NCBI RefSeq assembly: GCF_021646685.1 | Contig: NZ_JAKJHW010000004.1 | Coordinates: forward strand, 186,001-250,000 | Length of the DNA stretch: 64,000 nucleotides | Source: Pseudalkalibacillus salsuginis | Lineage (GTDB): Bacteria > Bacillota > Bacilli > Bacillales > Fictibacillaceae | Reading direction: 5' to 3' | Shown here: positions 1-64,000 of the stretch, in pieces | Numbering within the stretch: the first letter of the stretch is position 1 | Layout of the letters: the number at the start of each line of letters is the position of its first letter | The notes under the pieces: model-generated | What the model was told of the DNA's origin: nothing | The model's input: the letters and a program-made list of their open reading frames with translations, nothing else | Databases searched by the model: none | Position numbers and translations under genes: made by a program

Positions 1-1
1 T

Positions 2-538
2 GCTTTTTCAACAGAAAATTGGAAGCGGCCGAAACCAGAAGTGGAATTCATCATGAAACTTCCTGAACAGTTTCTTATGGCCTACCTTCCAGAGCTGATT
101 GAAGAAAACGTACGTGTCCGGATCATGGGAGAAAAAGAAGGCATTCCTTCCTATACACTTAAAGCTGTAAATGAAGCGATGGACAGGACGAAGGATAATG
201 ATGGACTTATCCTCAATTTCGCATTGAATTATGGGAGCCGCTATGAAATCACTTCGGGGGTTCGACAGCTTGCAAAGGAGATTGAGCAAGGAAAGATCAA
301 ATCTGATGATGTAACTGAGGAAGTGATCGGTTCTTACATGATGTCGAAAGAAGTTGGAGATCCAGAATTGTTGATCCGGACAAGCGGTGAAATGCGGTTG
401 AGCAATTTCATGCTTTGGCAACTAGCATATACTGAGCTCTGGTTCACCGACGTGTATTGGCCAGACTTTTCGGCATCGGATTTAGACAAAGCCATTTATG
501 ATTTCCAAAATCGAGGCAGAAGGTTTGGTGGGGTATAA
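2..538 (+). CDS. uppS: Isoprenyl transferase (undecaprenyl diphosphate synthase), 5'-truncated by window edge
   Basis: UppS condenses isopentenyl diphosphate with farnesyl diphosphate to make C55 undecaprenyl diphosphate, the lipid carrier for peptidoglycan and teichoic acid. The frame is open from base 2 and opens with AFSTENWKRP, the conserved UppS segment that follows the catalytic N-terminal part, so roughly the first 80 residues lie outside the window. The C-terminal signature RTSGEMRLSNFMLWQ and the ELWFTDVYWPDF segment are intact. The stop is 15 bases before cdsA, the usual uppS-cdsA-dxr-rseP order. The real start is not visible; internal GTG and ATG codons near 41-53 are not starts because homology continues upstream of them. 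Confidence 0.97.
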   Translation, partial: AFSTENWKRPKPEVEFIMKLPEQFLMAYLPELIEENVRVRIMGEKEGIPSYTLKAVNEAMDRTKDNDGLILNFALNYGSRYEITSGVRQLAKEIEQGKIKSDDVTEEVIGSYMMSKEVGDPELLIRTSGEMRLSNFMLWQLAYTELWFTDVYWPDFSASDLDKAIYDFQNRGRRFGGV

Positions 539-553
539 CCCTAGGAGGCTTTT

Positions 554-1351
554 ATGAAGGAACGTATTATCACAGGAGTTATTGCAGCGCTCGTTTTCTT
601 ACCTATCGTCTTTATTGGAGGGGTATTGTTCTATAGTGTAATGGCTTTGTTAGCTATTATCGGATTGAGAGAATTATTAAGGATGAGAGGGTTCAAGCTT
701 CAACAGGTGCCAGGAATTATTTCTTTGTTCATGGTATTGATTCTTGTCATTCCTGATGGATTGTTGGATGTATCTTATGATCTTAACACATTAAAAATAT
801 TCGGGATCATAATCGTCCTTTATTCGTTGTTGACGTGGACAGTCATTACGAAGAATCAATTCACATTTCAAGATGTCAGCTTTGTCTTGACGGCTACCTT
901 ATATATAGGGGTTGGATTCCTTTATTTTAATGAAACGAGAGCGCTTGAAAATGGAATCAGGACGATTTTCTTTGTATTGTTTATCGTATGGGCGACAGAC
1001 TCTGGTGCATACTTTTTCGGTAAATCAATCGGAAAACGCAAGCTCTGGCCGGTAATCAGTCCTAATAAGACGATCGAAGGTTCATTAGGGGGATTGTTAT
1101 GCGCAGTCATTGTTGCAGTCGTATTCCAAATGGTCCTCCCAATCTATTCAACGATTATCTTAGCTGTAGTAGCAGCTGTTGTCATTGGTACCTTCGGACA
1201 AATCGGTGACCTGGTGGAGTCAGCATTCAAAAGACATTACGAAGTGAAGGATTCAGGTACATTACTACCTGGCCACGGTGGCATATTGGATCGATTCGAC
1301 AGTATCTTGTTCGTTCTGCCGATTTTACATATCGTCCAGTTATTGTCGTAG
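554..1351 (+). CDS. cdsA: Phosphatidate cytidylyltransferase (CDP-diglyceride synthase)
   Basis: CdsA is an integral membrane enzyme that makes CDP-diacylglycerol from phosphatidate and CTP, the precursor of all phospholipids, including the one used by pgsA further along this window. The 265-residue protein is a string of hydrophobic segments and ends with the CDP-alcohol signature: an S...KR...KDSG...PGHGG..DR pattern at about residues 222-248. A good ribosome binding site (AGGAGG) precedes the ATG. It lies between uppS and dxr in what looks like one operon, with a 22-base gap to dxr. Confidence 0.97.
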
Positions 1352-1373
1352 TTGGTTTGGAATGGGGGAAAGT

Positions 1374-2522
1374 ATGAAATATATAAGCATTTTAGGTGCT
1401 ACTGGATCGATTGGTACACAGACATTCGAGGTCGTCAGGGCGCACCCGGAACAATTTAAGATAACATCATTTTCATTTGGAATGAACATTAAACTCGGGG
1501 TAGAATTGATTAAAGAATTCCAGCCTGACCATGTTTCTGTGGCGACAAAAGAATTAGCCGAAGAATTAAAAAGGACTATCAACCCTACTTGTCTCGTATA
1601 TTATGGGGAAGAAGGTTTATTGGAAATTGCAACCGATCCCGCTTCAGATATTCTTGTGAATGCAGTGATGGGGAGCGTCGGGCTCGAACCGACGTTAGCA
1701 GCGATTGAAGAAGGAAAGACGATCGCGATTGCGAATAAAGAAACGCTTGTTACTGCCGGTCATATCGTGATGGATCGTGCGAGAAAGAAAAATGTAGATA
1801 TCCTTCCGGTTGATAGTGAACATTCTGCTATCTATCAATGCTTGAAAGGTGAAGAGAAAAGAGAGATGTCGAGGTTGATTCTTACGGCTTCAGGGGGCAG
1901 CTTCAGGGATAGGTCCCGAGCTGACCTTCAGGGGGTGACGGTTGAAGAAGCACTCAATCATCCGAATTGGGCAATGGGGTCGAAAATCACCATCGATTCC
2001 GCGACGATGATGAATAAAGGTCTAGAAGTGATCGAAGCTCACTGGCTGTTTGATACGAAATATGAGGATATCGAAGTCGTCCTCCATCGTGAAAGTGTCA
2101 TCCATTCTATGGTAGAATTTATAGACGGCAGTGTAATCGCCCATCTAGGAACACCTGATATGAAGGTTCCGATCCAATATGCGCTTTCTCATCCTTCAAG
2201 ACTTGAATTACCTAGCGGAAAAAGGTTAAACTTAGTTGATATTGGAACCTTGCATTTTGAAAAAATGGATTTCGAACGGTTTCCATGTCTGAAATTCGCT
2301 TTTGCAGCAGGTAAGGCGGGTGGGACCACGCCGACTGTTTTAAATGCGTCCAATGAAACTGCAGTCGAAGCATTTTTGAAAGGTCGTATTGAGTTTCTAG
2401 AGATCGAAACCCTGATAGATAAGGCGCTGAACCAACACGAATCCATAAAAGAACCCTCTTTGGAAGAGATTCGTGAGGTGGACAATTCTTCGCGACGATT
2501 TGTACAATCCCTTATAGTGTAA
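1374..2522 (+). CDS. dxr: 1-deoxy-D-xylulose 5-phosphate reductoisomerase
   Basis: Dxr catalyses the NADPH-dependent step from DXP to methylerythritol 4-phosphate in the MEP isoprenoid pathway. The 382-residue product begins [14 protein letters not shown] with the dinucleotide-binding GATGSIG loop at residues 7-13, and carries ANKETLV and the metal-binding VDSEHSA motif. An upstream in-frame start at 1278 would overlap the end of cdsA and add 32 non-homologous residues; the ATG at 1374, preceded by GGGGGAAAG, gives the standard family start. It sits with uppS, so precursor supply and polyprenyl synthesis are transcribed together. Confidence 0.97.
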
Positions 2523-2536
2523 AGGTGGTCACGTAA

Positions 2537-3799
2537 ATGAGTACATTTATTTCGATTGTCATTATCTTTGGTGCTCTCGTATTTTTTCATGAACTAGGGC
2601 ATCTGTTATTAGCAAAAAGGGCTGGAATATTATGCCGGGAATTTGCAATCGGTTTTGGTCCTAAGATTTTTTCGTCTAAAAAAGGTGAGACCTTGTATAC
2701 GATCCGCCTTCTTCCACTTGGCGGGTTTGTACGCATGGCAGGGGAAGATCCGGAAGGAATCGAAATCAAACCAGGCAAACAGGTCGGATTGATTTTCGAT
2801 CAAGAGGGAAAAGTCAAACAGATTATTGCCAATCAGCTTTCTCGCTATCCTGATGCCAAGGTGGTGACTGTCGAAAAGGCGGATATTGAGCATGACCTGG
2901 TTTTAAGAGGACATGTTAACGATGAACTTACCGAATCCTATCCGGTTCACCCTGAGGCAGAATTCATACAGGATGGTTTGCCAGTGCAAATCGCACCTTA
3001 CAATCGCCAATTCGGTTCTAAATCTCTGATTGATCGTTTTCTAGCAATTTTCGCAGGGCCGTTGATGAATTTCTTGCTCGCATTCGTTTTATTAGCCGTC
3101 TATGCAATGACACAAGGGATCCCGGTGGATGAAGCACAATTAGGAAAACTTGATAAAGACGGAGCAGCCTATGAAGCAGGACTCCATGAGGGGGACCGTG
3201 TTCTCTCTGTTGATGGGGAGGCTGTCAATACTTGGGAAGAACTGGTCAAAGTCATCCAACAAAACCCGAATGAAGAAATGCAATTCACTATCCAGAGAGA
3301 TGGGCAAACAGAAAAAGTGACAGTCACTCCTGATGAGAGGGAAACACAAGATGGAGAATCGAGTGAAGGCTACATCGGTGTCTATATGCCGACAGAAACT
3401 TCATTCCTCGGGTCATTACAATATGGAGTCCAGAAAACAGGCGAACTCACGGTATTGATCATACAGGCTTTAGGACAGCTTGTTACAGGTCAAATTTCTT
3501 TTGACAACCTGTCAGGTCCTGTAGGGATTTATAACTACACTGATCAAGCTGCAGAGGGAGGAGTCTTTGTTTTATTACAATGGGCTGCTTTCTTGAGTGT
3601 CAACCTTGGTATCTTCAACCTTTTGCCACTACCGGCACTTGACGGTGGAAGATTGACTTTTCTGGCAATCGAAGCTGTCCGAGGAAAGCCTTTGGACCCA
3701 CAAAAAGAAGGTTTAGTCCACTTCATAGGATTTGCATTGTTGATGTTATTGATGATCGTAGTGACATGGAACGACATCCATAAGTTCTTCATCAATTAG
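2537..3799 (+). CDS. rseP: RIP metalloprotease RseP/RasP (site-2 protease)
   Basis: This is an intramembrane zinc protease of family M50B, in B. subtilis RasP (YluC), which cleaves anti-sigma factors such as RsiW and leftover signal peptides within the membrane. The first transmembrane helix carries HELGH at residues 18-22; the second zinc ligand region, LPLPALDGG, is near residue 365. A PDZ domain occupies about residues 195-275 (AGLHEGDRVLSVDGEAV). The length of 420 residues is normal. It starts 15 bases after dxr and is followed by a strong terminator, so it closes the uppS-cdsA-dxr-rseP unit. Confidence 0.97.
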   Translation: MSTFISIVIIFGALVFFHELGHLLLAKRAGILCREFAIGFGPKIFSSKKGETLYTIRLLPLGGFVRMAGEDPEGIEIKPGKQVGLIFDQEGKVKQIIANQLSRYPDAKVVTVEKADIEHDLVLRGHVNDELTESYPVHPEAEFIQDGLPVQIAPYNRQFGSKSLIDRFLAIFAGPLMNFLLAFVLLAVYAMTQGIPVDEAQLGKLDKDGAAYEAGLHEGDRVLSVDGEAVNTWEELVKVIQQNPNEEMQFTIQRDGQTEKVTVTPDERETQDGESSEGYIGVYMPTETSFLGSLQYGVQKTGELTVLIIQALGQLVTGQISFDNLSGPVGIYNYTDQAAEGGVFVLLQWAAFLSVNLGIFNLLPLPALDGGRLTFLAIEAVRGKPLDPQKEGLVHFIGFALLMLLMIVVTWNDIHKFFIN

Positions 3800-3816
3800 A
3801 ATGAACCGTAAAATAC

Positions 3817-3857
3817 AAAACCTGGCTCATCCACATCACAGATGAGCCAGGTTTTTT
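3817..3857 (+). terminator. Rho-independent terminator after rseP
   Basis: A perfect 15-bp stem (3817-3831 with 3841-3855) with a 9-base loop, the 3' arm running into a TTTTTT tract. It ends the uppS-rseP unit. Confidence 0.9.
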
Positions 3858-3882
3858 CTTTCATTCTACCTTGAACTCTCTT

Positions 3883-3935
3883 GATTTTCAGCTCATTCGT
3901 GTGAAAAATCCTTTCACACGAATGAGCTGAAAATC
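3883..3935 (+). repeat. Perfect 24-bp inverted repeat with 5-base loop
   Basis: Bases 3883-3906 pair perfectly with 3912-3935 (arm begins GATTTTCAGCTCATTCGTGT), loop AATCC. No T-run follows, so it is not a standard terminator on the plus strand; reading the minus strand there is no T-run either. It lies 25 bases after the rseP terminator and about 135 bases before proS. A role in proS leader structure or as a cruciform is only a guess. Confidence 0.85.
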
Positions 3936-4071
3936 AGTTACATTAATCCTTGTTTACTTATTTAACTTAAAACGGTTGATTTTTTAAGCATGTACCTTTT
4001 AAATGATAGTAGGTATGTATATGAAATCAACAAATAATCAGACGTAATTTATGAATGAAGAAGGTGCAGTG

Positions 4072-5766
4072 ATGAGACAAAGCAATCTATATATCCCTAC
4101 ATTAAGGGAAGTCCCTTCAGATGCTGAAGCAATAAGTCACCAGTTGTTGGTTCGGGCTGGCTTTATCCGCCAAAGTGTTTCTGGAGTCTATTCCTTTTTG
4201 CCATTAGGCCGTAAAGTCCTTAGGAAGGTGGAAACCATCATCCGTGAAGAAATGGATCGTATCGGTTCACAAGAAGTATTGATGCCGGCTTTACAACCAT
4301 CTGAGCTCTGGGAGGAATCCGGGAGATGGGAGACATATGGACCAGAATTGATGAGATTGAACGATCGCCATGACCGCAAGTTCGCATTAGGTGCTACACA
4401 TGAAGAATTGATCACAAGCTTACTCCGAGATGAAGTGAAATCCTACAAACGCTTACCGATGGTCCTTTATCAAATTCAAGCGAAGTTCCGTGATGAAAAA
4501 AGGCCACGGTTCGGTCTTTTACGAGGCAGGGAGTTCATCATGAAGGATGCCTATTCCTTCGATGTCGGCCCAGATGGCCTGGACCGTAATTATGAAGCGA
4601 TCTACAATGCCTATATGAATGTTTTCAACAGATGCGGTTTGAATTTCAGAGCAGTCATCGCTGATTCGGGTGCCATGGGAGGGAAGGATACCCATGAGTT
4701 CATGGTCCTTGCAGATATCGGGGAGGATACGATCGCTTATTCAGATCAATCCGAATTTGCAGCGAACATTGAAATGGCGCCTGTTAAAGAAACTTATACG
4801 AAAGACACTTCTCCTGTAAAGGAACGTATCAAAGTGGATACGGGAAACAAACGTACGATTTCTGAAGTTGCCGAATATCTCGATGTGGAACCACAAAAAT
4901 GCATCAAATCACTGTTGTGGATGGTAGATGAAAAACCTGTTCTCGTCCTCTCCCGTGGTGATCATGAGATTAATGACATCAAGATCAAAAATGTCCTTGA
5001 AGCTGAAGTGGTCGAGTTGGCAACTGAAGTACGGACGAAAGAAATCATCGGCTGTGAAGTCGGATATATCGGACCAGTTGGTGTTCCGGAAGAAGTAAAA
5101 GTAATTGCCGATCATGCAGTAGCCTCTATCACCAATGGAGTATGCGGGGCTAATGAACCGGGTAAACATTATCAACACGTCAATCCTGATGCTGATTTTA
5201 ATGTAGACCTATATGAAGACTTACGATTCATAAAGGAAGGTGATCCTTCTCCGGATGGAAAAGGAAAGATCGTCTTCGCAAAAGGAATCGAAGTTGGACA
5301 TGTGTTCAAGTTGGGGACAAGATACAGTGAATCGATGAATGCCAGCATCCTTGATGAAAATGGTAAAGCGAAACCAATAACGATGGGGTCATATGGAATC
5401 GGAGTTTCCCGTATATTAGCAGCTGTTGTTGAACAAATGCACGACGAGGACGGGATGATTTGGCCTAAGTCACTATCTCCGTTCGACGTCCACCTCATTT
5501 GTGTCAATCCGAAAAATGAATCGCAATTTCAGCTTGGAGAAGACCTTTATGCTAAACTGAAGAATGATCGATTGGATATCCTTTATGATGACCGTAAAGA
5601 ACGTGCTGGTGTCAAATTCACTGATGCTGATTTGATCGGGATATCAGTACAGGTCATTGTCGGGAAGCGTGCAGAAGAGGGGGTTGTCGAAGTGAAGAAC
5701 CGACAGACTGGTGAAAAAGTAGAAAAGCATATTTCTGAACTTGAAAGGTATATTTCAAAGCTATAG
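4072..5766 (+). CDS. proS: Prolyl-tRNA synthetase (bacterial type, with editing domain)
   Basis: ProS charges tRNA-Pro with proline; the bacterial long form also hydrolyses mischarged Ala-tRNA-Pro. The 564-residue protein starts [15 protein letters not shown], the usual N-terminus. Class II motif 2 is around [17 protein letters not shown], the inserted YbaK-like editing domain spans about residues 225-390, and the anticodon-binding domain is at the C-terminus (about 465 onward). An ATG seven codons upstream (4051) is in frame, but GAAGAAGGTG lies correctly spaced before 4072 and homology begins there. No T-box leader is recognisable upstream. Confidence 0.95.
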
Positions 5767-5784
5767 AGATGTTCGACGGCCGGA

Positions 5785-5823
5785 AGGGACTGACGAGTAT
5801 TCACAGTCAGTCCCTCCCTTTTT
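5785..5823 (+). terminator. Rho-independent terminator after proS
   Basis: A 10-bp perfect stem (5785-5794 with 5806-5815), 11-base loop, followed by CCC and a TTTTT run. It separates proS from polC. Confidence 0.85.
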
Positions 5824-5894
5824 AACCTTACATATTCCGAAGGGTACATTACGAGCGTTGTGCCCTATCAATCGTTGAAAGGAGTCAAGATGAA

Positions 5895-8800
5895 ATGGAG
5901 GACCTGGAAATTCGGAAACAACGATTATCCTTGTTACTTGAACAAATCGGCTTTCCTAAGGAGAAGCTCCCCTTTTTTGAAGAAGGGTATTTGAAAAAGC
6001 TCTCTATCCAAAAGGAACAGAAAAAATGGACCTTCCATATTTTCATTCCATCACTCTTACCCTATGATGCTTACCAATTATTTGAGACACTTTTGCAAAA
6101 AGCGTTCCATGCAATCGCAAACATAAATTGTGTCATCCATTGTGAACAAAAAGAAATCACCAATGAGCTTTTTGAAGGCTATTGGAGCCCATGTATTGAA
6201 CAATTACAAGCCCAAAACCTTCCTGTGCTCGATATGCTTTCTGGGGAGCAGCCTGCTCTTGAAGGGAATAAAGTGATCGTAAGGGTCTCGAATGATGCCC
6301 AAGCTATGCTGTTTCAAAGAAAACTCGGTCCATCCCTGGGAACTGCATTCAAAAGATACGGTTTCCCCTCGCTAACATTTGAAACGAAAGTGGAACAGAA
6401 TCAGGAAGATTATCAAAGATTCGTAGAGCAAAGGGAACAGGAAGATAAGACAAAAGTGATGGCTGCCTTGATGGAGAAAGAAAAAGCCGAGAAGAAACTT
6501 GAGAATGGCATCCGCGAAGAAAGATTGAAGATCGGATATGGGATAAAGGATGAACCAGTCCAGATCCAGTCCATTGTAGATGAGGAAAGGAAAATCACCG
6601 TTCAAGGGTATGTGTTTGACGCAGAGACACGAGAGTTGAGAAGCGGTCGTATGTTACTGACATTCAAAATAACGGATTATACTGATTCTCTCCTTATCAA
6701 AATGTTCTCCCGCGACAAGGAAGATATCCCCAAACTACAATCCCTGAAGAAGGGGATGTGGGTGAAAGCTCGTGGAGGTATACAAAATGATACGTTTGTA
6801 AGAGACCTTGTGATGATCGCAAATGATATCGAAGAGCTCCCACCGGTGGTCAAGAAGGATGAAGCACCAGATAATGAAAAACGGGTTGAGCTCCACCTTC
6901 ATACACCGATGAGCCAGATGGATGCGATAAGCTCTACGTCTTCACTCGTCGAACAAGCAGCAAAATGGGGGCATCCTGCAGTAGCTATTACGGACCATGC
7001 AGTCGTCCAATCATACCCAGAAGCTTATTCGGCAGGAAAGAAGCATGGAATCAAAATTTTATATGGTCTCGAAGCGAATCTAGTAGACGATGGTGTTCCA
7101 ATCGCTTATAATGACCAGCACCGACTCTTGCAAGATGAAACGTATACCGTTTTTGATGTGGAGACGACAGGTCTATCAGCCGTCTATAATAAAATCATTG
7201 AACTTGCAGCAGTGAAAATAAGAAACGGAGAAATCGTCGACCGTTTTGAATCGTTTGCCAATCCACACCACCCACTATCAGCAACAACGATTGAACTGAC
7301 TGGGATTACTGATGATATGGTCAACAATGCTCCTGAGATCGAGGATGTGCTGAAGGATTTCCATACTTTCATTGAAGACTCGATTTTAGTTGCCCATAAT
7401 GCCAGCTTTGATATGGGATTCCTGAATGTCGGCTTCCGGAATGTCGGTATCGGTAATGCAAACAATCCAGTCATCGATACACTCGAACTTGGCAGATTCC
7501 TATATCCAGAATTTAAAAACCATAGATTGAACACACTTTGTAAAAAGTTTGACATTGAATTGACTCAGCACCACCGGGCGATATATGATGCTGAAGCTAC
7601 TGGATATCTGTTACTGAAAATGATCAAGGATAGCATCGAAAAGGGGATCACCTATCACGATGAATTCAATGATCATATGGGGGAGACCGGATTCGAACGG
7701 ACTCGTCCCTCACATTGTATACTCCTGGCCAAAAACCAGGATGGCCTGAAAAATATCTACAGACTTGTGACCGAGTCCCATATCAACTATTTCTTTCGTA
7801 CACCGCGGATTCCAAGGTCGAAGTTGAAGAAATACCGTGAAGGAATCCTTATCGGGTCGGGGTGTGACAAAGGTGAAGTCTTTGAAGGCATGATGCAGAA
7901 GTCGCCTGAAGAAGTGGAAGAAATCGCTAAATTTTATGATTATCTTGAAGTTCAGCCGATAGGAAACTATGAATATCTCATTGAAAAAGAACTTGTACAG
8001 AATGAACTAGCCCTAAAAGAAATCATAAAGAATATCGTCAAACTTGGAGACAAGCTAGACAAGCCGGTTGTAGCGACTGGAAATGTCCATTACCTCAATG
8101 AATCAGATAAAATATACCGTAAAATCCTCATCGGCAGCCAGGGGAATGCCAATCCGCTCAACCGCCAGAAGCTTCCTGATGTGCATTTCCGAACGACGGA
8201 TGAAATGCTCGAAGAATTCGACTTCCTAGGGGAAGACGTTGCAAAGAAAATTGTCGTGGAAGCAACACGTGCAGTAGCCAGCAAAATCGAGGAAGTGAAG
8301 CCGATCCCAGATGATCTTTATACACCTAAAATCGAAGGAGCAGATGATGAAATCCGTAATATGAGTTATGGACGTGCTCGAGGCATCTATGGAGAAGAGC
8401 TTCCGAAATTGGTTGAAGACCGCCTGGAAAAAGAGCTTAAAAGTATTATCGGGCACGGATTTGCCGTCATATATCTGATATCTCAAAAACTTGTAAAGAA
8501 ATCATTGAATGATGGCTATCTTGTCGGGTCACGTGGGTCGGTAGGTTCCTCATTCGTCGCGACGATGACGGAAATTACTGAGGTGAACCCCCTACCGCCG
8601 CATTATGTTTGTCCATCTTGTAAGCATTCTGTGTTTTTTGATGACGGGTCAATAGGATCTGGATTCGACCTGCCGGACAAACAATGTGAAAAATGCGGGG
8701 CTGACTATAGGAAAGATGGTCATGATATACCATTTGAAACATTCTTAGGATTTAAAGGCGATAAGGTTCCTGATATCGACCTCAATTTCTCAGGGGAGTA

Positions 8801-10190
8801 TCAGCCACGGGCACACAATTACACGAAAGAGCTGTTCGGTGAGGGTTATGTATATCGTGCAGGGACGATCGGTACAGTTGCAGAGAAAACAGCATACGGT
8901 TATGTCAAAGGGTATGCATCGGATAATAATATCCATTATCGTTCAGCGGAGATCGATCGGCTTGTCGGTGGATGTACAGGTGTTAAAAGGACGACTGGAC
9001 AGCATCCCGGTGGAATCATCGTCGTGCCGGATTACATGGATATTTTCGATTTTTGTCCGATCCAATTCCCTGCTGACGATAAAAACTCAGATTGGAAAAC
9101 GACACACTTCGATTTCCACTCGATACATGACAACTTGCTGAAGCTCGATATTCTGGGGCACGATGATCCGACTGTCATCCGGATGCTCCAGGATTTGAGC
9201 GGGATCGATCCGAAGACGATTCCGACAGATGACGCAGATGTCATGAAACTGTTCAGCGGTACAGAGTCATTAGGGGTAACAGAGGACCAAATCATGTGTA
9301 AGACTGGAACATACGGAATCCCTGAGTTCGGTACACGTTTCGTAAGGCAAATGCTCGAAGAGACGAAACCGAGCACCTTCTCGGAACTGGTTCAAATTTC
9401 AGGGCTTTCCCACGGGACGGATGTATGGTTGAACAATGCGAATGAGTTGATTGCAAATGGAACATGTGAACTTAAAGATGTAATTGGCTGCCGTGACGAT
9501 ATCATGGTTTATCTCATTTATAAAGGGCTAGAACCTTCGCTTGCCTTCAAAATCATGGAATTCGTCCGTAAGGGTAAAGGCTTGCAGGATGAATGGATTG
9601 AAGAAATGAAGAAGAACGGTGTACCGGATTGGTATATTGAGTCTTGTAAAAAAATCAAGTACATGTTCCCGAAAGCCCATGCAGCCGCTTACGTCTTGAT
9701 GGCTGTCCGGATCGCCTACTTCAAAGTGCATCATCCAATCCTCTTCTATGCTGCATATTTCACTGTACGTGCAGACGACTTTGATTTGGAAGTGATGGTG
9801 AGAGGGTCTGCCGCAATCCGTCATCGAATCGATGAAATCAACCAAAAGGGTCTGGATGCATCCCCTAAAGAAAAGAACTTGTTGACTGTCTTGGAGTTAG
9901 CCCTTGAAATGTGTGAACGAGGGCACAGCTTCCAAAAGGTTGACCTGTATCGGTCATCAGCCTCTGAATTCATCGTTGATGGCGATACATTGATACCACC
10001 GTTCAATGCAATTCCAGGACTTGGGACCAATGCTGCGATAAACATCGTAAAGGCTAGAGAGAACGGAGAATTCCTTTCAAAGGAAGATTTACAGCAACGA
10101 AGCAAGATTTCGAAAACCGTACTTCAATACTTGGAGGATCAAGGGTGCCTGGAAGGGCTCCCTGATGCAAACCAACTTTCATTGTTCTAG
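5895..10190 (+). CDS. polC: DNA polymerase III alpha subunit, Gram-positive type (PolC)
   Basis: PolC is the replicative polymerase of low-GC Gram-positives, combining polymerase and 3'-5' proofreading exonuclease. Domains in order over 1431 residues: N-terminal domain, OB fold (about 220-320), PHP domain starting [10 protein letters not shown] near 332 and interrupted by the DEDD exonuclease (FDVETTGLS near 418), the PHP remainder, a zinc finger (CPSC...CEKC, about 906-936), the palm with [12 protein letters not shown] near 958, fingers, and a C-terminal helix-hairpin-helix region. Length matches the family (about 1437 in B. subtilis) and no intein is present. AAAGGAG precedes the ATG. It is flanked by the proS terminator upstream and the rimP promoter downstream. 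Confidence 0.98.
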
Positions 10191-10249
10191 ATTTTCGCAT
10201 TGAGTGATCTTAAGCTTCCAGCGGGACAATCGTAAAGTCTTGTACTAAG

Positions 10250-10279
10250 TTGCAATGCTGATCACGTTTATGGTATATT
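10250..10279 (+). promoter_or_regulatory. Sigma-A promoter of the rimP-nusA-infB operon
   Basis: TTGCAA (10250-10255), 18-base spacer, TATATT (10274-10279) preceded by TGG, giving an extended -10 (TGnTATATT). It lies in the gap between polC and rimP. Transcription would start near 10286 and include the hairpin at 10312. Confidence 0.65.
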
Positions 10280-10311
10280 GGAATTGGAAATACTAGTGAA
10301 TAGGTCGTCGG

Positions 10312-10342
10312 AAGGAGTGGGTGCCAACCCACTCTTTCCTTT
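10312..10342 (+). promoter_or_regulatory. rimP leader hairpin (terminator-like attenuator)
   Basis: An 11-bp stem (10312-10322 with 10327-10337, one G-U) closed by a GCCA tetraloop and followed by a T/C-rich run. It stands in the untranslated leader between the rimP promoter and the rimP start, where a conserved 'rimP-leader' structure is known in Firmicutes from comparative attenuator surveys. Regulation of the nusA operon by premature termination here is an inference from position and shape. Confidence 0.6.
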
Positions 10343-10424
10343 ATGTATGATATCTTTTTTTCTAGATTATTCGGAAGTTATAAAGTTGAAGCCGAAAATG
10401 TCCCATGATAAAGGAGGGCCACTT

Positions 10425-10895
10425 ATGAGTAAAAAGGTGAGTGAGATAACGGAAGACCTCGTCACACCTATCTTAGAATCCATGGACCTTGAACTGGTAG
10501 ACGTGGAGTTTGTTAAAGAGGGGAAGAATTGGTTTTTAAGAGTATACATCGATAGTGAAGATGGTGTAGACATCGAAGAATGCGGCAAAGTAAGTGAACA
10601 ATTGAGCGAGAAATTAGACGAAGTCGACCCGATCTCCCAGGCTTATTTCCTAGAGGTATCATCACCAGGTGTAGAAAGACCTTTGAAAAAGGATGCAGAC
10701 CTTCATAAAGCAGTTGGGAAGCATGTGCATGTCAAGACTTACGAGCAGATTGACGGCCAAAAAGAATTCGAAGGTACGCTCACCGCATTTGATGGGGAAG
10801 AGCTGACTGTCGAAATTCGAATCAAGACAAGATTGAAGGAAATCAAGATTCCGTATGACAAAGTGGCAAACGCCCGGTTAGCGGTATCATTCTAA
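10425..10895 (+). CDS. rimP: Ribosome maturation factor RimP
   Basis: RimP assists 30S subunit maturation. The 156-residue product has the family core [20 protein letters not shown], the [11 protein letters not shown] motif at about 75-88, and a C-terminal SH3-like domain. An in-frame TTG at 10278 would lengthen it by 49 residues through the leader hairpin; the ATG at 10425, preceded by AAAGGAGG, gives exactly the usual family length. It is first in the rimP-nusA-ylxR-ylxQ-infB operon. Confidence 0.96.
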
Positions 10896-10914
10896 TCCTA
10901 AGGGGGAGAGTCCA

Positions 10915-12021
10915 ATGAGCGATTTAATGGATGCGTTGACAGTACTTGAGAAAGAAAAGGGAATCAGTAAAGACGTCATTGTAGAAGCGATTGAAGCCGC
11001 TCTGATTTCGGCATATAAACGGAATTTCCATCAAGCACAGAATGTCCGTGTTGATTTTAATCAGGACACGGGCAGTGTTAAAGTATTCGCAAGAAAAAAT
11101 GTCGTGGAAACAGTCGAAGACAGCCGCTTGGAAATGTCAATCGACCAAGCAAAAGAAATCAGCCCACAATATGAAGAAGGGGACGTCGTCGAAATTGAAG
11201 TGACACCGAAAGATTTCGGGCGTATAGCAGCCCAGACAGCAAAGCAAGTCGTCACCCAAAGAGTTCGTGAAGCAGAACGCGGAATCATTTATTCTGAATT
11301 CATCGATCGTGAAGAAGATATTATCACAGGAGTCGTACAACGCCAGGATCACCGTTTCATGTATGTGGATCTAGGAAGGGTTGAAGCATTGTTGCCGACT
11401 ACGGAACAAATTCAATCCGAGGCCTATAAGACGAATGACCGGATTAAAGTGTTCATAACGAAAGTCGAGAAAACGACTAAGGGACCTCAGATCATGGTTT
11501 CCAGAACACATCCAGGGCTATTGAAAAGACTATTTGAGCTAGAGGTACCTGAGATTTATGATGGAACAGTCGAAATAAAATCAATATCCCGTGAAGCCGG
11601 TGATCGTTCCAAAATTTCTGTACATGCAGAGGATCCTGAAGTAGATCCGGTGGGTTCTTGTGTAGGACCAAGAGGGCAGCGTGTCCAAACAATTGTGAAT
11701 GAGCTTCATGGTGAAAAGATCGATATTGTAAGATGGTCAAAGGATCCGGTTGAATATGTGGCCAATGCACTCAGCCCTTCAAAGGTCCTTGAAGTCCAAG
11801 TGAAAGAAGAAGAGAAAATGACTCGTGTCATCGTTCCTGACTATCAACTTTCACTTGCAATCGGGAAGCGTGGTCAAAATGCTAGATTAGCTGCCAAGCT
11901 GACGGGTTGGAAAATCGATATCAAAAGTGAGACTGAAGCAATTGAAAAGGGCTTATACGATCCGAATAAACAACCTGAAGAGCCGGATTATGATGAATAT
12001 GACGAAGAGCTGGAAGATTAA
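10915..12021 (+). CDS. nusA: Transcription termination/antitermination factor NusA
   Basis: NusA binds RNA polymerase and the nascent RNA, promoting pausing and modulating termination. The 368-residue protein shows the N-terminal polymerase-binding domain (1-125), an S1 domain (about 135-200) and two KH domains (about 230-345; CVGPRGQRVQ and AIGKRGQNARLAAKLTGW), then an acidic tail of D/E residues. There is no C-terminal acidic-repeat extension of the E. coli type, as expected for Firmicutes. AGGGGGAGAG provides a ribosome binding site 19 bases after rimP. Confidence 0.97.
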   Translation: MSDLMDALTVLEKEKGISKDVIVEAIEAALISAYKRNFHQAQNVRVDFNQDTGSVKVFARKNVVETVEDSRLEMSIDQAKEISPQYEEGDVVEIEVTPKDFGRIAAQTAKQVVTQRVREAERGIIYSEFIDREEDIITGVVQRQDHRFMYVDLGRVEALLPTTEQIQSEAYKTNDRIKVFITKVEKTTKGPQIMVSRTHPGLLKRLFELEVPEIYDGTVEIKSISREAGDRSKISVHAEDPEVDPVGSCVGPRGQRVQTIVNELHGEKIDIVRWSKDPVEYVANALSPSKVLEVQVKEEEKMTRVIVPDYQLSLAIGKRGQNARLAAKLTGWKIDIKSETEAIEKGLYDPNKQPEEPDYDEYDEELED

Positions 12022-12036
12022 AAGGAGAGAGAAACG

Positions 12037-12309
12037 ATGAAAAAGCGGAAAATACCGATGCGAAAATGTATAGCTTGCCAAGAAAACAAGCCGAAGAAAG
12101 AATTGATTCGCATTGTCCGTACTCCTGAAGGAGAAGTTTCGATAGATCTTACCGGTAAGAAGTCAGGCAGAGGAGCTTATATTTGCAACAAGATCTCCTG
12201 TTTTGAATTGGCACAAAAAAAGAAAGCATTCCAGAACCAACTATCTGTCCAAGTTTCTGATTCTGTATACGAAGAATTGAAAAATCAGGTCAGTCAACCG
12301 GGGAACTAG
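12037..12309 (+). CDS. rnpM: YlxR family RNA-binding protein (RnpM)
   Basis: A 90-residue basic protein of the YlxR (DUF448) family, always between nusA and the L7Ae-like gene. It has the family motif RKCIACQENKPKKELIRIVR near the start and the SGRGAYICN segment near residue 46. In B. subtilis this protein (renamed RnpM) binds the RNase P RNA and modulates RNase P activity. Its stop is immediately followed by the next ATG, so the two are translationally coupled. Confidence 0.9.
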   Translation: MKKRKIPMRKCIACQENKPKKELIRIVRTPEGEVSIDLTGKKSGRGAYICNKISCFELAQKKKAFQNQLSVQVSDSVYEELKNQVSQPGN

Positions 12310-12612
12310 ATGAAATCATCATGGAAATCATTGTTGGGCTTAGCGAATAGAGCCGGGAAATGTGTATCTGGTGAAGAGTTGGTAGTTAAAGAAATACGTC
12401 AACAACGTGCCAAAATGATCTTGCTTGCTGAAGATGCATCCGCCAATACAAGGAAAAAGCTGATAGATAAGTGTACTTACTATCAAGTTCCTTATTATAT
12501 AGTTCCTGACAGAATCGAGTTAGGTAACGCAATTGGGAAAGAACAACGGGTAACCGTTGCCGTGATCGATAATGGCTTTGCGAAGAAATTGAAGAAATTG
12601 ATCGATCAATAA
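12310..12612 (+). CDS. rplGA: L7Ae-like ribosomal protein YlxQ (RplGA)
   Basis: A 100-residue member of the L7Ae/L30e/S12e/Gadd45 family, known to bind kink-turn RNA. The segment [22 protein letters not shown] and the [14 protein letters not shown] stretch are typical. It starts directly after the ylxR stop and precedes infB by 16 bases. In B. subtilis it is non-essential; its ribosomal role is taken from the family. Confidence 0.9.
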
Positions 12613-12628
12613 TTTCGGGGGTGACCAA

Positions 12629-15022
12629 ATGAGTAAGATGCGCGTGTATGAATATGCGAAGAAACACAACATTCAAAGTAAAGATGTCATTCAAAAGTTG
12701 AAGACTATGAATATAGAAGTAACGAATCATATGTCGACAATCGAGGATGCTACGGTAAGTAAATTGGACGAAACGTTCAGTTCTAATCCGGGGCAAAAGA
12801 AAGGATCAAAACCGAATAACCCATCCAATAAACCTACGAAACAATCGGATAGTAAACCAAAAGGCAATAATTCGGACAACCGCAACCAGCAAAAGCCTGG
12901 AGATCGTCCAAACAACCGCGTTGGCAATAAAACAAACAATGATCCGAATAAACCAAATCGTAACAACAGCCCTAACAGCAATCGTAGCCAGAATCGTCCA
13001 GGAGGGCAAAACAGTCCAGGAGGGCAAAACAGTCCAGGAGGGCAGAACCGTCCAGGAGGGCAAAACAGTCCAGGAGGGCAGAACCGTCCAGGAGGGCAGA
13101 ACCGTCCAGGAGGGCAGAACCGGCCAGGAGGGCAGAATCGCTCAGGAGGCCAAAACCGCCCAGGTGGCCAGAACCGCCCAGGAGGCCAGAACCGTCCAAA
13201 AGGAAAGAACAACCGTCCGGCTGGAAATCAACCACAGCAGCCGAAAAGGGAGCAACAGAAACCGAAGATGCCTGAAAAAATTACTTTTGAAGGTTCTTTG
13301 ACGGTCGGTGAATTGGCGAAGAAACTGCACCTTGAATCCTCTGAAATCATCAAAAAGTTGATGGGGTTAGGTGTAATGGCAACAATCAACCAGGAACTTG
13401 ACAAAGAAACGATCGAGCTGGTTGCAGCAGATTTCGAGGTTGAAGTTGAAGAGGAAATCATTATCGACGAAACGAACTTCGAACAAATTGAAATCGAAGA
13501 AGATGAAAATCTGCTCACGATCAGGCCGCCTGTCGTTACAATCATGGGGCACGTCGACCACGGAAAGACAACGTTGCTTGATTCCATCCGTAAAACGAAA
13601 GTGGCTGCAGGAGAAGCAGGTGGGATTACACAGCATATTGGTGCTTACCAAATTGAAGAGAACGGGAAGCCGATCACATTCCTTGATACACCAGGACACG
13701 CTGCATTCACGACGATGCGTGCTAGAGGTGCACAAGTAACGGATATCACCATTCTTGTAGTAGCTGCGGATGATGGTGTCATGCCTCAGACAGTTGAAGC
13801 GATCAACCATGCGAAAGCAGCAGAGGTGCCGATCATTGTTGCTGTGAACAAGATGGATAAAGAAGGTGCTAACCCTGATCGTGTCATGCAGGAATTGACA
13901 GAACATGAATTGATTCCTGAGGATTGGGGCGGCGATACGATTTTTGTTAAGCTCTCGGCTATCAGTGGAGAAGGAATCGATGAGCTTCTGGAAATGGTTC
14001 TTCTCGTAGCAGAAGTTGAAGAGCATAAGTCTAACCCTGATCGCTTCGCTAATGGTACGGTCATTGAGGCACAGCTGGACAAAGGCCGCGGCCCGGTGGC
14101 GACTCTTCTCGTACAAGGCGGAACACTCGAAATCGGGGATCCGATCGTTGTCGGTAATACGTATGGCCGTGTACGTGCGATGGTCAATGATCTTGGCCGG
14201 CGTGTCAAGAAGGCTGGACCATCCACTCCTGTCGAAATTACTGGTTTAAATGATGTGCCGAACGCAGGTGATCAGTTCAGAGTGTATAAAGATGAGAAAA
14301 AAGCTCGAGCAATCGGTGAAGCCCGTTCCAAAAGGCAAATCGAGCAGCAGCGTAAAGAGAGCTCGAAGCTCAACCTTGATGATCTGTTTGAACAAATCAA
14401 AGAGGGCGAGATCAAAGAAATCAACGTCATCCTCAAAGCCGACGTCCAAGGCTCAGTAGAAGCCCTTGCAAGCTCATTGAGAAAAATTGATGTTGAAGGT
14501 GTCAAAGTGAAAATCATCCACACTGGTGTAGGTGCGATTGCTGAATCTGACATCATCTTGGCCTCAGCTTCTAATGCGATCATCATTGGATTCAATGTTC
14601 GTCCGGATAATAATGCGAAACGTACTGCAGAAGCAGAAAAAGTGGATATCCGACTCCACCGCATCATCTACAATGTCATCGATGAAATCGAGTCTGCTAT
14701 GAAAGGTATGCTCGATCCAGTCTACCAGGAGAAAGTGATTGGCCAAGTAGAGGTACGTACGACATTCAAAGTTTCAAAAGTAGGAACCATTGCCGGTTGT
14801 TATGTGACAGAAGGAAAAATCACACGTGATTCCGGAGTACGTCTTGTACGTGATGGTGTAGTCGTATTTGAAGGTACTGTCGATACACTGAAACGTTTTA
14901 AAGACGATGCCAAGGAAGTGGCTGCTGGTTATGAGTGTGGTATAACATTAGAGAAATTCAACGATATTAAAGAAGGCGACGTAATTGAAGCCTATGTTAT
15001 GGAAGAGGTACAACCGAAATGA
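12629..15022 (+). CDS. infB: Translation initiation factor IF-2
   Basis: IF-2 is the GTPase that delivers initiator tRNA to the 30S subunit. The 797-residue protein has an N-terminal IF2N motif ([18 protein letters not shown]), a long low-complexity linker (about 50-215) made largely of a six-residue GGQN repeat, a second IF2N domain (about 220-275), then the G domain: GHVDHGKT at 307, DTPGH at about 353, NKMD at about 407, followed by domains II-IV. It is about 80 residues longer than B. subtilis IF-2, accounted for by the repeat. An internal start giving a shorter isoform is known in the family; I cannot assign it here. GGGGGTGA precedes the ATG. Confidence 0.98.
12995..13192 (+). repeat. 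18-bp tandem repeat inside infB, 11 copies
   Basis: Eleven in-frame copies of an 18-bp unit encode (R/S)(P/S)GGQN; the unit reads CGTCCAGGAGGGCAGAAC. Units near the 3' end drift at third positions, while central units are nearly identical, so array length probably varies by slippage or unequal recombination without breaking the frame. Confidence 0.95.
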
Positions 15023-15297
15023 TCGGGAGTTTGAAGTGTGAGTGTCATATTCATGATGCTCACTCTTTGAAAGAAAAACGTTCGGTAGTCAAAAAAGTGA
15101 TTCAGCGTTTGAAACAGCAATTCAATGTGGCTGTAGCAGAAATGGACTATCACGATCTTTGGCAGCGATTTGAGATCGGGATTGTGACTATCTCGAAAGA
15201 TAAGCAAATGGTCGAAAAGGAATTGCAGCAGGTAGTGAAATATATGGATCGGTTTGATGAATTTGAAGTTACGAATTATGATACCGAACTATTATAA
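15019..15297 (+). CDS. ylxP: YlxP family protein (DUF503)
   Basis: A 92-residue protein of the DUF503 family, conserved between infB and rbfA in Firmicutes; its biochemical role is unknown, with ribosome-associated function suggested by context only. Typical features are the [18 protein letters not shown] motif and the [18 protein letters not shown] stretch. Its ATG overlaps the infB stop (ATGA), indicating translational coupling. Confidence 0.92.
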
Positions 15298-15337
15298 GAA
15301 ACCTTCGTCTTTAAATTGACTTAATGAGGTGTTTTTT

Positions 15338-15688
15338 ATGAGCAATGTACGTGCTAATCGCGTAGCAGAGCAGATGAAAAAAGAACTTGGTGAAATAATT
15401 GGCCAAAAGATCAAAGATCCGAGGGTAGGATTTGTCACCGTTACTGCTGTTGAAGTGACTGGAGATCTTCAACAGGCAACAATCTTCATTTCTGTGTTCG
15501 GGGATGAAGAAGAGAAAGCGAATACCCTTGCTGGTCTTGCAAAAGCCACAGGATTTATCCGCTCGGAAATAGGAAAAAGGATCCGTTTAAGAAAAACGCC
15601 AGAAATTCTCTTCCAGTTTGACCATTCAATCGAATATGGCAATCGGATCGAGACGCTTTTGGATAAAATCAATGATAACAGAGAGTAA
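15338..15688 (+). CDS. rbfA: Ribosome-binding factor A
   Basis: RbfA is a KH-type protein that binds the 30S subunit and helps 16S rRNA 5'-end maturation and cold adaptation. The 116-residue product has [17 protein letters not shown] at the N-terminus, the [19 protein letters not shown] core, and the [15 protein letters not shown] strand. The ATG at 15338 is chosen over one three codons upstream because GAGGTG is best spaced for it and MSNVRANR is the usual start. It is followed by an unusually long gap before truB. Confidence 0.96.
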
Positions 15689-15695
15689 AGGTTAG

Positions 15696-15811
15696 AGGGA
15701 TTGCCCCAGCATATCGGGTTCAATGCTTCCGATTGGACGATCAGCACAAGGATACATGATCGTTCACCATTCGGACTACGAACCGCTGGGCCAATCCCAT
15801 TTTCCCTTTTA
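15696..15811 (+). other. Long structured intergenic element after rbfA, probable terminator
   Basis: An almost continuous nested palindrome. The outer 14-base arms 15697-15710 and 15785-15798 pair with one mismatch; GGTTC (15717-15721) pairs with GAACC (15780-15784); TCCGA (15728-15732) with TCGGA (15771-15775); ACGATCA (15737-15743) with TGATCGT (15757-15763). A T-rich tract (ATTTTCCCTTTT) follows. The shape fits a large terminator or a structured small RNA; I do not recognise a named family. Confidence 0.6.
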
Positions 15812-16097
15812 TATGTTATAGATACCGTTCCATCATTCTACATAACAGATGATAAACGTGGATTTCTGTTTATTGGCGGACAGAGGAGGCCTTTTTTCCA
15901 TAAAATCGCGCCATGTTCAGTAAAAGTAACGATGCGAGAGTCCTTATTTCCAGAAAAACAGTGGAATTCATTTACTTTTTACCTAAATAAAAGAACAGAT
16001 GTGACGGATCCAAAAATGAAATTAGACGTTTTTCGTTTGATAATTAATATCTTGCAGCACCTAACCATAGGTCGTTGTCTGATAAGGATGTGTAAGT
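15812..16097 (+). other. 286-base gap before truB with no recognisable gene
   Basis: B. subtilis has rbfA and truB nearly adjacent. Here the remaining gap is A/T-rich. A 136-codon open frame runs through it from 15701, but it spans the palindrome, resembles nothing I know and overlaps the truB start. I see no convincing promoter motif; truB has its own ribosome binding site (AAGGATGTG). Confidence 0.5.
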
Positions 16098-17027
16098 ATG
16101 AAATCAACTGAAGATGGGATCATCCCTATACATAAACAGGCAGGCATGACTTCCCATGATTGTGTCGTCAAGCTCCGCAAAATGCTCCGTACCAAACGTG
16201 TTGGTCATACAGGTACACTGGATCCCGCTGTTTCAGGAGTCCTCCCGATCTGCATCAATCGGGCGACCAAAGTGGCTGAATATATGAGTGCATATGACAA
16301 GACTTATGAAGCTACGGTTTCTTTAGGGACTGCGACGACGACCGAAGATCAAACAGGGGATATCATCGAGTCTGCGGATGTCGGTCTTATAAGTACCGAG
16401 CAAGTCAGGTCCGTGTTGGAATCATTTGAGGGTGTAATCGAACAAGTTCCTCCAATGTATTCTGCTGTGAAGATCAAGGGTAAAAGGTTATATGAATATG
16501 CCCGGGAAGGAATTGAAGTTGAACGACCGTCGAGAAAGGTCAGGATCATTGTTCTGGAGCTTTTGGATGGTCCGCAACGTAATCATAATGACGGCAATAC
16601 CGAGTTCAAAATTCGAGTAACTTGCAGTAAGGGAACTTACATCCGCACGTTGGCCGTTGATATTGGTAAAGCTCTTGGTTACCCAGCTCATATGGCATCC
16701 TTGATAAGGACACAGTCAGGACCATTTACACTAACCGAGGCTGTCACCTTGGAACATTTGGAGCAGATGATCATGGCAGATAAGTTGTCTGATGCACTAA
16801 TGCCCATTGAGAAAGCTTTGAAGATTTTTCCTTCTGTGACCGTTTCAGACGAAATCGAAAAAAAGATCCTTAACGGAACGTTGCTTGAAGAGACAAAAGA
16901 ACTTTCCAATCCAAGGACTGCCGTTTATAATGGACAAGGAGAGTGTCTTGCTATATACACTCCCCATCCTGAACGCCCAGGATGGGTCAAACCTGAGAAA
17001 GTACTTAAAATTCAAAACAGAACTTAG
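16098..17027 (+). CDS. truB: tRNA pseudouridine(55) synthase TruB
   Basis: TruB makes pseudouridine 55 in the T loop of tRNAs. The 309-residue protein has GIIPIHKQAGMTSHD near the start and the catalytic box GHTGTLDPAVSGVLPI, with the nucleophilic Asp at about residue 40, plus the YEYAREGIEVERPSRKV segment. The C-terminal part carries a PUA-like domain. It is followed nine bases later by ribF with its own Shine-Dalgarno, so the pair is co-transcribed. Confidence 0.97.
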   Translation: MKSTEDGIIPIHKQAGMTSHDCVVKLRKMLRTKRVGHTGTLDPAVSGVLPICINRATKVAEYMSAYDKTYEATVSLGTATTTEDQTGDIIESADVGLISTEQVRSVLESFEGVIEQVPPMYSAVKIKGKRLYEYAREGIEVERPSRKVRIIVLELLDGPQRNHNDGNTEFKIRVTCSKGTYIRTLAVDIGKALGYPAHMASLIRTQSGPFTLTEAVTLEHLEQMIMADKLSDALMPIEKALKIFPSVTVSDEIEKKILNGTLLEETKELSNPRTAVYNGQGECLAIYTPHPERPGWVKPEKVLKIQNRT

Positions 17028-17035
17028 GTGGTAAT

Positions 17036-17980
17036 TTGAAAACATATAAGGTTGACCATACCCAATTGGAACAATTGAAGGGTGCCCCGCCAACTGCAAT
17101 GGCCATCGGATATTTTGATGGAATCCATTTAGGACACCAAAAAGTGATCAATACTGCAAAGCACATTGCAGATGATTCAGGGTTGGATTCAGCGGTCATG
17201 ACGTTCGATCCCCACCCTTCTGTAGTCCTTGGCAGGGAACGGACCGAAAAAACACACATTACACCAATTGAAGATAAACGGTCTCTTATTAACGCGATGG
17301 GGATCGATCGGCTATATATCGTCAATTTCAGCAGATCATTCGCTTCCCTAACTCCACAGCAATTTGTCGATGATTTCATCATTGGTTTCAATGTCAAACA
17401 TGTCATTGCGGGGTTTGATTTTTCATTTGGCAAAAAAGGTGAAGGGACGATGGAAACACTTCCGTTCCATTCAAGGAATCAATTCAAACATACAGTTGTA
17501 GAGAAGGTAGCTATAGATGGAGAAAAGGTCAGTTCCACATTGATCCGTTCATTAATCGAATCAGGGAAAGTGGAGCAGATTCCCAAATTTCTTGGTCGCA
17601 CTTATTCGATCAGAGGAACGGTTGTCCATGGTGATCATCGGGGGAAAACGATCGGCTTTCCGACAGCCAATATCCAGCCTTCTGACACATATCAATTACC
17701 ACAGACAGGTGTTTATGCTGTCCGTATGCAAGTGAATGGCGAATGGTACGAGGGAGTCTGCAATGTTGGATATAAACCGACCTTCAATGAGGTAAATCCC
17801 GATCTCCCAACCGTGGAAATCCATTTGTTTTCATTTGATGCTTCCATTTATGGGGAGGATGTCAAGGTAGAATGGTGTCATCACATCCGGCACGAAAAGA
17901 GATTTTCCTCAATTGATGAATTAAAAGGACAAATTTCCAAGGATATCGAGGAAGCAACACAAATCTTTCACAAAACATGA
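17036..17980 (+). CDS. ribF: Bifunctional riboflavin kinase/FAD synthetase
   Basis: This enzyme (RibC in B. subtilis) phosphorylates riboflavin to FMN and adenylates FMN to FAD. The N-terminal nucleotidyltransferase domain has GYFDGIHLGHQKVI with the HxGH motif near residues 30-36 and the ISSTLIR-like VSSTLIRSLI; the C-terminal riboflavin kinase domain has GDHRGKTIGFPTANI (about 200-215). The start is TTG at 17036, eight bases from AGGTGG; the following residues match the family from the first codon. Length 314 is normal. Confidence 0.95.
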   Translation: MKTYKVDHTQLEQLKGAPPTAMAIGYFDGIHLGHQKVINTAKHIADDSGLDSAVMTFDPHPSVVLGRERTEKTHITPIEDKRSLINAMGIDRLYIVNFSRSFASLTPQQFVDDFIIGFNVKHVIAGFDFSFGKKGEGTMETLPFHSRNQFKHTVVEKVAIDGEKVSSTLIRSLIESGKVEQIPKFLGRTYSIRGTVVHGDHRGKTIGFPTANIQPSDTYQLPQTGVYAVRMQVNGEWYEGVCNVGYKPTFNEVNPDLPTVEIHLFSFDASIYGEDVKVEWCHHIRHEKRFSSIDELKGQISKDIEEATQIFHKT

Positions 17981-17991
17981 ATGGTCTTGGC

Positions 17992-18020
17992 TTGCAATTA
18001 GACTTGAAAAGCGTTATTCT
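17992..18020 (+). promoter_or_regulatory. Sigma-A promoter upstream of rpsO
   Basis: TTGCAA (17992-17997), 17-base spacer, TATTCT (18015-18020). It lies after the ribF stop and about 98 bases before the rpsO start, leaving room for a leader. Confidence 0.55.
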
Positions 18021-18117
18021 TGTATTTGTACAAATTGTACAGAACCGCTTCTTGGCACAACGATTCACCGACGTTTGCTAGGGAGATCGGGGATTACTAG
18101 AAAAGGAGGTGAAAAGG

Positions 18118-18387
18118 ATGGCTATTTCACAAGAACGTAAAAACGATTTGATCGCTGAGTACAAGACCCATGATAACGATACAGGGTCTCCAGAAGTACA
18201 GATTGCTATCCTGACTGAGCAAATTAACGAATTGAACGATCACTTACGTACACACAAGAAAGATCACCACTCTCGTCGTGGTCTGTTGAAGATGGTTGGT
18301 AAGCGACGTAATTTGTTGACGTACTTACGTAAGAAAGATGTTACACGTTACCGTACTCTTATTAACAAACTAGGTTTACGTCGATAG
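18118..18387 (+). CDS. rpsO: 30S ribosomal protein S15
   Basis: S15 binds the 16S rRNA central domain and nucleates platform assembly. The 89-residue product is highly conserved ([30 protein letters not shown]). The ATG at 18118 follows AAAAGGAGGTG; a GTG three codons earlier lies within that ribosome binding site and is not used. It has its own promoter and a terminator, and precedes pnp as in many bacteria. Confidence 0.99.
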
Positions 18388-18393
18388 TTCATC

Positions 18394-18421
18394 AAAAAGC
18401 GGGGATTATACCCGCTTTTTT
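18394..18421 (+). terminator. Rho-independent terminator after rpsO
   Basis: Ten-base arms AAAAAGCGGG and CCCGCTTTTT with a 7-base loop; the 3' arm doubles as the T-tract. Confidence 0.88.
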
Positions 18422-18484
18422 ATTAGCTTTAAAAACCTGGTGATACATATTCATGTTCGAATACACATGGATGGATTTATAAGC

Positions 18485-18513
18485 TTTTTGAATATATATT
18501 TTTGGGTTATACT
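18485..18513 (+). promoter_or_regulatory. Possible pnp promoter
   Basis: TATACT (18508-18513) is a good -10; the -35 at 17-base spacing is only TTTTTG, with TTGAAT overlapping it at a poor spacing. Placed here because pnp follows the rpsO terminator and needs its own start. Confidence 0.35.
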
Positions 18514-18563
18514 AGAACAAGACAACCAATAATTTTGTAAGTTTGAGAGGAGTTCTCTGAGAA

Positions 18564-20669
18564 ATGGAGCAAAACAAGCATGTTTATTCTATCGATTGGG
18601 CAGGGCGTAAGCTGACCCTTGAGACTGGAAAATTAGCTAAACAGGCTAACGGCGCAGTTATGGTCCGCTATGGTGACACAGCGGTTCTTTCAACTGCTAC
18701 AGCCTCAAAAGAACCTAAAAATCTTAGCTTCTTCCCACTGACAGTCAATTATGAAGAACGATTATACGCGGTCGGTAAAATTCCTGGTGGTTTCATCAAA
18801 CGTGAAGGAAGACCAAGTGAGAAAGCGACCCTTGCTTCCCGTCTGATTGACCGTCCGATCCGCCCATTATTCGCTGATGGATTCAGAAATGAAGTTCAAG
18901 TCGTCAGTACGGTAATGAGTGTCGATCAGGACTGTTCATCAGAGATGGCTGCCATGTTCGGATCGTCACTTGCATTGACGATTTCAGACATTCCGTTCGA
19001 AGGACCGATTGCCGGAGTGACAGTTGGCCGAATCAATGGCGAATTCGTCATCAATCCGACTGTAGACCAAAAGGAACAAAGTGATATCAATCTTGTTGTA
19101 GCAGGTACGAAATATGCAATCAACATGGTTGAAGCAGGAGCACAAGAGGTTCCTGAAGAAGTGATGCTTGAAGGAATCATGTTCGGCCATGAGGAAATCA
19201 AACGTCTGATTGCCTTTCAGGAAAAGATTGCCGAAGAGATCGGTAAAGAAAAAATGGATGTACAGCTCCACAGGCATGATCCTGAACTTACTGAAGAAGT
19301 AAGTGCTCAATTTATCGATGAAGTGAAGGAAGCTGTAAAAGTAGTTGAAAAACATGCTCGACGAAACGTATTGGATTCGATCAACGAAAAAGTCCTCGCT
19401 CAATATGAAGAAGACGAAGAAAAAGCAGTTGAAGCGAAAGAGATCTTACAAACACTCATTAAACAAGAGGTCCGTAGACTCATTTTGAAAGACAAAATGC
19501 GTCCGGATGGCCGTAAGATTGACGAAATCCGTCCGCTCTCATCCGAGGTTGGCTTATTACCAAGGACTCACGGATCCGGTTTGTTCACCCGTGGTCAGAC
19601 GCAAGCCCTCAGTATATGCACGTTAGGGGCACTTGGGGATGTACAAGTTCTGGATGGACTTGACATGGAAGAATCCAAACGATTCATGCATCATTACAAC
19701 TTCCCGCCATTCAGTGTAGGGGAAACTGGATTCATGCGGGGACCTGGCCGCCGTGAAATCGGTCATGGTGCCTTAGGTGAACGTGCACTTGAAGTTGTTA
19801 TTCCTACTGAAGAGGAGTTTCCTTATACGATCCGTTTAGTGAGTGAAGTTTTGGAATCCAACGGATCAACCTCACAAGCAAGCATTTGTGCGAGTACGCT
19901 TGCGATGATGGACGCAGGTATTCCAATCAAAGCACCTGTTGCGGGGATTGCGATGGGCCTTATCAGTGATGGAGAAGATGTCACAGTACTTACAGACATC
20001 CAAGGTATGGAAGATCATTTAGGTGATATGGACTTTAAAGTGGCAGGAACCAAGCAAGGCGTAACGGCGCTGCAAATGGATATCAAGATTTCCGGAATTA
20101 ACCAGGAGATTTTGCAGGAAGCCTTATTCCAGGCAAAAGAAGGCCGTATGAAAATCTTGGATTCTATGCTGAGCACATTGGCTGAACCGAGAACAGAGCT
20201 TTCTTCCTATGCACCCAAGATTCTTACGATGAAAATCAAGGCAGATAAAATCCGTGATGTCATCGGACCAAGTGGTAAGATTATCAACAAGATCATCGAA
20301 GAGACAGGGGTCAAAATTGATATCGAGCAAGATGGAACCATTTTCATTGCTTCTACGGATGAATCTATGAACCGAAAAGCGAAAGAAACGATTGAAGATA
20401 TTGTACGTGAAGTGGAAGTAGGAGAGATTTACCTCGGGAAAGTGAAACGAATTGAAAAGTTTGGAGCATTCGTTGAATTGTTCAGCGGAAAAGATGGCCT
20501 CGTCCATATTTCCGAGCTTGCATTGGAGCGTATTCCGAAAGTGGAAGATGTCGTCAAGCTTGGGGATGAAATATTGGTCAAAGTCACCGAAATCGATAAC
20601 CAAGGCCGGGTAAACCTTTCCAGAAAAGCTGTATTGAAAGAGCAGAAGAAAGAACAAGAACAGAAGTGA
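18564..20669 (+). CDS. pnp: Polynucleotide phosphorylase
   Basis: PNPase is the 3'-5' phosphorolytic exoribonuclease of mRNA turnover and, in B. subtilis, the main such enzyme and a partner of RNase Y. The 701-residue protein contains two RNase PH domains ([13 protein letters not shown] in the first; [10 protein letters not shown] and [18 protein letters not shown] in the second), an alpha-helical linker, a KH domain ([18 protein letters not shown], about 567-585) and a C-terminal S1 domain. GAGAGGAG precedes the ATG. rny, encoding the endonuclease partner, is 30 kb further on in this window. Confidence 0.98.
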
Positions 20670-20701
20670 GAGACGGATTAGATTGATCCGCCTCTTTTTT
20701 T
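20670..20701 (+). terminator. Rho-independent terminator after pnp
   Basis: Arms 20670-20678 and 20686-20694 (9 bp with one mismatch), 7-base loop, followed by seven T. Confidence 0.85.
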
Positions 20702-20812
20702 AACTCTCCATTTTCCCATCTCCTTCAAATCACCGTCAATATTTACATCTTTCAAACGTTCTACCCTGTCCCAACCAAACATACGTTAACTATTGAAAGG
20801 GGTAGATCGTAA

Positions 20813-21808
20813 ATGGAAGGATACAAGACCATCATCATTTCAGCATCAATCTTATTAATTGCCTATATAAGTGTCCAGAACCCGCTTTCACATCGTTATA
20901 TCTCCACACTGAAAAACGACGGTTTCACAGCTGCGACGGTTACTGATTCGAAAGCAGGTCCATTACTCGACCAGATCAAAATTTATGCAAGCGAACATGA
21001 TATCGAGCCAGTGGATGCCCGGATCGACCCTGTCTGGAAATCGATTCCCGGTTATAACGGCCTTTCAGTTGACATCGAGGCATCTTATGAGCGGATGAAA
21101 AAGAAAAAGGCATTCGACGAATCCTTGATTGTATATAAACAAACAAAACCTGAAATTTCATTGGAAGACCTTCCTCCCTCTCCGATCTATAAAGGAAACC
21201 CGGAAAAACCTATGGTCACTTTTCTTGTCAATGTCGCATGGGGAAATGAACACCTGCCTGAAATTCTTGCGACGATGAGAAAGCACAAAATTCATACGAC
21301 GTTCTTCCTGGATGGTTCATGGGTCAAGAAAAACCAGGAACTAGCGAAAGTCATTTTTGATGAGGGGCATGAAATCGGAAATCATGCGTACTCACACCCG
21401 GACATGAAGACTCTGACGAACCAGAGGATCAAGGATGAAATCCATAAGACGAATGATATCATCCAAAGTACATTGGAGGTGACACCAACATGGTTCGCTC
21501 CACCAAGCGGGAGTTACCGGATGGACGTGGTCAAGATTGCATCCTCTATGAATATGTACACCATTCTTTGGTCTCTAGATACAATAGATTGGAGAAAACC
21601 GGATCCAACTAAAATGGCGAACCGTGTGGTGAATAAAATACATCCAGGTGCCATGGTACTGATGCATCCTACTTCATCAACGGCAAAAGGCCTAGAACAA
21701 ATGATACAAGGGATTCGGGCGAAGGGTTACTCAATTGGCACAGTGTCACAGCTGATGAGTGAAAAGAGACTGGTGAAAGCTGATAAGCTGGGGGAGGCTG
21801 ACAAATAA
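20813..21808 (+). CDS. ylxY: YlxY family polysaccharide deacetylase-like protein
   Basis: A 331-residue secreted or membrane-anchored NodB-homology protein; one hydrophobic segment at residues 5-22 serves as signal anchor. The NodB fold is visible from about residue 135: TTFFLDGSWVKKN, GHEIGNHAYSHPDM (the H-x3-H zinc pair is present) and WSLDTIDWRKP. However the usual motif-1 catalytic TFDDG reads FLVNVAWG here, so deacetylase activity is doubtful; as I recall, B. subtilis YlxY has the same departure. Its place between pnp and the mlpA protease gene is conserved. Role unknown, with sporulation suspected. Confidence 0.88.
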   Translation: MEGYKTIIISASILLIAYISVQNPLSHRYISTLKNDGFTAATVTDSKAGPLLDQIKIYASEHDIEPVDARIDPVWKSIPGYNGLSVDIEASYERMKKKKAFDESLIVYKQTKPEISLEDLPPSPIYKGNPEKPMVTFLVNVAWGNEHLPEILATMRKHKIHTTFFLDGSWVKKNQELAKVIFDEGHEIGNHAYSHPDMKTLTNQRIKDEIHKTNDIIQSTLEVTPTWFAPPSGSYRMDVVKIASSMNMYTILWSLDTIDWRKPDPTKMANRVVNKIHPGAMVLMHPTSSTAKGLEQMIQGIRAKGYSIGTVSQLMSEKRLVKADKLGEADK

Positions 21809-21906
21809 TTGTCGAATAAAGGCTTAAATGGTATAGTGGTTTTAGATAAAGTAAGTACCAAAATACCTACATAATTTGCCTGTTTGACAATTTAGGAGGA
21901 AATAGT

Positions 21907-23148
21907 TTGATAACAAAACATACGTGTAAGAATGGCGTACGAATTGTAACAGAAAACATTCCTAGTGTGAGGTCAGTTGCAATCGGCATTTGGATCGGCA
22001 CAGGATCCCGTTTTGAGGACAAAGACAATAATGGTATTTCGCACTTCTTGGAGCATATGTTCTTCAAAGGCACGAAAACCAGAAGTGCAAGAGAAATTGC
22101 AGAATCATTTGACAGCATCGGGGGGCAAGTGAACGCCTTCACTTCAAAAGAGTATACATGTTATTACGCAAAAGTATTAGATAATCATGCCTCGCATGCA
22201 TTAGAAACACTTTCGGATATGTTTTTCAATTCCACTTTCGATGAAGACGAACTTTTAAAAGAAAAGAATGTGGTGCTTGAAGAAATAAAAATGTACGAAG
22301 ACACGCCTGATGACATCGTTCATGACTTGTTGAGCCAGGCGACATATAGTCATCATCCTCTCGCATATCCGATTCTAGGAACTGAAGATACGCTGAGTAA
22401 ATTCAACGGTGATACACTAAGAGCTTATATGGATGGGTTCTATATACCTGACAACGTCGTCATATCAGTTGCAGGGAATGTCGACGATTCATTCATACAG
22501 GAAATTGAAAGACATTTCGGAGGCTTCACCTCCTCCAACAAGAAACCTGTGGCTCAGAAACCTGCATTCTATACGGAAAAGAAAGTACGGAAGAAGGATA
22601 CAGAACAGGCTCACCTTTGCATCGGATTTGAAGGTTTACCTGTTGGAGATCAAAGCATTTTCGATTTGATCATCATCAACAATATTTTCGGGGGAAGCAT
22701 GAGCAGCCGTTTATTTCAAGAAGTAAGAGAGCAGCGGGGACTTGCCTATTCTGTATTTTCCTATCATTCCGCACATTTGGATACAGGAGTTTTCAATATT
22801 TACGCTGGAACGGCTCCGGGACAGTTAGATGAAGTATACGATACGATTTCAAATATCATCCGGACCTTAAAAGATGAGGGTGTTACTGAAAAAGAAGTTG
22901 CCAACAGCAAGGAGCAGATTAAAGGGAGTCTCATGCTTAGCTTGGAGAGCACGAACAGTCGTATGAGCAGAAATGGAAAACATGAATTGTTGTTGAGGAA
23001 GCATCGATCTTTAGATGAAATCTTACAAAGCATAGATGCCGTTACTAAAGTGAATGTCGATCAGCTTATCCGACGAATTTTCACAGACGATTTTTCCAGC
23101 TCACTTATCAGTCCAAAAGGGCAATTCCCAAAAAAATTTCCGAATTAA
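21907..23148 (+). CDS. mlpA: M16 family zinc metallopeptidase MlpA (YmxG)
   Basis: A processing-peptidase-like enzyme of the pitrilysin family. The 413-residue protein carries the inverted zinc motif HFLEH at about residues 48-52, with the downstream Glu in NVVLEEIKMYED, and the second-domain RxxxYS-type segment GLAYSVFSYHSA. In B. subtilis it affects extracellular protease expression. The start is TTG at 21907, with AGGAGG eight bases before it; the residues after it match the family N-terminus. A terminator-like hairpin follows. Confidence 0.94.
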   Translation: MITKHTCKNGVRIVTENIPSVRSVAIGIWIGTGSRFEDKDNNGISHFLEHMFFKGTKTRSAREIAESFDSIGGQVNAFTSKEYTCYYAKVLDNHASHALETLSDMFFNSTFDEDELLKEKNVVLEEIKMYEDTPDDIVHDLLSQATYSHHPLAYPILGTEDTLSKFNGDTLRAYMDGFYIPDNVVISVAGNVDDSFIQEIERHFGGFTSSNKKPVAQKPAFYTEKKVRKKDTEQAHLCIGFEGLPVGDQSIFDLIIINNIFGGSMSSRLFQEVREQRGLAYSVFSYHSAHLDTGVFNIYAGTAPGQLDEVYDTISNIIRTLKDEGVTEKEVANSKEQIKGSLMLSLESTNSRMSRNGKHELLLRKHRSLDEILQSIDAVTKVNVDQLIRRIFTDDFSSSLISPKGQFPKKFPN

Positions 23149-23152
23149 TTTC

Positions 23153-23188
23153 AAAATGGGGCGACTCTGAACAGGGTCACCTCATTTT
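23153..23188 (+). terminator. Rho-independent terminator after mlpA
   Basis: A 16-position stem (23153-23168 with 23173-23188) with one mismatch and two wobble pairs, GAAC tetraloop, the 3' arm ending in TTTT. Confidence 0.7.
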
Positions 23189-23267
23189 CTATTCGGTATT
23201 AAACGTTCATGTTGAGTTCATTAATAAGGCAACTTAGGATTTTTAGTGAAATTTGCATCACTCATAC

Positions 23268-23342
23268 GGAAAAGCGAAACAGGCAAGGTCGTACAGCGAA
23301 GAACGGGGGAGGAGATTTCCGGATCGCCGTCGGAAAGGAAAT
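23268..23342 (+). repeat. Degenerate Bacillaceae intergenic repeat remnant
   Basis: The GGAAAAGCGAAACAGGCAAG...GGATCGCCGTCGGAAAGGAA pattern resembles, with decay, the widespread Bacillaceae intergenic repeat whose ends read ...GGAAAAGCGAG... and ...GCGGAAAGCGAA. It lies in the 311-base gap between mlpA and ymxH, where apart from the mlpA terminator I see no gene. Confidence 0.4.
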
Positions 23343-23459
23343 GGATTTTGGATCTTGATCACAACTATTCCTGTATCAAGTTTCTCTCAATATTTGTGGA
23401 TTGCTCCTTCTATCGGGACATATAAATAGAATGATAAGCAAATTAGGAGGGAAAGGGAT

Positions 23460-23720
23460 ATGAGATTAAGTGAAATCCTGGGGAAAGAGATCATCGATTA
23501 TACAAAAGGCGAGAAGCTTGGGGTCTTATCTTATGCAGAGTTCATCATTGACGAGGAAGCAGGATATATACATATGCTGGAAATTCCGTTAACTGAATGG
23601 AATGGGTTGCGGAAAAGGAAATCAATCATACAATTTAAATGGAATAAAATTTATCGAGTGGGTGAAGAAACCATTCTAGTGGATCCTTCACAAGCGGATG
23701 TCCAAACCGAATTTAAATAA
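23460..23720 (+). CDS. ymxH: YlmC/YmxH family sporulation protein (PRC-barrel)
   Basis: An 86-residue member of the YlmC/YmxH family, a PRC-barrel-like small protein conserved in endospore formers and found next to mlpA and dpaA in Bacillus. Recognisable features are MRLSEILGKEIIDYTKGEKLG, typical of the family's opening, and the IQFKWNKIYRVGEETILVD strand near the C-terminus. TAGGAGGGAAAGG precedes the ATG. Its molecular function is unknown. Confidence 0.88.
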   Translation: MRLSEILGKEIIDYTKGEKLGVLSYAEFIIDEEAGYIHMLEIPLTEWNGLRKRKSIIQFKWNKIYRVGEETILVDPSQADVQTEFK

Positions 23721-23721
23721 T

Positions 23722-23750
23722 CACCATGAAAGTATATTCTTCATATGATG
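23722..23750 (+). promoter_or_regulatory. Sigma-K-like promoter of the dpaAB operon
   Basis: CACC (23722-23725), 16-base spacer, CATATGATG (23742-23750), fitting the sigma-K consensus (-35 CAC-type, -10 CATAnnnTA) with one mismatch in the last base. Dipicolinate synthase is known to be mother-cell sigma-K dependent in B. subtilis. The site is 70 bases before dpaA. Confidence 0.65.
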
Positions 23751-23819
23751 TTGGAGAATCAGCGCACTCAAGAATAATTATTCCTCCGTATTAATGACGA
23801 ATGAGAAAGGGGAGGAAGG

Positions 23820-24701
23820 ATGTTAACAGGAATTAAAGCGGCGATCATAGGCGGCGATGCACGGCAGCTTGAAGTGATCAGAAAGCTGACAGCATTGAAC
23901 GCAAGTCTTTATTTAGTCGGATTCGATCAACTGGACCATGGATTCACCGGCGCAACGAAAATGGATCTGGAAGACCTACCATTAAGTGAGGTGGATGCTT
24001 TGATCCTCCCTGTCAACGGCAGTGGACCGGGAGGAGAGATCGATACGATATTTTCGAACAAAAAAATAAAATTCACAGAAGAACTTTTACAAAAGACGAA
24101 ACAGTCATGTACCGTTTTTTCTGGTATCACGAATCCTTATTTGACAAAATGTACATCGAATGCAAACAAAAAGCATATCAAATTATTCGAGCGCGACGAT
24201 GTCGCTATCTATAATGCCATCCCTACCGTCGAAGGTACTATTATGATGGTTATACAGCATACAGATTTTACAATCCACCAATCCAATCTTATGGTATTAG
24301 GCTTCGGTCGTGTAGGGTTCACTGTAGCAAGGACGTTTGCTAATTTAGGGGCTAACGTTTCCGTAGGGGCCCGCAGATCTGAACATATCGCTCGAATAAC
24401 AGAGATGGGCTTCAAACCATTTTATCTCGATGATTTAGAAAATGAAGTAGAATCGATCGATGTATGTATCAATACAATTCCAGCATCCATCATCACTTCC
24501 AATGTCATCTCGAAAATGCCATCTCATACTTTGATCATCGATCTTGCTTCCAAGCCTGGAGGTACAGATTTCCGTTTTGCTGAAAAAAGAGGGATCAAAG
24601 CATTGCTAGCACCTGGACTGCCGGGTATCGTCGCTCCGAAGACAGCCGGTAACATCATAGCGAATGTTTTGACGCAATTACTTATGGATGAAAGCAACTA
24701 A
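23820..24701 (+). CDS. dpaA: Dipicolinate synthase subunit A
   Basis: DpaA (SpoVFA) with DpaB converts the product of dihydrodipicolinate synthase to dipicolinic acid in the mother cell, for import into the spore core. The 293-residue protein has an N-terminal domain starting GIKAAIIGGDARQLEVI and a Rossmann NAD(P)-binding domain at about 155-260 (MVLGFGRVGFTVARTFANLGANVSVGARR). It precedes dpaB by 18 bases and the substrate-supplying asd-dapG-dapA genes. Confidence 0.96.
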   Translation: MLTGIKAAIIGGDARQLEVIRKLTALNASLYLVGFDQLDHGFTGATKMDLEDLPLSEVDALILPVNGSGPGGEIDTIFSNKKIKFTEELLQKTKQSCTVFSGITNPYLTKCTSNANKKHIKLFERDDVAIYNAIPTVEGTIMMVIQHTDFTIHQSNLMVLGFGRVGFTVARTFANLGANVSVGARRSEHIARITEMGFKPFYLDDLENEVESIDVCINTIPASIITSNVISKMPSHTLIIDLASKPGGTDFRFAEKRGIKALLAPGLPGIVAPKTAGNIIANVLTQLLMDESN

Positions 24702-24719
24702 GAGGAAGGGGCAAGCAGA

Positions 24720-25307
24720 ATGAAACTGGAGGGTAAACAGATAGGATTCGGTTTGACTGGTTCACACTGTACCTATGAGGCAGTAGTCCCTCAAATCAAA
24801 AAGCTAGTGGATTCAGGTGCCAACGTCATTCCATTTGTTACTTTTACAGTTCAAAACACGACAACGAGGTTTGGAGAAGGTGAAGACTGGATCAAGAAGT
24901 TAGGAGAAATCACGGGTAATGAAGTAGTCGATTCTATTGTCAAAGCGGAACCATTTGGACCCAAAACGCCTTTAGATTGTATGGTCATCGCTCCATTGAC
25001 AGGAAATTCGATCAGTAAATTCGCCAATGCAATGACCGATTCGCCCGTATTAATGGCAGCAAAGGCGACAATGAGAAATTTGAACCCTGTCGTCCTAGGT
25101 ATTTCCACGAACGATGGACTCGGTTTGAATGGTGTAAATATCATGCGATTGATGGCCGCAAAAAACATCTATTTCATACCTTATGGGCAGGATTCACCTC
25201 AAATTAAACCGAATTCGTTGGTTGCTCAAATGGATCTATTGTCAGAAACTGTAGAGGCGGCGTTAGATGGTCGGCAATTACAGCCTGTTTTACGTATATA
25301 TGGATAA
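24720..25307 (+). CDS. dpaB: Dipicolinate synthase subunit B (flavoprotein)
   Basis: A 195-residue member of the flavoprotein family (HFCD fold), second subunit of dipicolinate synthase (SpoVFB). Family marks are the GFGLTGSHCTYE opening (the flavoprotein 'TGS' loop), APLTGNSISKFANAMTDSPVLMAAKATMRN near 95-125, and the IYFIPYGQD segment. A ribosome binding site (AGAGGAAGGGG) precedes the ATG. A terminator-like hairpin follows, separating it from asd, which has its own promoter. Confidence 0.95.
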   Translation: MKLEGKQIGFGLTGSHCTYEAVVPQIKKLVDSGANVIPFVTFTVQNTTTRFGEGEDWIKKLGEITGNEVVDSIVKAEPFGPKTPLDCMVIAPLTGNSISKFANAMTDSPVLMAAKATMRNLNPVVLGISTNDGLGLNGVNIMRLMAAKNIYFIPYGQDSPQIKPNSLVAQMDLLSETVEAALDGRQLQPVLRIYG

Positions 25308-25410
25308 GTGTTATGGTTTCCATACAAAAGAATCTTTCTTTTAAAAAGAATTCTTACCTCTTCAATCAATGATATGGTAAAATAAATGACAATATGACCA
25401 AGAGATACAG

Positions 25411-25445
25411 GAGAAACCATGTTGTTTCTCCTTCTATCGTTTTTT
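25411..25445 (+). terminator. Terminator-like hairpin after dpaB
   Basis: 8-bp stem GGAGAAAC/GTTTCTCC (25411-25418, 25425-25432) with 6-base loop; the T-run TTTTTT begins seven bases after the stem, so strength is uncertain. Confidence 0.55.
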
Positions 25446-25472
25446 GATAAGCGATTTTACAATTCATATAGT
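25444..25472 (+). promoter_or_regulatory. Sigma-A promoter of asd-dapG-dapA
   Basis: TTGATA (25444-25449), 17-base spacer, TATAGT (25467-25472). This gives vegetative expression of the lysine/diaminopimelate genes independent of the sporulation promoter upstream of dpaA. A leader of about 130 bases with a small GGTTTC-GGTGAACC hairpin follows; I see no lysine riboswitch. Confidence 0.6.
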
Positions 25473-25611
25473 GTGATAATTCAGCCCTGTATACAGCTTC
25501 ATGTTATGTTTTTAGTTAACCAGGTTTCGGTGAACCGATCCTGATAACTGGAAATGGACGGGGCTTGGAAACTAATATATAGAAAGATGAATTTTGAGGA
25601 GGGACATAACA

Positions 25612-26661
25612 ATGGAATCAAACAAAGGATATCACGTTGCAGTTGTTGGAGCTACAGGAGCTGTAGGCCAGCAAATGCTCAAAACATTAGAAAAAAGAAA
25701 CTTCCCAATCGCTTCTCTAAAATTATTAGCAAGTAAGCGATCTGCAGGTAAAACCATCCGCTTCAAAGGTGAAGAATACACGATTGAAGAAGCTGCACCA
25801 GATGCATTCGAAGGTATACAGGTCGCATTGTTTTCTGCGGGAGGATCGATTTCGAAAGAACTCGCACCAGAAGCAGCAAAAAGAGGTGCTGTCGTTGTCG
25901 ATAATACAAGTGCCTTCAGGATGGATCCGAACACCCCGCTTGTTGTTCCTGAAGTTAATGAAGATGCGCTTCATTCCCATAACGGAATCATCGCCAACCC
26001 GAACTGTTCAACAATCCAAATGGTCGTTGCCTTAGAGCCGATCCGCAAGAAGTATGGATTGAAAAAAGTAATTGTTTCCACATATCAGGCGGTATCCGGG
26101 GCAGGGGCTAAAGCAATCAATGAGCTTAATGACCAGACTCGGGCAATTTTGGATGAAGAAGAATTCACACCGCAAGTCCTGCCGGTTGCTGGAGATGAAA
26201 AGCACTATCAAATCGCTTTTAATGCTGTTCCACAAATTGATAAATTCCAGGACAACGGTTTTACATTCGAAGAAATGAAAATGATCAATGAAACGAAAAA
26301 AATCATGAGCATGCAAGATCTTGAAGTAGCTGCTACGTGTGTACGTCTGCCGGTTGAGACCGGACATTCTGAATCTGTCTATGTAGAAATTGGGAATGAC
26401 GATGTGACTGCCGAAGAATTGAAAGCACTATTGTCCGATGCTCAAGGAATACAGCTTCAGGATGATCCTTTACAACAGCTTTATCCGATGCCTGCTGATT
26501 GCGTTGGAAAAGATGATGTATTCGTAGGTCGTATACGTAAGGATCTTGACCGTCCGAACGGTTTCCATATGTGGGTCGTTTCTGATAACTTGCTGAAAGG
26601 TGCCGCATTGAATTCTGTACAAATCGCTGAAAGTCTCGTCAAACTTGATCTATTGAAATAA
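25612..26661 (+). CDS. asd: Aspartate-semialdehyde dehydrogenase
   Basis: Asd reduces aspartyl phosphate to aspartate semialdehyde with NADPH, the branch point to lysine, diaminopimelate, threonine and dipicolinate. The 349-residue protein has the nucleotide-binding [13 protein letters not shown] near residue 8, the catalytic Cys in [11 protein letters not shown] (about residue 130) and the substrate His region near [13 protein letters not shown]. The ATG at 25612 follows GAGGAGGGAC; an alternative six codons upstream would overlap that site. It leads the asd-dapG-dapA cluster. Confidence 0.97.
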
Positions 26662-26678
26662 ACTAGCGAGGTGCATCA

Positions 26679-27905
26679 ATGAATATAGTTGTACAAAAAT
26701 TCGGCGGGACATCTTTAAAAACCGAAGATGGACGGAATCGCGCCGTGCAACATGTATATAATACAGTTAATGAAGGAAAAAAAGTCGTAGTAGTCGTGTC
26801 TGCAATGGGCCGGAAAGGGGATCCATATGCAACTGACACACTTTTGAGTCTGATAACAGGAAATCCAACATCGATCAGCCCTAAAGAAACAGATCTCCTC
26901 ATGTCTTGTGGAGAAGTGATTTCATCAGTCGTCCTTTCTAACTTGCTGAAGCAGAAGAACATCCAGTCATTAGCGTTCACTGGTGCAAAGGCAGGGTTCA
27001 AAACGAATGCCGAGCATACAAATGCTAAAATCGTAGAGATGGACTGTAAAAAAATCGTTGAAGCACTGGGAGAATTGGATGTGGTTGTCGTTGCCGGATT
27101 CCAGGGGCAATCGACAGAAGGGGATGTCACTACCCTTGGAAGAGGCGGCAGTGATACTTCTGCAGCGGCTCTCGGTGCTGCATTGAAAGCTGAAGTGATC
27201 GATATTTTCACGGACGTAGAAGGTGTCATGACTGCTGATCCACGTATCGTCAAGGCTGCACGACCTCTTGGTGTGGTCACATACAATGAGATATGTAACA
27301 TGGCTTATCAAGGCGCTAAAGTGATCCACCCTAGAGCAGTAGAAATCGCGATGCAATCAGAAGTACCGATCCGGATCCGTTCGACTTATTCTGATCATGA
27401 AGGAACGTTGGTTACATCCTCTGCTGGGGGTGGAGCAGGAAGAGACATAGAGGACCGTTTGATTACCGGGATCGCCCACGTACCGAATGTTACTCAGATC
27501 AAAGTGCATGCGCCTGATGGAGATTATGATTTCCAATCTAAGATTTTCAAAGCGATGGCAGAGAAGCAGATCAGTGTCGACTTCATCAACATCAGCCCGC
27601 GCGGAGTGATCTATACGATCCATTCTACTTTGACAGATGAGGCGGTTACAATTTTGAAAGAGTTGGGTTATGATGCTGATGTCCAGCGTAATTGTGCAAA
27701 AATATCGGCGGTTGGTGCGGGTATCGCAGGGGTTCCGGGGGTAACTGCGAAAATTGTCGGCGCCCTTTCAAAACAAGGCATCAACATCCTGCAATCAGCT
27801 GACTCCCATACGACGATTTGGGTGCTCGTACAAGAAGAGGATATGATCAACGCTGTAAACGCACTTCATCAAGTGTTCGAACTAGAACAAGGCGATCGTA
27901 TCTGA
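26679..27905 (+). CDS. dapG: Aspartate kinase I (diaminopimelate-sensitive type)
   Basis: The first enzyme of the aspartate family pathway. The 408-residue protein begins MNIVVQKFGGTSL with the kinase KFGGTS motif, continues with GRGGSDTSAAALGAAL (about 150-165), and ends in two ACT domains (from about 262 and 340). The position between asd and dapA matches B. subtilis dapG, whose product is feedback-inhibited by diaminopimelate; the isozyme assignment rests on this synteny. It starts 17 bases after asd, with a GAGG ribosome binding site. Confidence 0.95.
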   Translation: MNIVVQKFGGTSLKTEDGRNRAVQHVYNTVNEGKKVVVVVSAMGRKGDPYATDTLLSLITGNPTSISPKETDLLMSCGEVISSVVLSNLLKQKNIQSLAFTGAKAGFKTNAEHTNAKIVEMDCKKIVEALGELDVVVVAGFQGQSTEGDVTTLGRGGSDTSAAALGAALKAEVIDIFTDVEGVMTADPRIVKAARPLGVVTYNEICNMAYQGAKVIHPRAVEIAMQSEVPIRIRSTYSDHEGTLVTSSAGGGAGRDIEDRLITGIAHVPNVTQIKVHAPDGDYDFQSKIFKAMAEKQISVDFINISPRGVIYTIHSTLTDEAVTILKELGYDADVQRNCAKISAVGAGIAGVPGVTAKIVGALSKQGINILQSADSHTTIWVLVQEEDMINAVNALHQVFELEQGDRI

Positions 27906-27932
27906 TGCAGTCATAAGGAGGAGTATAGTAAG

Positions 27933-28811
27933 ATGGACTTTGGAAAAGTATTGACCGCAATGGTCACTCCATTCGACCATAAGGGAAACATCGATTTCCA
28001 ACGGACGACCAAGTTGGTCGAATACTTGATTAAGAATGGATCGGATGGTCTCGTTGTAGCGGGGACTACTGGAGAATCCCCTACACTGACGAAAGAAGAG
28101 AAGGTAGCACTATTCAAGCATGTCGTCAAAGTTGTTCAGAAACGTATTCCGGTAATTGCTGGGACCGGCAGCAATGATACTCATGCTTCGATCGAGTTGA
28201 CAAAACAAGCTGAAGAAGCCGGCGCAGATGGAATCATGCTGGTGGCTCCATACTACAATAAACCGACCCAGCAAGGCCTTTACCTGCACTTTAAAACGAT
28301 TGCTGAAGCAACAAGGCTTCCGATCATGCTATACAATGTGCCTGGCCGGACCGTCGTTAATATGACAGCCGATACCATCGTCAGGTTATCCGAAATCGAT
28401 AACATTGTTTGTGTAAAAGAAGCAAGCGGTAACCTCGATCAGATAACTGAAATCATCGCGAGGACAAACGATGATTTCACCCTATACAGCGGGGATGACG
28501 CGCTTACGTTGCCAGTAATGGCTGTCGGCGGAAGTGGAATCGTTTCTGTCGCATCCCATGTGATCGGAAATGATATGCAAAAAATGGTTGAATCTTTCCT
28601 TGCCGGGAACGTGAAAGAGGCAGCTGCCATTCACGGAAAGCTTTTACCGATCATGAAGGAAATGTTTGCCGCACCAAGCCCGACACCAGTGAAAACGGCA
28701 CTTCAAATTTCTGGTGTTGATGTCGGTGGTGTCAGACTACCCCTTGTTCCTTTGACGGAGCAGGAACGTGTCCGGTTGACATCATTATTGAACAACTATC
28801 ATACAGTATGA
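27933..28811 (+). CDS. dapA: 4-hydroxy-tetrahydrodipicolinate synthase
   Basis: DapA condenses pyruvate with aspartate semialdehyde. The 292-residue TIM-barrel protein shows GTTGESPTLTKEEK (about 43-56), the catalytic Tyr in LYNVPGRTVVNM (about 134-145) and the Schiff-base Lys in CVKEASGNL (about residue 163). Its product feeds both cell-wall diaminopimelate and spore dipicolinate made by DpaAB, explaining the neighbourhood. AAGGAGGAG precedes the ATG; a strong terminator follows. Confidence 0.97.
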   Translation: MDFGKVLTAMVTPFDHKGNIDFQRTTKLVEYLIKNGSDGLVVAGTTGESPTLTKEEKVALFKHVVKVVQKRIPVIAGTGSNDTHASIELTKQAEEAGADGIMLVAPYYNKPTQQGLYLHFKTIAEATRLPIMLYNVPGRTVVNMTADTIVRLSEIDNIVCVKEASGNLDQITEIIARTNDDFTLYSGDDALTLPVMAVGGSGIVSVASHVIGNDMQKMVESFLAGNVKEAAAIHGKLLPIMKEMFAAPSPTPVKTALQISGVDVGGVRLPLVPLTEQERVRLTSLLNNYHTV

Positions 28812-28817
28812 AATCAG

Positions 28818-28853
28818 AAAGAGATTGACCTACTGCCGGTCGATCTCTTTTTT
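28818..28853 (+). terminator. Rho-independent terminator after dapA
   Basis: 13-bp fully paired stem (28818-28830 with 28838-28850, one G-U), 7-base loop, 3' arm running into TTTTTT. Confidence 0.9.
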
Positions 28854-29009
28854 GCTTTCCGTCAGAATGGCAGATCTGTTCCACTTGTGGATGAACTATT
28901 GGATCAGGAAAAAATCGATGGATGGAAGTTGTCCTTGATAATGGATAGAATGATTCTGAATAAGACAATACTAAAGGGAAAGGAATGAATGTTGTGAAAG
29001 GAGTCCTCT

Positions 29010-29795
29010 ATGAACGAGCAGCTGAACAACGAAAATAAAGATATAACACCATCTCAGCCAACTCAACCACAGAACCCGAATAAACAAGGCCAGGACAAGG
29101 ATAACAACTCATCAAGCCTGGTCAATAAAATCCAGCAGATGGGACAGACGAACGTACCACAGATGGAGCAGTCGAATATCCATTGTATGACAATCGTCGG
29201 ACAAATCGAAGGGCATGTTCAACTTCCTCCGAATAATAAGACGACCAAGTATGAACATATGATTCCCCAGTTGGTGGCCATAGAACAGAATACGAAAATA
29301 GAAGGTCTATTAGTCATACTCAACACAGTTGGTGGTGATGTGGAGGCTGGTTTGGCGATAGCGGAACTGATCGGGTCCCTATCGAAACCGACAGTGTGCC
29401 TGGTACTCGGCGGAGGCCATTCGATCGGAGTACCGATCGCTGTTGCAGGGGATTATTCATTCATCGCGGAAACAGCTACAATGACGATCCATCCTGTCCG
29501 ATTGACTGGATTGGTGATCGGAGTACCTCAAACATTCGAGTACCTTGATAAGATGCAAGAACGGGTGATCAGTTTTGTAATGAGACATTCCAATATTACT
29601 GAAGAGAAATTCAAAGAATTGATGTTCTCGAAAGGAAACCTAACAAGGGATATTGGGACAAACGTTGTCGGGGACGATGCGGTAGCTTACGGATTGATCG
29701 ATGAGGTCGGAGGACTCGGAAAAGCGATGAAGAAATTGTACGAACTCATCGAAGTAGATAAACCATCTGATAAAGAACAGGATTTGATCCAATGA
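29010..29795 (+). CDS. tepA: ClpP-like protease TepA (translocation-enhancing protein)
   Basis: A 261-residue Clp-like serine protease homologue. After a polar N/Q-rich N-terminus (1-60) the ClpP fold starts at [24 protein letters not shown] and the nucleophile region [14 protein letters not shown] (Ser about residue 145) are present, as is MTIHPVRL with its His. In B. subtilis TepA was linked to protein export and to spore-protein degradation. rnjB, which normally precedes it, is absent. GAAAGGAG precedes the ATG, and its stop overlaps ylzJ. Confidence 0.92.
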
Positions 29796-30034
29796 TCCTT
29801 TATACTTCCATGCCTAACGAATTGGTGTTCAACAATGCCGCTGAAAATTATGACAAGCATTCTATGATCGAAATGAATGGTGTCTCGATGATGGTCGAAC
29901 ACCTTGACGAGAACCAATGCAGGATCGTGAACCTGCTAAGTACAGATCCGTATCATTACCTGAATCCGAGTCTGCAGCCAGGAACCGTTTTGAAAAAGAG
30001 CTTCCACTACGATGAAAGTCCATCTAGTTCATAA
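29792..30034 (+). CDS. ylzJ: YlzJ family small protein
   Basis: An 80-residue protein of the YlzJ family, conserved between tepA and spoIIIE. It opens [15 protein letters not shown], typical of the family, and continues [25 protein letters not shown]. Its ATG overlaps the tepA stop (ATGA), so the two are coupled. No function is known to me. Confidence 0.85.
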
Positions 30035-30068
30035 TAGTCCAGTATGATATAATAACACTACTTATAGT

Positions 30069-30163
30069 GGGTTGACCCTTAGGAGTTCGACTCGTTTAAC
30101 ACGGTTTTCTACAGTTCCTGATGTGTTAACACAGTCCTGCTCTTAAGACGGGTCAGCCCTTTT
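30069..30163 (+). terminator. Large bipartite hairpin between ylzJ and spoIIIE
   Basis: Outer arms GGGTTGACCC...TTAGGAG (from 30069) and CTCTTAAG..GGGTCAGCCC (to 30159) pair over about 16 positions with small bulges; an inner arm TTTAACAC pairs with GTGTTAA. TTTT follows at 30160-30163. It probably terminates tepA-ylzJ transcripts, but its ~95-base size is larger than an ordinary terminator. Confidence 0.6.
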
Positions 30164-30232
30164 ACAATACATAACGATAGACACCCATCACCGTATACAT
30201 CCAGAAAAGTAAATGTCATGAGAGGTGGAAAA

Positions 30233-32596
30233 ATGGCAAAACGTAAAAAAAAGAATAAAAAGTCGTCAGGTTGGAAATCTCAGCTTTCATTTGAAGTTTT
30301 CGGACTGTTATTGTTTGCGATGACTTTGATCGCAGCGGCTGAGTTCGGGAAAGTGGGTAATTTGTTCGCTGGTCTATTCCGCCTGTTTGGAGGAGAATGG
30401 TACGGGATCCTTTTGTTAGGTGTCTTTGTCCTATCCATATATATCATTTGGAAGCGTGCCTGGCCCCGTTTTTTCACGCGCCGTTTGAGTGGGGTGTACC
30501 TGTTCGTTCTCGGCCTTATGCTTCAAAGTCACGTCAAACTGTTCGATCTTCTTTCACGTAATGGAGAATGGGAAAATCCATCTGTGATCCAAAATACGTG
30601 GGAATTGTTTTTGCGCCAACAAGGAGCGGATGCAGGAACTTATGATTTGGGTGGAGGTATGATCGGTGCCTTTGGTTTTGCGTTCACCTATGTATTATTC
30701 GCACCCGAGGGGACACAAGTCATCATTTTCTTCATGTGGGTTATCGCAGTTTTGCTGATCACAGGGCTTTCCATGAATGATATACTCGCTAAAGTTGTTG
30801 CACCATTAAAAAAATTCATCTTGAATACATACAGTGATTGGAAGGATCATATCCAGAGCAGGAAAGAACAGAAAGAAGAAGAGCGTAAAAAAGAGCGGAA
30901 AACACGAGGCAAACGGACAACGAAAGATAAAAATGAAACTAAACCAGTCGAAGAATTTGAGGAGCAACCGTATTCTGAACCGATCATTGAAGATTTTACG
31001 GAAAACACATACCAAGAAGCATTCGAATTTGAAGAGTTGAAACAAAAAGAACTTCAAAGGAAAAATACTGAAAAAGAAAACCAAAAAACATCCAAGGCAA
31101 AAGAAGAGAAGGTTTCAGAAACTGGTGAAGTCGCTACTGGATTTTCCATAGCAGAAGTGGAAAATGAATCTTATGAGCTGCCACCGTATGATTTGTTGAG
31201 CCGTCCTGTCAAGTCAGGCCAGCATCGTGAAAGACAACATGTTTCAGAGAATACAAGAAAGCTTGAGCGGACGTTTGAAAGCTTCGGTGTCAAAGCCAAA
31301 GTAGTCAAGGTCCACTTAGGGCCTGCTGTTACAAAATATGAAGTACAGCCGGCTATCGGTGTAAAGGTCAGTAAGATCGTCAACCTGACCGATGACCTTG
31401 CCCTGGCACTTGCTGCCAAGGATCTGCGTATCGAAGCACCGATTCCTGGCAGATCAGCCATAGGTATCGAAGTACCGAATCAGGAAGTGTCAATGGTTTC
31501 ATTAAGGGAAGTCGTCGATACGAAGCGCAATGATCTCAATGCCAAACTGAGCATCGGATTAGGACGTGATATTTCTGGGGAACCGATACTAGCAGACTTG
31601 AGCAAAATGCCGCATTTACTGATTGCAGGTGCGACAGGCAGTGGGAAGAGCGTATGTGTGAATGGCATTATCACAAGTATATTGATGAAAGCTAAACCTC
31701 ATGAAGTGAAAATGATGATGATCGATCCAAAAATGGTCGAATTGAATATGTACAATGGCATCCCTCACCTGCTCGCACCCGTAGTCACAGAACCGAAGAA
31801 AGCGGCCCAGGCACTGAAACGGGTCGTCAATGAGATGGAACGCCGGTATGAATTGTTTTCCCATAGCGGGACTAGGAATATTGAAGGTTATAACAACATG
31901 ATCAAACGGCAAAATGAAGATTCGGATGCAAAGCAGGCATTGTTGCCATATATCGTGGTCATCGTCGATGAATTAGCTGACCTGATGATGGTCGCTTCAG
32001 GGGATGTGGAAGATGCGATTACAAGATTGGCTCAGATGGCGCGTGCTGCAGGAATCCATTTGATCATCGCGACACAAAGGCCGTCAGTGGATGTCATCAC
32101 AGGTGTCATCAAGGCGAACATCCCATCCAGGATTGCATTCAGTGTCTCATCTTCAACAGACTCAAGGACCATCCTTGATATGGGAGGAGCTGAAAAGCTG
32201 CTCGGTAAAGGGGACATGTTGTTTTTCCCGATTGGTGCTAATAAACCGACACGGGTTCAAGGCGCTTTTCTATCTGATGAAGAAGTACAACAGGTCGTCG
32301 ATTTCGTTATCGGCCAGCAAAAAGCCAAGTATCAGGAGGAAATGATCCCTACTGATGAACCTGATCAAAAAGTCGAGGAAGTGGAGGATGAACTGTTTGA
32401 TGATGCTGTCAATTTGATCGTTGATATGCAAACGGCTTCTGTCTCGATGCTGCAAAGACGTTTCCGCATAGGATATACAAGAGCTGCAAGACTGATCGAT
32501 GCTATGGAAGCAAGAGGAATTGTCGGACCATATGAAGGAAGCAAACCAAGGGAAGTACTCATCTCTACTATTGATCAAGATGCCTCTTCCAGTTGA
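30233..32596 (+). CDS. spoIIIE: DNA translocase SpoIIIE/FtsK
   Basis: A septum-anchored DNA pump that moves the chromosome into the forespore and clears DNA from division septa. The 787-residue protein, about the B. subtilis length, has four to five N-terminal membrane helices (about 18-180), a charged linker (200-320), then the RecA-like motor with Walker A GATGSGKS (about residue 465), Walker [15 protein letters not shown] and [14 protein letters not shown], and a C-terminal gamma winged-helix domain ([20 protein letters not shown]) that reads DNA polarity signals. The ATG at 30233 follows GAGAGGTGG; one five codons earlier precedes this site and is less likely. Confidence 0.97.
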
Positions 32597-32609
32597 ATGA
32601 CCAATTGAT

Positions 32610-32656
32610 AAAGGGTGACTAGAACAACGCTGATATGCTGTTCGGTCGCCCTTTCT
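32610..32656 (+). terminator. Rho-independent terminator after spoIIIE
   Basis: 10-bp stem AAAGGGTGAC (from 32610) with the arm ending 32654 (one G-U), plus an inner AACA/TGTT pair; short T-rich tail. Confidence 0.65.
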
Positions 32657-32922
32657 CGCACTATAAGAAAGTATAAATATTTCAACTAAGGCTCAGCCGT
32701 CGCCCTAGGGCTTGGCTTTACCAAGTTTTCTTTGTTCAGATATGATGGATCTCAACAACTCGGGGTACAATCCCTACAAATTCAAAATTATTTCGACAAC
32801 TAAATTTTATAGTCCATCAGTTTTTTATAACAAGTAGCATGTCATATTGAAACATTGTCGTAACATTTTTATATATAATGTAAAAATAGTATTTATTTAT
32901 TTATGTAAAAATGATATAGTAA
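32657..32922 (+). other. A/T-rich spacer before ymfC
   Basis: No gene is visible. It holds a small GCCCTAGGGC palindrome near 32700-32715 and a run of TATA-rich sequence from about 32860. Several weak -10-like hexamers occur; none has a good -35 apart from the one listed at 32923. Confidence 0.4.
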
Positions 32923-32951
32923 TTGTCGAATATTGTTAAATAAAATAGATT
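32923..32951 (+). promoter_or_regulatory. Possible ymfC promoter
   Basis: TTGTCG (32923-32928), 17-base spacer, TAGATT (32946-32951), 29 bases before the ymfC ATG. Hexamers are imperfect and the region is A/T-rich. Confidence 0.35.
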
Positions 32952-32980
32952 AGAATGCAACATAGTTGGGGTGAAGATAT

Positions 32981-33709
32981 ATGACCATCAAAACGGACCA
33001 TCGTCTATTATATTTACAAGTAATAGATCGATTGAAGAAAGATATCGAATCAGGTGTCTATCAAGAAGGGGAAAGACTTCCTAGCGAATTTGAACTTTCA
33101 AAACTTCTAGGGATCAGTCGTGCGACCCTTAGGGAGGCACTGCGGATCCTTGAAGATGAAAATGTTGTTGTAAGAAGACATGGTGTCGGGACCTTTGTAC
33201 GTACCCGTGCTGTTTTTTCTTCTGGTATTGAGGAGCTTTTCAGCCTCACTGATATGATTAAACGAGGCGATAAGACACCAGGGACTATCTTTTTATCATC
33301 TGAAACAAGAGAAGTGATGGATGAAGATATCCAGCGATTTGATTTAACACCATCGGAAAAACTTGTAGTCGTGGAACGTGTCCGTACTGCAGATGGACAA
33401 CCCGTTATCTATTGTCATGATCAGATTCCGGCCAAATTGATGCCGGTGAACTACAAATCCAAGGAAGAAGAATCTCTTTTCAATATACTGGAAAACGAGT
33501 CTAATAGCCGGGTCCTGTATGCAGTTGCCCATATCGAACCATTAGGCTACCATGACCGGATTTCCGAAGTTTTGGAGTGTCCTCCAGAATCATCCCTTCT
33601 TGTGTTGAAACAGATGCACTATGATCAGAATGACGATCCTGTCCTATACTCAGTGAATTATTTCAGGGCGGATAAATTTGACTTTCATGTGGTCAGACGT
33701 CGGGTGTGA
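32981..33709 (+). CDS. ymfC: GntR/HutC-family transcriptional regulator YmfC
   Basis: A 242-residue regulator with an N-terminal GntR winged helix ([43 protein letters not shown] split over about 26-70) and a C-terminal UTRA ligand-binding domain (about 90-235). In B. subtilis ymfC follows spoIIIE. Here it stands immediately before the nucleoside ABC transporter genes, so control of that cluster in response to a nucleoside or sugar ligand is a reasonable but untested inference. GGGGTGA precedes the ATG. Confidence 0.9.
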
Positions 33710-33712
33710 TAA

Positions 33713-33859
33713 GAGGCTCAAAATGGCACCTAAGTATAAACGGCGAATTTCTGCGTTACTCGGTTTTGTCGGTCCTCACGTATTACTGATATACGATCCG
33801 GTCCTTAAAACCTTCGTGCCTTGAACTTCTTGTTTCTAATTCGTCGCCATTTTGAACTT
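33713..33859 (+). repeat. Bacillaceae-type dispersed repeat with inverted ends
   Basis: Ends TCAAAATGGC (33718-33727) and GCCATTTTGA (33846-33855) are perfect 10-bp inverted repeats. The interior contains several short pairings and resembles in pattern the common Firmicute intergenic repeat with AGTTCAAAATGGCGACGAA ends. It starts four bases after the ymfC stop. Confidence 0.6.
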
Positions 33860-33870
33860 TAATTAGATAA

Positions 33871-33905
33871 GAGGTTCAAAATGGTACCTAAGGAGACCGG
33901 TACTT
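33871..33905 (+). repeat. Partial second copy of the 33713 repeat end
   Basis: GAGGTTCAAAATGGTACC repeats, in direct orientation, the GAGGCTCAAAATGGCACC that starts the element at 33713; only about 25 bases match before it diverges. Confidence 0.6.
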
Positions 33906-33946
33906 AAAAAAGGAACGTTGTTATGGTGGCGGTATTTTAAAAAAGC

Positions 33947-33974
33947 TTGTTGAATTTCGTGAAATAACTATTAA
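33947..33974 (+). promoter_or_regulatory. Possible promoter of the nupN cluster
   Basis: TTGTTG (33947-33952), 16-base spacer, TATTAA (33969-33974), about 110 bases before nupN. Weak by sequence; chosen because the gene needs a start downstream of the repeat elements. Confidence 0.3.
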
Positions 33975-34083
33975 GTGATTTTTTATAAAGAGATTTAAGG
34001 AGGTGGTCGAGGAGATTGTTGGAAGCGCTTAGCTTTTAGAATTCAGTAAAATTTGAAAATATAACAAGGGGGAACTGTACGGA

Positions 34084-35181
34084 ATGAAAAAGCGTTATGG
34101 GTTATTGATGTCTATGGTATTGGCTGCTGGAACTTTGCTTTCAGCTTGTGGAAGCGATGAAAGTGATTCAGGTTCAGGGGATAAAAAAGAGGACGGATTT
34201 AAAGTAGCAATGGTAACAGATACTGGCGGTGTTGACGATAAGTCGTTCAACCAATCTGCTTGGGAGGGCCTTCAAGAATTCGGTAAAGAAAATGACCTTG
34301 AAGAGAAGAAAGGTTACAATTATTTGCAATCTGAAAATCAAAGTGACTATCGCCCGAATTTGAACAGTTTGGTGCGTCAAAACTTTGATCTTATCTATGG
34401 GATTGGTTTCTTGATGCAGGAAGACATCCAGAAAGTAGCTGAACAACAAAAAGAAGCACAATTTGCACTCGTTGACAGCGTAGCAGTGGATGCGGATGGC
34501 AAGCCTCTTGAAAATGTTGCAAGCATCACGTTTAAAGAACATCAAGGATCTTTTCTTGTCGGACTTGTTGCAGGGCTTCAATCCAAGTCTAATAAAATCG
34601 GATTCATCGGTGGGGTAGAAAGCGAATTGATTTCAAAGTTTGAAAATGGTTTCAAGGCAGGTGTCCTTACAGCGAATCCGGATGCTGAAGTGACTGTCCA
34701 ATATGCTGGTGATTTCAATGACGCTTCAAAAGGTGCCACAATCGCTTCTGCCCTTTACGGACAGGGTGTTGACGTGATTTATCATGCTGCAGGCGGAACG
34801 GGATCAGGAGTATTCACAGAAGCGATCAACCGTAAGAAGAACGGAGAAGATGTATGGGTGATCGGTGTTGACCGTGACCAATTTGAAGAAGGAATCTACG
34901 ATAAAGGAAACAACAAGAGTGTGACATTGACTTCAATGGTAAAACGTGTAGACACTGCGGTATTTGAAGTCTCTACTCAAACAAAGGAAGGAAACTTCCC
35001 TGGTGGACAAATCGTGGAATTCGGACTTGAAGAAAATGGTGTCGGTATCGCTCCGACAGAAGATAACGTTTCCGAAGAATCACTGGAGATGGTTAGAGAA
35101 TATAAAGAGAAAATCGTTTCTGGTGAGGTAGAAGTGCCTAAGACGGCTGAAGAGTTTGAGACTTTCAAAAGCGAGAAGTAA
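34084..35181 (+). CDS. nupN: BMP-family nucleoside-binding lipoprotein (NupN-like)
   Basis: The substrate-binding lipoprotein of a nucleoside ABC importer. A lipoprotein signal ends in LLSAC, putting the lipidated Cys at about residue 22, followed by a Ser/Gly/Asp linker. The BMP/PnrA fold starts at FKVAMVTDTGGVDDKSFNQSAWEG (motif read in two parts, about 39-62) and includes GFIGGVESELI and HAAGGTGSGVF. Length 365 is typical. By order it corresponds to B. subtilis nupN-nupO-nupP-nupQ (guanosine uptake); actual substrate cannot be read from sequence. AAGGGGGAAC precedes the ATG, and a terminator follows before nupO. Confidence 0.88.
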   Translation: MKKRYGLLMSMVLAAGTLLSACGSDESDSGSGDKKEDGFKVAMVTDTGGVDDKSFNQSAWEGLQEFGKENDLEEKKGYNYLQSENQSDYRPNLNSLVRQNFDLIYGIGFLMQEDIQKVAEQQKEAQFALVDSVAVDADGKPLENVASITFKEHQGSFLVGLVAGLQSKSNKIGFIGGVESELISKFENGFKAGVLTANPDAEVTVQYAGDFNDASKGATIASALYGQGVDVIYHAAGGTGSGVFTEAINRKKNGEDVWVIGVDRDQFEEGIYDKGNNKSVTLTSMVKRVDTAVFEVSTQTKEGNFPGGQIVEFGLEENGVGIAPTEDNVSEESLEMVREYKEKIVSGEVEVPKTAEEFETFKSEK

Positions 35182-35199
35182 TCATTATATCTATACAGA

Positions 35200-35239
35200 G
35201 GGGTTGACCCATAAGTCTTTGTGTCAACCCCTTTATTTT
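35200..35239 (+). terminator. Rho-independent terminator between nupN and nupO
   Basis: Perfect 9-bp stem GGGGTTGAC/GTCAACCCC (35200-35208, 35223-35231) followed by TTTATTTTA. Partial termination here would make binding protein in excess of transporter. Confidence 0.8.
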
Positions 35240-35241
35240 AT

Positions 35242-35303
35242 GCTCTTAAGTGTAACAAAGGCATGTCGAAGTTCGACTGGACTCCCTTGTTACACTTAAG
35301 AGC
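35242..35303 (+). repeat. 62-bp palindrome upstream of nupO
   Basis: A perfect 17-bp pair (35242-35258 with 35287-35303) encloses a second small hairpin GTCGAA/TTCGAC. No T-run follows. A third, imperfect hairpin with CATAGG/CCTATG arms (35307-35340) comes next, just before the nupO ribosome binding site. Confidence 0.8.
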
Positions 35304-35372
35304 ACTCATAGGATGCAGCTGGGCGGTTCAGCAGCCTATGCGGACGGAACAACACAGTAGGAGTGATGACAG

Positions 35373-36899
35373 TTGGAATACGTCATTGAAATGCGGGATA
35401 TCCGCAAAGAATTTCCGGGCATTGTTGCCAATGACAACATTACATTACAGGTTCAAAAAGGGGAAATTCACGCATTGTTAGGGGAAAACGGTGCAGGAAA
35501 ATCCACCTTGATGAACGTTCTTTTTGGCCTTTACCAGCCTGAAAAGGGTGAAATCCATGTTCGTGGGGAAAAAGTGGAGATCACGGATCCGAATATCGCC
35601 AACAAATTGGGAATCGGTATGGTCCATCAACATTTCATGCTTGTGGAGAATTTTACGGTAACTGAGAATATCGTCCTTGGTCAGGAGCCGAGGCGACGGG
35701 CCCAGGTCGATATCAAATCTGCTGCAAAGAAAGTTGAAGAGATTTCAAGGCAGTATGGTTTACGAGTCGATCCGCATGCAAGAATCGAGGATATTTCCGT
35801 CGGAATGCAGCAACGTGTTGAAATTTTAAAAACGTTGTATCGTGGTGCAGATATCCTGATTTTCGACGAACCGACCGCAGTATTGACGCCACAAGAAATC
35901 AAAGAACTGATACAAATCATGAAGCGTCTTATTGCAGAAGGAAAATCGATCATCTTAATCACTCATAAATTAAAAGAAATCATGGAGGTTTGCCATCGTT
36001 GTACAGTCATCCGTCGAGGTAAAGGGATCGGAACTGTGAATGTTGCGGATACGAATCGTGAGGAGTTGGCTTCCATGATGGTCGGCCGGGACGTTTCATT
36101 CACTACCAAGAAAGAAAAAGGAAATCCGCAACAGGAAGTCCTTGAAATCAAAAACCTTGTTGTACAGGATTCTCGAGGCATCTCAGCAGTCAAGGGTCTG
36201 GATTTAACCGTTCGGGCTGGAGAAATCATCGGGATTGCCGGAGTCGATGGGAATGGACAGACTGAATTGATCGAAGCGATTACGGGCTTACGTAATGCGG
36301 AAAGCGGAGAAATCCATTTGAATGGAAAAGAGATCACCAACCTTAAACCACGTAAAGTGACTGAATCGGGGTTAGGCCATATTCCCCAAGATCGTCATAA
36401 ACATGGACTTGTCCTTGATTTTTCAATCGGTGAAAATATGGTCCTGCAAACGTATTATCAAGAACCTTACTCAAAATACAAACAAATCAAGGCGCCGCAA
36501 ATTTTCAAAAAAGCAAACCAGTTGATCGACCAATTTGATGTCCGCACCCCTAGTGTGCATACCGAAGCCAGGGCTTTGTCTGGCGGGAATCAACAGAAGG
36601 CGATCATTGCTCGTGAAGTCGACCGGAGTCCGGATCTGTTAATAGCAGCACAGCCTACACGGGGTCTCGACGTTGGTGCAATCGAATTCATACATTCCAA
36701 ACTTATTGAAGAACGTGATGCAAATAAAGCCATCCTGCTCCTTTCATTCGAATTGGATGAAATCATGAATGTCAGCGACCGTATTGCTGTCATTTATGAA
36801 GGGAAGATCATTGCGATCGTCGACCCGCAAGAAGTGACGGAGCAAGATTTAGGTTTATTGATGGCTGGATCCAAACGGACAGGGAAGGAGGAGAACTAA
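35373..36899 (+). CDS. nupO: Nucleoside ABC transporter ATP-binding protein (NupO-like, double ATPase)
   Basis: A 508-residue fused ATPase with two ABC domains, as in sugar and nucleoside importers. Domain 1 (1-235) has Walker A GENGAGKST (about 35), signature ISVGMQQR and Walker B ILIFDEPTA; domain 2 (255-500) has the degenerate Walker A GVDGNGQTE and signature LSGGNQQK. This asymmetry is normal for the family. The start is TTG at 35373 with AGGAGTGA before it; the first residues match NupO. Its stop is contiguous with the GTG of nupP. Confidence 0.92.
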   Translation: MEYVIEMRDIRKEFPGIVANDNITLQVQKGEIHALLGENGAGKSTLMNVLFGLYQPEKGEIHVRGEKVEITDPNIANKLGIGMVHQHFMLVENFTVTENIVLGQEPRRRAQVDIKSAAKKVEEISRQYGLRVDPHARIEDISVGMQQRVEILKTLYRGADILIFDEPTAVLTPQEIKELIQIMKRLIAEGKSIILITHKLKEIMEVCHRCTVIRRGKGIGTVNVADTNREELASMMVGRDVSFTTKKEKGNPQQEVLEIKNLVVQDSRGISAVKGLDLTVRAGEIIGIAGVDGNGQTELIEAITGLRNAESGEIHLNGKEITNLKPRKVTESGLGHIPQDRHKHGLVLDFSIGENMVLQTYYQEPYSKYKQIKAPQIFKKANQLIDQFDVRTPSVHTEARALSGGNQQKAIIAREVDRSPDLLIAAQPTRGLDVGAIEFIHSKLIEERDANKAILLLSFELDEIMNVSDRIAVIYEGKIIAIVDPQEVTEQDLGLLMAGSKRTGKEEN

Positions 36900-37955
36900 G
36901 TGAGGCTGCAACAAATTTTATTCAAGTTAAGCGTTCCTGTCATTGCAGTTGCGCTTGGTCTTCTCGTCGGTGGAATCATCATGGTATCAAGTGGTTATGA
37001 TGCATTCTATGCCTATTCATCCTTGTTCAGTGTCATTTTTACAGATCCTTATTATATCGGTGAAACCGTAAGACAAATGTCTCCATTGATTATGTCCGGT
37101 TTAGCAGTTGCCTTTGCTTTCAGAACAGGACTATTCAATATTGGGGTAGAGGGGCAACTGTTAGTTGGTTGGTTGGCCTCTGTGTATATCGGCATAACGG
37201 TAGAAGGCGTCCCTGCTTTTATCCATGTTCCCCTTGCGATCCTTGCAGCGGCAGCAGCGGGAGCGTTATGGGGCGTTGTCCCTGGATATTTGAAAGCGAG
37301 ATTCAGAGTGCATGAAGTCATCACGACAATCATGATGAACTATATTGCTTTACATGTGACGAATTCAATCATCCGGAATCATCTGTTGGCTCCAGGTGAA
37401 CGTACGGAAGACATTCAATCTTCTGCATCATTATCTTCATTGTTTTTACAAGAGATTACCGACTTTTCCAGATTGCATTACGGAATCCTTTTTGCCATAT
37501 TAGCAGCAGTATTGATGTGGTACCTGTTATGGAAGACAACGACAGGCTACGAACTTCGTGCAGTCGGATTCAACCAGCATGCCTCCAACTATGCAGGTAT
37601 CAATGTACAGAAGAACATCATTCTCTCGATGTGCATTTCTGGCGGTTTTGCTGGTGTAGCAGGGGCGATGGAAGGCCTTGGTACGTATCAATATATGACC
37701 ATCAACGCAGCATTTTCTGGCGTCGGGTTCGACGGAATCGCTGTAGCACTATTAGGAGCGAACAGTGCCATCGGCATCATCCTAGCCGCAGGTCTATTTG
37801 GAGGACTTAAAATCGGAGCTCTGAATATGCAAGCGATGGCCCAGGTGCCGCCTGAGTTGATTACGATTGTCATTGCTCTCATCATCTTCTTCGTAGCTTC
37901 AAGTTATCTTGTTCACTGGCTGCGGAACCGCATTAACAAAAGGGGGAAAATCTAG
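36900..37955 (+). CDS. nupP: Nucleoside ABC transporter permease 1 (NupP-like)
   Basis: A 351-residue inner-membrane permease of the BPD_transp_2 family with about eight to ten hydrophobic segments. The FRTGLFNIGVEGQLLVG stretch (about 74-90) and the LRAVGFNQHASNYAGINVQK cytoplasmic coupling segment (about 218-237) are typical. The start is GTG directly after the nupO stop, with AAGGAGGAG within the end of nupO. With NupQ it forms the heterodimeric channel. Confidence 0.9.
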   Translation: MRLQQILFKLSVPVIAVALGLLVGGIIMVSSGYDAFYAYSSLFSVIFTDPYYIGETVRQMSPLIMSGLAVAFAFRTGLFNIGVEGQLLVGWLASVYIGITVEGVPAFIHVPLAILAAAAAGALWGVVPGYLKARFRVHEVITTIMMNYIALHVTNSIIRNHLLAPGERTEDIQSSASLSSLFLQEITDFSRLHYGILFAILAAVLMWYLLWKTTTGYELRAVGFNQHASNYAGINVQKNIILSMCISGGFAGVAGAMEGLGTYQYMTINAAFSGVGFDGIAVALLGANSAIGIILAAGLFGGLKIGALNMQAMAQVPPELITIVIALIIFFVASSYLVHWLRNRINKRGKI

Positions 37956-38918
37956 ATGGGTCTATTGCAAATATTAGAAATCATCATACCGACAGCCATC
38001 TTTGCTGCCGCCCCTTTGATTCTGACTGCACTCGGTGGCGTATTCAGTGAACGGTCTGGTGTCGTGAACATCGGATTGGAAGGCCTCATGATGATGGGTG
38101 CCTTCATCGGAGCAGTGTTCACTTTTTATGGAGAGACCTGGGGATTGGGTGGTGCATCACCATGGTTTTCGTTCTTGGTTGCAATCCTGATCGGTGCCGT
38201 TTTCTCTTTGCTGCATGCGGTGGCGAGTATTTCGTTCCGCGCTGACCAGGTTGTCAGTGGTGTCGCCTTGAACTTTTTGGCTGCTGGTTTGACGATTTTC
38301 CTCGTCAAGAAAATATTTGACGCAGGTCAGACACCTTATCTGAATGAACGGATTTTCAAATCAGACATACCCTTTCTTTTCGATATTCCAATCATCGGAC
38401 CATTATTATTCGGTGATGCCTATATCACTTCATACCTGGCGGTTGCTCTAGCTTTCGTAGTCTGGTTCATCGTCTTTAAAACACCATTCGGACTTCGTTT
38501 GAGAGCTGTTGGTGAACATCCGATGGCCGCCGATACGATGGGGATCAATGTAGCGAAGATGCGTTATGTCGCAGTCATGCTCAGCGGGGCGTTCGCAGGA
38601 CTGGGAGGTGCAGTGTATGCGACTTCAATCAGCGGAAACTTCACTCATTCGACAATTGCAGGCCAAGGCTTCATGGCCCTTGCTGCGATGATTTTCGGTA
38701 AGTGGCATCCACTTGGTGCATTAGGTGCGGCATTGTTCTTCGGTTTTGCACAATCATTGAGTATTACAGGACAACAGATTCCATTGCTGAAAGAAATTCC
38801 ACATGTCATCTTGCTCATATCTCCATATGTGTTGACAATCCTTGCATTGGCTGGATTTGTCGGCAGAGCGGATGCACCGAAAGCAATCGGTAAACCATAC
38901 GAAAAAGGAAAACGATGA
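37956..38918 (+). CDS. nupQ: Nucleoside ABC transporter permease 2 (NupQ-like)
   Basis: A 320-residue permease paralogous to NupP, with SERSGVVNIGLEGLMMMGAF (about 30-50) and the coupling segment LRAVGEHPMAADTMGINVAK (about 185-205). It begins at the base after the nupP stop codon, its ribosome binding site AAAGGGGGAAA lying inside nupP. It closes the transporter operon; a strong terminator follows within ten bases. Confidence 0.9.
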   Translation: MGLLQILEIIIPTAIFAAAPLILTALGGVFSERSGVVNIGLEGLMMMGAFIGAVFTFYGETWGLGGASPWFSFLVAILIGAVFSLLHAVASISFRADQVVSGVALNFLAAGLTIFLVKKIFDAGQTPYLNERIFKSDIPFLFDIPIIGPLLFGDAYITSYLAVALAFVVWFIVFKTPFGLRLRAVGEHPMAADTMGINVAKMRYVAVMLSGAFAGLGGAVYATSISGNFTHSTIAGQGFMALAAMIFGKWHPLGALGAALFFGFAQSLSITGQQIPLLKEIPHVILLISPYVLTILALAGFVGRADAPKAIGKPYEKGKR

Positions 38919-38925
38919 TCTTTAG

Positions 38926-38957
38926 AGAACTTCTCATAGTATGAGGAGTTCTTTTTT
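38926..38957 (+). terminator. Rho-independent terminator after nupQ
   Basis: 13-bp stem (38926-38938 with 38940-38952, one G-U) almost without a loop, followed by TTTTTT. Confidence 0.85.
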
Positions 38958-39000
38958 AAAAAGGGAGGAAAGTATAAAAGTTTTTTTCGAAGATGGAATG

Positions 39001-39468
39001 TCTAGCTCCAACGCCCAACCACTTGGATCACTTCAGTCTTCCTGCGGCGGCGAAAGCCTCCTCGTCGGACTTCCAGTGACCTTCATGGCTGACCAGGGCG
39101 TTTGCGCTTTTCTTGATGTCTGGCTCCAACGCCCAACCACTTGGATCACTTCAGTCTTCCTGCGACGGCGAAAGCCTCCTCGTCGGACTTCCAGTGACCT
39201 ACGTGGCTGACCAGGGCGTTTGCGCTTTTCTTGATGTCTAGCTCCAACGCCCAACCACTTGGATCACTTCAGTCTTCCTGCGGCGGCGAAAGCCTCCTCG
39301 TCGGACTTCCAGTGACCTACGTGGCTGACCAGGGCGTTTGCGCTTTTCTTGATGTCTGGCTCCAACGCCCAACCACTTGGATCACTTCAGTCTTCCTGCG
39401 GGGCGAAAGCCTCCTCGTCGGACTTCCAGTGACCTTCGTGACGATATACAGGTTGCTTCCGCTTTTCT
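39001..39468 (+). repeat. 118-bp tandem repeat array, four copies
   Basis: Copies begin at 39001, 39119, 39237 and 39355, an exact 118-bp period. Each starts TCTAGCTCCAACGCCCAACC or TCTGGCTCC..., contains CCTCCTCGTCGGACTTCCAG, and ends GGGCGTTTGCGCTTTTCTTG. The first three copies are nearly identical; the fourth loses a base and diverges in its last third. The unit belongs to the intergenic repeat family with TAGCTCC...GCGCTTTTCTT ends common in Bacillaceae, normally single-copy. Open frames through it are by-products of the period and base composition. Confidence 0.95.
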
Positions 39469-39659
39469 TTCGCCTGCTGAAAGGGAGTGAATTCCGCAGT
39501 AATGAAAAAATACCGAAGCCTTAATTATATGATGGATATTTTGCTTGCAATCTGTTATAAAATGCCGTTGAAGAGTATTATAATGTAGAGTGTTTCATGT
39601 TTCGATACGGATTAGGGTAAACTAGTGAGTGAAAACTTGGCAAAGGAGAGGTTGAAGAT
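39469..39659 (+). other. Spacer before ymfF with a TATAAT box
   Basis: No gene. TATAAT at 39579-39584 is a perfect -10 hexamer, but the -35 at 16-18 bases (TTATAA/TATAAA) is poor. ymfF follows the array and needs a start, so this is the best candidate. Confidence 0.35.
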
Positions 39660-40943
39660 ATGACAAAGACGAAAGAACCTCGAATCATACCTACTGAAGG
39701 GTATACACTGCATCTGGTAGAAACGGAAAAATATAAAACGACGACGATCTCCATCCAAATAAAAAGGAAGATTGAAGAAGAAAACGTAACAAAACGATCA
39801 TTATTGGCTCAAGTCCTGAAGTCTGGAACGAAATCCTATCCTTCTTCACTACATATCCATCGTCTTTTAGAAGATATGTATGGTGCTGGATTCGTTACAT
39901 CAATCGCCAAAAAAGGTGATTATCAGATCATCACGATCCGTATGGATGTTTCAAATGAAAAATTTCTTCTGGACAACACACAACTGCTTGAACAGTCCCT
40001 GGATTTCTTAGCTGAAGTATTGCTATATCCATTGAATGATGGAACAAAATTCGATGAAAGCAATGTGAAAAAGGAAAAGAGGGTACTTAAACAGAAAATC
40101 CAATCGATATATGATGATAAAATGCGTTTTGCGAACAAACGGCTTGTCGAAGAAATGTTCAAAGGCCAGTCATATGCACAGCATGCATTCGGAAAAGAAG
40201 AAGAGGTCGAGTCGATTACGGCTGAAGAATTGTTCGATTATTATAAAGACGTGATTGAAAAAGATGAAATTGATATTTATATAATCGGGGATATCAATGG
40301 TGAAGAAGTAGGACGAAAAGTCCAATCCAGCCTCCGGCTTAATGAACGTATCAATACAGATGAAGCACCAGTCCAGGAAGTTACTGCTAGACACCAGGAA
40401 AATGTCGTTTTTGATGAACAGGATGTCAAACAAGGAAAGCTTCATATCGGTTACCGGACCTCAATAACGTTTGCAGATCCTGAATACTACGCCATTCAAG
40501 TATTCAATGGAATCTTCGGTGGATTTTCTCATTCGAAATTGTTCCTCAATGTACGTGAGAAAGCAAGCCTTGCGTATTATGCCGTTTCGAGAATCGAAAG
40601 TCATGTCGGTGCCCTATTCGTCATGTCAGGCATTGAATTCAAAAATTACGAAAAAGCCGTATCCATCATCAAAGAGCAAATGGATCACATGAAGAGTGGC
40701 GATATAACAGATTCAGAACTTTCTCAGACCAAAGAAATGATACGTAATCAGCTTCTCGAGTCTGTTGATAACCCGAACAGCTGGGTCGATCTGCTTTATC
40801 ATTCCAGAGTCGCTGGTATACGTCGATCCATTGATGAGTGGATCGAGGGCATCCAGGCTGTCACGATGGAAGATATCCGGAATGTAGCGGATACAGTAAC
40901 ATTAGATACGATCTATTTCCTTAAAGGGGAGGGTCAAAAGTAA
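39660..40943 (+). CDS. ymfF: M16-family peptidase homologue YmfF, lacking the zinc motif
   Basis: A 427-residue pitrilysin-family protein paired with ymfH. Where the active subunit has HFLEH, this protein has LHIHRLLEDMYGAGF and no HxxEH, so it is probably the non-catalytic partner of a two-subunit peptidase, like other M16B pairs. The second-half sequence GFSHSKLFLNVREKASLAYYAVSR is typical of the domain that closes over substrate. Its stop overlaps the ymfH ATG by one base, indicating coupled synthesis. The ATG follows AAAGGAGAGG. Confidence 0.88.
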   Translation: MTKTKEPRIIPTEGYTLHLVETEKYKTTTISIQIKRKIEEENVTKRSLLAQVLKSGTKSYPSSLHIHRLLEDMYGAGFVTSIAKKGDYQIITIRMDVSNEKFLLDNTQLLEQSLDFLAEVLLYPLNDGTKFDESNVKKEKRVLKQKIQSIYDDKMRFANKRLVEEMFKGQSYAQHAFGKEEEVESITAEELFDYYKDVIEKDEIDIYIIGDINGEEVGRKVQSSLRLNERINTDEAPVQEVTARHQENVVFDEQDVKQGKLHIGYRTSITFADPEYYAIQVFNGIFGGFSHSKLFLNVREKASLAYYAVSRIESHVGALFVMSGIEFKNYEKAVSIIKEQMDHMKSGDITDSELSQTKEMIRNQLLESVDNPNSWVDLLYHSRVAGIRRSIDEWIEGIQAVTMEDIRNVADTVTLDTIYFLKGEGQK

Positions 40944-42232
40944 TGAATGAATCCTACTACGATCAACTGAAAGAAACCTTATACTCGGAGACGCTGGATA
41001 ATGGCTTGCACGTTTATATTTTACCGAAGGAAGGTTTTAACAAAACGTATGCAACCTTTACAACGAAATACGGTTCTGTCGATAACCATTTCACTCCGCT
41101 AGGCTCGGATAAGCCGGTGAAGGTACCAGACGGAATTGCTCATTTTCTAGAGCATAAATTGTTTGAAAAAGAGGACGGGGATGTATTCCAGGACTTCAGC
41201 AAGCAAGGGGCTTCTGCGAACGCTTTCACATCGTTTACTCGGACCGCCTACCTTTTTTCAAGTACTTCAAATGTAAAAGAAAATCTGAAGACACTGATCG
41301 ATTTTGTCCAAGCGCCTTATTTTACCGAAAAGACTGTGGAAAAAGAAAAAGGGATCATCGGGCAAGAAATCGAGATGTATGATGATAATCCAGATTGGCG
41401 TGTTTATTTCGGTGTGATCGAGAATATGTTCCATCGACACCCAGTCAAAATCGATATTGCCGGAACAATATCTTCCATTGCCAAAATCTCAAAAGATTCT
41501 CTCTATACATGCTATGAGACGTTTTACCATCCCAGCAACATGCTGCTGTTCGTCGTCGGTAATGTCGTTCCAGAAGAAATCATAAGTCTTGTGAAGGAAA
41601 ATCAGAGCGGAAAAGAATTTACGCCACCAGAAAAAATCGAGCGTTTTTTTGAAGAAGAACCACCTGAAGTTGCAAAAAAGAAATCGGTCATCAAAATGAC
41701 TGTGCAAACTCCGAAGTGTATGGTCGGATTTAAACAGGCCACACCTAAGCGGTTTGGGGATGAACGGCTCAAGTACGAATTAGGGATGAATCTTCTCCTT
41801 GATTATCTCTTCGGTCAAAGCTCAGAAAATTATGAAGAGTTGTATACGGAAGGCTTGATCGATCAATCGTTCTCATTCGATTATACCGAAGAAACAGAAT
41901 TCGGCTTCTCGCTTATCGGCGGGGAAACGAGTGATCCAGATCGACTGACTGATCGGATATTCGAGATGATCGAAGCGACCAAATCAAAAGGGATCGATAC
42001 AGAAGCTATTGACCGCCTGAAGAAAAAGAAGATGGGAAGTTTCCTAAGATCGATGAATTCACCCGAATATATTGCAAACCAGTTCACTCGTTTCCAATTT
42101 GGTGATATGAATTTGTTTAAGGTCGTTGAAATGTACGACAAAATAACAACTGAAGATCTTCAGAACATACTGAATGATCATTTTAAAGAAAAGGCCTTCA
42201 CGAGCTGCCAGATACGACCGAAAAACAGTTAA
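40943..42232 (+). CDS. ymfH: M16-family zinc peptidase YmfH
   Basis: A 429-residue catalytic M16 subunit: the inverted zinc motif HFLEH lies at about residues 67-71, with the third ligand region KEKGIIGQEIEMYDDNPDWR near 135-155. The second domain contains CMVGFKQATPKRFGDERLKYE. In B. subtilis ymfF and ymfH belong to a locus linked to processing of a small peptide in related species; no peptide gene is evident here. A weak terminator hairpin and a 21-bp phased repeat follow. Confidence 0.9.
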   Translation: MNESYYDQLKETLYSETLDNGLHVYILPKEGFNKTYATFTTKYGSVDNHFTPLGSDKPVKVPDGIAHFLEHKLFEKEDGDVFQDFSKQGASANAFTSFTRTAYLFSSTSNVKENLKTLIDFVQAPYFTEKTVEKEKGIIGQEIEMYDDNPDWRVYFGVIENMFHRHPVKIDIAGTISSIAKISKDSLYTCYETFYHPSNMLLFVVGNVVPEEIISLVKENQSGKEFTPPEKIERFFEEEPPEVAKKKSVIKMTVQTPKCMVGFKQATPKRFGDERLKYELGMNLLLDYLFGQSSENYEELYTEGLIDQSFSFDYTEETEFGFSLIGGETSDPDRLTDRIFEMIEATKSKGIDTEAIDRLKKKKMGSFLRSMNSPEYIANQFTRFQFGDMNLFKVVEMYDKITTEDLQNILNDHFKEKAFTSCQIRPKNS

Positions 42233-42246
42233 GAACACAATGATAG

Positions 42247-42276
42247 GGAGACTGGCTAAAAAGTCAGTCTCTACTT
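42247..42276 (+). terminator. Hairpin terminator after ymfH
   Basis: 10-bp stem (42247-42256 with 42263-42272, two G-U), short A-rich loop, modest T content downstream. Confidence 0.55.
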
Positions 42277-42295
42277 TATGTTTCGGTACGAATTT

Positions 42296-42400
42296 ATCGG
42301 TGCAGATTAAAAATATATCGGAGCAAACTTCAATTTAATCGGTGCAAATTAGCAATTTATCGGTGCTATTCTTGATTTTATCGGTGATTTGCTCATTCAA
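42296..42400 (+). repeat. Five 21-bp phased direct repeats (ATCGGTGCAAATT...)
   Basis: ATCGG recurs at 42296, 42317, 42338, 42359 and 42380, exactly 21 bases apart. The core is ATCGGTGCAAATTA followed by an A/T-rich 7 bases; copy 2 has ATCGGAGC and copy 5 keeps only ATCGGTG. The spacing is two helical turns, so the cores face one side of the DNA. The array lies in the ymfH-ymfI gap, ending 26 bases before ymfI. Confidence 0.9.
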
Positions 42401-42426
42401 CACAATTTCATATGGGGGGATGCAAT

Positions 42427-43149
42427 ATGAAAAACTATGCACTAGTGACTGGCGCCAGTGGGGAAATCGGACAAGCGATTGCAAGGGAAATGGCGGCCCA
42501 GGGATATAACCTTTACCTGCACTATTTCCGGAACAAGCATGCAGTCGAAAAGCTGCAAATCGAATTTTCCTCAATTATCGAATGTAAGTTGATCAAGGCA
42601 AATCTGGCAGTCCAAGAAGGACCTCGAATGTTAGCTGAACAGATTAAGACGCCGATCGATGTATTTATTTATAATTGCGGGAGTTCACATACTGGACTGA
42701 TTACAGATGTATCCGAAAAGGAACTCGATGGTATGGTACAGCTCCAGTTGAAAAGCCCATTCCAGCTCATCCAACAACTTTTGCCGTCAATGATTGAAAG
42801 GAAGAAAGGGTCGATTGTCATGATCACCTCCATTTGGGGACAGACGGGGGCATCCTGTGAAGTACTCTATTCGATGGTCAAGGGTGGCATGAACACAATG
42901 GTCAAGGCCTTGTCGAAAGAATTGGCTCCTAGTGGAATCCGAGTCAATGCAGTAGCACCTGGTATCATTTCGACAAAAATGAATGAACATCTGTCTGAAA
43001 AGGAGCTTGAAGAGATCTCAGAAGAAATTCCGCTCGGGAGATTTGGACTCCCTGAAGAAGTCTCTGATGCAGTCGGTTATTTGGTATCCAAAAAATCTTC
43101 TTATGTCACTGGGCATATCCTTCCTGTCAATGGCGCCTGGTATTGTTAA
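42427..43149 (+). CDS. ymfI: Short-chain dehydrogenase/reductase YmfI
   Basis: A 240-residue FabG-like SDR. The NAD(P)-binding TGASGEIGQAIA is at about residues 8-19, the NCGSS segment follows beta-4, catalytic Ser is in MITSIWGQ and the YxxxK pair in LYSMVKGGMN (about 155). The C-terminal VSKKSSYVTGHILPVNGAW is standard. The ATG at 42427 is placed after GGGGGGATG; one five codons upstream falls before it. Substrate unknown. Confidence 0.9.
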   Translation: MKNYALVTGASGEIGQAIAREMAAQGYNLYLHYFRNKHAVEKLQIEFSSIIECKLIKANLAVQEGPRMLAEQIKTPIDVFIYNCGSSHTGLITDVSEKELDGMVQLQLKSPFQLIQQLLPSMIERKKGSIVMITSIWGQTGASCEVLYSMVKGGMNTMVKALSKELAPSGIRVNAVAPGIISTKMNEHLSEKELEEISEEIPLGRFGLPEEVSDAVGYLVSKKSSYVTGHILPVNGAWYC

Positions 43150-43224
43150 AAATGGATGCATAATTTTCATCTTCATGAGAAAAGATAATGTCTGAACGAT
43201 TTTATTTTCTAGGAGGGACTAGAC

Positions 43225-43476
43225 ATGTCTGTTCTTGATAACTGGAATGAGTGGAAAGGTTTCCTCAGTGAACGTTTACGTCAAGCAGAGGAAAAAGGAA
43301 TGAAGGACGGCGCGATTACTGAAATTGCGACTGAAATCGGAGGATACCTTGCTGATCAGGTTGAACCGAAGAACGCTGAAGAAAAAGTACTTGCAGACCT
43401 TTGGAATGTTGCTAGTGAAGAAGAGCGGCACTCAATCGCCAGCATGATGGTCAAGCTTGTACAAGAAAGACAGTAG
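43225..43476 (+). CDS. ymfJ: YmfJ family protein (DUF3243)
   Basis: An 83-residue acidic, helical protein of the DUF3243 family found in this position across Bacillus. It opens MSVLDNWNEWKGFLSERL and contains KGMKDGAITEIATEIGGYLA, both characteristic. TAGGAGGG precedes the ATG. No function is known to me; a terminator follows. Confidence 0.85.
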   Translation: MSVLDNWNEWKGFLSERLRQAEEKGMKDGAITEIATEIGGYLADQVEPKNAEEKVLADLWNVASEEERHSIASMMVKLVQERQ

Positions 43477-43483
43477 GAGAAAT

Positions 43484-43556
43484 AAGACTGATCCGATATG
43501 AATGTTAATATTCTCTGACCATTCGTAAGCTGATTCTTTGAAGGATCAGTCTTTTT
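43484..43556 (+). terminator. Terminator after ymfJ with long loop
   Basis: Perfect 11-bp stem (43484-43494 with 43543-43553) followed by TTTTT; the 48-base loop is unusually long. Confidence 0.65.
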
Positions 43557-43696
43557 CATTTAAAAATAAGTACTAGGCAATCCTTTTCACTTCGTTTAAG
43601 ACTTGCCAAGTTTTCTTTAATTTTACTTTTCTTAATGTTGAAAATCATTTATCATTAGGATGTCGGATATTGGTGAATATGCAAAGGAGATGAGCA

Positions 43697-44476
43697 ATGG
43701 ATAAGCAGGAATGGTATTTAGAATATGAAATACATAAAAACCGTCCCGGGCTGCTGGGGGATATTTCTTCATTGCTCGGCATGCTTGGAATAAATATTAT
43801 TACAATCAATGGTGTTGACAATATAAGACGCGGTATGTTGTTGTTGGCTCACAATCCTGAACAAGTCGAACGTCTGAAGACTATCCTTGAAACGATGGAC
43901 AACATCACGATCACCAAGATGAGGAAACCGAAACTCCGGGATATTCTAGCTGTCAGACATGGGCGCTACATCCAAAGGGATGCAGATGATAAAAAGACTT
44001 TCCGCTTTGTCCGTGACGAGCTTGGATTGCTTGTTGACTTCATGGCAGAATTGTTCAAGATCGAAGGACACAAACTCATCGGGATCCGTGGAATGCCCCG
44101 TGTCGGTAAGACTGAATCGATTGTTGCAGCCAGCGTATGTGCAAACAAACGATGGGTTTTCGTTTCATCAACTCTTCTGAAACAAACGATACGTAACCAA
44201 TTAGCGGATGATGAATACAGCAATGACCATGTTTTTTTAGTGGATGGAATTGTCTCCTTAAAGCGATCATCAGAAAAACATTGGCAATTGATCCGAGAGG
44301 TGATGAGACTTCCTGCAACTAAAATTGTTGAACATCCTGATATTTTTGTGAGGGATTCAGAGTATACGCTTGATGATTTTGATTATATCATTGAACTCCG
44401 AAATGATCCTGACGAAGAAATAACCTATGATGTCGTTGATAGGAATACGACAACCTTTGATTTTGATTTTGAATAG
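43697..44476 (+). CDS. ymfK: YmfK family protein (DUF3388)
   Basis: A 259-residue protein of the DUF3388 family with an ACT-like N-terminal region (YEIHKNRPGLLGDISSLLGMLGINIITING, read as about 10-40) and, further on, GMPRVGKTE, a P-loop-like GxxxxGKT at about 135-142, and FLVDG as a possible Walker B. This suggests nucleotide binding, but the family function is unknown. It starts after AAAGGAGATG, six bases before the ymfM cluster's own spacing region. Confidence 0.85.
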   Translation: MDKQEWYLEYEIHKNRPGLLGDISSLLGMLGINIITINGVDNIRRGMLLLAHNPEQVERLKTILETMDNITITKMRKPKLRDILAVRHGRYIQRDADDKKTFRFVRDELGLLVDFMAELFKIEGHKLIGIRGMPRVGKTESIVAASVCANKRWVFVSSTLLKQTIRNQLADDEYSNDHVFLVDGIVSLKRSSEKHWQLIREVMRLPATKIVEHPDIFVRDSEYTLDDFDYIIELRNDPDEEITYDVVDRNTTTFDFDFE

Positions 44477-44494
44477 TGGCAGGTGGTAGCAAGT

Positions 44495-45412
44495 ATGACA
44501 GAGCTTGGTCAGCGCTTGAAAGAAACACGATTGGAAAAACAGTTATCATACGAACAGTTACAGGATAAGACGAAAATCCAAAAGAGATATCTCCAAGCAA
44601 TCGAAGAAGGAAAATACTCCGTATTACCAGGAGCTTTTTACGCACGTGCATTCATTAAAAATTATGCAGAAGCGGTCGGACTGGATCCAGAAGTGCTTTT
44701 TGAAGAACATGCAAGTGAATTGCCCGTAACAAATGAAGAACCGTCGGAATTCACACCTCGATCTTCAAAAACCAAAACGAACGTCCCGAAGGACAACAAG
44801 GTGGCAAAGGTGTTTCCAGTATTCCTGACAGTCGTTTTACTAGCCGCTCTATTATTGGCCTTTTACTGGGTGATACAAAACAACGCAGGTAACAACAGCT
44901 CTGAACCGAACACCGAAAATGTAGACAAGTATGAAAGTTCTGAAGGTGATAAGCCAGAAGAGTCTACGGAGACATCCGAGGATACAGGTGGGAATGACGG
45001 CAACAGCGACACTTCTGAAGAAGAAGACACTACAGAAACTGAATCTGAGCCTGAAAAAGAATCACAAGAGCAAAAGGTGGAAGAACTCTCTTCGGAAGGG
45101 AGCATCAAATCCTATTCGCTATCCGGCACAGAGGAATTCACGGTCGAATTGAAGATGACCGGAGATGCCTATGTCGATGTGAAGGATGAATCAGGTCAAT
45201 ACATCGAACCTGGAAGAAAAGTTTTCAAAGAAGGCGACACACAGCAATATGATCTTGCGGATAAAACTCAGGTGACATTCAACATCGGTGCAAGCCAGCA
45301 TGTCGAAGTCACTGTCAATGGTGAACCACTCACATACGCGATGGAACCTTCCAAAAGACCACATCAGAAAATCGTCATCCAATATCAAAAAGGAAACGAA
45401 GAAGCCGATTAA
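44495..45412 (+). CDS. ymfM: RodZ-like membrane HTH protein YmfM
   Basis: A 305-residue RodZ-type protein that links MreB-like cytoskeleton to the membrane in related bacteria. An Xre-type helix-turn-helix (1-70; LGQRLKETRLEKQLSYEQL, QKRYLQAIEEGKYSVLPGAFYARAF) is followed by a single transmembrane helix (about 106-128), a Ser/Glu/Thr-rich extracytoplasmic linker (about 133-200) and a C-terminal DUF4115 domain. The ATG at 44495 is preferred to GTG at 44483 because MTELGQRLKE is the usual start and CAGGTGG is well placed. Two genes before pgsA-cinA-recA is its normal position. Confidence 0.92.
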   Translation: MTELGQRLKETRLEKQLSYEQLQDKTKIQKRYLQAIEEGKYSVLPGAFYARAFIKNYAEAVGLDPEVLFEEHASELPVTNEEPSEFTPRSSKTKTNVPKDNKVAKVFPVFLTVVLLAALLLAFYWVIQNNAGNNSSEPNTENVDKYESSEGDKPEESTETSEDTGGNDGNSDTSEEEDTTETESEPEKESQEQKVEELSSEGSIKSYSLSGTEEFTVELKMTGDAYVDVKDESGQYIEPGRKVFKEGDTQQYDLADKTQVTFNIGASQHVEVTVNGEPLTYAMEPSKRPHQKIVIQYQKGNEEAD

Positions 45413-45417
45413 TCCAT

Positions 45418-45469
45418 GGATTGGCTCAGCATGCATTTTAACAAGCAGTTGAGCTGGTCCTCTTTTTAT
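45418..45469 (+). terminator. Weak terminator after ymfM
   Basis: Arms 45418-45428 and 45450-45460 pair with two G-U and one mismatch; TCTTTTTATT follows. Confidence 0.5.
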
Positions 45470-45591
45470 TCGTTCTATCAAGTCCTGTTCAATATCCGCA
45501 TCATACTTTCTAATAAGGCTACAGTGTTTGTTTTGTGACTGATTGTGGTAAAATATACATGTTTGAGCCTGATAACCGACAGGAGGAAGTT

Positions 45592-46170
45592 ATGAACTTA
45601 CCAAATAAAATCACGTTTTCCAGAGTAATGTTGATCCCTATTTTCATGGTATTTCTCCTTGTTCCATTCAACTGGGGAAGCCTTGAATTATGGAATGGGG
45701 TAATACCTATCCACCATTTCATCGCAGCACTAATTTTCATCATTGCATCATGTACAGATTGGATTGACGGCTATTACGCAAGAAAATTGAACCTGGTTAC
45801 CAATTTCGGGAAATTTTTGGATCCACTGGCTGACAAGCTTTTGATCACAGCGGCACTTGTCGGACTCGTTGAGCTCCAACTTGCGCCAGCATGGATGGTC
45901 ATTTTGATTTTGAGCCGTGAATTTGCGGTGACAGGACTGCGTCTGATTGCAGCTGGTGACGGAGATGTCATTGCCGCCAGCAATATGGGGAAATTGAAAA
46001 CATGGATCCAAATCGTCGCGATAGCAGCATTGTTGCTTCATAATGTTCCATTCACCTTCATTTCATTCCCTTTTGCTGACATAGCCTTATGGGCAGCGAC
46101 ACTCATCACTGTCTATTCTGGATGGGATTATTTTACGAAAAACAAGCACATTATGCTAAAGTCAAAATAA
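45592..46170 (+). CDS. pgsA: CDP-diacylglycerol-glycerol-3-phosphate 3-phosphatidyltransferase
   Basis: PgsA makes phosphatidylglycerol phosphate from the CdsA product. The 192-residue membrane protein has the CDP-alcohol phosphotransferase motif DWIDGYYARKLNLVTNFGKFLDPLADK (D-G-x2-A-R-x8-G-x3-D-x3-D, about 56-82). The ATG at 45592, after ACAGGAGGAAG, gives the family N-terminus MNLPNKITFSR; an earlier in-frame ATG at 45535 adds 19 unrelated residues. A possible extended -10 (TGGTAAAAT, ending 45554) lies just upstream. Confidence 0.95.
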   Translation: MNLPNKITFSRVMLIPIFMVFLLVPFNWGSLELWNGVIPIHHFIAALIFIIASCTDWIDGYYARKLNLVTNFGKFLDPLADKLLITAALVGLVELQLAPAWMVILILSREFAVTGLRLIAAGDGDVIAASNMGKLKTWIQIVAIAALLLHNVPFTFISFPFADIALWAATLITVYSGWDYFTKNKHIMLKSK

Positions 46171-46181
46171 CGACAATGGAA

Positions 46182-46220
46182 GAGCTGACTCAAATCCGAT
46201 GGAAAGTCAGCCCTTTTATT
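46182..46220 (+). terminator. Terminator after pgsA
   Basis: 7-bp stem GCTGACT/AGTCAGC (46184-46190, 46205-46211), then CCTTTTATTT. Confidence 0.6.
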
Positions 46221-46240
46221 TCGGAGGAAGAGGTGAGTTT

Positions 46241-47503
46241 ATGAACGCAGAAATCATTGCAATAGGCTCGGAGTTGCTATTAGGCCAAATCGCAAATACG
46301 AATGGCCAATTCATTTCTAAACAGCTGGCCGATCAAGGGATCAATGTGTTCCATCATTCGGTCGTCGGAGATAACAAACAACGACTTATTTCAACGATCC
46401 AGATCGCTGAAGAACGCGCTGACCTATTGATTTTCACTGGCGGGCTTGGTCCTACAAAAGATGACCTCACGAAAGAAACGATTGCAGAGCACCTTGGTCT
46501 CCCGCTGATCGAGAATAAAGAAGCGATGGATTTCATTGAAGGATATTACGAGAAAATTCAACAACCGATGTCAGAGAACAACCGCAGGCAAGCCCTTGTA
46601 TTTGAAGGAGCTGCTGTACTGCCGAATAACTATGGGATGGCTCCGGGGATCGCTTTGCAAAAAGAGAACAAGACGTATGTTCTTTTGCCTGGGCCGCCGA
46701 AGGAAATGAAGCCGATGTTCACCGATTTCGCGATTCCATACATACAGCAATGGAGAGGGGAAGATGTAGAGCTTATTCTCTCACGTGTCCTCCGTTTCTA
46801 TGGTATCGGTGAATCGGCACTTGAAACGAAATTGCTGGACCTCATCGAAGGACAGACGAACCCGACGATTGCACCTCTAGCGGGCAATTACGAGGTGACC
46901 TTGAGATTGACTGCCAAGTGTCAGACCGAGGATCAAGGTAAAAGAATGATAAGTGAACTCGAAAAGGAAATTTTTGATCGAGTCGGCCGATTTTTTTATG
47001 GCTATGATGACACTACACTTTCCTCCGAAGTCTTCAATACATTGCAAAATAATAAGCTAACAGTTTCTTGTGCTGAAAGTTTGACAGGGGGGTTTTTCGG
47101 ACATGAACTGACGAAGCAGCCTGGGGCAGGGCAGATTTTACAGGGCGGCATCATATGCTATCAGAATGAGATCAAAAAGAATCAATTGAAGATCCCCGAA
47201 AAAGTGTTGGATGAAGATGGCGCGGTAAGTGAATTGTGTGCGAAACTGATGGCGGAAAATGTACGGGAATTATTTAAAAGTGATTATGGCGTCAGTTTCA
47301 CTGGTGTGGCAGGTCCGAATGAAATGGAAGGAAAGCCTCCCGGCACAGTATATGTCGGAATCGCCTCCCCACAGGAAACGAAGGTATATCCGCTTAAGCT
47401 TGCTGGTGGCCGAAATGCAGTAAGGACCCGTACAGTCAACTATGGATTGTTTTATTTATTGAAACAACTTACAGGACAGCAGATTTCACAAAAAGGCGAA
47501 TAA
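46241..47503 (+). CDS. cinA: CinA family nicotinamide-nucleotide amidase / competence-damage protein
   Basis: A 420-residue two-domain protein: N-terminal MoaB/MogA-like (COG1058) domain with IAIGSELLLGQIANTNGQ and TGGLGPTKDD (about 68-77), and a C-terminal CinA amidase domain (from about 260; SCAESLTGG, GVAGPNEMEGKPPGTVYVG). Family members act on pyridine nucleotides; in competent bacteria cinA is co-transcribed with recA. The ATG at 46241 follows GGAAGAGGTGAG; an earlier in-frame start lies within the pgsA terminator. A LexA-type box overlaps its stop codon. Confidence 0.95.
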   Translation: MNAEIIAIGSELLLGQIANTNGQFISKQLADQGINVFHHSVVGDNKQRLISTIQIAEERADLLIFTGGLGPTKDDLTKETIAEHLGLPLIENKEAMDFIEGYYEKIQQPMSENNRRQALVFEGAAVLPNNYGMAPGIALQKENKTYVLLPGPPKEMKPMFTDFAIPYIQQWRGEDVELILSRVLRFYGIGESALETKLLDLIEGQTNPTIAPLAGNYEVTLRLTAKCQTEDQGKRMISELEKEIFDRVGRFFYGYDDTTLSSEVFNTLQNNKLTVSCAESLTGGFFGHELTKQPGAGQILQGGIICYQNEIKKNQLKIPEKVLDEDGAVSELCAKLMAENVRELFKSDYGVSFTGVAGPNEMEGKPPGTVYVGIASPQETKVYPLKLAGGRNAVRTRTVNYGLFYLLKQLTGQQISQKGE

Positions 47504-47510
47504 ATGTTCG
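47497..47510 (+). promoter_or_regulatory. LexA (DinR) SOS box upstream of recA
   Basis: CGAATAAATGTTCG matches the Bacillus consensus CGAAC-N4-GTTCG with one mismatch. It overlaps the cinA stop and lies ten bases before the recA -35. Confidence 0.75.
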
Positions 47511-47519
47511 TAAAAAGTA

Positions 47520-47548
47520 TTGGCAAAAGGTATAAAAAAAGGTATGAT
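47520..47548 (+). promoter_or_regulatory. Sigma-A promoter of recA
   Basis: TTGGCA (47520-47525), 17-base spacer, TATGAT (47543-47548), 30 bases before the recA ATG and just after the SOS box. Confidence 0.7.
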
Positions 47549-47577
47549 GAAGTTAGTTAATTTTAAGGAGTGATTGC

Positions 47578-48186
47578 ATGAGTGATCGTAAAGCTGCATT
47601 AGATATGGCTTTAAGACAAATAGAAAAGCAATTTGGTAAAGGATCTGTCATGAAGTTGGGAGAACAGACGGAAAGTCGTGTTTCCACAACTTCAAGCGGA
47701 TCACTCGCTGTGGATATCGCACTAGGTGTAGGTGGTTATCCGCGCGGCAGGATCATTGAAGTCTACGGACCTGAATCTTCAGGTAAAACAACTGTAGCCC
47801 TGCACGCGATTGCAGAATCACAACGGAATGGCGGACAGGCAGCATTCATCGATGCTGAACATGCTCTTGACCCGGTTTATGCTGAAAAGCTTGGTGTGGA
47901 TATCAATGAACTGTTGTTATCTCAACCAGATACAGGGGAGCAGGCGTTAGAAATTGCTGAAGCCCTTGTACGTAGTGGAGCTGTAGACATCCTGGTCATC
48001 GACTCTGTCGCTGCCCTGGTACCGAAAGCTGAAATCGAAGGGGAGATGGGTGACTCGCACGTCGGACTTCAGGCTCGTTTGATGTCACAGGCGCTTCGAA
48101 AACTATCGGGAGCGATCAGCAAATCAAAAACAACAGCAATCTTCATCAACCAGATTCGTGAGAAGGTCGGCGTCATGTTCGGAAAT
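47578..48186 (+). CDS. recA: RecA recombinase, 5' exon (residues 1-203)
   Basis: RecA forms the nucleoprotein filament for homologous recombination and SOS induction. This exon encodes 203 residues from [22 protein letters not shown] through Walker A GPESSGKT (about 64-71), Walker [11 protein letters not shown] (about 139-148) and into loop L2, ending [14 protein letters not shown]. The CDS is join(47578..48186, 48517..48945), giving 345 residues, close to the usual 348. Without splicing, translation would add QRLVA and stop at 48202, removing part of the core and the C-terminal domain. AAGGAG precedes the ATG. Confidence 0.97.
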
Positions 48187-48516
48187 CAACGATTAGTTGC
48201 TTGATCCGTAAAGGATTGAGGGAGTTTACTATGGGTTTCCCATGCTAGTGATAGCATGTTTAAAAAACCTTGTGAACCTTATTGCCTAAGGGTGTGGCAT
48301 TTTAATGCTGCTAACGGTGAAGCCCTCCAATAGATGGGTAATACCGTGCCAAGCCTATTATAGGAAGGTGTAGAGACTACCGAAAAGGGCTCTCCGAAGA
48401 GTTAACTTAGTAGGGTACGGCAGAAGATAGGCTACTGCTGGAAGTGCAAGGCTCTCAGGTAAGATTGAGATGAAGAGATAGTCCACACTATAGAGATGGA
48501 AAATCTATAGAGAATG
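48187..48516 (+). ncRNA. Group I self-splicing intron in recA (330 nt, no ORF)
   Basis: The break sits between codons AAT and CCA. P1: exon end GGAAAT (48181-48186) pairs with guide GTTTCC (48235-48240), with the required U-G at the splice site. P10: TGG (48232-48234), directly 5' of the guide, pairs with CCA (48517-48519). P2: CATGCT/AGCATG (48241-48246, 48253-48258). P4: ACGGT (48313-48317) with ACCGT (48343-48347), within P- and Q-like segments. P7: GACTA (48375-48379) with TAGTC (48479-48483), inside R (AGAGACTA) and S (AAGAGATAGTCC) motifs. The intron ends in G at 48516. No homing endonuclease fits in 330 nt. Group I introns in recA are known from B. anthracis and relatives. Confidence 0.95.
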
Positions 48517-48945
48517 CCAGAAACAACTCCTGGGGGACGTGCCCTCAAATTCTATTCTTCTGTACGTCTAGAAGTACGTAGAGCAGAAACCTTGAAGCAA
48601 GGCAACGACATGGTCGGAAACAAGACACGTATCAAAGTCGTCAAAAACAAGGTTGCGCCTCCGTTCAAAACAGCAGAAGTAGATATCATGTACGGCGAAG
48701 GGATTTCAAGACAGGGTGAAATCCTCGATATCGGGTCTGAAATCGATGTGGTACAGAAGAGTGGGGCTTGGTACTCCTTCAATGGCGACAGGCTCGGTCA
48801 AGGACGCGAGAACGCAAAGCAATTCTTGAAGGAAAACGAAGCGATCGGAAATGAAATCTATCAACAGATCCGCTCTTATTATCAATTGAACACTGAAACG
48901 GCTGCAGCCAAAGAAGACGCAGGAGAGCAAGATTCTCTAGTATAA
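48517..48945 (+). CDS. recA: RecA recombinase, 3' exon (residues 204-345)
   Basis: Begins [24 protein letters not shown], the conserved second half of loop L2 and following strand, and continues through [22 protein letters not shown] and [11 protein letters not shown] into an acidic C-terminal tail. An ATG three bases upstream (48514-48516) falls in the intron and has no ribosome binding site, so this part is made only as the continuation of exon 1. A terminator follows within 15 bases. Confidence 0.96.
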
Positions 48946-48958
48946 TATATTTTGATGC

Positions 48959-48996
48959 AAGATGATCCGTTGATCGAATTCCGGGTCATCTTTTTT
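48959..48996 (+). terminator. Rho-independent terminator after recA
   Basis: 11-position stem (48959-48969 with 48982-48992, one G-U), 12-base loop, T-run TTTTTT. Confidence 0.8.
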
Positions 48997-49064
48997 ATGC
49001 TGTGAGCTCGTCATAAAGGACATAATACGTTTTTCCTGCCAAGTAAACTCTGTATTGTAAGCTC

Positions 49065-49093
49065 TTGACATTAAAAATAGACAACTATACAAT
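49065..49093 (+). promoter_or_regulatory. Sigma-A promoter of rny
   Basis: TTGACA (49065-49070), 17-base spacer, TACAAT (49088-49093): near-consensus. The 5' leader of about 120 bases is A/T-rich, with an ATTGTT/AACAAT palindrome near 49125-49138. Confidence 0.8.
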
Positions 49094-49220
49094 TGATGTA
49101 TATTGTTTGATTACTTTTACAATTGTTAAACAATGAAACAGCTGTATGTGAATAGCTAGCTTGATGAAAAACTATTCAATTTTACAACCAACAATTAGAT
49201 AGCAAGAGGAGGTGAAAGGT

Positions 49221-50789
49221 ATGTATATAGAATTTATCGTCCTCATCTCCATTTTGCTTGTCTCTGCAATCGTATTTGCAGTTGTTGGATATCTTGTTCG
49301 TAAATCAATTGCTGAAGCGAAAATTTCTAGTGCCGAGCATGCGGCAAAACAGATTATCGAAGATGGAAAACGAGAAGCTGAAGCTAGCAAAAAAGAGGCT
49401 TTGCTTGAAGCGAAAGATGAGATTCATCAGCAACGGGTAGAAGCCGAAAATGAAATTCGCGAACGCAGATCAGAACTTCAAAAACAAGAACATCGATTGG
49501 TACAAAAAGAAGAGGTCCTTGACCGCAAAAGTGAAACCTTAGATAAGAAAGAGGAATCATTAGAAAAAAGGGAGGATACTCTCACCAAAAAACAACAACA
49601 AATTGAAGAGATGGAAAGCAAAGTGGAGCAGGTGTTGCAGCAACAGCAACAGGAACTCGAACGTCTGTCTGGAGTTTCACGCGATGAAGCGAAGCAGTTA
49701 ATCATGGATCAAGCCCAGTCGGAAATCGGCCATGAGCTTGCAGCTATGATTAAGGATCGTGAAAACCGCGCGAAGGAAGAAGCAGACAAGAAGGCGAAGG
49801 AGATTTTATCCTTAGCCATCCAACGTTGTGCTGCTGACCATGTAGCGGAAACGACTGTTTCTGTTGTCAATCTGCCGAACGATGAGATGAAAGGTAGAAT
49901 CATCGGGCGTGAAGGACGTAATATACGTACCCTTGAAACATTGACGGGGATCGATCTGATAATCGATGATACACCTGAAGCGGTCATTCTTTCGGGATTT
50001 GACCCGATCAGGAGAGAAATTGCAAGAATTGCTCTTGATAAACTCGTTTCTGATGGAAGGATCCATCCAGCCCGTATTGAAGAGATGGTGGATAAATCCA
50101 GAAGGGAAGTTGATGAGTATATCAGGGAAATCGGTGAACAGACTACCTTTGAAATCGGAGTGCATGGCTTGCATCCTGACTTGATCAAAGTATTAGGTCG
50201 CTTGAAGTACCGTACAAGTTACGGTCAGAATGTACTCAAACATTCAATGGAGGTCGCACACTTGACCGGCTTGATGGCTGCAGAACTTGGGGAAGACGTC
50301 ACAGTGGCTCGCAGGGCTGGACTGCTTCATGATATCGGTAAAGCAATCGATCACGAAGTGGAAGGAAGCCACGTTGAAATTGGAGTTGAACTTGCTCAGA
50401 AATACAAGGAACATCCGATTGTCATCAACAGTATCGCTTCACACCATGGAGATACTGAACCAACGTCAATCATTGCAGTCCTTGTCGCTGCTGCAGATGC
50501 TTTATCTGCTGCTAGACCTGGTGCTCGGAGAGAAACACTTGAGACATATATCAAAAGGCTTGAGAAGCTTGAAGAGATTTCCGAATCCTTCGATGGGGTC
50601 GAAAAATCATTTGCAATCCAAGCTGGACGTGAAATCCGGATCATGGTACGACCTGACATGGTGGATGATGTTGCGTCCCACCGTTTGGCTCGTGACATCA
50701 CCAAGAAAATTGAAGATGAACTCGATTATCCTGGCCATATTAAAGTTACAGTCATTCGAGAGACAAGAGCAGTTGAATATGCGAAATAA
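49221..50789 (+). CDS. rny: Ribonuclease Y
   Basis: RNase Y is the membrane-anchored endoribonuclease that starts mRNA decay in Firmicutes. The 522-residue protein has an N-terminal transmembrane helix (about 4-24), a long charged coiled coil (30-180), a KH domain ([28 protein letters not shown] split over about 215-245) and an HD domain with [12 protein letters not shown] (about 366-377). The ATG at 49221 follows AGAGGAGGTG; a GTG three codons upstream is inside that site. pbpX, present before rny in B. subtilis, is absent. RicA, encoded later in this window, is part of the complex that guides RNase Y. Confidence 0.97.
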
Positions 50790-50818
50790 AGCGGCGTAAC
50801 ACGCCGCTTTATTTTTTT
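50788..50818 (+). terminator. Rho-independent terminator after rny
   Basis: Perfect 9-bp stem AAAGCGGCG/CGCCGCTTT (50788-50796, 50802-50810), 5-base loop, then ATTTTTTTT. Confidence 0.9.
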
Positions 50819-50856
50819 TCATAAGATGAGATAATATATAATTTTGGTTGTGTGTA

Positions 50857-51030
50857 TCCAGCTCCATCGCCTAACCATTTGGATCACTTCAGCCTTCCTG
50901 CGGTGGTCGACACATTGATTAACATCAAGTGTGGGGAGCCCACACAGAACCAAACTTTGTTTGGTTCGAGCCTCCTCGTCGGACTTCCAGTGACCTTCAT
51001 GGTTGAGCAGGGCGATTCCGCTTTTCTTTG
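50857..51030 (+). repeat. Single copy of the 118-bp repeat family, long subtype
   Basis: Same flanks as the array at 39001 (TCCAGCTCCATCGCC... to ...TTCCGCTTTTCTTTG), but with about 60 extra bases after CCTGCGGTGG. The insert holds two hairpins: CACATTGAT/ATCAAGTGTG and GAACCAAAC/GTTTGGTTC. It fills most of the 336-base gap between rny and ymdB. Confidence 0.85.
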
Positions 51031-51125
51031 ATTGGACACTGTTCGCATAAAATGGCATAGTTATGGGAAGAAGCAGAATAGGTGAAAATTATAGATATAC
51101 TTACATAGATAGGGGTAAAAACAAT

Positions 51126-51920
51126 ATGAGAATTTTATTTATTGGTGATATTGTCGGGTCGCCTGGAAGGTCGATGGTTGAAACGTATCTCCCAAAATTG
51201 AAAAGTAAATATCAACCTACGTTGACTATTATCAACGGCGAAAACGCTGCACATGGACGTGGGATAACGGAAAAGATCACCAAAAACTTGAAGCAATGGG
51301 GTGCTCATGCGATCACTATGGGAAACCATACTTGGGACAACAAGGAGATCTTTACATTTATTGATGATGTTCCCCAGATGGTCCGTCCCGCAAATTTTCC
51401 AGAAGGTACACCTGGCAAGGGGTACACATTTGTAAAAATCAATGAGATTGAGGTAGCTGTCATAAATCTTCAAGGGCGTACATTCATGCCGCCTCTGGAT
51501 TGTCCTTTCCGAAAAGCAGATGAGATTCTTGAAATAGTGAAGAATAGAACACCTTTCATATTTGTTGATTTCCATGCAGAGGCGACAAGTGAGAAGCAAG
51601 CGCTAGCATGGTATCTAGACGGTAGGGTGTCCGCATTAGTAGGGACACATACACACGTGCAAACTTCTGATAATCGTGTTCTCCCTGGAGGTACAGCTTA
51701 TATTTCTGATGCTGGGATGACTGGTCCTTATGATGGAATTCTCGGGATGAGCAAGGAAGCGGTACTCAAAAAATTCCTGACAAATTTACCAGTTAGGTTT
51801 GAAGTGGAAAATGGTCGGGAACAGTTAAGTGGAGTCATAATCGATCTTGATCGGGTAACTGGACTAGCCAAATCGATTAAACGAATCCAGATCAACGATG
51901 ATCATCCTTTCACGGAATAG
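51126..51920 (+). CDS. ymdB: 2',3'-cyclic/3',5'-cAMP phosphodiesterase YmdB
   Basis: A 264-residue calcineurin-like metallophosphoesterase required in B. subtilis for biofilm switching and reported to interact with RNase Y. Metal-binding motifs: GDIVGSPGR (about 6-14), NGENAAHGRG (about 38-47), GNHTWDN (about 66-72), and GTHTHVQTSD (about 176-185). The ATG at 51126 gives the family start MRILFIGDIVG; an in-frame ATG 21 codons upstream lacks homology. Its place after rny and before spoVS is conserved. Confidence 0.95.
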   Translation: MRILFIGDIVGSPGRSMVETYLPKLKSKYQPTLTIINGENAAHGRGITEKITKNLKQWGAHAITMGNHTWDNKEIFTFIDDVPQMVRPANFPEGTPGKGYTFVKINEIEVAVINLQGRTFMPPLDCPFRKADEILEIVKNRTPFIFVDFHAEATSEKQALAWYLDGRVSALVGTHTHVQTSDNRVLPGGTAYISDAGMTGPYDGILGMSKEAVLKKFLTNLPVRFEVENGREQLSGVIIDLDRVTGLAKSIKRIQINDDHPFTE

Positions 51921-51940
51921 TCTTCGCGAGGTTATGATTT

Positions 51941-51969
51941 AGAGGAATACAAGCTCACATCGTGAATAT
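51941..51969 (+). promoter_or_regulatory. Sigma-H-like promoter of spoVS
   Basis: AGAGGAATA (51941-51949) fits the -35 pattern RnAGGAwww; 11 bases later CGTGAATAT (51961-51969) fits RnnGAATww with one mismatch at the first base. spoVS is sigma-H dependent in B. subtilis. The start codon is 38 bases downstream. Confidence 0.6.
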
Positions 51970-52007
51970 AGTAAAAGTGGTAGGATATCAATAAGGAGGT
52001 ACAAATC

Positions 52008-52268
52008 ATGGAAATATTAAAAGTTTCAGCAAAGTCCAATCCAAATTCTGTAGCTGGCGCGTTAGCTGGAGTCCTCCGTGAACGAGGTGCAGCCGAAATA
52101 CAGGCAATCGGCGCTGGCGCTTTGAATCAAGCTGTGAAAGCAGTAGCTATTGCACGAGGATTTGTAGCACCTAGTGGAGTTGACCTCATTTGTATCCCTG
52201 CATTTACAGATATCTTGATTGAAGGAGAAGAAAGAACCGCCATCAAGTTGATTATTGAACCAAGATAA
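52008..52268 (+). CDS. spoVS: Stage V sporulation protein S
   Basis: An 86-residue Alba-fold protein, nearly invariant in spore formers (MEILKVSAKSNPNSVAGALA, AIGAGALNQAVKAVAIARG, KLIIEPR). Loss in B. subtilis blocks spore coat and core maturation at stage V; nucleic-acid binding is presumed from the fold. AAGGAGG precedes the ATG, and a strong terminator follows, so it is a single-gene unit. Confidence 0.98.
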   Translation: MEILKVSAKSNPNSVAGALAGVLRERGAAEIQAIGAGALNQAVKAVAIARGFVAPSGVDLICIPAFTDILIEGEERTAIKLIIEPR

Positions 52269-52281
52269 TGATGTGTGTAAG

Positions 52282-52316
52282 CCTGTTTGTTCATTTGAGC
52301 AAGCAGGTTTTTATTT
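52282..52316 (+). terminator. Rho-independent terminator after spoVS
   Basis: 11-bp stem (52282-52292 with 52297-52307, two G-U), ATTT loop, TTTTTATTTT tail. Confidence 0.88.
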
Positions 52317-52355
52317 TGGAGTTGTTATCTAAAGGTTAATGGTGAATACTTGAAA

Positions 52356-52480
52356 TTCGCGAGACTCCTATCGGAAAAACGAACAAGAAGAGACCCCACA
52401 GCGACCTACAATTTAAGGATCTTCGACTAAAGTCTACCACGTCCTGTGGGGAACGTTAAAGCCAGCATATCCTGTGAAGA
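52356..52480 (+). repeat. Degenerate Bacillaceae repeat (CGCGAGACTCC...CCTGTG type)
   Basis: Reads CGCGAGACTCCTATCGGAAA...AGAAGAGACCCCACAG...CTGTGGGG...AGCATATCCTGTG; CCCCACAG (52394-52401) and CTGTGGGG (52444-52451) are inverted. This matches, with decay, a repeat common in Bacillaceae intergenic DNA. Confidence 0.55.
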
Positions 52481-52517
52481 ATTAGACTAAGCCTGTAAAA
52501 AAGGCTGAGAAGTGATG

Positions 52518-52690
52518 TCCAGCTCCATCGCCAAACCACTTGGATCACTAGCGGCGACATTGATTTACATCTATTGTATGAGACCACACAGAACCGAAAG
52601 TTGTTTGGTTCGTTTGGTTCGAGCTTCCTCGTCAGTCTTTTAGTGGCCTTGGTGACCACCACTTCCGCTTTTATTTAGCCCGCGGAAGGG
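52518..52690 (+). repeat. Single copy of the 118-bp repeat family, long subtype
   Basis: TCCAGCTCCATCGCCAAACC start, the ACATTGAT/ATCtATTGT and GAACC/GGTTC insert, and a TTCCGCTTTTATTTAGCCCG end. The TTCGTTTGG segment is duplicated in this copy. Confidence 0.75.
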
Positions 52691-52898
52691 AGTGAATTTC
52701 ACAACTATCCAACAATGGAATATAACAGATTGGGCTAGCATAGAAGTTAAGCTATTTTAAGTATATCATTATATGTAGTAGGAACCCTGTCCAAAATGGA
52801 ATGAAGGAACATACTTCGCACCTGATCAGGGGATTTGACCAGGTTATTTATCGGTTCTTGGATAGGTTCATAACTTACTGTAGAGAGGGGGGTCTTAA
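52691..52898 (+). other. Spacer before the dipeptidase gene
   Basis: A/T-rich, no gene. A weak ACCTG/CAGGT pairing near 52820-52845 is all I can see; no convincing promoter. Confidence 0.35.
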
Positions 52899-53822
52899 AT
52901 GCAAGTATTCGATGCTCATTGTGATGCTTTATTGAAGCTATGGCGGGATTCCGCTTTAACATTTGACGATACTGAATACCTCCAAGTCTCTTATCCTGGT
53001 TTGAAAGCTGCAGGGGGGAAGGTGCAGTGTTTTGCTGTCTATGTTCCAGATGATATTTTCGGAGACGCAAGATTCCAAGCAGCCATTGAAATGATCGATA
53101 TATTCTATGAAAAAATCCTAAAACCCTATCCAGATCTAAAGGTGATCCAAACGAAAGAAGATATCGACTTTCTAAGTGAAGGGGATATCGGTGTCATGCT
53201 TACCTTGGAAGGGTGCGGACCGATTGCGAATGATTTATCCAGATTAAGGACATTGATCCAGCTTGGTGTGCGTTCTGTCGGGCTCACTTGGAATTTTGCC
53301 AACGACCTCGCGGACGGTGTACTCGAAAAAAGACAAGCTGGTTTATCCAACTTAGGAAAAGAAGCTGTGAGATTTTTAAATGAAAATAAAATCTGGACAG
53401 ATGTCTCTCACTTAAGTGAAGCGGGATTTTGGGATGTGATGGAATTGACTGACCATGTCATCGCTTCCCATTCAAACGTGAAGAGATTGTGCAACCACCC
53501 AAGGAATCTCAATGATCGGCAAATCAAAGCATTGATTGAAAAAGATGCGGTGATGGGGATTACATTCGTCCCTTATTTCCTCAATAAGCGATCTCCAGTC
53601 CGGATAACTGAAATCCTAAAGCATATCGATCATGTCGCTTCCCTGGGCGGAGTCTACAATATCGGTTTCGGTTCTGACTTCGATGGAATTTCAGAAACAG
53701 TGATCGGACTGGATTCCTATTTCGGTTATGATCGATTACGAAACGAATTGCACAAACACTTTTCAGAAGAATATGTAAAAGGCTTTTGCTTTGATAATTT
53801 CTATAAAAGAATAAATTTTTAG
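52899..53822 (+). CDS. Membrane-dipeptidase family (M19) dipeptidase
   Basis: A 307-residue renal-dipeptidase-like zinc hydrolase. The DAHCD (D-x-H-x-D) metal motif is at residues 4-8, the bridging Glu in MLTLEGCGPI (about 105), SHSNVKRLCNHPRN contains the next His ligands, and GFGSDFDGI (about 255-263) is the family C-terminal motif. There is no signal peptide, so it is probably cytoplasmic, cleaving dipeptides, perhaps with D-residues. GAGAGGGGGG precedes the ATG. It stands alone between repeat-rich DNA and the korAB promoter. Confidence 0.9.
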   Translation: MQVFDAHCDALLKLWRDSALTFDDTEYLQVSYPGLKAAGGKVQCFAVYVPDDIFGDARFQAAIEMIDIFYEKILKPYPDLKVIQTKEDIDFLSEGDIGVMLTLEGCGPIANDLSRLRTLIQLGVRSVGLTWNFANDLADGVLEKRQAGLSNLGKEAVRFLNENKIWTDVSHLSEAGFWDVMELTDHVIASHSNVKRLCNHPRNLNDRQIKALIEKDAVMGITFVPYFLNKRSPVRITEILKHIDHVASLGGVYNIGFGSDFDGISETVIGLDSYFGYDRLRNELHKHFSEEYVKGFCFDNFYKRINF

Positions 53823-53872
53823 ATTTAGATACAATAGATGACTGAATATAGGAAATTTTCCTAAGAGAATAC

Positions 53873-53901
53873 TTGCATTTTTATAGTGTTAGGTCTATTA
53901 T
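53873..53901 (+). promoter_or_regulatory. Sigma-A promoter of korAB
   Basis: TTGCAT (53873-53878), 17-base spacer, TATTAT (53896-53901), about 120 bases before korA. Confidence 0.55.
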
Positions 53902-54022
53902 TGTAGACGTTATAAATCATTTTTCTTCCTTAACCAAAGGGTTTTCTGACTCGGATGGTTCGGATGAAAAAATAACATACAATTGAAATTTTGATTGGAA
54001 CAATAAAGGGGTGGAGTTCGAA

Positions 54023-55759
54023 ATGGTAGATCAACTTTCATGGAAAGTTGGCGGACAACAGGGTGAAGGAATCGACAGCACTGGTGAAGTTTTTTCACTT
54101 GCTCAAAACCGATTAGGTTATTATCTCTATACATACCGTCACTTTTCTTCTCGTATTAAGGGAGGGCACACGAATAACAAAATCCGTGTTTCCACAAAGG
54201 AAATAGGTGCGGTTTCGGATGACTTGGATATCTTGGTGGCATTCGATCAGGAAACGATCGATGTAAACTACCACGAGTTGCACGAAGAAGGATTGATCAT
54301 TGCAGACGCAAAGTTCAACCCGACTGCTCCAGAGGACTGTAAAGCAAAGTTGTATGCGGTTCCTTTTACCGAAATTGCGAATGAATTAGGGACCTCATTA
54401 ATGAAGAACATGGTTGCAATTGGTGCGACAAGTGCGATACTTGGCCAATCGACAGAAGATTACCGTGAAATCGTTCAAGAAGTTTATGGTCGTAAAGGTG
54501 AAAAAGTGGTCGAGAAGAATATGGAGGCACTCCGTCAAGGTGCTGAGTATTTCAACGAGCAAGCAGGCGGTCCGATTGAGCGTCTTCAGCTGGAAAAAGC
54601 TGATGGTAAAAAGCGTATGTTCATAATCGGGAACGATGCAATATCCCTCGGTTTCTTAGTCGGTGGTGTACGTTTCATGTCTGCTTACCCGATTACCCCA
54701 GCATCTGAAATCATGGAATACATGATCAAACACCTTCCTAAGTATGGCGGAACCGTCATCCAGACAGAGGATGAAATTGCAGCAGCGACGATGGCGATCG
54801 GGGCGAATTACGCAGGAGTCCGTACGATCACTGCATCTGCTGGGCCTGGTCTATCCCTTATGATGGAAGCGATCGGCCTTTCAGGTATCACTGAAACTCC
54901 ACTCGTAATTGTTGATACCCAACGTGGCGGTCCTTCTACGGGATTACCGACAAAACAAGAGCAATCTGATTTGATGGCGATGATCTATGGTACACATGGC
55001 GAGATTCCGAAAGTGGTTATCGCACCAAGTACTGCAGAAGAAGCGTTCTATGATGCTGTAGAAGCTTTGAACATTGCCGAGGAATATCAATGTCCTGTCA
55101 TCGTGTTGTCAGACTTGCAGCTTTCATTAGGTAAGCAAACAGTCCAACCGCTTGATTACAGCAAGACAGAGATCCGCCGTGGGAAGCTCCAGGGTGATGA
55201 ATTACCTGAGCTTGAAGCGAAAGAATACTTCAAACGTTATGAAGTGACTGAAGATGGGATTTCCCCTCGTGTCCTGCCTGGTACGAAGAATGGAATTTAC
55301 CATGTGACAGGGGTGGAGCATGACCAAACGGGTAAACCATCTGAAGTAGCAGCTAACCGCCAGGATCAGATGGACAAACGGAACAGGAAACTTCAAAATT
55401 TGAAGTTCAAAAACCCAATATTCAAAAATGATAAGCATGATGAGGCTGATGTCCTTGTCGTCGGTTTCAATTCAACCCGCGGAGCGATTGAAGAAATGAT
55501 GCCGCGTTTAGAGGACGACGGAATCAAAGTCAATCACGCACACGTACGCTTAGTGCACCCGTTCCCTGCAAAAGAAATGCAGGAAATGGTCGATTCTGCA
55601 AAGAAAGTCATCGTCGTTGAGAATAATTCAACCGGTCAACTTGCAAATATCATGAAGATGAACATTGGGAATCTTGATAAAATCAACAATGTGCTGAAAT
55701 ACAACGGGAATCCATTCCTGCCTTCAGAAATCTACACAAAATGCAAGGAGTTGTTATAG
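54023..55759 (+). CDS. korA: 2-oxoacid:ferredoxin oxidoreductase subunit alpha (gamma-alpha fusion)
   Basis: A 578-residue fused subunit of a thiamine-dependent 2-oxoacid:acceptor oxidoreductase, most likely acting on 2-oxoglutarate (KorAB) and making succinyl-CoA with reduced ferredoxin. The gamma domain (1-190) contains WKVGGQQGEGIDSTGE and FSSRIKGGHTNNKIR; the alpha domain follows with YPITPASEIMEYM (about 223-235), TEDEIAAATMAIGANYAG and GPGLSLMMEAIG. No ferredoxin cysteine motifs are present. The ATG at 54023 after AAAGGGGTGGAG is chosen over GTG at 54011, which is within that site. It is contiguous with korB. Confidence 0.9.
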   Translation: MVDQLSWKVGGQQGEGIDSTGEVFSLAQNRLGYYLYTYRHFSSRIKGGHTNNKIRVSTKEIGAVSDDLDILVAFDQETIDVNYHELHEEGLIIADAKFNPTAPEDCKAKLYAVPFTEIANELGTSLMKNMVAIGATSAILGQSTEDYREIVQEVYGRKGEKVVEKNMEALRQGAEYFNEQAGGPIERLQLEKADGKKRMFIIGNDAISLGFLVGGVRFMSAYPITPASEIMEYMIKHLPKYGGTVIQTEDEIAAATMAIGANYAGVRTITASAGPGLSLMMEAIGLSGITETPLVIVDTQRGGPSTGLPTKQEQSDLMAMIYGTHGEIPKVVIAPSTAEEAFYDAVEALNIAEEYQCPVIVLSDLQLSLGKQTVQPLDYSKTEIRRGKLQGDELPELEAKEYFKRYEVTEDGISPRVLPGTKNGIYHVTGVEHDQTGKPSEVAANRQDQMDKRNRKLQNLKFKNPIFKNDKHDEADVLVVGFNSTRGAIEEMMPRLEDDGIKVNHAHVRLVHPFPAKEMQEMVDSAKKVIVVENNSTGQLANIMKMNIGNLDKINNVLKYNGNPFLPSEIYTKCKELL

Positions 55760-56626
55760 ATGGCAACATTCAAAGATTTTCGTAACCAAGTAAAACCGAA
55801 CTGGTGCCCAGGTTGTGGAGATTTCTCTGTTCAGGCGGCAATCCAGCGCGCTGCTGCGAATATCGGCTTAGAACCAGATGATTTGGCTGTTGTTTCTGGA
55901 ATCGGATGTTCCGGACGTATTTCAGGCTATATCAATTCTTATGGATTCCATGGTATTCATGGACGATCATTGCCGATCGCCCAAGGAGTTAAAATGGCGA
56001 ATCGCGATCTGACTGTCATCGCATCCGGCGGTGATGGAGATGGATTCGCAATTGGTATGGGACATACGATCCATGCAATCCGTCGCAACATCGATGTGAC
56101 ATACATCGTCATGGACAACCAGATCTATGGTTTGACGAAGGGTCAGACATCTCCTCGTTCTGATTTCGGATTCAAAACGAAGAGTACCCCGGAAGGGTCT
56201 GTGGAATCGTCGATTTCGATCATGGAAACAGCATTGACCGCTGGAGCGACATTCGTTGCCCAAAGCTTTTCCAGTGATTTGAAAGAATTGACCTCGTTGA
56301 TTGAACAGGGGATCCAGCATAAAGGGTTCTCACTCATCAACGTGTTCAGCCCTTGTGTAACCTACAATAAGGTGAATACGTATGATTGGTTCAAAGAAAA
56401 TCTAGTCAGCTTAGCTGATATAGAGAGCTATGATTCTTCAAACCGTATGATTGCAATGCAAACATTGATGGAAAACAATGGCCTTGTCAAAGGTTTGATT
56501 TATCAGGATAAAAATAAGAAGTCATATCAAGATCTTGCCCATGGATACAGTGAAACGGCATTATCCAAAGCGGATCTAAGCATTGATGACGAACAATTTA
56601 ATGAACTTATTTCCGAGTTCATGTAA
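55760..56626 (+). CDS. korB: 2-oxoacid:ferredoxin oxidoreductase subunit beta
   Basis: The 288-residue thiamine diphosphate-binding subunit partnering KorA. CPGCGDFSVQAAIQRA (about 14-29) and GIGCSGRI carry conserved cysteines for a [4Fe-4S] cluster, and GGDGDGFAIGMGHTIHAIRR with MDNQIYGLTKGQ is the ThDP/Mg binding motif (GDG...N). Its ATG directly follows the korA stop, with AAGGAG inside korA. A strong terminator follows. Confidence 0.92.
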   Translation: MATFKDFRNQVKPNWCPGCGDFSVQAAIQRAAANIGLEPDDLAVVSGIGCSGRISGYINSYGFHGIHGRSLPIAQGVKMANRDLTVIASGGDGDGFAIGMGHTIHAIRRNIDVTYIVMDNQIYGLTKGQTSPRSDFGFKTKSTPEGSVESSISIMETALTAGATFVAQSFSSDLKELTSLIEQGIQHKGFSLINVFSPCVTYNKVNTYDWFKENLVSLADIESYDSSNRMIAMQTLMENNGLVKGLIYQDKNKKSYQDLAHGYSETALSKADLSIDDEQFNELISEFM

Positions 56627-56641
56627 CCTAACCGTTTACTA

Positions 56642-56673
56642 AAAACCTCATCTTTAACCGGATGGGGTTTTTT
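56642..56673 (+). terminator. Rho-independent terminator after korB
   Basis: 11-bp stem (56642-56652 with 56661-56671, one G-U) with 8-base loop, merging into TTTTTT. Confidence 0.88.
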
Positions 56674-56687
56674 GAATGTTGTTTTCT

Positions 56688-56774
56688 AACGCCTGCGGCA
56701 CCCCGACAGCCTCCTCTTCGGAATCTAGTTAAGCGCGGGTCGCTTCCGCTTTTGTTTAACCCGCTGAAAGCGAG
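56688..56774 (+). repeat. Truncated copy of the 118-bp repeat family
   Basis: Keeps GCCTGCGGCACC, GCCTCCTCTTCGGAATC and the GCTTCCGCTTTTGTTTAACC end, then a CCGCTGAAAGCGAG tail; the front part is missing. Confidence 0.55.
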
Positions 56775-56885
56775 TTATGTACGAAAACTTTCTTTTTGAA
56801 TAAATCAACGATAATCAAAATAAAAGTAAAAAAACGAAATATAAACAAAATAAGGTATAGTTTAAGGGGAGTAATTGCAAAATGA

Positions 56886-56937
56886 TATAGAGTGTCCTTC
56901 CATCAGTGATAACCGTATGTCCGCTCTATAAGGACAC
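56886..56937 (+). promoter_or_regulatory. tdh leader with two overlapping stems
   Basis: TATAGAG (56886-56892) can pair with CTCTATA (56924-56930), and GTGTCCTT (56892-56899) with AAGGACAC (56930-56937); the two stems share bases at their joints, so they can be read as alternatives. It lies 75 bases before the tdh start; a TATAGT near 56853 might be a -10. No known riboswitch class is recognised. Confidence 0.35.
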
Positions 56938-57011
56938 ACCTTTACTGCTTAATGTTGTCATGATACAATTTCAGAGGGTAGTCTATTGTGGAATTAAAAG
57001 GAGTGTACACC

Positions 57012-58052
57012 GTGGAAGGAAAAATGAAAGCGATTATTAAGCACCATCGCGATAAAGGCGCTAAGCTCAAGATGGTAGATATCCCTCAAATAAAAAAAGA
57101 TGAAGCATTGATCAAAGTAAAGGCCACTTCCATTTGTGGTACAGACGTACATATTTATGCCTGGGACGAATGGTCAGCAAGCAGAGTTCATCCCCCTTAT
57201 ATATTTGGTCATGAGTTTGCAGGAGAAGTCGTAGAAGTTGGGGCTGAAGTTACCAACGTCAAAATTGGTGACTCCGTTTCTGCAGAGACCCATATCGTTT
57301 GTGGGGAATGCCCGCAATGCTTGACCGGGAATGCCCACATATGCCGGAATACAAAAATCATTGGTGTAGACATCGATGGATGTTTTGCAGAATACGTCGC
57401 ACTTCCAGCTAAAAATTTATGGGTAAATGACCCTGACCTGCCTATGGCTGTCGGTTCAGTGCAGGAACCAATGGGAAATGCTGTCCATACTATACTCGCT
57501 GGTGATGTTGCAGGCAGAACGGTAGCGGTTATCGGGTGCGGGCCGATTGGACTTATGGCTGTCGGTGTCGCAAAGGCTGCCGGTGCCTCCCAGGTGATCG
57601 CATATGATCTGAATGAATACCGCTTGAATCTTGCAAAAGAAATGGGTGCGACGACGACAGTCAATTCAAAAGAACAAGACCCTGTTGAAGTCACTATGAG
57701 ACTGACAGATGGAAACGGTGTCGAGGTTGTCTGTGAAATGTCTGGACATCCAGCAGCGATCGATCAGGGATTCAAGATGCTTACCAATGGTGGACGTATG
57801 TCGATTTTGAGTCTGCCTGTCAAACCTGTAGAAGTCGACATTACGAATGATATCGTGTTCAAGGGAATTACAGTCCAAGGGATCACAGGACGAAAAATGT
57901 TCGAAACGTGGCGCCAGGTAGCGGGACTCCTGGGGTCAGGGCAGGTGGATGTTGAAAAGATGATTACACATGAATTCCCGCTAGAAGATTTTGAAAAGGG
58001 CTTTGAATTGATGCTGCAAGGAAAATGTGGAAAAGTGGTATTGAAGCCTTAA
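57012..58052 (+). CDS. tdh: L-threonine 3-dehydrogenase
   Basis: Tdh oxidises threonine with NAD+ to 2-amino-3-ketobutyrate, the substrate of Kbl encoded next. The 346-residue zinc alcohol dehydrogenase-like protein has the catalytic zinc Cys and His in TSICGTDVH and FGHEFAGEVVEVG, the structural zinc cysteines in CGECPQCLTGNAHIC (about 92-106), and the Rossmann GCGPIGLMAVGVAKAAG (about 172-188). The GTG at 57012, seven bases after AAAAGGAG, gives the normal length; another GTG at 56988 is in frame and cannot be excluded. Confidence 0.94.
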   Translation: MEGKMKAIIKHHRDKGAKLKMVDIPQIKKDEALIKVKATSICGTDVHIYAWDEWSASRVHPPYIFGHEFAGEVVEVGAEVTNVKIGDSVSAETHIVCGECPQCLTGNAHICRNTKIIGVDIDGCFAEYVALPAKNLWVNDPDLPMAVGSVQEPMGNAVHTILAGDVAGRTVAVIGCGPIGLMAVGVAKAAGASQVIAYDLNEYRLNLAKEMGATTTVNSKEQDPVEVTMRLTDGNGVEVVCEMSGHPAAIDQGFKMLTNGGRMSILSLPVKPVEVDITNDIVFKGITVQGITGRKMFETWRQVAGLLGSGQVDVEKMITHEFPLEDFEKGFELMLQGKCGKVVLKP

Positions 58053-58106
58053 TAAGAGGTTTTCCATGAATTATTGCAATCATTATCATGATAGGAGGAA
58101 TGAGTA

Positions 58107-59282
58107 GTGAAAGGTTTTGAGTATCTGCAAAACGAACTTGATCAAATGAAGTCTGAAGGTGTATTCCGCGAATTGATCCCTTTAGAATCTGAACAAGGAG
58201 CAAGGGTCGTTATCAAAGGAAAAGAAGTCATCCAGTTATCATCCAACAACTATTTTGGCCTTACCGACCATCCGCGGATGAAGGAGGCTGCCATGGAAGC
58301 CGTTGAAAATTACGGAGTAGGGACAGGATCTGTCCGTACGATTGCGGGTACGTTAGCGATGCATGAAGAATATGAGAAAAAGCTCGCAGAATTCAAGCAT
58401 ACTGAAGCGGCTCTCGTTTTCCAATCCGGGTTCACGACGAACCAGGGTGTTCTATCATCCATCTTGACGAAGGAAGATGTCGTCATTTCAGATGAATTGA
58501 ACCATGCTTCGATCATCGATGGAATCCGTCTGACCAAAGCTGATAGAAAAATCTACAATCATGTCGATGTTGAAGATCTTGAGCGTGCCTTAAAAGAATC
58601 TTCCGATTACCGTGTCCGTCTCGTCGTAACAGATGGAGTGTTCTCTATGGACGGAAACATCGCACCGCTTCCTGAAATCGTGGAGCTTTGTGAAAAATAT
58701 GATGCGATCCTTATGGTGGATGATGCGCATTCAAGTGGTGTCCTTGGTCGAAACGGCCGTGGATCGATCGATCACTTTGACTTGAATGGGCGTGTACATA
58801 TCCAAGTCGGAACGCTCAGCAAGGCAATTGGAGTATTAGGCGGATATGTTGCAAGCACACAAGCATTAAGAGATTATCTCGTTCATAAAGGACGTCCATT
58901 CTTATTCAGCACATCCCATCCTCCAGCAGTGACAGCAGCATGCTCAGCCGCGATAGATGTCCTTTTAGAAGAACCAGAATTGATCGAAAAGCTATGGGAG
59001 AACGCAAAATTCTTCAAAGACGGTCTGAGGCAGCTTGGGTTTGATACTGGTAAAAGTGAAACACCGATCACCCCTGTTGTTGTAGGTGACGCGGCACTGG
59101 CTCATAAGCTTTCTGATAAACTATTCGAGTATGGCGTATTTGCCCAGGGGATCGGCTTCCCGACTGTAGCAAAAGGATCAGCTCGAGTACGTACTATCGT
59201 GACTGCACAGCATAGTAGGGAAGACTTGCAAGAAGCGCTTGACGCATTTGAAAAGGCTGGTAAAGAACTGAATATCATTTAA
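58107..59282 (+). CDS. kbl: Glycine C-acetyltransferase (2-amino-3-ketobutyrate CoA ligase)
   Basis: Kbl, a PLP enzyme of the alpha-oxoamine synthase family, cleaves 2-amino-3-ketobutyrate with CoA to glycine and acetyl-CoA. The 391-residue protein shows [12 protein letters not shown] (about 44-55), [15 protein letters not shown] (about 207-221) and the PLP-binding Lys in [14 protein letters not shown] (about residue 240). The start is GTG after TAGGAGG. With tdh it forms the threonine degradation operon, also present in this order in B. subtilis. Confidence 0.95.
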
Positions 59283-59297
59283 TATTGGAAAACAAAA

Positions 59298-59411
59298 GGG
59301 CTGTCCCAAAACAATCGTGTCACACAACACCAATACAGCATTTTTATCAATACCACGCTTCCTCAAAATGTTGTTCAAAAAAGGTGAAGTCAGACACTTA
59401 TGGGACTGCCC
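59298..59411 (+). repeat. 114-bp inverted-repeat element, copy 1 (terminates kbl)
   Basis: Ends GGGCTGTCCCA and TGGGACTGCCC are 11-bp inverted repeats with one mismatch, followed by CTTTTTC, so it can act as a terminator. The interior carries AATCGTGTCA and GTGAAGTCAGACACTTA, shared with the copy at 61616. Confidence 0.85.
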
Positions 59412-59562
59412 CTTTTTCAGTATAAGTCCATCCAAAGCTCAAACCTGGTTGTGCAAGTTTTTTTCATGTGACTTGACTTTTCTGGCATCAATATCTTCTT
59501 TCAAATTCTCACCCATTTTCCTTGTAGTATACACTAATTGTATATTCGACTACTGATCTTCA
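59412..59562 (+). other. Spacer before the miaB promoter
   Basis: A/T-rich, no gene or strong structure seen. Confidence 0.4.
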
Positions 59563-59591
59563 TGGTCAAGCGTACCTGAATTTGTTATAAT
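59563..59591 (+). promoter_or_regulatory. Extended -10 promoter of miaB-ricA
   Basis: TGTTATAAT (59583-59591) is a perfect extended -10; TGGTCA at 59563-59568 with a 17-base spacer is a weak -35. It lies 79 bases before the start. Confidence 0.6.
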
Positions 59592-59669
59592 AAACTAGTT
59601 AACTACACAGATTATTAGGACCTTAAAGCGTTTATATAGAATTAGATTTTGAAGTAAGGAGTGAGAAGA

Positions 59670-61190
59670 TTGAAAAAGGATACCTCCGTAATCGAATCAC
59701 CGGAACATAAGAAAGAAGCAAAAGATTACTCGAAGTATTTTCAAACAACGTATCAGCCTCCATCCCTGAAGGATGCGAAACGCCGGGGAAAGGAAAAGAT
59801 CCAGTTTCATAAAGACTTTACGATAGATGATGACTTCAAAAATATCGGACAGGGGAAAAAGTTCTTGATCCGTACGTATGGTTGTCAAATGAATGAACAT
59901 GATACTGAAGTCATGGCAGGGATATTGACGGATATGGGATTCGAATCGACTACAGACACAAAGGATGCGGATGTCATCCTGCTCAATACGTGTGCAATTC
60001 GAGAAAATGCTGAAAACAAAGTATTTGGGGAGATCGGCCACTTGAAGCCGCTCAAGCTTGAAAAACCCGGCCTGATCCTCGGGATATGTGGTTGTATGTC
60101 CCAGGAAGAGTCTGTCGTCAATAAAATCATGCAAAAGCACCAGCATATCGATTTGATTTTCGGTACGCACAATATCCACCGACTTCCACAATTAATTAAA
60201 AATGCTGTCTTCAGTAAAGAGATGGTCATTGAAGTATGGTCGAAGGAAGGAGATATCGTTGAGAATCTTCCCAGAGTGCGTAAGGGGAATATCAAAGGAT
60301 GGGTCAATATCATGTATGGCTGCGATAAATTCTGTACCTATTGTATCGTCCCTTATACAAGAGGTAAGGAACGGAGCCGCCAGCCAGAAGATATCATTGA
60401 AGAAGTACGACATCTTGCAAGAAACGGTTACCAAGAAATCACTTTGCTTGGGCAGAATGTCAATGCATATGGAAAAGATTTTGATGATATGGAGTATGGG
60501 CTTGGAGACTTGATGGATGAGATACGTAAGATCGACATCCCGCGTGTCCGTTTCACAACAAGCCATCCACGGGATTTTGACGATCATCTTATTGATGTCC
60601 TGACAAAAGGCGGGAACCTTGTCGAGCATATCCATTTGCCTGTCCAACATGGAAGTTCTGATGTGTTGAAGTTGATGGCGCGTAAATATACAAGGGAACA
60701 CTATATGGAGCTTGTACAAAAGATCAAGAACAAGATTCCACAAGCTGTCTTTACGACAGATATCATCGTTGGGTTCCCGAACGAAACCGAAGAACAATTT
60801 GAAGAAACCTTGTCGCTTGTGAGAGAAGTTGAATACGATATGGCCTTCACATTTATCTATTCACCAAGGGACGGTACTCCTGCTGCGAAGATGGAGGACA
60901 ATGTACCGATGGAAGTGAAAAAAGAACGTCTTCAACGACTGAACAGCGTCATGAATGAAATCTTCCTTAAGAAGAACAAGGCATTGGATGGTCAGGTCGT
61001 GGAAGTATTGGTTGAAGGGGAAAGTAAAAAAGACCCTGATGTGCTGGCTGGTTATACCAGAACGAATAAACTGGTGCATTTCCGGGGACCGAAATCGTTG
61101 ATTGGTAAACTTGTCAATGTGAAAGTGACAGATCCTAAAACATGGAGTCTCAATGGTGAGCTTGTAGAAACGGCAGAGGTGAGGGTATAA
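59670..61190 (+). CDS. miaB: tRNA-2-methylthio-N6-dimethylallyladenosine synthase MiaB
   Basis: A radical-SAM methylthiotransferase adding the 2-methylthio group to i6A37 of tRNA. The 506-residue protein has a UPF0004 domain with cluster cysteines in YGCQMN, NTCAIRE and CGCMSQ (from about residue 70), the radical SAM triad [16 protein letters not shown] (about 217-232) and a C-terminal TRAM domain. TTG at 59670, eight bases after TAAGGAG, is preferred; GTG at 59661 overlaps the ribosome binding site. The modification depends in Bacillus on the RicA/RicF/RicT complex, and ricA overlaps its stop. Confidence 0.94.
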
Positions 61191-61609
61191 TGGCACACTA
61201 TACTAGGAAACAGGTTATTGAAAAAGCAGAAGAGCTGGCGAAAATGATCTCTTCGACAGAAGAAGTGGACTTCTTCAAAAAAGCGGAAGAAAAAATAAAC
61301 GAAAATGATAAAGTACAAAAGTTGATCGGTAAAATCAAAATGTATCAACAGGAAGCGGTCAACCTTCAGCACTATCAAAAGCACGAGGCGCTGAAAAGAG
61401 TGGAAGACAAGCTTGCGAGCCTTCATGCTGAAGTGGACGCCATTCCGATCGTAATGGAATTCAAGCAATCACAAACAGATGTGAACGACCTTTTACAGTT
61501 GATCACCTCCACGATTTCGAATACTGTAACGAATGAAATCATTCGTGAAACAGGCGGTGATCAGTTGAAGGGGATGACAGGATCAGCAGTCAAACATAAA
61601 CGATATTAA
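61190..61609 (+). CDS. ricA: RicA (YmcA), RNase Y-associated regulator
   Basis: A 139-residue all-helical YlbF/YmcA-family protein. With RicF (YlbF) and RicT (YaaT) it steers RNase Y cleavage and influences sporulation, competence and biofilm formation in B. subtilis. Conserved stretches are AKMISSTEEVDFFKKAEEKI, VNLQHYQKHEALKRVE and VNDLLQLITSTISNTVTNEI. The ATG shares a base with the miaB stop (TAATG). The protein contains no cysteine, whereas, as I recall, B. subtilis RicA has one near its C-terminus that helps hold an Fe-S cluster. cotE-mutSL do not follow. Confidence 0.93.
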   Translation: MAHYTRKQVIEKAEELAKMISSTEEVDFFKKAEEKINENDKVQKLIGKIKMYQQEAVNLQHYQKHEALKRVEDKLASLHAEVDAIPIVMEFKQSQTDVNDLLQLITSTISNTVTNEIIRETGGDQLKGMTGSAVKHKRY

Positions 61610-61615
61610 TACACG

Positions 61616-61728
61616 GAGCTGTCCCAAAGCAATCGTGTCAGACACACCAACACAACATTTTGTATTCATCACGATTTTTTACAAAATGTTGTTCGGAATG
61701 GTGAAGTCAGACACTTATGGGACAGCCC
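61616..61728 (+). repeat. 113-bp inverted-repeat element, copy 2 (after ricA)
   Basis: Ends GAGCTGTCCCA and TGGGACAGCCC pair with one mismatch; inside, ACATTTTGTA pairs perfectly with TACAAAATGT. T-rich sequence follows, so it can terminate miaB-ricA. Same orientation as the copy at 59298. Confidence 0.88.
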
Positions 61729-61799
61729 TTTCTTTTGATTCTAAAAAATCGTTGCTAATTGAATGCTGATAAGGAAATGAAAGCTGGAAATATTTAGAC

Positions 61800-61951
61800 C
61801 GCATCAGTCCTCTGTTGCGGTCGATACATTGATTTACATCTAATGTATGAGCCCACGAAGAACCGAACTTTGTTTGGGTCGATCCCCTCGTCAGCCTACC
61901 ATTAACCTAGTGACTAGGCGGGTGTTTCTGCTTTTCTTTCGTCCGCGGAAA
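61800..61951 (+). repeat. Copy of the 118-bp repeat family, long subtype, 5'-decayed
   Basis: Recognisable by CTCTGTTGCGGTCG, the insert with ATACATTGAT/ATCTAATGTAT and GAACCGAAC/GTTTGGGTC, CCCCTCGTCAGCC and the TTTCTGCTTTTCTTTCGTCC end. It fills the gap between ricA and the convergent genes. Confidence 0.7.
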
Positions 61952-61999
61952 GCCAAATTTGTAAAGCAACAATCTATACGAGATTACTTTCCAGAAAAT

Positions 62000-62470
62000 T
62001 CATGAAGCAGCATTGATGGACTGCTTCAATCGTTCAAACAGAAATTTCAAGACGACTGCCATCAGAAAATAGATGATAAAAGAATACATATGGCTCCAAT
62101 TCAGCTGCTCATAAAATCCCAAATGGATGAAAAGCGGTTCAATGATGAACGCCCCTGTTCCAGAGAGCAGGGAAGCAGCCAGAATGTAGCGCTTCCATGT
62201 ATGGACCATTTGATAGGTGATCATATAGCCGACTGGGAGAGCGGCATAATCCATCGGGACAAAATGGGGCACTTGATCGAACAATTTTTCATGGTATACC
62301 CACCATCCGTTATGGACTCCCATCGTATCGATGAAAATAGCAATGATCGAGACGAGTGATCCAAAAGTTAAGACTTCAAATATACGGGTTCGATCAAAAA
62401 CTTTCCACCATATTAACCAAGGAAGAATGAACAATAGCAAACTGATCAACTTTTGTATAAGGATATTCAT
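62000..62470 (-). CDS. Small multi-pass membrane protein, CBO0543-like (second of a pair)
   Basis: A 156-residue protein with four to five hydrophobic helices and aromatic-rich loops (VHNGWWVYHEKLFDQVPHFVPMDYAALPVGYM split across about 50-82). The pattern resembles the CBO0543-type membrane proteins often annotated in spore-forming Firmicutes, whose function is unknown. The start follows AGAAGGTGAG on the minus strand, 23 bases after the upstream gene, so it is last in the same operon as the gerC-like gene. Family assignment is from memory of the W/Y-rich pattern. Confidence 0.65.
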   Translation of the reverse strand: MNILIQKLISLLLFILPWLIWWKVFDRTRIFEVLTFGSLVSIIAIFIDTMGVHNGWWVYHEKLFDQVPHFVPMDYAALPVGYMITYQMVHTWKRYILAASLLSGTGAFIIEPLFIHLGFYEQLNWSHMYSFIIYFLMAVVLKFLFERLKQSINAAS

Positions 62471-62493
62471 AAGATAAGCTCACCTTCTGCTTG

Positions 62494-62991
62494 TCAGGAT
62501 AGGGAAATATTTAAAGAAAATATTAAAATGATAATAATGAAGAGTGAAATCAAATAGGAAAGTAGAGGCTTGACATAATGGAGCCGTAGCATCGGAAACA
62601 TCATACAAAGGAAGAGGAACGAGTAAAATAAATTCCAACCACGGAAGTATTCGATTTTTCCGAATGCATTTCCTAGGGCTTCAAATCCGATATAAATACC
62701 AACCCATTTTAAAATACGCAAAACCTTCCGGACTGTGGTCGTTGGATAGTTGCTTAAGTATAGAAGGACGGTGGCTGGGAAAATGACGAATAAATACAGC
62801 AACTCAGTTACGACGTAGGATATACCCATATCCGGTACGATCCGCCATAACAATTGATCCTTACAAAGGAAAAAATAGAGCAAATTCATGCTGATTAGAT
62901 AAAGGATCGTGGCATGATATTGACTCCAGTTCTTCCATTTTCCCTGTTTCCAGGTTGCAAATATGGATAGCAAAACCAGTGAGACATGCAT
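62494..62991 (-). CDS. Small multi-pass membrane protein, CBO0543-like (first of a pair)
   Basis: A 165-residue protein with about five membrane helices and the GNAFGKIEYFRGWN segment typical of the same CBO0543-like group as its neighbour; the two are distant paralogues in topology rather than close in sequence. It begins 34 bases after the gerC-like stop with AAGGGGGG as ribosome binding site. No function is known; position in a germination operon suggests a spore or envelope context, as inference only. Confidence 0.65.
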   Translation of the reverse strand: MHVSLVLLSIFATWKQGKWKNWSQYHATILYLISMNLLYFFLCKDQLLWRIVPDMGISYVVTELLYLFVIFPATVLLYLSNYPTTTVRKVLRILKWVGIYIGFEALGNAFGKIEYFRGWNLFYSFLFLCMMFPMLRLHYVKPLLSYLISLFIIIILIFSLNISLS

Positions 62992-63025
62992 GAAAAGCCC
63001 CCCTTATTACAAATCGTATTAACCA

Positions 63026-64000
63026 TCATGAAGTGATACCGGTTTCAAGGATTTCTACATTAACGTCAACCTCAATATCGGCTGATGGATAAATTTCTTT
63101 CCAGTGATCATAATCAAACCCGCGTACTCTGCTTTTTAGAACATTACCAAATCCGATCGGATCAATGTTCTTTTCCTTAAATTCTTCAAGCATATTCAAA
63201 CAATCTTCTTCCAGATCTTTTTCTAGCTTACCTTCAAGCTTTGTCAGGAATTTAGGATCCTGAGGTAATTTGAATCTTGTTGTTTCATTCAATATTCCAT
63301 CCAGGTTTATTTCAACTCGGAACTTTGGATCTTCCATTTTTCTAACGACATGATATTTAACCCCCGATCCGATGTTTTCAATGATGTAATCATGGTTTTC
63401 ATACTCGATCTTCCGATTCCCGCGTTTCATGTTTTCTTTCATGATTTTGAACACAAAACTATCCGAAAAAGGGACGGTATGGACAAATCTACCTTTTTTA
63501 AAAAAAGCGATCCCCTGGATGTCTATATGATCACTGTATCTCTTCAGCAACGGGAGAAAGCCGTCCATCCCTTCCGCATTATAAGCATATGAAAAGTCAT
63601 GCAGATTTGTTGTCGGGAAATTTTCCTCTATATTATTTTTTATTATCCCGTTGATATACCTTGCAGTCCGTTCACTTTCAGAGTACTCGGTTTCGATCAT
63701 ATTTTTTGAAGAACCATCGACTACAGCCAAATAGACCTCTCTTCCGATACTTGCATCTCTCAACAAATTGTCGAGTAGAAAGGAGATGTCATTTTCGGCA
63801 AGTTCTTCATTATAGAGATTAACTGTGACCTTTCCATGGATCAACGGTTTAGAGGACTTCCCTTGTAACTTGGCATGTATCTCTTTTAACGTTTCACCTG
63901 TAGCGGTAAAATACTTTTCTGATGTAGTGGAACCCGTTTCAAATCGACTGAACTCTGGCACTGAAACCGTTCCTCTGAACTTTTCCTCATCGATATAATC
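63026..64000 (-). CDS. Ger(x)C family spore germination lipoprotein, 5'-truncated by window edge
   Basis: The open frame runs off the end of the window; 324 residues are visible. It contains TATGETLKEIHAKLQGKSSKPLIHGK, where GerC proteins have the '(S/T)ATG.T..EA' pattern, an N-terminal domain segment with FLLDNLLRDASIGREVYLAV, and a long C-terminal GerC domain with KFRVEINLDGIL and LEKDLEEDCLNMLEEFKEKNIDPIGFGN. GerC proteins are lipoprotein subunits of nutrient germinant receptors in the spore inner membrane, encoded after gerA and gerB, which would lie beyond base 64000. The signal peptide is outside the window. Confidence 0.88.
   Translation of the reverse strand, partial: DYIDEEKFRGTVSVPEFSRFETGSTTSEKYFTATGETLKEIHAKLQGKSSKPLIHGKVTVNLYNEELAENDISFLLDNLLRDASIGREVYLAVVDGSSKNMIETEYSESERTARYINGIIKNNIEENFPTTNLHDFSYAYNAEGMDGFLPLLKRYSDHIDIQGIAFFKKGRFVHTVPFSDSFVFKIMKENMKRGNRKIEYENHDYIIENIGSGVKYHVVRKMEDPKFRVEINLDGILNETTRFKLPQDPKFLTKLEGKLEKDLEEDCLNMLEEFKEKNIDPIGFGNVLKSRVRGFDYDHWKEIYPSADIEVDVNVEILETGITS

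Follow-up and report, generated by a model that had tools for sequence, protein, structure and literature searches.

The recA locus

In the window, by which is meant the whole 64,000-nucleotide stretch of Pseudalkalibacillus salsuginis DNA that was analysed, the recA gene is divided into two exons by a 330-nt insert, which lies at a codon boundary that we write as MFGN/PETT, the slash marking the point of insertion (Table 1). Exon 1 aligns with positions 1-201 of the RecA model in a profile comparison, and the open reading frame of exon 2 aligns with positions 202-320 of 321. The insert starts directly after the AAT codon and its last base is a G; the frame of exon 1 runs for five codons into it before reaching a TGA stop. 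Upstream of the gene a sigma-A-like promoter can be read by eye, as can the sequence CGAATAAATGTTCG, a candidate LexA-like box. Further along the window Rfam places a Bacillaceae-1 sRNA at 52411-52478 (43.2 bits).

A search of the genome with exon 1 returns one recA, the only other match being 27% identical with an E-value of 8e-4. The original prediction had described a self-splicing group I intron with exact boundaries in a single recA. On boundaries and copy number it holds, with open exon frames, precise MFGN/PETT junctions and no second intact copy found in the genome. Within one genus of the order, 5 of 10 genomes have two copies of recA; G195, G220, G267, G308 and G366 have two full-length copies each, the second being 81-82% identical to the query.

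Table 1 Features of the recA locus (window coordinates, all on the + strand)
Feature	Position	Remarks
LexA-like box CGAATAAATGTTCG, upstream of recA	47497..47510	read by eye
Sigma-A-like promoter TTGGCA, 17 nt, TATGAT	47520..47548	read by eye
recA exon 1	47578..48186	residues 1-203, last residues MFGN
P1 5' strand, exon GGAAAT, U at -1	48181..48186	identical in 14/14 introns
Group I intron (IA-like), 330 nt, without endonuclease gene	48187..48516	
Tail read in frame from unspliced RNA, QRLVA and a stop	48187..48204	TGA 48202-48204
Last codons of the lost homing endonuclease gene, EFTMGFPC-stop, shared in part with the guide sequence	48222..48248	C-terminus as in intact ORFs of G129, G236
Internal guide sequence GGGTTTCC, P1 with exon 1	48233..48240	GGGTTTCC in 14/14 introns
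P2 hairpin	48241..48258	helix 1 of hand-drawn structure
P3 5' strand CCTTG	48268..48272	3' strand CAAGG 48447-48451; helix 2
P7 5' strand GACTA	48375..48379	3' strand TAGTC 48479-48483; helix 9, invariant in 14
P9 hairpin	48488..48510	helix 13
Terminal G of intron	48516..48516	G in 14/14 introns
recA exon 2	48517..48945	starts PETTPGG

Anatomy of the group I intron

The insert is a group I intron, whose splicing we infer from sequence. Introns at the same MFGN/PETT codons form a set of 14 that includes the window and comprises 13 bacterial members and one viral member; the 13 introns besides that of the window come from genomes of the order in 12 cases and from a viral contig in one. All 14 retain the U before the 5' splice site, which in P1 pairs with a G of the guide, together with the terminal G and the guide sequence. 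Among 51 fetched loci whose site is intact, some of which repeat a genome, 13 have GGAAAT, the exon strand of P1. A candidate P10 can also be picked out by eye, in that the TGG preceding GTTTCC is able to base-pair with the CCA of exon 2.

A structure of 13 helices, running from P2 to P9 and including the P3 and P7 pairs, was drawn by hand for the 14 introns and contains a P3-P9 core with the P3/P7 pseudoknot. Across the set 97.8% of cells are paired, against 32-42% when the structure is slid along the alignment, and two-sided changes are found in 27 of the 63 helix pairs, against a mean of 8.0 in shuffles, none of 500 being as high. These changes are carried by P2, P6a, P7.1, P7.2, P8, P9 and a pair of hairpins that lie between P3 and P4. 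From P3 to P7 there is hardly any variation, P3 and P7 themselves included, so that it is the remaining helices which the covariation supports. P7.1 and P7.2 (helices 10 and 11, between P7 and the 3' strand of P3) show two-sided changes in 8 of 10 pairs and fit subgroup IA, of which two such hairpins are the mark. When folded alone the window RNA is predicted to be only mildly more stable than its shuffles (z -1.86, with 3 of 100 as good), in a type of prediction that cannot hold the P3/P7 pseudoknot.

The identification as a group I intron is therefore borne out by the conserved U, G and guide and by the two-sided changes. The covariance-model scan that had been put forward as a check gave a divided answer: Rfam RF00028 matches 48252-48510 with an E-value of 4.2e-7 in a 701-nt scan, but the score of 34.7 bits falls below the gathering score of 50 bits, a curated cut-off that denotes no structural feature. 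The intron is consequently absent from an Rfam scan of the whole window at the gathering threshold.

A lost homing endonuclease

Three of the 13 bacterial introns (G129, G236 and G251) contain in the loop of P1 an open frame of 219-225 codons, which in all three ends F-T-(M/L)-GFPC. The product from G129 resembles, over 92 residues and with an E-value of 5e-16, the PDB entry 3r3p, labelled 'Mobile intron protein', which is the entry of I-Bth0305I. Shorter remnants of the frame survive in other introns, with 70 codons in G019, 13 in G207 and G255, and 8 in G041. The viral contig L322 has a recA with the same intron site and an open endonuclease frame, again in the loop of P1, and its intron core is 73% identical over 292 columns. 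Across the order the endonuclease gene is present in 3 of 397 genomes.

The window intron, as was originally stated, has no endonuclease open reading frame left, and no endonuclease of this type was found elsewhere in its own genome. An intact endonuclease gene, by which a mobile EDxHD intron may be recognised, is thus found in three relatives and in L322 and is missing in the window, where the last codons, EFTMGFPC and a stop, are what is left. These codons overlap the guide sequence, and constraint on the guide may in part account for their persistence. The window intron is a relic of a mobile intron. Among the INPHARED phages there is no match to the endonuclease at an E-value of 1e-5, and none better than E 2; eight records have partial matches to the intron, in other genes, the best with an E-value of 1e-6.

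Distribution and the question of transfer

By DNA similarity the intron is found in 9 of the 397 genomes of the order, always at the MFGN/PETT site of recA, and four further carriers came from a family search. Of the eight genomes in the genus of the window, four have the intron, two have an intact recA, and in the remaining two different inserts occupy Walker A. Of this last pair, one also has an insert one codon upstream of the window site, whose 363-aa open reading frame matches Vsr weakly, under the cut-off. Several stages of a homing cycle can be seen at one site in sister genomes, from a full endonuclease through part of one and its last codons to an empty site.

In 77 of 78 pairs of carriers the intron cores resemble each other more closely than the copies of exon 1 do, a difference that constraint could explain. 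Resolution of the intron tree is poor. Forcing G041 and G251 together on the exon-1 data is not rejected (p 0.31), though the exon-1 pair of G019 and G251 is rejected by the intron data (p 0.006); the trees are no more than suggestive of horizontal transfer. Exon identity was compared for a rise near the intron, and none was clear; a search of plasmids gave no match.

Other inserts in recA

That recA is an insertion hotspot had not been foreseen in the original prediction, which had also missed the endonuclease remnant and the tail described below, its reading of the intron being correct. With full RecA as the query, interrupted genes are found in 22 of the 397 genomes, these having been picked by weak best E-values; the pieces in G230 lie on two contigs, and G233, a weak match, was left out. 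Group II-like inserts, judged by eye from a start of GTGCG or GTGTG, follow DAEH, GEQ, FGNP and ALKF. Loci that are group II-like by their first bases are L088, L091, L093, L097, L100, L101, L102 and L105, and four genomes have two in one gene.

At two further positions, site A at Walker A and site B at MFG/N, the inserts form a related pair (L038 in G028, L039, L087, L089, L103 and L106), which neither RF00028 nor our own covariance model R1 recognises. Because they have a U before them, a G at their end and a P7-like pair that covaries by eye, we take them to be candidate divergent group I introns. The recA of G028 consists of three exons.

In at least seven viral recA genes an insert follows M(F/Y)G, one codon off the window site, its last residues being HN and the next ones SPETT. 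Among six of these inserts tested, the Pfam intein splicing model matched five at E<=1e-5, two of them above its cut-off and a third above the cut-off of another Hint model. The intein-like inserts are those of L228, L268, L284, L297, L299, L308 and L320, two of them being short at 187 and 153 aa; that of L299 has a weak Hint model match, and L320, outside the six, has a stop in exon 2. The RecA codons around MFGNPETT accept group I introns, group II-like inserts and inteins.

The tail of the unspliced frame

What would be made from RNA in which the intron remains? The product here would be RecA 1-203 with QRLVA at its end. Such short tails that terminate in Ala resemble ssrA degrons, and this feature of the unspliced frame is new. 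We assume that an ssrA-type degron requires small hydrophobic residues at the C-terminus (LAA, LVA, VAA), by which a protein is fed to ClpXP, and QRLVA ends in this way; the tag of the organism's own tmRNA, GKENNNFAVAA, ends AVAA.

At MFGN/PETT (site C) QRLVA is found in the window and in four more of the 13 distinct introns. The remaining tails are QQLVA, QRIVA, RYMVA, QLVVA, QLQTA, QHKAS and, in the virus, QLEVAA, with QFTLGFPC as the exception. Site B has KLAA, KLAV and KIAA, and site A has ELSA (twice), ELVA and ERIA, with EM as the exception. A scan with R1, the model of the site-C introns, finds introns in 63 of 299 genomes of the order; gene names of the reductase and flagellin loci were verified on four examples. 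For the B12-dependent ribonucleotide reductase (nrdJ site 1) the frame continues RRG/KVA, RVA, KSA, KVVA, KAA, KLA or KTA in 9 of 11, the exceptions being E and K. Flagellin site 1 reads RDVDYA/LAA and variants, Ala-ended in 13 of 14, and another flagellin site reads AML/EGIAA and variants in 5 of 5. At flagellin site 1 all 7 loci scanned with Rfam are confirmed as group I introns, and at nrdJ site 1 all 5 are, three of these five above gathering.

Several other intron sites reach a stop at once or after one codon. At yet another flagellin site the intron opens with a copy of the native C-terminus SNQMPQGVLQLLR, from which full-length flagellin could be made on unspliced RNA; introns starting SNQMPQGVLQLLR-stop are those of L391, L392, L395, L397, L400 and others. 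The organism's own nrdJ locus, L443 (G000:C7:283700-287600), contains two group I introns over the Rfam cut-off (70.0 and 65.5 bits) and a further frame break, NPCG/RVA-stop, matched by no model and followed by a 173-aa open reading frame of no known family.

Over 12 sites with 85 distinct introns, reading the true frame gives Ala-ended tails in 45 of 85, against 2 of 147 when the wrong frames are read (Fisher 8e-22), the sites having been picked by gene motifs after a first look at the tails and the weak matches G459 and G473 being left out of the count. By site, 6 of 12 are Ala-ended against an expected 3.7% (p 2e-6), with sites treated as independent although recA sites A and B share one intron type. 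As a control, the group II-like recA inserts are Ala-ended in 1 of 12 (G273, site E). One of the 12, the nrdJ3 site (NPCG/), has a frame break at which Rfam finds no intron; when it is removed the true frame has 44 of 82 Ala ends and the wrong frames have 2 of 141, with 6 Ala-ended sites of 11. Of 80 loci, 28 lie outside the 12 sites, some of them identical copies. Their endings include a further LAA (L401) and an FVA (L448), flagellin tails of the native type, EMPL in four cases and several more that do not end in Ala; with ten outside ends added by hand, 7 of 22 sites are Ala-ended (p 1e-5). The tail pattern is strong, and the function in degradation that it suggests is putative.

The broader proposal is that group I introns of bacterial protein genes encode an ssrA-like C-terminal degron in their first codons, through which the unspliced product would be destroyed. 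Such tails would have arisen at several recA, nrdJ and flagellin sites, with other introns stopping at once or copying the native flagellin C-terminus. We hold this proposal to be evenly balanced between true and false. Somewhat less probable, and still a serious contender, is that the tails are a by-product of constraint on the RNA, whereby hairpins must form at the 5' end and an early stop keeps ribosomes off the core, as such stops are explained in published work, the Ala ends having no function. Flagellin site 1 tails (TTAGCTGCCTAAGCAGC...) allow, by eye, a GCUGC/GCAGC hairpin whose loop includes the stop, and at recA site C every pair of a CAAC/GTTG hairpin is present in 10 of 14 introns. 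All 12 Ala-ended introns at site C have GCT as their last Ala codon. A GCT directly before TAA or TGA is shared by the three recA sites, and in-frame stops are viewed as aiding intron folding according to the review PMC3984707. However, the site-C hairpin is broken in 4 of 14, and in three of these (G033, G019 and G345) the tail still ends LVA, KAS or QTA. At flagellin site 1, moreover, each of GCT, GCC, GCA and GCG is found as the last Ala codon, and at nrdJ site 1 both GCT and GCA are. By inspection no DNA context common to the recA, nrdJ and flagellin tails was noticed, and the contrast between true and wrong frames also speaks against a by-product.

Proposed explanation

We propose that the single recA located in this genome harbours a group I ribozyme, which would have to excise itself for full-length RecA to be made. 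Its ancestor would have been a mobile intron that homed into the MFGN/PETT codons with an EDxHD-type endonuclease and was probably also carried by phage recA genes. The endonuclease gene has since been deleted here, except for the last codons that overlap the guide sequence of the ribozyme. Unspliced RNA would yield RecA 1-203 followed by QRLVA and a stop, a tail that most likely marks the truncated protein for degradation of the ClpXP type. As a whole, this account of a self-splicing relic intron with its endonuclease lost, and with a tail that is most likely a degradation mark, is in our judgement highly probable. The tails also hint at how a gene may tolerate a selfish intron when its truncated protein could poison a filament.

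Splicing might instead act as a regulated switch that links RecA output to stress or growth, as the LexA-like box upstream of recA could suggest; inteins in similar genes are likewise discussed as conditional in PMC5874633. We consider such a switch unlikely, since the intron is patchily distributed (4 of 8 genomes within the genus, 9 of 397 across the order), as expected of a mobile element, and nothing noticed in the intron suggests a sensor. That the insert does not splice, recA is decaying and the cell lives without RecA is barely credible despite the stop that breaks the frame, and this reading is rejected on the strength of exons that are both RecA-like and open, by exact junctions, by compensatory changes that keep the helices and by an exon 1 that is open in 13 of 13 bacterial carriers.

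Comparison with known systems

The relic intron may be set beside the RecA inteins of mycobacteria, M. leprae among them, and of phages. The viral inserts lie one codon from the window site and would be removed by protein splicing, whereas RNA splicing is expected here. With I-Bth0305I, whose intron lies in a phage recA, the likeness is through the endonuclease of the sister intron in G129, which matches the 3r3p chain, the window intron being without the gene. I-Bth0305I is the type of the EDxHD family according to PMC3943268.

A group I intron in recA is already known in kind. The review PMC3984707 cites a Bacillus anthracis example (Ko et al. 2002), likewise from a member of the Bacillales, together with work by Tourasse and Kolsto on introns in the B. 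cereus group, and names recA and flagellin introns plus an in-frame stop. Among the matches listed in a literature search of titles and the starts of abstracts, with most subscription papers outside its coverage, no work joins group I introns with degrons, ssrA, ClpXP or proteolysis. The nearest parallel to the tail is yeast HAC1, where the 5' end of an intron that stays in the RNA encodes ten residues which serve as a degron (PMC6627864). There the intron-encoded degron of the unspliced product is reported, and in recA its counterpart is putative; HAC1 is also eukaryotic, with other splicing and other proteolysis. With this reported parallel, the tail idea ties RNA splicing to the quality control of proteins in a way that can be tested.
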